Virus record (IMG/VR): IMGVR_UViG_3300032241_000646
Location: 1 to 26,533 of that record
DNA from: a virus
Direction: 5' to 3' (one strand)
Length of the DNA stretch: 26,533 bases
The notes beneath the pieces were generated by a model. The model saw only the letters and a list, made by a program, of their open reading frames with translations. It was not told where the DNA came from and made no database searches. Below, one piece after another: positions 1-26,533 of this stretch; the first letter of the stretch is position 1; every line of letters starts with the position of its first letter. Both the position numbers and the translations under genes were made by a program.

Positions 1-2
1 GG

Positions 3-875
3 TTGAAGATGATCGGAGGCGACTATGACGAAAAGGAACTGTTCTCCCGTGTTAACAAGCCAAAACTCATCGCAGATGTCGTAGAGACGTGGGTAAAGCT
101 CGGAGAGAACAGACCAACCATAGGTTTTGGAGTCAACGTAATCCATAGTCAGAGTTTGTGTCATGAGTTTAGAAATAGAGGAATTAGGGCAGAACACATA
201 GACTCATATATGCCTAAAGCAGAGAGAGAGCAAAAAGTAAAAGACTTTAAAGATGGATATATTAAGATATTATTCAATGTCGGCATATTAGATAAAGGGT
301 TTGATTATCCTGAAGCAAGTTGTCTCATTATGGCACGACCTACAAAAAGTCTTATGTTATACATTCAGCAAGCAGGGCGTGTATTAAGAACACACGAAAG
401 TAAGATAGATGCAATAATTTTAGACCATGCAGGTAATACTGAGCAACATGGGTTTGTAACTGATGATTTACCAGAGGAGCTAGATTGTGGTAAGAAAGAG
501 AAAGCAAAAAAAACTGAGGCTAAGAAGGAACACGTTACAATATGTCAATCTTGTGCTTATGTTAAGCCACCTAAGATATTCAAGTGTCCGTTATGCGGTT
601 TTGCGCCAAAGAAAGTTGATACAGGCATTGATACGGAGAAGGGTGATCTTGTTGAGGTTGGCAGAAAGATAACCACAGCAGACAAACAAAAGACATATTC
701 AGAATTACTACACATAGAAATATTCAAACCATACAAGAAAGGATTTGCTGCCAATATGTATCGCAACAAATTTGGAGTATGGCCTAAAGGATTAAAAGAA
801 TATACTTTGACTCCTAGTCCTGAAACACAAAATTACGTTAAATCACGATTAATTGCATTTGCAAAGAGGGCATAA
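3..875 (+). CDS. Superfamily 2 DEAD/DEAH-type helicase, C-terminal half (5'-truncated)
   Basis: This is the C-terminal RecA-like lobe of an SF2 helicase, probably for phage DNA replication or recombination. Frame positions 39-56 hold the motif IV region. Motif V lies near 93-103 (VGILDKGFDYP) and motif VI is QQAGRVLR at 122-129, with the arginine finger region. A Lys-rich linker (about 163-176) leads to a zinc ribbon with C181, C184, C195 and C198. Walker A and B motifs are absent because the N-terminal lobe lies upstream of the window; the TTG at position 3 is not a credible start. The stop abuts the primase ATG. The helicase call is firm. Whether it acts in replication initiation or repair cannot be told from this half. 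Confidence 0.85.
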   Translation: MKMIGGDYDEKELFSRVNKPKLIADVVETWVKLGENRPTIGFGVNVIHSQSLCHEFRNRGIRAEHIDSYMPKAEREQKVKDFKDGYIKILFNVGILDKGFDYPEASCLIMARPTKSLMLYIQQAGRVLRTHESKIDAIILDHAGNTEQHGFVTDDLPEELDCGKKEKAKKTEAKKEHVTICQSCAYVKPPKIFKCPLCGFAPKKVDTGIDTEKGDLVEVGRKITTADKQKTYSELLHIEIFKPYKKGFAANMYRNKFGVWPKGLKEYTLTPSPETQNYVKSRLIAFAKRA

Positions 876-1676
876 ATGTTATTAGAACAAGCAATATCAT
901 ACGCTGAGAGGGGTTGGCACGTTCTGCCCCTACATTCAGTTATCAAAGGTCAATGCACTTGTGGCAAAGTAGGATGCCATAGTGCTGGGAAACATCCACA
1001 GACCTTGAATGGATTAAAGTCTGCTACAACCGATAAGGACACGATTAACACATGGTTTAAACATTGGCCTAAAGCCAACATAGGAATTGCAACAGGGGCT
1101 ATATCAGGTATATCAGTTGTTGATATAGATCCAAAACACGGAGGAGAAGAGAGTTTAGATGAACTTACAAGTAAATATACAAGAATTCCTGAAACAGTCG
1201 AGGCTATTACTCAATCTAAAGGAAGACATATCATATTCCAACATGACGAATCATTCAGAACAACGGCAGGTAAGTTGGGAAGAGGAATTGATACCAGAGG
1301 AGATGGAGGCTACATAGTTGCAGCACCTAGTCAGGGATTACTGGGCAAATATGAATGGGAGGCAAGTTCTGAGCCTGAAAATTGTCCTATTGTCAAAGCT
1401 CCTGAATGGATGTTAAACTTACTCAACGAAAATAGGAATTTAGAGTATGTGGCAGAGAAATTAGGCCCAGGACTTCGAAATGCTTATCTTTGTAGTATTG
1501 GAGGGATGCTAAGATCACGAGGTGTAAGTTATAAAGGTATTGTTTCATGCTTACACGCAGAGAACCTAGAAAGATGTAATCCCCCATTAAATGAGTTGGA
1601 AGTATGGCAAATCGCTAAAAGCATGATGCGTTATGAGCCAAGATTAGACCAAGAAAAGGTAAGGTTTAAAAAATGA
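876..1676 (+). CDS. Prim-Pol type primase with PriCT-1-like C-terminus
   Basis: A 266-residue bifunctional primase/polymerase (PF09250-type archaeo-eukaryotic primase fold), expected to make primers or copy DNA. Seen in the sequence: the N-terminal signature AERGWHVLPLH at 10-20, a zinc-binding knuckle with C27, C29, C34 and the KHP at 39-41, the catalytic VVDIDP with D83 and D85, GRHIIF at 116-121 and GGYIVAAPS at 144-152. Residues 195-255 resemble a PriCT-1 domain (GPGLRNAYL onward). There is no fused helicase domain, unlike the larger phage and plasmid relatives. The upstream helicase gene, which ends directly before this ATG, may supply that activity in trans. It overlaps the next ORF by ATGA. 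Confidence 0.85.
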   Translation: MLLEQAISYAERGWHVLPLHSVIKGQCTCGKVGCHSAGKHPQTLNGLKSATTDKDTINTWFKHWPKANIGIATGAISGISVVDIDPKHGGEESLDELTSKYTRIPETVEAITQSKGRHIIFQHDESFRTTAGKLGRGIDTRGDGGYIVAAPSQGLLGKYEWEASSEPENCPIVKAPEWMLNLLNENRNLEYVAEKLGPGLRNAYLCSIGGMLRSRGVSYKGIVSCLHAENLERCNPPLNELEVWQIAKSMMRYEPRLDQEKVRFKK

Positions 1677-1831
1677 TATTCGTCGATATTGAAACCATAA
1701 TTTTAATGTTTAAAACAACCTACGCACATAGTTATTTGCGTGGAGATGAAGTAGCTAGAATATTAGAGGTTAGATATGGACAAGAAAAACAAAAATCGGC
1801 TATTGATGCCAAAGACAGCGAAGTTGATTGA
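1673..1831 (+). CDS. Small hypothetical protein (52 aa)
   Basis: An open frame of 52 codons whose ATG overlaps the primase stop as ATGA, the coupling used repeatedly in this operon. The protein starts MIFVDIETI, which resembles the first strand of a DnaQ-like exonuclease, but the rest (a helical stretch such as DEVARILEVRYG) does not continue such a fold. No function is assigned. Its 3' end overlaps the following ORF by 56 bases in another frame, so one of the two may be untranslated or misassigned. It could also be the start of a gene broken by a frameshift. Confidence 0.45.
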   Translation: MIFVDIETIILMFKTTYAHSYLRGDEVARILEVRYGQEKQKSAIDAKDSEVD

Positions 1832-2030
1832 TTGGATTAGAAGTGAAATACCTGATGTAAAAGTGTTGTATGCAGAGGAAGGGCAGTATAAGGTAGGAAG
1901 TAGACAGGGTGTATATGTTGAATTTAAGTCAGGAGAAAGTGATGGATTATCTACAAAGCCAAGTAGAAGCAAGCGAAAGATTATACAAAATGATGTTGGA
2001 AGATCACAACCAACGGATGAAGCAAAATAA
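1776..2030 (+). CDS. Small basic hypothetical protein (84 aa)
   Basis: The protein is not recognised. Its first half looks like a compact alpha/beta unit (a helix with LIDWIRSEIPDVKVLY, then strands with QYKVGSRQGVYVEF). The C-terminal third is low-complexity and basic (SRSKRKII). That tail is exactly the part overlapped by the next gene, by 89 bases in another frame. The ordered domain ends near the start of the overlap, so the tail may be a read-through extension under little selection. The ATG at 1776 lies inside the previous small ORF. It is probably translated as part of the replication operon. Confidence 0.55.
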   Translation: MDKKNKNRLLMPKTAKLIDWIRSEIPDVKVLYAEEGQYKVGSRQGVYVEFKSGESDGLSTKPSRSKRKIIQNDVGRSQPTDEAK

Positions 2031-2151
2031 TCTTTTTTATGGAACATTTGATAGTTTGATGAAGAAGTTAGAGGAACGTGACGAAACCATAGAAATGTTA
2101 CGTTACGAGTTAAAACGTATTAAATCAAAGTTAGGATATGAACATGAGTGA
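1942..2151 (+). CDS. Small helical/coiled-coil hypothetical protein (69 aa)
   Basis: The start at 1942 is chosen because AGGAG at 1931-1935 sits 6 bases before this ATG; an upstream ATG at 1909 in the same frame has no comparable site. The protein is almost all helix: residues 1-25 are amphipathic (YLQSQVEASERLYKMMLEDH) and the end is a probable coiled coil (MKKLEERDETIEMLRYELKRIKSKL). It may dimerise. No family is recognised. Its tail overlaps the next start (ATG at 2144). The strong Shine-Dalgarno makes this the best supported of the three overlapping small ORFs here. Confidence 0.65.
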   Translation: MDYLQSQVEASERLYKMMLEDHNQRMKQNNLFYGTFDSLMKKLEERDETIEMLRYELKRIKSKLGYEHE

Positions 2152-2383
2152 GATAAAAGACTTCCCTATGGAAGGTGCAATGATGTCAGATTTAGTAGCA
2201 ATGGAAATTATGGGGGCAATGATAGCCTCTGACTTAGCCAAGAATCTTGAACATCCAACACAACAAATTACGGCTATTGGATTCGCATTTGCCAAAGAGT
2301 TTCTAAAACAACGTGACGAATGGATGAAGCCTAAGAAGGATGAAGAAGCCTACTTAAAAACTCCCACAGTAGTTGTCCCATGA
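2144..2383 (+). CDS. Hypothetical protein (79 aa)
   Basis: An unrecognised small protein beginning MSEIKDF. The ATG at 2144 is preferred over 2138 because TAGGAT at 2132-2137 is correctly spaced only for 2144. The centre is rich in Met and Ala (residues about 9-30, MMSDLVAMEIMGAMIASDLA) and could be an amphipathic helix, followed by a second helix (IGFAFAKEFLKQRDEWM) and a flexible end. No signal peptide or clear membrane span is seen. Its stop overlaps the glycosyltransferase start as ATGA, so the two are likely co-translated. Confidence 0.65.
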   Translation: MSEIKDFPMEGAMMSDLVAMEIMGAMIASDLAKNLEHPTQQITAIGFAFAKEFLKQRDEWMKPKKDEEAYLKTPTVVVP

Positions 2384-3036
2384 GACATATTATGATTGGA
2401 ACTCCCGTCTATGATGGGAGGGTTGAACTTGACTTCATGCAGTCTATTTTTCAAACAATGGAAGTGTGTATGTTAAATGATATACAGTTGACGCTTAAAT
2501 CCGTTATTGGATGTAGTCTCATACAGAAAGCCAGAGATGAATTATTCAGAATGGCGTATGAAGCCAAAGTAGATGATTTAATCTTTATTGATTCTGACCA
2601 AGCATGGACACAAAAAGACTTTGGAAACCTCATTAGCCCACAAGTAGACCTTATTGGTGGTGCAGTTGTTAGTAAAAATGACAATATTCATTACAATGTC
2701 AAAACTTTTGACCCTAAATTTGAATTTGAACATACTTTAATCAATGCTAGGGGTATAGGGTCAGGATTTCTTAGGATGTCTCGTAATTGCATTGAAAAGA
2801 TGTGGGATAACTCAGAAAAATACATGGATGGTAATAAAGAATATCGTCATGTGTTTGAGACTAAAGTGATTAATGGCGAATTAGTAGGGGAAGATGTAGC
2901 TTTCTGTCATAAATGGCGTGAACTAGGTGGTAAGGTATATGTTCACCCTGATATATCAGTAAGCCACATTGGTAAAAAGAGATGGGATGGTAATTTTAAC
3001 GAGTATGTAAGAATCGCAAATCAGGGGGAAGTATGA
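2380..3036 (+). CDS. GT-A fold glycosyltransferase-like protein
   Basis: This 218-residue protein resembles family-2-like glycosyltransferases, which use a nucleotide sugar and a metal ion. Visible features are an N-terminal strand (HIMIGTPVYDG), a DxD-type metal/nucleotide motif FIDSDQ with D71 and D73, a central GIGSGFLRM at 125-133, an acidic pair E171-D172 in GEDVAF that could hold the catalytic base, and a terminal HPDISVSHIG. The acceptor is unknown: modified phage DNA bases, host surface glycans or virion proteins are possible. Placement among DNA-metabolism genes makes DNA hypermodification or exclusion of other phages worth considering, but this is inference. It is coupled by ATGA to both neighbours. 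Confidence 0.7.
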   Translation: MRHIMIGTPVYDGRVELDFMQSIFQTMEVCMLNDIQLTLKSVIGCSLIQKARDELFRMAYEAKVDDLIFIDSDQAWTQKDFGNLISPQVDLIGGAVVSKNDNIHYNVKTFDPKFEFEHTLINARGIGSGFLRMSRNCIEKMWDNSEKYMDGNKEYRHVFETKVINGELVGEDVAFCHKWRELGGKVYVHPDISVSHIGKKRWDGNFNEYVRIANQGEV

Positions 3037-3107
3037 TAGGAATAGCATTGTATTTATTAGGGATAGCAGTAGGCATTTTAGTGGCAATCATGTGGGAGAA
3101 ATGGTAA
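3033..3107 (+). CDS. 24-aa single-span membrane peptide
   Basis: A very short ORF starting at an ATGA overlap, preceded by a strong Shine-Dalgarno (GGGGGAA, about 3 bases upstream of the ATG). The product is MIGIALYLLGIAVGILVAIM followed by a short polar end (WEKW). It is essentially one hydrophobic helix with a small polar C-terminus. Its stop overlaps the next start as TAATG. The ribosome site and double overlap argue for translation. A role in the host inner membrane is likely, but no function can be named. Confidence 0.55.
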   Translation: MIGIALYLLGIAVGILVAIMWEKW

Positions 3108-3424
3108 TGATTACGACTGACGAAATTGAAAGAGCATTACACTTTTTAATTGATTCTGCCAAAGAAGCCGCTCAAAACAGAGCCAATAGAATCTATCTTG
3201 AAGAATACAGAAAGTCATTAAAAGCTCAGATTATGAGCCAGCACCAAGATTTAGCCGTAAATGCTCAGGAAAGAGAAGCCTACAAAAATGTAGAATATAT
3301 TACACATTTAGAGGATATGAAACAGGCTATTTATGAAGATGAAAAAATAAGATTCTTGATTGAAGCCGCCAAAGTTAAGATTTCAGTATGGCAAACAATG
3401 GCTAAATTAGAGGCAAACGTATGA
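3107..3424 (+). CDS. Conserved phage helical protein of unknown function (105 aa)
   Basis: The start at 3107 is chosen because GGAG at 3094-3097 is well spaced and because TAATG overlaps the preceding stop; the in-frame GTG at 3092 and ATG at 3101 fit less well. The protein is all helical: an N-terminal helix (DEIERALHFLIDSAKEAAQNRA) and a long charged helix with the pattern EREAYKNVEYITHLEDMKQAIYEDEK, ending in KISVWQT. This layout matches, from memory, a small family common in podoviruses and siphoviruses beside recombination genes, with no agreed function. The next gene overlaps it by 4 bases. Confidence 0.75.
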   Translation: MITTDEIERALHFLIDSAKEAAQNRANRIYLEEYRKSLKAQIMSQHQDLAVNAQEREAYKNVEYITHLEDMKQAIYEDEKIRFLIEAAKVKISVWQTMAKLEANV

Positions 3425-3762
3425 CCTCATATTTAAAAGTTAAGCCTTATCGTAACCCTAAGCTATTAGCGTTGGCAAAAGATGCCCCTTGCAGTTTATG
3501 TAATTCCATTGGCACAACTGTATCAGCCCATAGTAATTATAGCGAACATGGTAAGGGAATGGGTAGAAAAGCAGATGATTCTTACATAGCCTTTTTATGT
3601 TATAAGTGCCACATGGACATAGATCAGTCAAAAAACACTTATTTAGACAAGAAAGAAAAATGGTATTTAGCCATGTCTAAAACTTACCATTGGCTATTAG
3701 TAAACCAGCATTTAACGATTAACCCATTAGCAGGGTGCAATAGAGAGTATTCAGAAATATGA
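3421..3762 (+). CDS. DUF1364-like / HNH-type zinc-binding putative nuclease
   Basis: A 113-residue protein with the cysteine-histidine framework of DUF1364/Ref-like HNH proteins: C24 and C27 (APCSLC), AHSN with H37, then LCYKCH with C60, C63 and H64 followed by MDID. The C and H residues would bind structural zinc and the AHS histidine is the candidate catalytic residue. Related proteins sit in recombination (nin-type) regions of lambdoid phages and are thought to be nucleases acting on DNA intermediates. It is coupled to the RuvC-like gene by overlap, which supports a recombination or DNA-maturation role. Enzymatic activity is inferred. Confidence 0.75.
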   Translation: MTSYLKVKPYRNPKLLALAKDAPCSLCNSIGTTVSAHSNYSEHGKGMGRKADDSYIAFLCYKCHMDIDQSKNTYLDKKEKWYLAMSKTYHWLLVNQHLTINPLAGCNREYSEI

Positions 3763-4211
3763 ACATTTTAGGTATTGATCCAGGCTTAGATGGTGGATTA
3801 GCCGTTATTGATGGTAATGCAATTGAATTACTTGAGACGATTCCAAGTGAGCCTAAAAATGGGTTTATTAAACGCCAAGTCAATACCATAGAATTAGCAC
3901 GTATTTTACGCCCATTTAAGGACTCAATTTGCTTCATGGAACAGGTTTCTGCTAGACCTATGCAAGGAGTCAGTTCAGTATTCAGTTTTGGAGACACCTA
4001 CGGCTCGATTAGAGGGGTCTTAGGGGCGTTAGAAATCACTACATACTACGTTACCCCTCAAGTTTGGAAAAAATCGCTTAAAATCAGTTCTAAAGAGGAT
4101 TCACTAAAGGCTTGTCAAGACATATTTGAGTTAGAAAAAATGAAAAAGAAGGATCATAACTTAGCAGAAGCACTTTTAATTGCATATTGGGGTAAAAATC
4201 ATGGCGACTAA
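3759..4211 (+). CDS. ruvC: RuvC-like Holliday junction resolvase
   Basis: A 150-residue RNase H-fold resolvase expected to cut four-way junctions and branched DNA before packaging. Seen: N-terminal ILGIDPGLDGGLAVID with catalytic D7, CFMEQV with E61, and KKDHNLAEALLIAYWG with D132 and E137, the layout of phage-type RuvC proteins. Length is close to that of the bacterial enzyme. It overlaps the DUF1364-like gene upstream by 4 bases and the small terminase gene downstream by 11 bases, so resolution and packaging functions are expressed together. The fold call is firm; branch-junction specificity is assumed from the family. Confidence 0.88.
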   Translation: MNILGIDPGLDGGLAVIDGNAIELLETIPSEPKNGFIKRQVNTIELARILRPFKDSICFMEQVSARPMQGVSSVFSFGDTYGSIRGVLGALEITTYYVTPQVWKKSLKISSKEDSLKACQDIFELEKMKKKDHNLAEALLIAYWGKNHGD

Positions 4212-4761
4212 AGGCTCAAGAATGACTTATGAGCAATGGAAATCTAAATTTTTAGAGGAAGACATAAGCTCAACTTATCCTAGAGAGAAAAGATTACAGG
4301 TTATAAGTGATTATCTTTTAAATCCGAACTTAGCCGAAGTAAGTAGAAAACATGATATTCCTTACGTAACATTGGTGACATGGAAAGATACCGAATGGTG
4401 GATTAGTGCAGCCGAAGAAATGCTTTCTAACTATCAGGAAGAACTAAAGGCTAAACAAAGAAAGATATTAGAGCGCACTTATTCAGAATTGGAAGACCGA
4501 TTAGAGAATGGAGACGAAATCTTTGACAAAGAAGCTGGGCTTGTTAGGGTAAAGGTTAAAGCTAATCACTTAGCAACCATAGCAGATGTCACACTAAAGG
4601 CTAATCAATTATTAAATAATCGACCGACTCAAATTTCTAACGTCAATATAGACTCATTAGCCGATAAATTAAGAGATATAACCTTAAATGCTAGAGACAT
4701 AACCCCTAAGACCGAAGCCCTAGAGGTTAATTATAAAGACATAGACCAAAAAGACAACTAA
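4201..4761 (+). CDS. terS: Probable terminase small subunit (HTH DNA-binding)
   Basis: A 186-residue protein with an N-terminal helix-turn-helix region (about residues 35-65, LNPNLAEVSRKHDIPYVTLVTW), a charged helical middle (YQEELKAKQRKILERTYSELEDRL) and a less ordered tail. This is the plan of phage small terminases, which recognise the packaging site and form a ring. The ATG at 4201 is preferred over 4180 because GGGG about 8 bases upstream acts as a ribosome site. It is unusual in being about 3.4 kb from the large subunit, with an opposite-strand gene block between them. It might instead be another HTH protein. Confidence 0.7.
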   Translation: MATKGSRMTYEQWKSKFLEEDISSTYPREKRLQVISDYLLNPNLAEVSRKHDIPYVTLVTWKDTEWWISAAEEMLSNYQEELKAKQRKILERTYSELEDRLENGDEIFDKEAGLVRVKVKANHLATIADVTLKANQLLNNRPTQISNVNIDSLADKLRDITLNARDITPKTEALEVNYKDIDQKDN

Positions 4762-4775
4762 AGGCTTATTAAAAA

Positions 4776-4949
4776 TCAATCTAACCCGTATGTCTTAATT
4801 TTTCCCTCATAGATATTTTTATGATTTAAAACAATATCAATATAGGGCGATCTCATATAATCAATGTTTTTCTTAACCTCATTTAAATGATTGATTAACG
4901 CTTGTTTATTGTCGCAGTAGTAAACCCCGTTTTTATAAGTAATTTCCAT
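4776..4949 (-). CDS. Small hypothetical protein, last of the leftward operon (57 aa)
   Basis: The start at 4949 is chosen because a GGGG Shine-Dalgarno (plus strand 4955-4958) lies just upstream, overlapping the last codons of the previous gene; a longer in-frame ORF to 5021 would run through that gene. The protein begins MEITYKNGVYYCDNK, probably beta strands, then a helix (QALINHLNEVKKNIDYM). No family is recognised. It ends 14 bases from the convergent small terminase stop. No hairpin terminator is visible between them. Confidence 0.65.
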   Translation of the reverse strand: MEITYKNGVYYCDNKQALINHLNEVKKNIDYMRSPYIDIVLNHKNIYEGKIKTYGLD

Positions 4950-4951
4950 TA

Positions 4952-5146
4952 TTAACCCCTGTAAAATTGATTTTCTTTTCCATTTAATGTAATACCATCT
5001 TTCCACGTTAAGCCAATGCAATAATCATTTAAATGGCATTTAATGAGGTATTGCCCTATTTTATCTTTGATAACCTCATAAGAGGGTGATTGATGGTAAA
5101 CTTTCCCCCCTTTCTCTATAGTCTCTTTAATTTCATTTAAATTCAT
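4952..5146 (-). CDS. Small hypothetical protein (64 aa)
   Basis: This ORF has a strong Shine-Dalgarno, AAGGGGG, about 8 bases before the ATG. The protein has an N-terminal helix (LNEIKETIEKGGKVYHQ), then mixed polar residues and aromatic strands (YCIGLTWKDGITL). It is unrecognised. Its last two codons (Arg-Gly) are the ribosome site of the next gene, whose ATG follows the stop by 2 bases. Operon position suggests an early accessory product. Confidence 0.65.
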   Translation of the reverse strand: MNLNEIKETIEKGGKVYHQSPSYEVIKDKIGQYLIKCHLNDYCIGLTWKDGITLNGKENQFYRG

Positions 5147-5148
5147 GA

Positions 5149-5250
5149 TTAAAACCCCCTTAAATAAGTTAAAACATTAACAATAGAATCAATAACGCTA
5201 GTAATACAAATAATCAATACAAATAAAATCTCGTAAAAGGTTATTTTCAT
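5149..5250 (-). CDS. 33-aa single-span membrane peptide
   Basis: A short ORF whose ATG overlaps the upstream stop as ATGA. The product starts MKITFYEILFVLIICITSVI, one hydrophobic helix of about 20 residues, and ends in a short tail (LTYLRGF). The AGG GGG codons of that tail double as the Shine-Dalgarno of the next gene, 2 bases after the stop. Coding is supported by tight packing on both sides. It is likely an inner-membrane peptide of unknown role. Confidence 0.55.
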   Translation of the reverse strand: MKITFYEILFVLIICITSVIDSIVNVLTYLRGF

Positions 5251-5414
5251 GATACGTTCTCCCAGATCTCCAATTCTTCCTCAACTTTAGCCATAATTGA
5301 GCAAATTTCACTCCATACAGCGTCATATTGCGAATCTACGCCCTCAGGTATACAAGTTTCCCTGTAACTGTGTAAAGCGTTCCATAGGCTCTCCATTTCG
5401 TCTCTAATAATCAT
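5247..5414 (-). CDS. Small acidic helical protein (55 aa)
   Basis: The ORF starts inside the previous stop (ATGA) and ends inside the next start (ATGA). GAGGAAA lies just before its ATG. The product is helical and acidic: MIIRDEMESLWNALHSYRE, then a turn, then DAVWSEICSIMAKVEEELEI, ending ENVS. Two amphipathic helices suggest a small helical hairpin or dimer. It is not recognised. It is too short to be noticed unless the junctions are read. Confidence 0.6.
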   Translation of the reverse strand: MIIRDEMESLWNALHSYRETCIPEGVDSQYDAVWSEICSIMAKVEEELEIWENVS

Positions 5415-5572
5415 AATGTTTCCTCATTTTCCGTAATTTCGTAGTGTTCATCTTCCCAATAATCACAAGTGTAGTTAATATTTTTAGAAGTAAACTCATC
5501 TAGATATAATGAAATATCTTCTTTTGAGCCATCTTCTAATTCTGCAATCAAAGACCATTTAACTATTTTCAT
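5411..5572 (-). CDS. Small acidic hypothetical protein (53 aa)
   Basis: The ATG at 5572 follows AAGGAT by about 5 bases and overlaps the 3' end of the upstream gene by 14 bases. The protein begins MKIVKWSLIAELEDGSKEDI and is rich in Asp and Glu, especially at its end (YWEDEHYEITENEE). The pattern suggests a short beta meander with an acidic C-terminus. There is no recognised family. The stop overlaps the next ATG. Confidence 0.6.
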   Translation of the reverse strand: MKIVKWSLIAELEDGSKEDISLYLDEFTSKNINYTCDYWEDEHYEITENEETL

Positions 5573-5744
5573 TTTTAATCCTTTCTCTTACTTTTTCCAT
5601 TGCGTGTATTGCTTCCAATACTTCTTCATTGTCAGATCTCCATTGCTCATTCCCATATTCTCGATCTTCAAGCCAATATTCCGCGAAATCTATCATTCTT
5701 GTTATAGAATTGAATTCTTCTTGAGTTATTTCAAAGTTTTTCAT
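5559..5744 (-). CDS. Small helical hypothetical protein (61 aa)
   Basis: Starts as ATGA over the upstream stop, with AAAGGGAG upstream. The protein is predicted helical throughout: EEFNSITRMIDFAEYWLEDR and VLEAIHAMEKVRERIKNE, with an acidic middle. It is unrecognised. Its 3' end overlaps the next gene by 14 bases. It is the fifth-last gene of the leftward operon. Confidence 0.65.
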   Translation of the reverse strand: MKNFEITQEEFNSITRMIDFAEYWLEDREYGNEQWRSDNEEVLEAIHAMEKVRERIKNENS

Positions 5745-6016
5745 GCTACTTTCTCCCTTTTTGCTAACAAATCATCTGCGTAAACGCCAATTACAGTCCA
5801 ATTTATACCCTCGTTAGCATCTCTATATTTAATAACACGCCTTAAAACTTCCCTACAATCATCTTCTGATAAATGATATTCAGGATCTAAACAATCGTTT
5901 ACGTCGCTAATATGCCACCAATCACTAACCCAATCAGGGCTAGTTAATCGTAAAATATCTTCTGTTGTAGGTATTTGTTGCCCATTGGGTAAATCTATCT
6001 CGATCATAACTTTCAT
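5741..6016 (-). CDS. Acidic hypothetical protein (91 aa)
   Basis: It has a perfect AGGAGG Shine-Dalgarno (plus strand 6024-6029) 7 bases before the ATG, one of the strongest in the window, so high expression is likely. The protein starts with a strand-like segment (MKVMIEIDLPNG), then a Trp-rich acidic part (DWVSDWWHISDVNDCLDPEYHL) and a helix (EDDCREVLRRVIKYRD), and is clearly net negative. No family is recognised. Confidence 0.7.
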   Translation of the reverse strand: MKVMIEIDLPNGQQIPTTEDILRLTSPDWVSDWWHISDVNDCLDPEYHLSEDDCREVLRRVIKYRDANEGINWTVIGVYADDLLAKREKVA

Positions 6017-6018
6017 GT

Positions 6019-6294
6019 TTAAACCTCCTCTAATTCGTAAACAAGCTCATAAGATAAAACCTTAAAATCATATACACCATCAACCATTAAAGATTTCATC
6101 TCCTCTTCTCCTCCATTGCAATAATAAAATATATGAGTATCAGGCACTCCGTGAGAATCATTACCCCAATCGCACCCCGTATCGTTTTCATAATCAATGC
6201 CAGCATCACCAAAACTAAAATAATAATTTTCTGATGGGTTATAATCACCGTAATAATGAATTGTTGCGTATGCCCCTATTGGCTGTTTATTCAT
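6019..6294 (-). CDS. Strongly acidic, tyrosine-rich hypothetical protein (91 aa)
   Basis: This product has 18 Asp/Glu residues against 3 Lys and no Arg, and 12 Tyr in 91 residues (hand counts), for example NYYFSFGDAGIDYENDTGCD. It looks like a small beta protein with charged loops. Very acidic small phage proteins are sometimes DNA mimics that block restriction or other DNA-binding enzymes, but there is no sequence family here to prove it. The ATG follows AAGGCTTAATT, where the AAGG lies in the last codons of the preceding gene. Confidence 0.68.
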   Translation of the reverse strand: MNKQPIGAYATIHYYGDYNPSENYYFSFGDAGIDYENDTGCDWGNDSHGVPDTHIFYYCNGGEEEMKSLMVDGVYDFKVLSYELVYELEEV

Positions 6295-6296
6295 AA

Positions 6297-6455
6297 TTAA
6301 GCCTTTTCTACTGTAATTTCATCATTGGTTAATTGGATACCATATTCTTCATAAAATATATCTTTTAATCTTTCGATATATTCCTCTTTTGAATTGGCTT
6401 CTAAATTGTTACCGCCAAAAGATAAATTAACTACGCTTGTATATTCTTTTAACAT
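6297..6455 (-). CDS. Small hypothetical protein (52 aa)
   Basis: A 52-codon ORF with AAGGG before its ATG, where the upstream stop codon TAA forms part of the spacer. The protein is MLKEYTSVVNLSFGG followed by a helix (KEEYIERLKDIFYEEYG) and a beta-like end (IQLTNDEITVEKA). No family is recognised. It fills what would otherwise be a gap in the leftward operon, and spacing to both neighbours is exactly 2 bases. Confidence 0.6.
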   Translation of the reverse strand: MLKEYTSVVNLSFGGNNLEANSKEEYIERLKDIFYEEYGIQLTNDEITVEKA

Positions 6456-6457
6456 GA

Positions 6458-6640
6458 TTAAACCCTTTCAATTTTAATTTTGAACAACACCACGCCGTCA
6501 TTTTTTGCTAGATAAATTGTTGCGTTATCGTTATCAATCCATGATGAGGGGAATTCATCACAAAAATTAGTCCCTATGCTCTCATCATTTTCGAATAAAT
6601 AATCGTATACATCATTTAAAACTGCGGAATCAATATACAT
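6458..6640 (-). CDS. Small acidic hypothetical protein (60 aa)
   Basis: Begins MYIDSAVLNDVYDYLFEND after an AAGGG Shine-Dalgarno and a 2-base gap from the previous stop. The first 25 residues are helical and acidic. The end is strand-like (ATIYLAKNDGVVLFKIKIERV). The last codons AGG GTT supply the ribosome site of the next gene. There is no recognised family. Confidence 0.65.
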   Translation of the reverse strand: MYIDSAVLNDVYDYLFENDESIGTNFCDEFPSSWIDNDNATIYLAKNDGVVLFKIKIERV

Positions 6641-6642
6641 AA

Positions 6643-6738
6643 TTAAAACCCTTTCGCATAAATATAAACAAGTGCCAATAAAGAACCAGCTAAAACCATA
6701 AATACAGTGCCAAGTAGGTAATCTATAAATGTTTTCAT
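6643..6738 (-). CDS. 31-aa single-span membrane peptide
   Basis: The ATG overlaps the upstream stop as ATGA. The product begins MKTFIDYLLGTVFMVLAGSL and continues as one hydrophobic helix, ending YAKGF. The AAA GGG TTT codons of the tail are the Shine-Dalgarno for the next gene. This is the same architecture as the 33-aa peptide at 5149-5250, including a Gly-Phe end. It is probably inserted in the inner membrane; its role is unknown. Confidence 0.55.
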   Translation of the reverse strand: MKTFIDYLLGTVFMVLAGSLLALVYIYAKGF

Positions 6739-7067
6739 GCTGTCACCTCTTTATATGCGTTGATGTAATCGACATCATCTTGATGTAATGAGTCAGAATC
6801 TAACTCTAATAGATCGCATAAAAAGCCTTCTTCGCCTGAATATGGTAAGGTATGCCATATATCCAATTTATCGCCATTAAGCATACAAACCTGATATTCG
6901 TTATTGACTAAGAACACATAACCACTATTTTTGTTAAATGCTGGCTTAACTTCCTCTTGATGAAAATCTATTGGAAGTCCATTCTCTACCCAAGCATTGA
7001 GAATCTTAGACAATTCTTTTATTTCACGATAACCAAACTCACCCATATTTTCTGTGTAATAACTCAT
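6735..7067 (-). CDS. Hypothetical protein of a phage/plasmid-type family (110 aa)
   Basis: The start at 7067 is chosen because AAGGGG sits about 7 bases upstream; the longer frame to 7172 would overlap the first gene of the operon. The protein starts MSYYTENMGEFGYREIKELS, then has a helix, then a distinctive core (AFNKNSGYVFLVNNEYQV, CMLNGDKLDIWHT), a phrase seen from memory in unnamed small proteins of phages and plasmids. It ends in an acidic helix. It lacks the Cys residues of a zinc ribbon that some relatives may have. Function is unknown. Confidence 0.7.
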   Translation of the reverse strand: MSYYTENMGEFGYREIKELSKILNAWVENGLPIDFHQEEVKPAFNKNSGYVFLVNNEYQVCMLNGDKLDIWHTLPYSGEEGFLCDLLELDSDSLHQDDVDYINAYKEVTA

Positions 7068-7080
7068 GATAAATCCCCTT

Positions 7081-7371
7081 TTATTGATGGTTAATGTAAT
7101 TAGTGCATAAATCACGTCTACGCTTATCGTATCCGTTTGGCTTGCGTTGCGTGCGTGGATAAATTGTTGCATCTAATGAGAATCCACTATTTTTATCAAA
7201 TTGATTAGATTTAATCAGTTCGTCTTTTAATTGTTGTAAGCGTTGCGTTACCTGATCAATAGTTCCCTCATAATATTCATTATGTATAAAATTCATGAGA
7301 TACTTACTAACCATCTCGGTGCGCTCACAATATGATGCCTTTGAAGCTATAATTAAGAATTGTGTTGCCAT
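7081..7371 (-). CDS. First gene of the leftward operon, hypothetical (96 aa)
   Basis: A promoter-proximal gene with a strong AAGGGGG Shine-Dalgarno before the ATG. The first 60 residues look helical (QVTQRLQQLKDELIKSNQ) and the end is strongly basic (PRTQRKPNGYDKRRRDL), which could bind nucleic acid. No family is recognised. As the first gene downstream of the control region it is likely the most highly and earliest transcribed of the block. A 13-base gap separates it from the next gene. Confidence 0.68.
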   Translation of the reverse strand: MATQFLIIASKASYCERTEMVSKYLMNFIHNEYYEGTIDQVTQRLQQLKDELIKSNQFDKNSGFSLDATIYPRTQRKPNGYDKRRRDLCTNYINHQ

Positions 7372-7420
7372 GATAAAACCCCCTTAAAAAATGTTTGTTT
7401 AACATACACTCCCTCAAGTG

Positions 7421-7448
7421 CATATACACAGTTTACGGAATAAAACAA
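7421..7448 (-). promoter_or_regulatory. Candidate leftward sigma70-like promoter
   Basis: On the minus strand TTGTTT (7443-7448) and TATATG (7421-7426) are 16 bases apart, which would start transcription about 40 bases before the first leftward gene. Each hexamer departs from consensus at several positions, so this is a weak call chosen by position and spacing. Confidence 0.3.
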
Positions 7449-7458
7449 TAAATTTATA

Positions 7459-7473
7459 TAGGGACTTTCCCTA
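7459..7473. repeat. Short inverted repeat TAGGGA-CTT-TCCCTA
   Basis: Six-base perfect arms around a 3-base centre, flanked by TTTATATA copies at 7453-7460 and 7479-7486. It could be an operator half-site pair or a small hairpin. No T-tract follows, so it is not a terminator. Confidence 0.4.
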
Positions 7474-7517
7474 ATGGGTTTATATACAGTAGTTTTATTG
7501 CAGAATCCTGTAATAGT

Positions 7518-7535
7518 TTTAACCTATAGGTTAAA
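7518..7535. promoter_or_regulatory. 18-bp perfect palindrome, candidate operator
   Basis: TTTAACCTATAGGTTAAA is fully self-complementary and lies in the control region away from any gene. Such a symmetric site fits binding of a dimeric regulator. No repressor gene is seen in the window. Confidence 0.5.
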
Positions 7536-7848
7536 GAATCTTAATAAAAATAAACTATTAGGTATCATATATATAGATAGACAATATGAGTGGCTACAAA
7601 ACGCCCCTAAGAATAACTTTTGATTAAACTCTATTAACGATTCCATATAAGATTAAACAATAAGAGATATAAGAGAATATAGGTATAGTAGATAAGAATC
7701 ACTCAATAATGCTATGAGTAATAAAAAGTAATACATACACTCACTCACCCTTAGACAGTCCACTAGATACTTTAAAGCGCCCCCAATTACATACACATAT
7801 CGGACAAATATCTCTATAACCTATTGATTTATATAGAATACCCCCTAC

Positions 7849-7876
7849 TTATCACCCTATTATGCGCCCCTATACT
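7849..7876 (+). promoter_or_regulatory. Candidate rightward promoter overlapping the LexA-type box
   Basis: TTATCA (7849-7854), a 16-base spacer and TATACT (7871-7876) resemble a sigma70 promoter pointing toward the terminase and structural genes. The -10 hexamer lies partly inside the LexA-type box, so LexA binding would block it. Confidence 0.4.
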
Positions 7877-7892
7877 GTGTTTTCTTACAGTA
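7873..7892. promoter_or_regulatory. LexA (SOS) box-like operator
   Basis: TACTGT at 7873-7878 and ACAGTA at 7887-7892 are separated by 8 bases. This matches the CTGT-N8-ACAG consensus of gamma- and betaproteobacterial LexA, including the outer TA pairs. It overlaps a candidate -10 element. It would place rightward expression under host SOS control; binding itself is not shown. Confidence 0.6.
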
Positions 7893-7977
7893 GTGGGGTA
7901 GGGGGAAAAAGATATGAATAAGTATTTTTATAACCCTGTTTCCGACGGCTGATGAAATTTTCAAATCTAAAAGTGTT

Positions 7978-8025
7978 TACTCTCTTATATACGGAAATGA
8001 GACTTTTATGTATACTCTCTTATAT
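7978..8025. repeat. Direct repeat TACTCTCTTATAT, two copies
   Basis: A 13-base sequence occurs at 7978-7990 and 8013-8025, 35 bases apart. This is not a multiple of 3, so it is not a coding repeat. It lies just before the small ORF ahead of the large terminase and may be a regulatory site. Confidence 0.5.
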
Positions 8026-8179
8026 GGACTTTACTAATAAGATACCTCAAGAGGACTTTCTTCGCCCGATTGATGAAAAGTATTTAGAAGAGATACAAGC
8101 ACGTGTTGATATGGGGTGGCGTGTTCGCACCGATATGCAAGCACTTATTAACTTTGCTAGAGAGCATCTTGAAACTTGA
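8024..8179 (+). CDS. Small hypothetical protein upstream of large terminase (51 aa)
   Basis: The frame is open from an ATG at 7952, but residues before 8024 coincide with the direct repeat and look non-coding, so the ATG at 8024 is preferred; no good ribosome site is seen for either. The product starts MDFTNKIPQEDFLRP and is helical (DEKYLEEIQARVDMG, DMQALINFAREHL). Its stop overlaps the large terminase start by about 11 bases. Its position suggests a packaging-associated role, but it is not recognised as a small terminase. Confidence 0.55.
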   Translation: MDFTNKIPQEDFLRPIDEKYLEEIQARVDMGWRVRTDMQALINFAREHLET

Positions 8180-9596
8180 TGCAGAACTAATTGAGGGGTT
8201 TGTGAGGGTATTCTTAGCCCCACGTATGGATGCTGTAAAGGCTATTCCTGACTTTCATAGAACACTTTGGGATAAATTTTGTTCTGACCATCCTAGAGTA
8301 GTAGTAGCTGCACCTCGTGGTACGGCTAAGACAACAGCAGTTACTTTCTCTTGTACCCTGGCATCTGCACTCTTTAGAGATAGAGACTTTATACTATTAG
8401 TGTCTAAAACAGAAGGACAGGTAGTTAGGTTCTTGAGTAATATTAAAGCGGAACTTCTGACCAATGCGGAACTAAAATCCCAATTTAAGATAAAACCAAG
8501 ATTTGTAAAGGATACTGAGGCTGAGATTATTGTAGAGTTGGAAGATGGTCACCAGTTCTGTATTATGTGTAAGGGATCTGAACAAGAAGTGCGTGGTCTG
8601 CAATGGAATGGTAAACGCCCTAATTTAATTGTGATTGATGATGCCGAGGGTGCTGAACAGGTAATGAACCCACAAAGGCGTGAAAAGTTCCGTAATTGGC
8701 TATTTAATGACTTATTACCTTCTGGCTCAGAATATTGTAAGGTACGGATGGTAGGAACTGTACTGCACATGGATTCTGCCTTAGAAAGATTACTCAAGGA
8801 TAATCTATGGGACTCAGAAAGGTTCGCTGCCCATAATGAGGACTTTACTGAGATATTATGGCCTGAAAAGCTCCCTAGAGAAAAACTAGAGGAAATACGC
8901 CAATCTTACATTAATCAAGGAAATCCTGATGGTTACTCTCAAGAATATCTTAATAAGCCAATTGATGCAGAAAATGCTTATTTCCACAAAGATGACTTTA
9001 TCCATTCTGATACTCCTGATTATCTTGAATATTATGCTGCCATTGACTTTGCTATCACTAAAAAGACGAAGAGTGACTACACGGTTATTTCGGTGGCTGG
9101 CATGGATCAAGAGGGATTACTTCACGTGGTAGACATCCGTAGAGGTCGTTGGGATGGATTTGAGATTATTGAGAATATGTTTTGGATACAGACCAAATAC
9201 AAGCCTAATCTCTTTATAGCAGAGAAGGGTCAGATTAAACATACCCTAGATGCCTTTTTAAATGCAGAAATGGTCAAACGTGGACAATATATTAATTTAC
9301 ACGCTGTGACTCCAAAGGTAGATAAAGAACAACGGGCTAAACCATTACAGGCTAGAATGAGGTCTGGTGGCGTAAGATTTAATAAAGAACATGGGTATTA
9401 TGCTTCTCTAGTAGATGAGATGCTTGTATTCCCACGTGGACAACACGATGACCAAGTAGACTCATTAGCATATATAGGACTTGCCTTAGACAAAGTAATA
9501 CAAGCACCTTCTCAAGAAGAATTAGAAGATGAAGAATATCAAGAGAAGTTTAGCGATGACCTTTGGGAAGGACAAGGGATGTATACGGGATATTAA
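8169..9596 (+). CDS. terL: Terminase large subunit
   Basis: The ATP-driven packaging motor and nuclease that fills proheads through the portal. Counting from the chosen TTG at 8169 (475 aa): Walker A region AAPRGTAKTT near 47-56, Walker B LIVIDDAEG near 153-161, and the RNase H-type nuclease with D in AAIDFAITKKTKSDYT near 293, E in FIAEKG near 351 and the HDDQVDSLAY acidic cluster near 427-431. TTG is chosen because family similarity starts there (LDAELIEGFVRVFLAPR); an in-frame GTG at 8103 would add 22 unrelated residues lying over the previous gene. The ribosome site is weak. All catalytic motifs are intact. Confidence 0.93.
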   Translation: MKLDAELIEGFVRVFLAPRMDAVKAIPDFHRTLWDKFCSDHPRVVVAAPRGTAKTTAVTFSCTLASALFRDRDFILLVSKTEGQVVRFLSNIKAELLTNAELKSQFKIKPRFVKDTEAEIIVELEDGHQFCIMCKGSEQEVRGLQWNGKRPNLIVIDDAEGAEQVMNPQRREKFRNWLFNDLLPSGSEYCKVRMVGTVLHMDSALERLLKDNLWDSERFAAHNEDFTEILWPEKLPREKLEEIRQSYINQGNPDGYSQEYLNKPIDAENAYFHKDDFIHSDTPDYLEYYAAIDFAITKKTKSDYTVISVAGMDQEGLLHVVDIRRGRWDGFEIIENMFWIQTKYKPNLFIAEKGQIKHTLDAFLNAEMVKRGQYINLHAVTPKVDKEQRAKPLQARMRSGGVRFNKEHGYYASLVDEMLVFPRGQHDDQVDSLAYIGLALDKVIQAPSQEELEDEEYQEKFSDDLWEGQGMYTGY

Positions 9597-9618
9597 CGTA
9601 ATATTTATTCAATAGTTA

Positions 9619-9647
9619 TTGACTATTAACAAACAATCTGTTATTTT
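9619..9647 (+). promoter_or_regulatory. Candidate sigma70-like promoter before the portal gene
   Basis: TTGACT (9619-9624), a 17-base spacer and TATTTT (9642-9647) lie in the 72-base gap between the large terminase and portal genes. A good Shine-Dalgarno (GAGGA, 9658-9662) follows before the ATG at 9669. Confidence 0.45.
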
Positions 9648-9668
9648 TTTAAAAACTGAGGAAGCCGA

Positions 9669-11705
9669 ATGAAAATTGAAAATCTAGTCAAATCCCCCAA
9701 CATTGCTCAAGACATGGATGATGAGCAGCTATCTTCATTGGGTGCAAGATTACTAGAAGAAGTCAATTTGGATTTAACCTCTCGTATGGATTGGGAAGAG
9801 AGAAATGAAAAGTCCATTAAGTTGGCACTACAAGTTGTAGAGAAAAAGACATTCCCTTGGCCTAACGCCTCAAACGTAAAATTCCCTCTTATTACCATTG
9901 CAGCAATGCAATATCATAGCCGTGCTTATCCAGCGTTGCTTGGAAACAATGAAGTAGTCCAATGCAGAATATATGGCAAGGATGATGACGGCGAGATGCA
10001 AAAGCGTGGTGATAGAGTATCTCGTCACATGACTTATCAAGTAATGGAAGAAGATGAGACATGGGAAGAAAACCAAGACAAAACATTATTAGTACAGGGA
10101 ATTGCAGGTACAGCAATTAAGAAATCCTATTTTGACCCTGTAAAAGGTCATAACGTATCAGAATTGGTATTGCCTAATGACTTCATCGTTAACTATTACA
10201 CCAAATCAATATCAGACTCTCCAAGAGTTACGCACCGTATTTTTCTATCGTCAAATGAATTACATGAACGCCAGGTACGTGGTATCTTTAGCAAGCCAAC
10301 AGATGAGGCTCCAGCAGGACAACCCCAACAGACCTTATTACGAACTGCTAAAGAAGACGCACAAGGAGTAAGAGCGCAAACAGGCGACCCTGATACTCCA
10401 TTTGAGTTCTATGAAATACATTGCTGGATTGACTTAGATGAAGACGGCTACAAAGAGCCATACATTGTTTATTTAAGACGTGATACAGGCGTTATTTATC
10501 GTATCGTAGCACGTTACTTTGAAGACTCTATTGAGTATAGTGGTACAGACATTATCCGTATTAAGCCTGAACAATACTTTACTAAGTATGGATTTATTCC
10601 TAGCCCTGATGGTGGATTCTATGACTTAGGGTTCGGAAGTTTACTTGGGCCACTTAATGATTCTGTAAACACGATTGTGAACCAATTAATTGATGCAGGC
10701 ACAATGTCTGTAACAGGTGGTGGATTCTTAGGTCGTGGAGTCAAGATAAAAGGTGGTGACTATACATTTAAACCACATGAGTGGAAGCGTGTAGACAGCA
10801 CAGGCGATGATTTACGTGCCAATATTATGGCATTACCTGTAAGAGAGCCAAGTGCTACTCTATTCCAATTACTACAGTTACTCATTAACTATGGTGAGCG
10901 TATTGCAGGTGCCACAGACATTATGACAGGTGTATCACCTGGTCAAAACACCCCCGCTGAAACATCAAGACATACTGTAGAGCAGGGAATGAAAGTATTT
11001 AATGGAATCTTCAAACGCACATGGCGTTCAATGAAAGAAGAGTTCCAAAAGTTATATAGACTCAATCAATTGTATCTACCAAGTGACCCTATTGAGTTTG
11101 AATATAGGTCTGAGTTGTCATTTGTATTACCTGATGACTACAACTTAGACATGAAGTTAGTTAAACCTTCTGCCGATCCTCATGTTGTATCAGATAGTCA
11201 GAAACAAGCACAAGCACAAGCCGTAATGGCGATTGCTGGGCCTGATATGAATATGTATGAAGTCAAGAAGAGATATTTAGAATCCTTAAAAGTATCTAAC
11301 ATAGAACAGATATTACCTGATCCTAAAGGCCCTAATGCTATTCCTCCTAGACCTGATGTCAAGATGGAAATAGAGAAGATGAAGAACGAAGAGCGTGCAA
11401 TGAACCACCAGTTAAGGTTCAAACTAGGATTAGCAAAGTTAATGAGCGAAGCCGAACTAATGCAAGCTAAAGTGACCGAATTACAAGCCAAAGCCGTATT
11501 AGAACTAGAACAAGCAGACGGAGTAAAGAATGGTCATGCTATTGCTATGTTAGAGGCTGAAATAGGTGCTAAGAGATCGCACATGGATGGAATATTTCGT
11601 AGTATTGAGTTAATGAAAGACCTAGAAAGGGAAGCAAATGACGCAACAGGAATGGCAAGAATGGATGACAAATCCAGTAACACAGGAGTTCAGAACCCAT
11701 CTTAA
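9669..11705 (+). CDS. Portal protein (P22-like)
   Basis: A 678-residue portal, the dodecameric ring at the head vertex through which DNA enters and leaves. Length and plan fit P22-type portals. The N-terminal clip/stem region has FPWPNASNVKFPLI near 59-72. The central wing contains a Ca-binding-like acidic loop (DLDEDGYKEPYIVYL). The core includes GGGFLGRGVKIKGGDY and the TDIMTGVSPGQNTPAETSRH segment. The C-terminal 150 residues are long charged helices (EIEKMKNEERAMNHQLRF onward) that could form a barrel. It ends inside the next small gene, overlapping it by 68 bases in another frame. Confidence 0.93.
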   Translation: MKIENLVKSPNIAQDMDDEQLSSLGARLLEEVNLDLTSRMDWEERNEKSIKLALQVVEKKTFPWPNASNVKFPLITIAAMQYHSRAYPALLGNNEVVQCRIYGKDDDGEMQKRGDRVSRHMTYQVMEEDETWEENQDKTLLVQGIAGTAIKKSYFDPVKGHNVSELVLPNDFIVNYYTKSISDSPRVTHRIFLSSNELHERQVRGIFSKPTDEAPAGQPQQTLLRTAKEDAQGVRAQTGDPDTPFEFYEIHCWIDLDEDGYKEPYIVYLRRDTGVIYRIVARYFEDSIEYSGTDIIRIKPEQYFTKYGFIPSPDGGFYDLGFGSLLGPLNDSVNTIVNQLIDAGTMSVTGGGFLGRGVKIKGGDYTFKPHEWKRVDSTGDDLRANIMALPVREPSATLFQLLQLLINYGERIAGATDIMTGVSPGQNTPAETSRHTVEQGMKVFNGIFKRTWRSMKEEFQKLYRLNQLYLPSDPIEFEYRSELSFVLPDDYNLDMKLVKPSADPHVVSDSQKQAQAQAVMAIAGPDMNMYEVKKRYLESLKVSNIEQILPDPKGPNAIPPRPDVKMEIEKMKNEERAMNHQLRFKLGLAKLMSEAELMQAKVTELQAKAVLELEQADGVKNGHAIAMLEAEIGAKRSHMDGIFRSIELMKDLEREANDATGMARMDDKSSNTGVQNPS

Positions 11706-11844
11706 GAAAGCCAAATTAGAGGCTCAAGAAGCATGGGCAAACCGTCAATTTCAGACGGAAGCTGATAATCAGTTTGCATTAGGTGGAGTATATGCACTTA
11801 ATCAAATTCTCGAACTCGAATATGAAGACGTACAGGGGGCTTAA
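11638..11844 (+). CDS. Conserved small protein overlapping the portal gene (68 aa)
   Basis: The ATG at 11638 has GGGAAG just upstream and overlaps the portal tail by 68 bases in another frame. The product is helical (VTQEFRTHLKKAKLEAQEAW, then ALGGVYALNQILELEYEDVQ). This pattern matches, from memory, a small protein often found directly after portal genes in podoviruses. Its function is unknown; a portal- or prohead-associated role is plausible. The stop overlaps the GroES-like start as TAATG. Confidence 0.75.
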   Translation: MTQQEWQEWMTNPVTQEFRTHLKKAKLEAQEAWANRQFQTEADNQFALGGVYALNQILELEYEDVQGA

Positions 11845-12167
11845 TGAACACATCTGGATGGAAACCTACAGGTCACCGTGTATTAATACTGGTGGAAGAA
11901 ATTGAAAGAAAAACTGAAAGCGGCATTATTATCGCTGACATCACGGCAGACAAAGAACAACTTGGACAAGACGCAGGAACCGTTGTCGAACTTGGGAATA
12001 CTGCTTACTCCGACCAATCTCAACCTTGGTGTAAAGTCGGAGACAATGTTAAGTTTGGTCGTTATGCAGGACAAATCATCAGTAAAAAACAATCAGACGA
12101 CGGACGCGAATACAGAGTCTTAAATGACTTAGATGTCGTATTAGTAAAGGAAAAAGCAAATGGATGA
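11844..12167 (+). CDS. groES: GroES/Cpn10-like co-chaperonin
   Basis: A 107-residue Cpn10. The lid protein closes the GroEL cage so that substrates such as capsid proteins can fold. The beta core is recognisable: GHRVLILVEEIE near 10-21, a mobile loop ERKTESGIIIADI (21-33) whose III replaces the GroEL-binding hydrophobic triplet, a roof region around 51-62 (GNTAYSDQSQPW), VGDNVKFGRYAGQ (65-77) and REYRVLNDLDVVLV (88-101). It is full length and intact. No GroEL is present, so it would work with the host chaperonin, as T4 gp31 does. Its position between portal and scaffold fits a role in head assembly. Confidence 0.9.
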   Translation: MNTSGWKPTGHRVLILVEEIERKTESGIIIADITADKEQLGQDAGTVVELGNTAYSDQSQPWCKVGDNVKFGRYAGQIISKKQSDDGREYRVLNDLDVVLVKEKANG

Positions 12168-12993
12168 TACAACAACTGTAGCACCTAGTGGTATAGAAAC
12201 AACAGAAGTTGCTGAGATACAAACAGAAACGACTGTTGAAGCACATTCAGCAGACCAAGACACCGTAGCAGAAGCTAAACGTCAAGGATGGGTACCTCAA
12301 GAAGAATACGATGGGCCTGCTGAAAAATGGGTTGATGCAGAAACATTTGTGAAGAAGGGTAAAGAGATTAATGCCTTACTCCGTAAAGACAATGAGTTCT
12401 TAAAACGTGAAATAGCAGAAATGAAATCCACAATGATGGAATTCAAGAAGTTCTCTGCTGATAATGAAAAACGTGCTTATGAGCGTGCATTAGCCGAATT
12501 AAGAGAACAAAAGAAACAAGCTGTTAGTCAAGGCGATGGCGATAAGTTACTTGAAGTAGATGATGCTATTGAAGAACTTAAAGAACAACGTGCCAAAGAA
12601 GCCCAACAGGCTAAAGCAACAAGTAATCAAATTGACCCATCATTTGTAGAGTGGAATGAAGAGAATACTTGGTTTGGTAAGGACACAGAATTAACTGAAG
12701 AAGCTAATCTGATTGGAGAAACCCTTAAACGTAGACAACCTACTTTAATTGGTCGTGACTTTTTAGATGAGGTAACTAAACGGGTAAAGAAGATGTATCC
12801 TGAGAAGTTTTCTAATCCAAATAGAGCAAAACCATCTCCTGTAGAGGCAACAACAGGCAATAAATCAAGTGCTAAGTCAGGTAAGTATTCATTTAATGAT
12901 CTTCCGCCTGAAGCAAAACAGGCTTGTTTAAAGTTTGAAAAGCAGAAGTTATTAACCAGAGAAGAGTATGTTAAAGACTTTTTTGGGGAATAA
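12160..12993 (+). CDS. Prohead scaffolding protein
   Basis: A 277-residue acidic, helix-rich protein in the scaffold position before the capsid genes. An acidic low-complexity N-terminus (TTEVAEIQTETTVEAH) is followed by a conserved AKRQGWVPQEEYDGPAEKWVDAETFV segment near 40-66 typical of podovirus scaffolds. Next comes a coiled coil with repeated charged heptads (about 67-155, for example IAEMKSTMMEFKKFSADNEK). The C-terminus is Lys-rich and helical (PEAKQACLKFEKQKLL), a candidate capsid-binding hook. It would guide capsid assembly inside the prohead and then leave. It overlaps the GroES-like gene by 8 bases. Confidence 0.85.
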   Translation: MDDTTTVAPSGIETTEVAEIQTETTVEAHSADQDTVAEAKRQGWVPQEEYDGPAEKWVDAETFVKKGKEINALLRKDNEFLKREIAEMKSTMMEFKKFSADNEKRAYERALAELREQKKQAVSQGDGDKLLEVDDAIEELKEQRAKEAQQAKATSNQIDPSFVEWNEENTWFGKDTELTEEANLIGETLKRRQPTLIGRDFLDEVTKRVKKMYPEKFSNPNRAKPSPVEATTGNKSSAKSGKYSFNDLPPEAKQACLKFEKQKLLTREEYVKDFFGE

Positions 12994-13005
12994 TATTTAA
13001 AAGTG

Positions 13006-13034
13006 TTGTAAATTGTATACAATTCAATTATAGT
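13006..13034 (+). promoter_or_regulatory. Candidate promoter with palindrome in its spacer
   Basis: TTGTAA (13006-13011), a 17-base spacer and TATAGT (13029-13034) resemble a sigma70 promoter in the 53-base gap after the scaffold gene. A perfect 14-base palindrome AATTGTATACAATT lies at 13011-13024, inside the spacer. AGGAT follows before the ATG at 13047. Confidence 0.45.
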
Positions 13035-13046
13035 TAGGATATAAAA

Positions 13047-13541
13047 ATGTCAAGAGAAAATAAGCAGGGAAGTTCTGAAGCGCAAATTAGGTCAGTTGCA
13101 GAGCGTGAAACAGAGACAGTCCGTTCACAATCACAACGAACAAGACGTACATCATTTGGCGCACCAAAACTTTCTATGGCAGTAACAGTAGAAGTGCCTG
13201 GATACCATCTATGTTGGATGAACGATGATGGAATGGTAGAAAAGGCATTAGATAGCGGATATGAGTTTGTCACTAAAGGCGAAACAGAGATAGAGAATGG
13301 TGTATCACCTTCAAACGTAGACCTAAATGACAAAATCAAAATGAAGGTAGGAACTTTTGATAGCGGTGCGCCTCTATATGGTTATTTAATGAAAATCAAG
13401 AATGAATGGTTTGAGGAAGATCAAGAAGCCATCTTGTTAGAGAATAAAAAGATAGAAGATGCAATCGCAGGTGGAAATATTAACGGTTCGCTCGGTCAAG
13501 ACGGCAAATATGCTGCTGGTATCTCGATTAAGCGGTCTTAA
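13047..13541 (+). CDS. Conserved virion-associated protein of unknown function (164 aa)
   Basis: The N-terminal 35 residues are polar and basic (RETETVRSQSQRTRRTSFG). The core has a conserved phage pattern: MAVTVEVPGYHLCWMNDDGMVEKALDSGYEFV near 44-75, then KVGTFDSG and YLMKIKNEWFEEDQEAI. The GYHLCWMND and YLMKI..EWFEED phrases recur, from memory, in podovirus head gene clusters between scaffold and capsid genes. It is probably a minor head or head-assembly protein. It has its own ribosome site and possible promoter. Biochemical function is unknown. Confidence 0.7.
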   Translation: MSRENKQGSSEAQIRSVAERETETVRSQSQRTRRTSFGAPKLSMAVTVEVPGYHLCWMNDDGMVEKALDSGYEFVTKGETEIENGVSPSNVDLNDKIKMKVGTFDSGAPLYGYLMKIKNEWFEEDQEAILLENKKIEDAIAGGNINGSLGQDGKYAAGISIKRS

Positions 13542-13568
13542 ATTTTAATTTTATAAGGATTTAAACAA

Positions 13569-14165
13569 ATGGCAAATACTAATACCCCTTTCGGATTCAG
13601 TCCGATTATTTACGGTACTAGTGGCACCAACAACCAACAACAGAAAGTTTACTGGATTCCATCAACTGATACGTCTGCGTATTACATTGGTGACGTAGTA
13701 AAAACTGCAACTGGTTCAGATGCTAACGGTACTAACAAAGTAGCTAAATGTGCCTCTGGCGACATCCCACGTGGTGTTGTTTCTGGCGTATTACAAGCTA
13801 ACCCAAACAACCCATCATTAGTTGGTACAAACATCGACTTAACTATTACATCTATTCCTGCTTCTAAAGCAGTAGATTACTATGTATTAGTAAATGATGA
13901 TCCTGATCAAGTATTCGTCATTCAAGGTGACTCTACTTCATTTACATCTGCTGACACTAATAAGAACGCAAGCTACACAGTAGCAACTCCTTCTTATGCA
14001 AATCAGTTATCTGCAACAGTATTAACGGGAACCACGACTTCTTCTACAGCAATATTGAAGATTGTTGGATTCGAGCAAATACCTGGCACAACAATCGGTG
14101 CTTATGCTCGTTTCATGGTAGTGTTCAACAATCATGAGATGCTCAGACCATCTGCTGGCGTTTAA
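13569..14165 (+). CDS. Probable head decoration / minor capsid protein
   Basis: A 198-residue beta-rich protein directly upstream of the major capsid gene. It opens MANTNTPFGFSPIIYGTSGT. It has strand-like repeats of Thr, Ala and Gly (KTATGSDANGTNKVAKCASGD), YYVLVNDDPDQVFVIQGD near 113-130, and ends with IGAYARFMVVFNNHEML, a phrase shared by a known family of phage decoration-type proteins. It probably sits on or stabilises the capsid shell. Its codon use (many GGT, CGT, TCT) looks like that of the capsid gene, suggesting high expression. Decoration role is inferred from family and position. Confidence 0.75.
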   Translation: MANTNTPFGFSPIIYGTSGTNNQQQKVYWIPSTDTSAYYIGDVVKTATGSDANGTNKVAKCASGDIPRGVVSGVLQANPNNPSLVGTNIDLTITSIPASKAVDYYVLVNDDPDQVFVIQGDSTSFTSADTNKNASYTVATPSYANQLSATVLTGTTTSSTAILKIVGFEQIPGTTIGAYARFMVVFNNHEMLRPSAGV

Positions 14166-14180
14166 TTAGGAGAATAAAAA

Positions 14181-15110
14181 ATGGCTGGAATTATTACAAC
14201 TGGTTCACACCCAAAGGCATTATGGCCTGGTGTTAAAGCTTGGTGGGGTCGCTCTTATGATGAGCATCCTGTTGAGTATACAGATTTATTTGACACAACT
14301 ACTTCAGACAAGAACTATGAAGAGTACGTTCAAACTACAGGTTTCGGTTTAGCAACTCAGAAATCTCAAGGTCAAGGCGTAAGCTATGACTCAGAGACTC
14401 AAGGTTTCGTAACCCGTTTAACTAACGTAGCTTATGGTATCGGTTATATCGTTACTCATGAAGAACTACAAGACAACCTTTATGAAGTTGTTTCTAAGCG
14501 TCGTGCTGCTGCTAATGCTTTCTCTATGCGTCAAACTAAAGAGAACGTAGCTTCAAACGTATATAACAACGCTTTCAGTTCTGCTTACAAAGGTGGCGAT
14601 AACGTACAATTGATTAGTAATGCACACCCTAATACATCTGGTGGTACATTCTCTAACTTATTGACAACTGCTGCTGCATTGTCTGAAGTTGCTATTGAGA
14701 ACTTAATCATTCAGATTATGTTAGCTCAGAATGACCGTGGTCTACGTATCAACTTAATGCCACGTAGCATTGTTGTTCATCCAAGCAACTGGTTTGAAGC
14801 AAACCGTATTATGAAGTCTGTTTATCAGTATCAATCAGGTCAAGCTGGTACAAACGCTGTAAACGTACTACACGCAACTAACGCATTGCCAGATGGTATC
14901 AAGATGAATCACTACTTGACATCTACAACTGCATGGTTTATCCGTACTATGATGCCTGCTGGCACAGGTATGATTCACCAAGAGCGTGAAGCAATTACTT
15001 TTGATATGGATAATGATTTCGATACAATGAACGCTAAAGCTAAGTCTTATGAGCGTTATGCTTTCGGATGGGGTGATCCACGTGCATTGTGGGGAACTCC
15101 AGGAGCCTAA
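14181..15110 (+). CDS. Major capsid protein
   Basis: The main shell subunit, 309 residues, expected to have the HK97 fold. It follows scaffold and decoration genes and has a strong ribosome site (TAGGAGAA). Visible signatures: an N-terminal segment with VKAWWGRSYDEHPVEYTDLF; an E-loop-like region (GLATQKSQGQGVSYDSETQG); the long spine helix NLYEVVSKRRAAANAFSMRQ; a P-domain phrase LMPRSIVVHPSNWFEANRI; and a C-terminus with SYERYAFGWGDPRALWG. It resembles the capsid family of unclassified podoviruses more than P22 gp5 itself. The gene is followed by a terminator. Confidence 0.9.
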   Translation: MAGIITTGSHPKALWPGVKAWWGRSYDEHPVEYTDLFDTTTSDKNYEEYVQTTGFGLATQKSQGQGVSYDSETQGFVTRLTNVAYGIGYIVTHEELQDNLYEVVSKRRAAANAFSMRQTKENVASNVYNNAFSSAYKGGDNVQLISNAHPNTSGGTFSNLLTTAAALSEVAIENLIIQIMLAQNDRGLRINLMPRSIVVHPSNWFEANRIMKSVYQYQSGQAGTNAVNVLHATNALPDGIKMNHYLTSTTAWFIRTMMPAGTGMIHQEREAITFDMDNDFDTMNAKAKSYERYAFGWGDPRALWGTPGA

Positions 15111-15134
15111 TCAACTCCATACGTGAGAAGTATT

Positions 15135-15170
15135 CCCCCTAGTTATCAAAAGTTTCTAGGGGGTTTTTTC
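15135..15170 (+). terminator. Rho-independent terminator after the capsid gene
   Basis: CCCCCTAG (15135-15142) and CTAGGGGG (15156-15163) form a perfect 8-base stem around a 13-base loop, followed by TTTTTT (15164-15169). It lies 24 bases after the capsid stop and would strongly reduce expression of downstream genes. Confidence 0.88.
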
Positions 15171-15194
15171 TCTAACATATTGAAAGGAATTATC

Positions 15195-15347
15195 ATGGCA
15201 GCAGGTGCAAATAAAAAATTACGTGAAGGTCAAGAAATTGGAATGGGTATTAAGGCTCCTATTGGTGTTCCGAAAGAAGCACAAAAAGGAAAGGTAACCA
15301 ATCCAAAGCAGACTAAAAAGTTAAAACAACCTAAAGGTGGGTATTAA
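15195..15347 (+). CDS. Small basic lysine-rich protein (50 aa)
   Basis: The ATG at 15195 is chosen because AAAGGAA lies upstream; the frame is open to 15123 but that part is the terminator. The product begins MAAGANKKLREGQEIGMGIK and is very basic (NPKQTKKLKQPKGGY), Gly-rich and probably disordered. Such small basic proteins may bind DNA or capsid interior surfaces. No family is recognised with confidence. Confidence 0.6.
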   Translation: MAAGANKKLREGQEIGMGIKAPIGVPKEAQKGKVTNPKQTKKLKQPKGGY

Positions 15348-15349
15348 TT

Positions 15350-15763
15350 ATGGCATCCCCTAATCCAACGGTTCAGATATTAAATGATGGTTATAGAAAT
15401 ACCACTATTAAGATTGATGGATATTTAAATGCTGCTGATTTAACAGCAGTAACAATTATTGACCCTTCCACATTAAGTCAGATGGATGGTCAAGGAGTTA
15501 TTCCTGACAGAGTACGTGTCAATCGTATTAACTTTGACATTCAAGACGGTATTCAAGTTGATTTAAACTGGGATGGTGCAACACCTGCATCATTATGGAA
15601 ATTAACAGGCCGTGGTGAAATTAAGGCAAAACCATTCGGTGGTATTACAGATAATGCAACAACACCAAACGGTAAAATAATTGCAACAACTATTGGTGGT
15701 GCAGCAACAATCACCAATACTTCTTACACAATAGTTTTAGAGTTAGTTAAATATCATTCTTAA
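15350..15763 (+). CDS. Beta-rich virion protein, conserved in podoviruses (137 aa)
   Basis: A soluble beta-sandwich-like protein with no signal or membrane segment. Conserved-looking phrases are ILNDGYRNTTIKIDGYLN near 10-27, TIIDPSTLSQMDGQG, RVRVNRINFDIQDGIQVDLNWDG near 53-75, WKLTGRGEIKAKPFGG and SYTIVLELVKYHS at the end. The strand-rich plan is known in the head/neck regions of unclassified phages. It is probably a structural or decoration protein. The gene starts 2 bases after the previous stop and lies downstream of the terminator. Confidence 0.72.
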   Translation: MASPNPTVQILNDGYRNTTIKIDGYLNAADLTAVTIIDPSTLSQMDGQGVIPDRVRVNRINFDIQDGIQVDLNWDGATPASLWKLTGRGEIKAKPFGGITDNATTPNGKIIATTIGGAATITNTSYTIVLELVKYHS

Positions 15764-15764
15764 T

Positions 15765-15920
15765 ATGCAAGTAGCTCATAGTAACGCCAAAGAGATACAA
15801 TTTATAGCAACAGTTACCCGTGCAGACGGAACAGTCGAGGAATTGGGCGTAATAGACTATTGGCATAAGAATCCACTTAAACGAATCATTTGGAGAATTA
15901 AAAAATGGCTACACTCCTAG
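15765..15920 (+). CDS. Small conserved phage protein (51 aa)
   Basis: A 51-codon ORF starting 1 base after the previous stop and overlapping the next gene by 16 bases. The product begins MQVAHSNAKEIQFIATVTRA and continues DGTVEELGVIDYWHKN, then a basic amphipathic end (PLKRIIWRIKKWLHS). The strand-then-cationic-helix layout resembles a small family seen in other podoviruses. Function is unknown. It is easily missed because of its length; the start and overlap are consistent with the surrounding operon. Confidence 0.65.
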   Translation: MQVAHSNAKEIQFIATVTRADGTVEELGVIDYWHKNPLKRIIWRIKKWLHS

Positions 15921-16279
15921 TAAATACAGGAAAAGCCGTAGTCACTAACCGTATTAATGGCTCTGGAACCACACCTCTTTATGTAGCATGGGGTACTGGT
16001 GCTGGAACAACTGCGGCAACTGACACGACTTTATTTACTGAATCATCTTCACCAGCTACTCGTGCTACTGGTACTGCATCTCAACAAACAACTTCTGTAA
16101 CCAATGACACATTTCAAGTTGTTGGCACATTAACTTCAGGAACATCACAGACAATTACCAATGCTGGTACATTTGATGCAGTTTCTTCAGGTAATTTGTT
16201 TGTAAAAGGTGACTTTACAGGTATTGCATTAAATAACGGTGATTCAATTCAGTTTACAGTAAAAGTACAATTTAGTTAA
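15905..16279 (+). CDS. Beta-rich structural protein (124 aa)
   Basis: A Thr- and Gly-rich protein beginning MATLLVNTGKAVVTNRINGS. It has YVAWGTGAGTTAATDTTLF near 26-44 and a C-terminal strand set GDSIQFTVKVQF. The AWGTGAGT phrase and layout match small virion proteins found after capsid genes in related phages, which may belong to head-tail connection or decoration. GGAG upstream and the overlap with the preceding small gene support the start. No signal peptide is seen. Confidence 0.72.
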   Translation: MATLLVNTGKAVVTNRINGSGTTPLYVAWGTGAGTTAATDTTLFTESSSPATRATGTASQQTTSVTNDTFQVVGTLTSGTSQTITNAGTFDAVSSGNLFVKGDFTGIALNNGDSIQFTVKVQFS

Positions 16280-16281
16280 AA

Positions 16282-17256
16282 ATGGCAATCAATGGGTCTA
16301 GTGTAAATAGAGTTACTATTAATGCTCAGGATACGATAACATTAACTCCTACATTATCAGCTACCTCTACTAGCACTAGCACCATCTCTAAGATACTAAA
16401 ATACGTTAGATCACTAACAGTAACATCTACTAGCACATCAAGCATTAATCGATTATTAACGCTATTTAGAACCATATCTGCATCAACCACATCTACAGCA
16501 ACAATAAACCGTTTATTAAGCCTATTTAGGACATTAACGGCCACGGCAAATACATCTACTGCAAGCCTAGTCAAATTACCTATTAAACTCTTATCTGTGG
16601 CTTCTACAAGTACTTCTAGCTTTATTAGGGCTATTAAGAAAACATTTTCTACTATTTCCGAAATGTCTATTGCGGTATTAACAGAAAGTGCGTTTCACCT
16701 AATATTATTGTCAATTACAGAATCAAGTGTAATTACTATTAAAAAGGCTATTTCAGTCACTAAGTCAGCATCTACGACTAGTACTGCATTTATTGTCAAA
16801 CAGGCTAATAAAACCCTGTCTTACGTCAGTACTTCAACCAGTACGTTTATTAAAGCTATTTCAAAGATTATTAGTTATGCTTCTACTTCTACGGCTAATC
16901 TTGTAGCCAAGAAATTTAAGAACGTAATTTTTACCATAACATCTACAAGTACCTCATTTTTAAACAAAACACCTCAAAAGGTATTGTCAGTAGTTTCTTC
17001 AACAATTCCTTCATTAGTCAAGCAAATGTATGTTACTTTTTCAGCAATTTCAGTTACAATAGGGATATTATTATCTGCCGTATTTCCTAAATTAGGGGCA
17101 GTAGCAAGGTACACATTTACTGCTGACTTTAGAAGTAGGGTAATAGTTTTGTATAGAGATAGTATTGAAACTATGGATTTTAGAAATAGATTGATTAAAC
17201 TATATAAACAAAGAACTGTAATTGCTAATTTCATAAAGACTACTATCAAAAAATGA
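16282..17256 (+). CDS. Ser/Thr-rich 19-residue tandem-repeat virion protein
   Basis: A 324-residue protein opening AINGSSVNRVTINAQDTITL. From about residue 25 to 270 it contains some 13 degenerate units of 18-21 residues. Each is roughly LS-x-x-STST-x-x-[IL]-x-[KR] followed by basic and hydrophobic positions; examples are LSVASTSTSSFIRAIKKTF and LSYVSTSTSTFIKAISKI. The C-terminus has two copies of ADFRSRVIVLYRD / MDFRNRLIKLYKQ (281-293, 298-310), a pattern seen in some phage virion proteins. A repeating beta-strand/turn or amphipathic structure is likely. Relatives are uncharacterised, and a neck or fibre-associated role is inferred only from position. Confidence 0.72.
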   Translation: MAINGSSVNRVTINAQDTITLTPTLSATSTSTSTISKILKYVRSLTVTSTSTSSINRLLTLFRTISASTTSTATINRLLSLFRTLTATANTSTASLVKLPIKLLSVASTSTSSFIRAIKKTFSTISEMSIAVLTESAFHLILLSITESSVITIKKAISVTKSASTTSTAFIVKQANKTLSYVSTSTSTFIKAISKIISYASTSTANLVAKKFKNVIFTITSTSTSFLNKTPQKVLSVVSSTIPSLVKQMYVTFSAISVTIGILLSAVFPKLGAVARYTFTADFRSRVIVLYRDSIETMDFRNRLIKLYKQRTVIANFIKTTIKK

Positions 17257-17564
17257 GTCAATTTACCCAAAAACTTACCACAGAATCAGAGTTATTTACC
17301 TTTGATTTTAGTCCTGTATTAACTACAGGAGAGACATTAAATACTGCTACTTGTACGGCAGTCACCCAACAAGGTACAGATACTAACCCAAGTGCTATTT
17401 TGTCAGGGTCAGTTAATATCAATTTGGGTAAAGCAACGCAAAGAGTAATAGGTGGAGTAGATGACAATACCTATCGTTTAATTATGACCGTTACAACTAG
17501 TAATGGAAACACATATACAGCAACTGGCGACATACCTGTATATGCACCTACGAGTGTTTCATAA
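17253..17564 (+). CDS. Ig-like virion protein, possible fibre-tail adaptor (103 aa)
   Basis: A short all-beta protein overlapping its neighbours by 4 and 1 bases. Seen: ELFTFDFSPVLTTGETLNTAT near 14-34, alternating polar/hydrophobic strands, and a final NTYRLIMTVTTSNGNTYTATG. The plan matches a small Ig-like family that NCBI labels phage fibre-tail adaptor, recalled from memory. It sits before the receptor-binding genes, which fits. The adaptor role is inferred. Confidence 0.6.
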   Translation: MSQFTQKLTTESELFTFDFSPVLTTGETLNTATCTAVTQQGTDTNPSAILSGSVNINLGKATQRVIGGVDDNTYRLIMTVTTSNGNTYTATGDIPVYAPTSVS

Positions 17565-17842
17565 TGGGAAGAGCGGACTATTACAACGACGGCAATTGGA
17601 ACGCCATTTGTGATGAGTGTGGCAAAAAGTTTAAGTTTGCTATGCTCAAGAAGCGTTGGGATGGTCTGTATGTTTGTGAACAAGACTGGGAACCTCGCCA
17701 TCCACAAGATTACGTAAAAGGTATTAGAGATAATATGTCTGTACCCGTTAGTCGACCAGAAGCATCTAATCTCTATACTATTATCACCTCATCAGTTAAG
17801 TTGGTCGATGGGTATTCAGTCGACACATTTACTTTAGGATAA
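17564..17842 (+). CDS. Conserved Cys-containing small phage protein (92 aa)
   Basis: Opens MGRADYYNDGNWNAICDECG. C16, C19 and C38 may bind zinc; the position where a second CxxC would close has Asp (CEQDW), a form I recall as usual in this family. The signature RWDGLYVCEQDWEPRHPQDYV near 31-51 is widely conserved in phages of this type. The last 35 residues are strand-like. It is probably a virion or tail-assembly component. The gene overlaps the previous stop by 1 base. Confidence 0.78.
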   Translation: MGRADYYNDGNWNAICDECGKKFKFAMLKKRWDGLYVCEQDWEPRHPQDYVKGIRDNMSVPVSRPEASNLYTIITSSVKLVDGYSVDTFTLG

Positions 17843-17845
17843 TTT

Positions 17846-19774
17846 ATGCCACGCCCACTATATACCAATAATGCACAAACCACATTAGCAACAGGAATAA
17901 CCTCTACTGCCACTTCTATTCAAGTAGCATCAGGTTCAGGAAGTTTATTTCCTAATCCTTCAAATGGTGATTACTTTTATGTTACTTTAGTTAGCATTAG
18001 TTTGCCAACAGTTGAGATTGTACAATGTACTGCCCGTAGTGGTGACGTATTAACAGTTAATCGTGGACAAGAAGGAACATCCCCACAACCATTTAATATT
18101 GGTGATGGCGTTCAATTAAGAATTACTGCAGCAGGTATGAATTATCTTGTAGGGGCATCTTCTGTAACAACTGAAGAACAAGTATTTACTGCAACACAAG
18201 GACAAACTGTATTTAATTTAACTAACATTGATTATGTTCCCAACACTAACAGTTTAGCCGTATTTGTAAACGGGTCTAAACAGGTAACAGGTGTTAATTA
18301 CACAGAAACCAATGTCACAACATTTACATTAACAACAGGTGCTAATGCAGGAGATATTGTAGAAGCAATTGCTGGGTTAGGTGCCGCAAATGGAACTTTA
18401 TATGCTACAGACATTAAATATAATGAAGGTGCGACAAATGCAGTTACTCGTACATTAGAAACTAAACTACAAGAAACTGTATCTGTATTAGATTTTGGCG
18501 CAGATCCTACGGGGAATACAGATAGTTCAACTGCTATTGCTAATGCAATTGCAGTAGGTAGTCGTATTTTTTTTCCACCAGGAACTTATTTATGCAATAT
18601 TGTTTTAAATGGAGCGCAAGGAATTACTTTATCAGGAGCATCGCAAGGTCAATATAATGGAACTGCACCTAATTATCAAGGAGCAAGACTTGTACCATAT
18701 AACACATCAAATCCTGTAATTACAATACAAACTAATTCAATTAGTTGTGTTGTTGAAAATCTTTTAATTGATTCTAAGTTTGATAGCACTTATTCAGGTG
18801 TTGGAACTGGTATTTTATTAAGTGCAGTTACACCATATATTGTGCAACGCTGTGTTGTTCGTCATGTATTTATTCGTGGATTTCAAGATGGTTTAGTTGT
18901 TTCTTGTAATGCCAATAATGGAGAATGTTACGATAATTATTTTGAAGATATTGATTGTATTGGAATATCACGTTATTCATTTAGTAATTATGGTGTTTAT
19001 AACGTATTTAATAAAATATTTGCCGTTTCATGTGGTAGCTACACTTTATTAAATTATGGTAATCAATGTTTATTTAATTCCGTTGTAGGAGATGGAAGAA
19101 TATATACTGCTGGTGCTGGAGTAACATTTAATGCACTTAAAGTAGAATGGGGATCTGGCTCTAATTCAGGTGCAAATATAATTGAATTAAATGGCAATAC
19201 AACAACAATGAATAGTGTTGTTATTAACGGAGTGCCAAATGCTAATTTTCCTGTAGGATTATCAATATTTGGAAATAATCAAATTGTTAATGGATTTACT
19301 GTAACAGGTTCAGCTTATCCAAATACACCTATTCTGTTAAATGCTTCATCTAATGGTGTTTTAATTAATGCTTCTGCACCTAATTTAATAGAAACAAATT
19401 CTACATTAGCAGAAATGTATGCTTGGCGATTTATTAATTGCACTAATACAAAATATACAAGTTCAATACAATCTTTATCTGGTAGTGTTTCAACAGCAAA
19501 TTCAACATCAACAGGTTTTTATACTTTGCCACAAGAAGCAGGATCAGTTTATATTGTAAGTATTTATATAGCTTTATCATCTGCTTCTGTTTGGTCATCA
19601 ACTTATCTTGTTAGCACACAACAAACAACTGCAAATGTAACAGCATTACAAACAGGATCTGGAAGTGGATTTAGTTTATCGGCTGCTTTTTCTGTTAGTG
19701 GAATACTTTTGTCGGTTAATCAAAGTAGTGGATCAACGCAAACCGTTAATTGGACAATTAATAAGTTAATATAA
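17846..19774 (+). CDS. Tailspike with pectate-lyase-type beta-helix
   Basis: A 642-residue receptor-binding protein. Residues 5-98 form an anchor domain shared with the next gene (NNAQTTLATGI, ending RGQEGTSPQPFNIGDGVQLR). Residues 113-177 are a second strand module (FTATQGQTVF near 114-123) common in T7-type fibres. Residues 212-236 carry the tailspike signature VSVLDFGADPTGNTDSSTAI. This leads into a right-handed parallel beta-helix with repeated Asn/Gly/Ser/Val turns and a C-terminal trimerisation-like part. The spike would bind and probably degrade surface polysaccharide. No catalytic residues can be named from sequence alone. Confidence 0.83.
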   Translation: MPRPLYTNNAQTTLATGITSTATSIQVASGSGSLFPNPSNGDYFYVTLVSISLPTVEIVQCTARSGDVLTVNRGQEGTSPQPFNIGDGVQLRITAAGMNYLVGASSVTTEEQVFTATQGQTVFNLTNIDYVPNTNSLAVFVNGSKQVTGVNYTETNVTTFTLTTGANAGDIVEAIAGLGAANGTLYATDIKYNEGATNAVTRTLETKLQETVSVLDFGADPTGNTDSSTAIANAIAVGSRIFFPPGTYLCNIVLNGAQGITLSGASQGQYNGTAPNYQGARLVPYNTSNPVITIQTNSISCVVENLLIDSKFDSTYSGVGTGILLSAVTPYIVQRCVVRHVFIRGFQDGLVVSCNANNGECYDNYFEDIDCIGISRYSFSNYGVYNVFNKIFAVSCGSYTLLNYGNQCLFNSVVGDGRIYTAGAGVTFNALKVEWGSGSNSGANIIELNGNTTTMNSVVINGVPNANFPVGLSIFGNNQIVNGFTVTGSAYPNTPILLNASSNGVLINASAPNLIETNSTLAEMYAWRFINCTNTKYTSSIQSLSGSVSTANSTSTGFYTLPQEAGSVYIVSIYIALSSASVWSSTYLVSTQQTTANVTALQTGSGSGFSLSAAFSVSGILLSVNQSSGSTQTVNWTINKLI

Positions 19775-19775
19775 A

Positions 19776-21683
19776 ATGGCAAATATGTTATTCGCAAACA
19801 ACGCTAATACTACTTTAGCTAGTAGTTTAACAAACTCGGCTACAAGTATGAGTGTTACGTCTGCGTCTGCATTTCCTAGTCCTACGGGTTCACAATACTT
19901 TTACTGTACATTAGCGGATGCTGCAACTCAACAAACTATTGAGATTGTTAAAGTAACAGCAGTATCAGGTACTACATTTACCATTGTACGTGGACAGGAT
20001 GGTACTTCAGGTACTGCGTTTAATTCAGGTGATGTAGTATCTTTAAGATTAGTTCGTGCTTCACTAAATGACTTTCCTAAGTTAGATGAAAACAATACCT
20101 TTACTTATGCCCCTACATTTAATACTGCATTGGCAGTAGGAAGTGGTGGTACTGGTGTAACAGCATCAAGCGGTGCTAATTCTGTTGTTTTAAGAGATAG
20201 CAACCAAAACGTATATGCAAATAACTTTATTCCAAATACAACATTTACTGTTGCGTCTTCTACACCAGTTAATTTAACTGTTGCTTCTTCTCAATATCAA
20301 GTTGTTACAGGTTCTGTTACATCACAAACGATTAATATGCCTGATGCCACAACTTTAACAGTTGGCGATACATATTACTTTAACAACAATATTACTTATT
20401 CTTCCGTTCAAATTAATGCCCACGATGGAAGCACATCATTATTGGCATTACAAGCTGGTGGTGCTGCTCATTTAATTCTATTAAGCAATAGCACCTCAAA
20501 CGGAACTTGGGATATACATTCTTATGTACCTAGCACAGTATCTTGGGGCACTGCAACTTTAAACTTTAATAGTTCTAGCAGTATTTCTGGGCCAGTTTCT
20601 TGGCAAGGAAACGTTATTTCGGCTACTTATGGTGGTACAGGAGAAGCTGGCACATTAACTGGTATTCTTTATGGCAATGGTACATCACCCCATACTGTAG
20701 CCACTACTGCACAACTATTAAGCGGTATTGGAACACTACCAGTAGCTAATGGAGGTACTGCACTTACTTCATTTACAAGTAATGGTGTTTTATATGCTTC
20801 TAGTTCAAGTGTATTGGCTACAGGATCTGTATTAACTTTTGATGGAACTTTATTAAAATTATCAAAACCATCTCCATCTGGAAATATTTTTCAAATAGAT
20901 AATAATTCTACTTATGGAATAGTTGTAAACAGCAGCACACAAGTTGGAATTAATAATTCATCTCCAATATCACCATTAGATGTAAGAGTTAGTTCAGGCG
21001 AAGTTGCTAGATTTGCATTAGCAAGTTCTTCATCTAATTTAGTAAATATTATTATTGGAAAGACAACTTTAACTACTGAAGGACTATCACTTCAATATGA
21101 TGGTTCAACTGGAAATAGCATAATTAATAGCATATATTCTGGTGGTTCTTTAATATTTAAATCAGCAAATACACAAGCTATGCAAATAGCTGCTTCAGGT
21201 GGTGTATCAATAGGAAACACTACTGATCCAGGTGCAGGAAATTTAAGATTTGCCACAGCTGGAACTAATGGAATTTATTTTGGTTCTAGTGCAAGATTAG
21301 ACGATTATCAACAAGGAACTTGGACACCTAAATTAAGTGATGGTACAAATACAGTTAATCTTACTGGTGGCTATTATATAAAAGTAGGAAAGTTAGTAAC
21401 AATATTTGTTAATTCCTACAATACAAGTATGGCAGGATTATCTACTTCTGCAAATTTATTTATTAATAATTTACCTTTTACACCAACGCAAGATAGTGCA
21501 GTAGCATGGAATCCTACTTTATATGTAGCAGCTCAATTTTTTAATATGTATTTAAGTGCAGTAAACAATAAAATTTATGTATATAGAAATTCAAGCACCA
21601 TTGATTACACAGGTGTACCATTAGTTGTTTTTGGTAGTCCATCAAACATGAGTTGGTTTTTTTCAATGTCTTACACAGCTTAA
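19776..21683 (+). CDS. Tail fibre protein
   Basis: A 635-residue fibre whose first 100 residues repeat the anchor domain of the tailspike before it (NNANTTLASSLTNSATSM, then RGQDGTSGTAFNSGDVVSLR). The shaft contains fibre-type phrases (GSGGTGVTASSGANSVVLRD, ATYGGTGEAGTLTGILYGNG, LPVANGGTALTSF). Near 510-535 is LDDYQQGTWTPKLSDG, then GGYYIKVGKLV, a C-terminal module of many host-specificity fibres. No beta-helix signature is seen, so it probably binds rather than degrades a receptor. It starts 1 base after the previous stop. Confidence 0.82.
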   Translation: MANMLFANNANTTLASSLTNSATSMSVTSASAFPSPTGSQYFYCTLADAATQQTIEIVKVTAVSGTTFTIVRGQDGTSGTAFNSGDVVSLRLVRASLNDFPKLDENNTFTYAPTFNTALAVGSGGTGVTASSGANSVVLRDSNQNVYANNFIPNTTFTVASSTPVNLTVASSQYQVVTGSVTSQTINMPDATTLTVGDTYYFNNNITYSSVQINAHDGSTSLLALQAGGAAHLILLSNSTSNGTWDIHSYVPSTVSWGTATLNFNSSSSISGPVSWQGNVISATYGGTGEAGTLTGILYGNGTSPHTVATTAQLLSGIGTLPVANGGTALTSFTSNGVLYASSSSVLATGSVLTFDGTLLKLSKPSPSGNIFQIDNNSTYGIVVNSSTQVGINNSSPISPLDVRVSSGEVARFALASSSSNLVNIIIGKTTLTTEGLSLQYDGSTGNSIINSIYSGGSLIFKSANTQAMQIAASGGVSIGNTTDPGAGNLRFATAGTNGIYFGSSARLDDYQQGTWTPKLSDGTNTVNLTGGYYIKVGKLVTIFVNSYNTSMAGLSTSANLFINNLPFTPTQDSAVAWNPTLYVAAQFFNMYLSAVNNKIYVYRNSSTIDYTGVPLVVFGSPSNMSWFFSMSYTA

Positions 21684-21694
21684 TAGGAATAAAT

Positions 21695-22957
21695 ATGACA
21701 ACATTAATACCAAAATATGATTTAATGAATGGTGGATCAACTCCAACAGGTGCTATAAATCGACCAATTAATTTAAAACTTGGTGATTTTATAAGCGTTA
21801 TGGATTTTGGTGCAAAAGGAGATGGAGTTACCGATGATACAACTGCCATTCAAAATGCTATTAATACTGCAACAATAGGAACAAATGGTCAAACTATATA
21901 TTTTCCTAAAGGAACATATGTAGTATCAGGATTAACAATTACTTCATCTTCTGGAAATAATAATACTACTGGAGAAAATTCTTTAAATATTGTTGGTTTA
22001 TCTGCTGTATTAAAAGGAAATTCTAGTTGCTCACAAATTTTAAGTATTACAAGTCCTAATAATACAACATTTACAAATGGCATTAATATTCAACATATAC
22101 AATTTGATATGTCTTTAATGTCAAATGCTGCGACATCAAGAGCTTTATATATTAAAAATTCTTATGACAATGATTTTCGTGATTTAACAATAATTGGACA
22201 ACCAGCATTGGGATATGGAATTTATATTGATCAAAGAGCATATACAAATTCTTTTTATTCTTGTAATTTGCAAACAGTAGGTTTGTTTGGTGCAGATGTC
22301 ACTACAGATGCCATTACAACCTGTAGTTTTTATAGTTTAAATGCAACACAAGTTATTTTAAGTCAATGTTCTCAAATATCATTTTTTGGGTGCATTATTC
22401 AAGGTAATAATAATTTATTTAATATTTATAGTTCAGCAAATATAACAATTATTGGTGGGGATTTCGAAGGTACTGCTGGTTATTATTTGAATTGTGCTTA
22501 TGCTGGAACAGGAACACAACATGGTGTAAATGGTATTACATCAATAAACAATAACATAACCAATGGTTTGACATATATTATTGGAACGGCAAACGCTTCT
22601 AATTTAGCTGACTTAAATCGTTATGGTAGAGCTTATGTAAACGGAACTCCTGTTACAACAATATCCACAACAACTGCTACTACTATTTATACATTTTCTG
22701 GTGATCCTGTAAGTGGAAGTAATCAAACTTTATCCGTTGCTTTAGTTGTAGTATGTGGAGATGATGGATTTAATGGTTATTGTGATTTATTAGGAATAGC
22801 TTATTCAACAGTTTTTGTTATAAATTCGCATACTGTTTATGGATCTCCCCCAACAAGAACTTATACTATAAGTGGAGCATCTTTACAATTGGCTAGAAGT
22901 GCTGCAACGGCTGGAAACACTAGAGTTACTTTATTAGCAAATAATTCTTCTAATTAA
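21695..22957 (+). CDS. Second tailspike with pectate-lyase-type beta-helix
   Basis: The start at 21695 is set by TAGGAAT upstream; a longer frame to 21653 overlaps the fibre gene. The 420-residue protein has only about 30 residues (INRPINLKLGDF at 21-32) before the beta-helix signature ISVMDFGAKGDGVTDDTTAI (33-52). It then has TIYFPKGTYVVSG and strand repeats rich in Asn, Ile and Ser. It lacks the anchor domain of the other two receptor genes, so it may attach to one of them instead of to the tail directly. Base composition is more AT-rich than the head genes. Confidence 0.8.
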   Translation: MTTLIPKYDLMNGGSTPTGAINRPINLKLGDFISVMDFGAKGDGVTDDTTAIQNAINTATIGTNGQTIYFPKGTYVVSGLTITSSSGNNNTTGENSLNIVGLSAVLKGNSSCSQILSITSPNNTTFTNGINIQHIQFDMSLMSNAATSRALYIKNSYDNDFRDLTIIGQPALGYGIYIDQRAYTNSFYSCNLQTVGLFGADVTTDAITTCSFYSLNATQVILSQCSQISFFGCIIQGNNNLFNIYSSANITIIGGDFEGTAGYYLNCAYAGTGTQHGVNGITSINNNITNGLTYIIGTANASNLADLNRYGRAYVNGTPVTTISTTTATTIYTFSGDPVSGSNQTLSVALVVVCGDDGFNGYCDLLGIAYSTVFVINSHTVYGSPPTRTYTISGASLQLARSAATAGNTRVTLLANNSSN

Positions 22958-22959
22958 TT

Positions 22960-23376
22960 ATGAATTCTTACACATGGCTTGTTGATTCTATAGATTGTAT
23001 TCCATCATTAGATGGTAAAACAAATGTTGTTTCTAATGTTCATTGGAGAATCAATGCTACAAGCGATGCTATGAAACAAATAACAATACCTAGTAAAACA
23101 ATATTTAATTTTGATGGAAGTCAAACAACAATTCCTGAACAAATACTTACTGAACCCATGTATTTTGTTACAACTTGTGGAGTTCAACCATTAACTTATA
23201 CAGCAGGAAGTGCATTTACAGAATATGAAGGACTTACTTTAGAAACTGTTATTGAGTGGATAAAATCTGCTATGGGAACTGATAAAGTAGCTGAAATACA
23301 AACTCAATTAGACAATATGATTAATGATTTGGCTAATCCATCAATTGTTTCACCTAAACTGCCCTGGAGTGTTTAA
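22960..23376 (+). CDS. Conserved small phage protein after tailspikes (138 aa)
   Basis: Starts MNSYTWLVDSIDCIPSLDGK. Conserved-looking phrases are TNVVSNVHWRINATSD near 21-36, YEGLTLETVIEWIKSAMGTD near 89-108 and a terminal PSIVSPKLPWSV. This plan (WxVxxxDCxPxxDGxTNVV, then helix ExVxxWI, then PLPW) is familiar from many phages, as an unnamed protein near tail fibre genes. It may help fibre assembly or be a virion part. It ends at a TAATG overlap with the membrane protein gene. Confidence 0.68.
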   Translation: MNSYTWLVDSIDCIPSLDGKTNVVSNVHWRINATSDAMKQITIPSKTIFNFDGSQTTIPEQILTEPMYFVTTCGVQPLTYTAGSAFTEYEGLTLETVIEWIKSAMGTDKVAEIQTQLDNMINDLANPSIVSPKLPWSV

Positions 23377-23651
23377 TGATTAATAACATACTATTCGCTA
23401 TATTTTTTATTCTTCAAGGCTTAGACTTTTGGACTACTTATAAATGTTTAACAATAAACAAAGGACATGAAGGCAATCCAATTGTTGCATTTGGAATATC
23501 TAAAATTGGATTAATTCCTGCATTGGCTATTTATAAACTATTAGCTGTTGTTATTGGATGGTTTGTTAAGGATGTATTACTAGCAATTATCATAATAGAT
23601 ATTGTTTATGCTTATGTTATTTACCAAAATTATAGGATAATGAAGTTATGA
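23376..23651 (+). CDS. Small membrane protein, possible holin (DUF5658-like)
   Basis: A 91-residue integral membrane protein with three predicted spans: NILFAIFFILQGLDFWTTY near 3-22, IVAFGISKIGLIPALAIYKLL (about 36-56) and VVIGWFVKDVLLAIIIIDIV (57-78), followed by a short basic end. The LQGLDFWTTY, GNPI segment resembles DUF5658-like proteins. Size and a basic tail are compatible with a holin, but no endolysin is seen nearby, so that is only a possibility. It overlaps both neighbours. Confidence 0.62.
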   Translation: MINNILFAIFFILQGLDFWTTYKCLTINKGHEGNPIVAFGISKIGLIPALAIYKLLAVVIGWFVKDVLLAIIIIDIVYAYVIYQNYRIMKL

Positions 23652-23803
23652 TTACATTTACATTAGAAGATAATGAAGCCCAATTTGTGGTGCAAGTAAT
23701 AGGTCAATTACCTACACAGTCAGGTGCTTATCCATTATTCCAAAAGTTACAGTCTCAATTACAAGTTGTAACACCAGAAACAGACCCTACAAAACAAGGA
23801 TAA
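23648..23803 (+). CDS. Small conserved phage protein (51 aa)
   Basis: Starts inside the previous stop (ATGA). The product is MITFTLEDNEAQFVVQVIGQ then LPTQSGAYPLFQKLQSQLQV and a polar end. The [IL]-x-[LF]-TLE-DxNxxxxVLxxLGxLP plan is a common small phage protein of unknown function, placed near fibre or tail genes, recalled from memory. It is preceded by a usable AGGATAATG-like start region. Confidence 0.68.
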   Translation: MITFTLEDNEAQFVVQVIGQLPTQSGAYPLFQKLQSQLQVVTPETDPTKQG

Positions 23804-23806
23804 GGT

Positions 23807-24502
23807 ATGAGTGCCAATTATACTGTTAACCGTGATCAGATTATTAATGGTGCATTACGAGTCTTAGGAGTCGTAGGTGCAGGTGATAATCCTACTCCTG
23901 CTGACTATCAAAACTGTGCAGAAGCACTTAACTTGTATATTAAAGAACTACAGACTAAAGGATTACCTTTATGGAAAGTAGAAGACTTACAAGTTCCTAT
24001 GGTAACAGGGCAAACTACATACACTTTAGGCCCAACAGGCAATGTAGTCACAGATAGACCTTTAAGAGTCGTTATGGCGTTTATTAGAAGCCAAACAGGC
24101 AATGATACAACATTACAGGTTATTAGTAGACAAGAGTATATGCAACAGGGATATAAACCATCCCCTGGAGTGCCTAACCAATGTTACTATGACCCACAAT
24201 TAAACAATGGAGTGTTGTACGTTTACAACACACCTGCTGATAATACCTATACTATTCACTTACAAGTACAGTTACCTATATCTGACATTACAAGTCCTAA
24301 TTCTGTTCCTGAGTTTCCTAATGAGTGGTATAACCTACTTAAGTTTGGATTGGCTGACCAAGTATCATTAGAATATGGAGTATCAGCAGGTATTCGTCAA
24401 GAATTGGCTATGAGAGCTAAGAATATGCTTGAAGAGATGATTGATTGGAGCCAAGAAGAGGCTTCTACTAACTTTATGCCTGAGATGAGGTTCCGTAACT
24501 AA
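23807..24502 (+). CDS. P22 gp4-like head completion / tail accessory protein
   Basis: A 231-residue protein of the family that binds under the portal and starts to plug the head after packaging. The N-terminal helical region INGALRVLGVVGAGDNPTPADYQNCAEALN (14-43) is the P22 gp4-like hallmark. A beta-rich middle (TYTLGPTGNVVTDRPLRV) and helical C-terminus (GIRQELAMRAKNMLEEMIDW) follow. It is longer than P22 gp4 itself (166 aa). The adjacent gp10-like gene supports the assignment. Confidence 0.78.
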   Translation: MSANYTVNRDQIINGALRVLGVVGAGDNPTPADYQNCAEALNLYIKELQTKGLPLWKVEDLQVPMVTGQTTYTLGPTGNVVTDRPLRVVMAFIRSQTGNDTTLQVISRQEYMQQGYKPSPGVPNQCYYDPQLNNGVLYVYNTPADNTYTIHLQVQLPISDITSPNSVPEFPNEWYNLLKFGLADQVSLEYGVSAGIRQELAMRAKNMLEEMIDWSQEEASTNFMPEMRFRN

Positions 24503-26070
24503 TGCCAATAATTAGAGTGCCATTAGGCCACAATATCGCTACTCGTGATGGTACTTTAACCAAAGATGCCAAGTTAGGTAATGCAGTCATTGAAATTGAG
24601 AAGGGTGAGTCTACTGCTATTGTAAAACGCCCAGGATTATCTACTTATCAAACAGAAACGGCAGGTACAGGTAATGGCATCTATTCCGTTGGTAATCACT
24701 TATTTAGCATTGTTGGAACTACGTTCTATGACAATGGAGTTTCAAAAGGAACTGTGGATGGGACTGATAAATACGACTTTATACAGACCTTAGACCAAAC
24801 ACAGGTATTCTTTAAGAACAAAGTTAAGGGCTACGTATATACCATTGCTACAGGCACGATATTAGACCTTACAAGCACAATTACAACACAATCTGGAACT
24901 ACGGTATCAGGTAGCCCTACAGTTACTTTATCGGCTTCTAATCCTGCTATACAGCCAGGGCAAAACGTATCAGGTACAGGTATTACGGTAGGAACTTATG
25001 TATTAACGATTTCAGGCACTACATTAACATTGTCACAAAATGCGACTGCTAGTGCTACAAATACACTTTCATTTACAACTAACTATCCTACTTCTACAGT
25101 AACAGGTGCAGTATTTATTGATGGGTATTACGTTGTTGCCGACTCAACAGGGTTAATTTATAACTCTAATGTGGAAGATCCTACAACTTGGCAGGCTATT
25201 AATTATATTGGGGCAGTATCTGAATCAGATAGTTTAGTGGCTATTGCAAGGACGGTTAACTACATACTTGCAATGGGTTCTAATACGATAGAGTTCTTCT
25301 ATGATGCAGGAACATCACCTGGAAGTCCATTCTTACCATATCAGAATAGTGTATTACTATTTGGATGTGCAGAAGGTCATACCGTTGTACAAATGGATAA
25401 TACAGTAGTATGGATGTCTACAAGCCTACAAAAAGGTTATCAAATTATGGCTTTAGCAGGGCAAAGTCCTCAAGTCATTTCTAATCAGTATATTGAAAGA
25501 ATATTAAATCGTTGTACTCCAAGTAATGCGTATGCTTTTAGTATTAAGACTTCAGGACATTCTTTCTATGTATTGACGCTAAAAGACCTAAATATCACTT
25601 TAGTATATGACTTTGCACAACATGGATGGACATATTGGAGTTCTGTAGAAAATAACGTAGAAAAGTACTTTAGTTGCTATAACTATAATAACTTTAATGG
25701 AGTTGATTTACTCCAACATGAGAGTAACGGTAAGACATATAATTTTGACCCATCCGTATATCAAGATGACGGTAATCCTATCTATGTATTGGCAAGAACG
25801 CCATTAATTGATGGTGGAGATAATATCCGTAAATTTTGGCATGAAATGCAGATTATTGGGGATAAAGTCAAGTCTTATGCACTTTTAAGATGGACTAATA
25901 ATGATTATAATGATTATTCCGAATGGCAAAATGTAAACTTAAGTACACCTAAGTCACAAGTTCATCGGGGAGGGCAAGCTCGTAGAAGGTCATTTGATTT
26001 GTACCATACAGACAATGAACCATTGAGATTGCAATATATTGAGTGTGATGTTGAAAAGGGGGATACATGA
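24502..26070 (+). CDS. P22 gp10-like tail hub / DNA stabilisation protein with inserted Ig-like module
   Basis: A 522-residue tail-hub protein that in P22 closes the portal channel below gp4. Family phrases are present: VFIDGYYVVADS (204-215), NSNVEDPTTWQAINYIGAVSE near 221-241, NTIEFFYDAGTSPGSPFLP, and VLLFGCAEGHTVVQMDNTVVWM. Residues about 129-193 form an extra Ser/Thr/Gly-rich block (SGTTVSGSPTVTLSASNPAI, GQNVSGTGITVGTYVLTISG) that looks like a self-contained Ig-like module not expected in the family. The gp4-like gene abuts it, and the GNAT gene overlaps its stop. Confidence 0.8.
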   Translation: MPIIRVPLGHNIATRDGTLTKDAKLGNAVIEIEKGESTAIVKRPGLSTYQTETAGTGNGIYSVGNHLFSIVGTTFYDNGVSKGTVDGTDKYDFIQTLDQTQVFFKNKVKGYVYTIATGTILDLTSTITTQSGTTVSGSPTVTLSASNPAIQPGQNVSGTGITVGTYVLTISGTTLTLSQNATASATNTLSFTTNYPTSTVTGAVFIDGYYVVADSTGLIYNSNVEDPTTWQAINYIGAVSESDSLVAIARTVNYILAMGSNTIEFFYDAGTSPGSPFLPYQNSVLLFGCAEGHTVVQMDNTVVWMSTSLQKGYQIMALAGQSPQVISNQYIERILNRCTPSNAYAFSIKTSGHSFYVLTLKDLNITLVYDFAQHGWTYWSSVENNVEKYFSCYNYNNFNGVDLLQHESNGKTYNFDPSVYQDDGNPIYVLARTPLIDGGDNIRKFWHEMQIIGDKVKSYALLRWTNNDYNDYSEWQNVNLSTPKSQVHRGGQARRRSFDLYHTDNEPLRLQYIECDVEKGDT

Positions 26071-26519
26071 TTGAATATAAAGAAGAATCTTATGATGATG
26101 TCATAGGAGAGATTAAGCCATTATTAGACCTTCATTACGAAGAAATAGCTAATAACAAAGATGTTATTAAACTAAACCCTGATTATGACGCATATAAGAA
26201 ATTATGCGATATGGGTGCTATGAGGATTATTACGGCTCGTGATGAGGGTAAATTAGTAGGATATTGTATCTGTATTATTCGTTACCATTTACATTATAAA
26301 GATAGTTTAACAGCATTAAATGATATTTTTTACATATCAAAGGATTATAGAAAAGGATTAATTGGTGTAAAATTGTTTATCAAGACCGAGGAAATCCTAA
26401 AGAAGTATGGTGTCCAACGAGTCATAATGAACACTAAAAAGCACCATGACGTAGGTGCAATTTTTGACCGTCTAGGATATAGAGAAACTGAACGAGTGTT
26501 CACTAAGATTATAGGATAA
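26067..26519 (+). CDS. GNAT family N-acetyltransferase
   Basis: A 150-residue GNAT-like enzyme expected to use acetyl-CoA. Seen: strands GAMRIITARDEGKLVGYCIC near 50-69, and the motif-A region LNDIFYISKDYRKGLIGVKL near 84-103, where the RKG-x-x-G pattern (R95, G97, G100) would bind the CoA pyrophosphate. The C-terminal DVGAIFDRLGYRETERVFTK is typical of the family. It overlaps the gp10-like gene by 4 bases. The target (host protein, virion protein or small molecule) is unknown. Such genes are recurrent beside podovirus tail genes. Confidence 0.8.
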   Translation: MIEYKEESYDDVIGEIKPLLDLHYEEIANNKDVIKLNPDYDAYKKLCDMGAMRIITARDEGKLVGYCICIIRYHLHYKDSLTALNDIFYISKDYRKGLIGVKLFIKTEEILKKYGVQRVIMNTKKHHDVGAIFDRLGYRETERVFTKIIG

Positions 26520-26522
26520 ATT

Positions 26523-26533
26523 ATGGCAGTTGA
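26523..26533 (+). CDS. Start of next gene (cut by window edge)
   Basis: An ATG 3 bases after the GNAT stop begins Met-Ala-Val and runs off the end of the window. Too little is present to identify it. In P22-like order more tail or ejection proteins may follow. Confidence 0.4.

Follow-up and report, generated by a model that had tools for sequence, protein, structure and literature searches.

A minus-strand array of thirteen small genes between the terminase genes of a phage, with a candidate single leader and signs of gene exchange between phage lineages

We uncovered a dense array of thirteen small genes on the minus strand of a phage genome, lodged between plus-strand TerS-like and TerL genes, which is best read as an accessory array served by one leader, devoted to host interaction and probably to anti-defence, and evolving by cassette exchange; we hold this reading to be fairly probable. 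The window, i.e., the whole stretch of DNA that was analysed, is a 26.5 kb virus record of a freshwater phage, for which megablast against phage records returned no match. Its plus strand displays two runs of genes: the upstream one codes for a helicase, a primase, an HNH protein, a RuvC-like resolvase and the TerS-like protein, whose name is inferred from its position, a PHROG match being absent; the downstream one leads from TerL, the portal and head genes to tail-fibre-like and head-closure genes. The array lies between them (Table 1). Small-gene variable regions are a known kind of locus, and the present architecture is a new variant of it: its constant TM peptide, leader hairpin, junction-bounded exchange and transfer between unrelated phages are new points that had been missed in an earlier reading of this DNA (the original prediction).

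Table 1. The small-gene array of the window, its leader elements and its flanks; g1 (from 7371) to g13 (4776) are named 5′ to 3′ along the minus strand
Feature	Position	Strand	Description
TerS-like gene	4201..4761	+	array flank, convergent with the array
Small-gene array	4776..7371	-	g1 to g13
TerL	8265..9596	+	terminase large subunit, array flank; phrog_38, E 6.7e-75
Dyad TAGGGA-AAG-TCCCTA	7459..7473	-	perfect; about 100 nt upstream of g1
Leader hairpin ATATGCACTT-GAGG-GAGTGTATGT	7402..7425	-	30 nt before first start codon
g1	7081..7371	-	96 aa; SD AAGGGGG
g2	6735..7067	-	110 aa, acidic; family in bacterial phages and a methanogen virus
g3	6643..6738	-	31 aa single-TM peptide (TM-A)
g4	6458..6640	-	60 aa, acidic
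g5	6297..6455	-	52 aa, acidic; L002 copy 79% identical; dN/dS 0.19
g6	6019..6294	-	91 aa, acidic; dN/dS 0.09
g7	5741..6016	-	91 aa, acidic; phrog_10258; dN/dS 0.29 with L034
g8	5559..5744	-	61 aa, acidic
g9	5411..5572	-	53 aa, acidic
g10	5247..5414	-	55 aa, acidic
g11	5149..5250	-	33 aa TM peptide (TM-B); 79% in L002, 56% in L004; dN/dS 0.30 (window versus L002)
g12	4952..5146	-	64 aa; 23 viral contigs, identity up to 67%
g13	4776..4949	-	57 aa; 84% in L002; dN/dS 0.06

The thirteen closely spaced minus-strand ORFs of 31–110 aa claimed by the original prediction were all re-found, together with their junction values. A chain caller run on the minus strand recovers 13 ORFs with an SD and an ATG, which cover 98.3% of the block and meet at 12 tight junctions, versus at most five ORFs, 20% cover and two tight junctions in 300 dinucleotide shuffles; on the plus strand of the block the same caller finds none. 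From g1 to g13 the junctions measure +13, −4, +2, +2, +2, +2, −4, −14, −4, −4, +2 and +2 (+2 six times, −4 four times, −14 and +13 once each). An SD-like motif precedes the ATG of all 13, where a Shine-Dalgarno had been claimed for nearly all; the five ORFs that had been listed as shorter than 60 residues are indeed so, but their number is six, as the one at 4776–4949 also belongs there. Homologues were found for 10 of the 13 (g2, g3, g4, g5, g6, g7, g8, g11, g12 and g13), and dN/dS lies between 0.06 and 0.3 for g5, g6, g7, g13 and, in the comparison with L002, g11, which bears out the conservation of reading frames in relatives; in g4 and g12 synonymous sites are saturated and amino-acid changes far fewer. 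Set against L004, g11 yields 0.63 and 0.76, which are weak values because the gene is short. Homologues for ten ORFs, combined with purifying selection wherever it can be tested, indicate that the ORFs of the array are genes. No relatives of g1, g9 and g10 were detected in the sets searched (the scans with g1 were repeated), and the gene status of these three is judged from SD, tiling and codon-position composition. The orientation of the array, opposite to both neighbours, could alternatively point to spurious ORFs in a region producing antisense RNA to the packaging genes; this is extremely improbable, being contradicted by the purifying selection on the frames, as well as by their conservation and the shuffle test.

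A search with TerL retrieved 32 related contigs, and the TerL/TerS relatives resolve into 11 distinct arrays, namely those of the window, L002, L004, L005, L012, L013, L014, L015, L017, L075 and L076. All 11 distinct relatives that keep the TerS–TerL slot, the window included, have a small-gene array there in the orientation opposite to that of the packaging genes, and +2 and −4 spacings make up 21 and 15, respectively, of the 71 junctions in them. Their gene content is mostly different from array to array: the overlap between the window and L002 (TerL identity 94%) is limited to g3, g5, g11 and g13, whose order and spacing differ between the two. The sole constant gene codes for the g3-type single-TM peptide of 28–34 aa, which is present in 11 of 11 arrays, as well as in L034–L037, and which in almost every array is the second or third gene after the leader; blast splits the peptides into two clusters, which agree in length and motif and can be aligned with each other. 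The second TM peptide, g11, is found in three of the 11 arrays and once more in a different operon of G004, and a family of 36–81 aa (FHYxLTRAYGRG...SAQQ-like) in seven of the 11; neighbouring genes in related arrays code for DUFs and families without known function. The constancy and position of TM-A might be taken to mean that the region is a membrane-acting module built around it, serving superinfection exclusion or lysis timing, with the other genes as passengers. We regard this as quite improbable, given that most of the genes code for soluble proteins and are conserved under selection, and that in G001 and G004 the lysozyme-like and holin-like genes, read by eye, seem to be located away from the array.

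Comparison of the arrays places the limits of homology at the junctions: 96 of 156 ends of shared blocks (62%) are at most 20 nt from a start codon, versus 19% of random positions. The 3′ ends of homology commonly extend through the next SD and ATG, also where an unrelated gene follows; in the g11 block of the window and L002, the last 35 bases are identical through the next ATG, beyond which the genes differ. Exchange also reaches past the TerL group. In L034, whose TerL, TerS and primase match nothing in the window (best E 0.68), the array stands under a leader of its own, different from that of the window, and bears g6–g7 of the window at 82% DNA identity over 495 bp (g6 itself at 83% identity, with g7 adjoining as in the window) along with three genes of L004 at 82–89% DNA identity, one of the blocks beginning exactly at a start codon. 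The g8 product belongs to a family seen in L034, L004 and L039 (phmmer in the ORF set of this analysis, E 2e-5 to 9e-4); g4 is common to the window and to L075 of another subclade and recurs in L053, where it adjoins a g7 homologue; and unrelated contigs bring together g7, g2, g12, g4, TM-A and further families of the arrays. The combination in L034 of unrelated packaging genes with shared array genes indicates that cassettes move between phage lineages, and sequence comparison bears out gene turnover, junction-bounded homology and transfer between lineages. With near-identical cassettes swapped between phages that have unrelated packaging genes, the assembly of such gene sets becomes directly testable.

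The starts of the array genes have a character of their own. An SD of the GGGG type stands before 45 of 82 array genes from many families; outside the arrays of these phages the figure is about 12 of 141, some related genomes having been entered more than once in these counts. Within the window, the 13 nt before the starts of array genes agree with one another at 6.88 positions, versus 4.34 in late genes with good SDs (p 0.0005). Across 42 arrays the within-array start similarity is 5.32 versus a maximum of 4.90 in 300 permutations, part of which base composition may account for, so that the same-phage comparison is the stronger one. The resemblance amounts to a loose consensus only: the best junction word, AAGGGGGTTTTAATCATG, has one occurrence in the window with up to three mismatches allowed, and its exact form is found among viral contigs in the L002/L003 records only. 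In L045, which has g7 and other families of the pool, AGGAGATCAGAC occurs nine times without mismatch; every copy stands immediately ahead of a start codon, and the other strand has none.

One could hold that such junctions are only strong SDs with translational coupling, and that whole-gene gain and loss leaves gene-bounded homology of itself, the joints being nothing special. This account has a considerable, if less than even, chance of being right: no long start-associated word is repeated exactly in the window, and purifying selection alone would stop homology near the ends of genes. However, it sits poorly with the 3′ ends of homology that usually pass the SD and ATG of the gene that follows, unrelated genes included, with start contexts that are more alike in the window array than in late genes, and with the excess of GGGG-type SDs. 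A stronger form of our preferred reading, which we offer tentatively and regard as rather doubtful, is that these are dedicated cassette arrays: within a one-leader slot kept by different phage lineages, single genes would be swapped at stop/SD/start junctions and would take on the start signal of the array they enter, while an invariant TM peptide and the covarying leader hairpin would control the whole set. The result would resemble a gene-cassette array lacking the integrase.

The leader upstream of g1 contains two elements that recur in relatives. Applying the criterion of a stem of at least five pairs with a purine-rich tetraloop 15–35 nt before the first ATG, we found a hairpin in 8 of 11 leaders, versus 0.09 expected, at an observed distance of 19–30 nt from the first start. 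The loops are GGGG or GAGG, and the stem sequences differ with pairing kept in all cases. The stem covaries, changes on both sides being seen at all five inner pairs, a count that leans towards the stem, as the rows were chosen for having one, the independent test being the 8 of 11 against 0.09. In the window, G001 and G004, such a hairpin precedes a called gene in a single copy each, at the array. Versions of the dyad TAGGGAnnnTCCCTA with 0–2 mismatches are seen in 8 of the 11 leaders at about −100 (positions −97 to −111); as 0.57 such sites are expected by chance in the whole window, it is the shared position that counts. Rfam gave no match to the leader, and within the array neither sigma-70 promoters nor intrinsic terminators exceeded shuffles, with no strong ones being found. 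A CsrA-type site in the hairpin was considered and dropped, the loop having no unpaired GGA. We infer a leader in which a putative regulated promoter leads into a structured 5′ UTR.

In the one-leader model that we favour, this leader, with its dyad and 5′-UTR hairpin bearing a G-rich loop, would serve the whole set of genes ahead of which it stands. The later genes would draw on SDs placed inside or just after the preceding frame, the two frames being separated by 2 nt or sharing 4, an arrangement that leads one to expect transcription and translation of the array as a unit, probably early in infection. The content would turn over as cassettes of one or two genes are traded with other arrays by homologous exchange, some of these arrays belonging to phages whose packaging genes are unrelated, and the stop/SD/start junctions would act as joints. 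The mostly acidic products may bind host proteins, many of them neutralizing defence or redirecting the host, and the TM-A peptide could be a constant membrane component. Short phage genes missed by standard annotation can be sought by a rule that combines the fixed slot with the hairpin in the leader, the coupling at junctions and the invariant TM peptide.

Certain published or familiar systems offer parallels. The mobile regulatory cassettes of T4 reportedly consist of a promoter and a stem-loop between small early genes; both there and here small non-essential genes are reshuffled and the joints carry a regulatory element, but the window array has no terminator-like site and no promoter-like sites above shuffles between its genes, and its single hairpin is at the leader. 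The nearest published parallel for the start signals is the Start-Associated Sequences (SAS) of cluster K mycobacteriophages, a fixed 13-bp word in 11–19 copies per genome (PMC3203893). Like these, the window has a near-uniform SD-containing sequence upstream of unrelated small non-structural genes of almost wholly one orientation, i.e., at the starts of many gene families, in a non-structural region and in the sense direction; unlike them, it has no conserved 13-bp word in many copies before starts, its consensus being looser (AAGGGGGTTTTAATC in the best case) and tied to stop/start coupling in one operon. L045 with its exact copies is closer to SAS than the window is. In archaeal viruses, an early-gene regulatory consensus precedes many unrelated small genes, several of which are proven anti-defence genes (PMC11065993); there too unrelated small genes stand behind a shared regulatory sequence, but each has a promoter copy, whereas one leader serves the window array. 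An E. coli screen of phage accessory genes from highly variable regions found several that counter host barriers (PMC12373910); the likeness is in the kind of region, and the hosts differ.

The original prediction had seen here an accessory or host-takeover operon whose products have no recognised function. The accessory operon stands on the homologues and dN/dS values given above, while host takeover or anti-defence is consistent with the data. On function, Pfam and PHROGs scans of ten products matched only g7 (phrog_10258, function unknown; E 9.4e-9, residues 32–86) and an NCBIfam scan of ten matched nothing, g3, g11, g12 and g13 each lying outside at least one of these library scans. The window array and the ten others of its group yielded no recognisable anti-defence protein. 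The pI of 8 of the 11 soluble products is 4.1–4.5.

ArdC is an anti-restriction factor, and loci of the ArdC type in phages and plasmids resemble the present system in that, in L035 and L055, ArdC (PF08401, PF18818) heads arrays that include a TM peptide and a homologue of g7; it also adjoins a g2 homologue in L172, and in MW202796, with a 45% identical TerL, it lies in an opposite-strand operon upstream of TerS–TerL. They differ in that the window array is devoid of ArdC. As guilt by association and not proof, drawn from other phages, this hints at an anti-defence role, and the turnover of the slot, the acidic products, the recurrence of the families from phage to phage and the ArdC-headed arrays elsewhere would agree with host takeover or anti-defence. 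Conversely, the region could be an accessory one whose products mainly tune host metabolism, replication or lysogeny, not being chiefly directed against defence. This is possible yet unlikely: it would accord with the lack of any product of known function, with the DUFs and families without known function that are neighbours in related arrays, and with a PAPS-reductase-like gene near the array families of a distant carrier; but the ArdC genes of L035, L055 and MW202796 argue against it, as does the fast turnover, which is typical of arms-race genes.

The widely shared families, g2 (58 viral contigs), g12 (23) and g7 (22), are good candidates for tests of host interaction or counter-defence. 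Searches with g2, g7 and g12 against Pfam, NCBIfam and PDB sequence profiles gave nothing significant. The g7 model (pLDDT 76) has no convincing PDB fold, and its assignment to DUF1380 was rejected, 0 of 16 family members matching in Pfam; tblastn links to DUF1380-annotated proteins are weak (40% over 55 aa, E 6e-3 to 3e-2). The count for g2 required an alignment-based query, a single-sequence scan having found nothing, and its AlphaFold model (pLDDT 91.5) has no clear fold match in the PDB. Its carriers are phages of Pelagibacter and Burkholderia and the Methanobacterium virus Drs3: tblastn recovers HTVC034P gp03 (58%), BcepSauron 059 (48%) and Drs3 ORF37 (42%), with E 1e-22 and 5e-9 for the Drs3 ORF37/HTVC034P gp03 family and similarity over most of the protein. 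In BFVD the predicted fold of g2 matches its own family only, with the Drs3 protein at TM 0.83 and E 4e-10.

An environmental phage contig, L045, carries nine copies of AGGAGATCAGAC in one segment, every copy being placed directly 5′ of a start codon, and none was found on the opposite strand. This element is a start-associated sequence, resembling those of cluster K mycobacteriophages. A further contig, L034, has an array with genes in common with the window and the related contig L004, despite its TerL, TerS and primase being unrelated.

Between the array leader and TerL, no convincing gene was found in about 500 bp of the window; at the matching place, L002 and L012 code for a plus-strand protein of 194–226 aa. 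Farther upstream in the leaders of L005, L012–L015, L017 and L076, the leader alignment displays a conserved non-coding block, TTTGTATAAGGTTTAAT...TTGATATTGCTTAAAAAATAGGCA.

Among relatives of g2, an acidic array protein, the serine/threonine kinase annotation of BcepSauron_059 is probably wrong, because this protein is only ~130 aa long and belongs to the g2 family. An ArdC-like (anti-restriction) gene closely follows a g2 homologue in a Mucilaginibacter genome (L172). The diverged end copies of structural genes in contig G004 suggest either a duplication or an assembly that mixed strains of a circular genome.

Coordinates of the features discussed (rc, reverse complement)
Sequence	Coordinates	Feature
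L045	4799-6858	AGGAGATCAGAC segment
L034	5341-8282	shared array
Window	7474-7951	leader to TerL side
L086	3989-4378	BcepSauron_059
L172	4995-6367	g2 homologue and ArdC-like gene
G004 (rc)	406-3315; 42694-45657	same structural genes twice, at contig ends
G004 (rc)	16552-16650	g11-type TM peptide at a second home, another minus-strand operon
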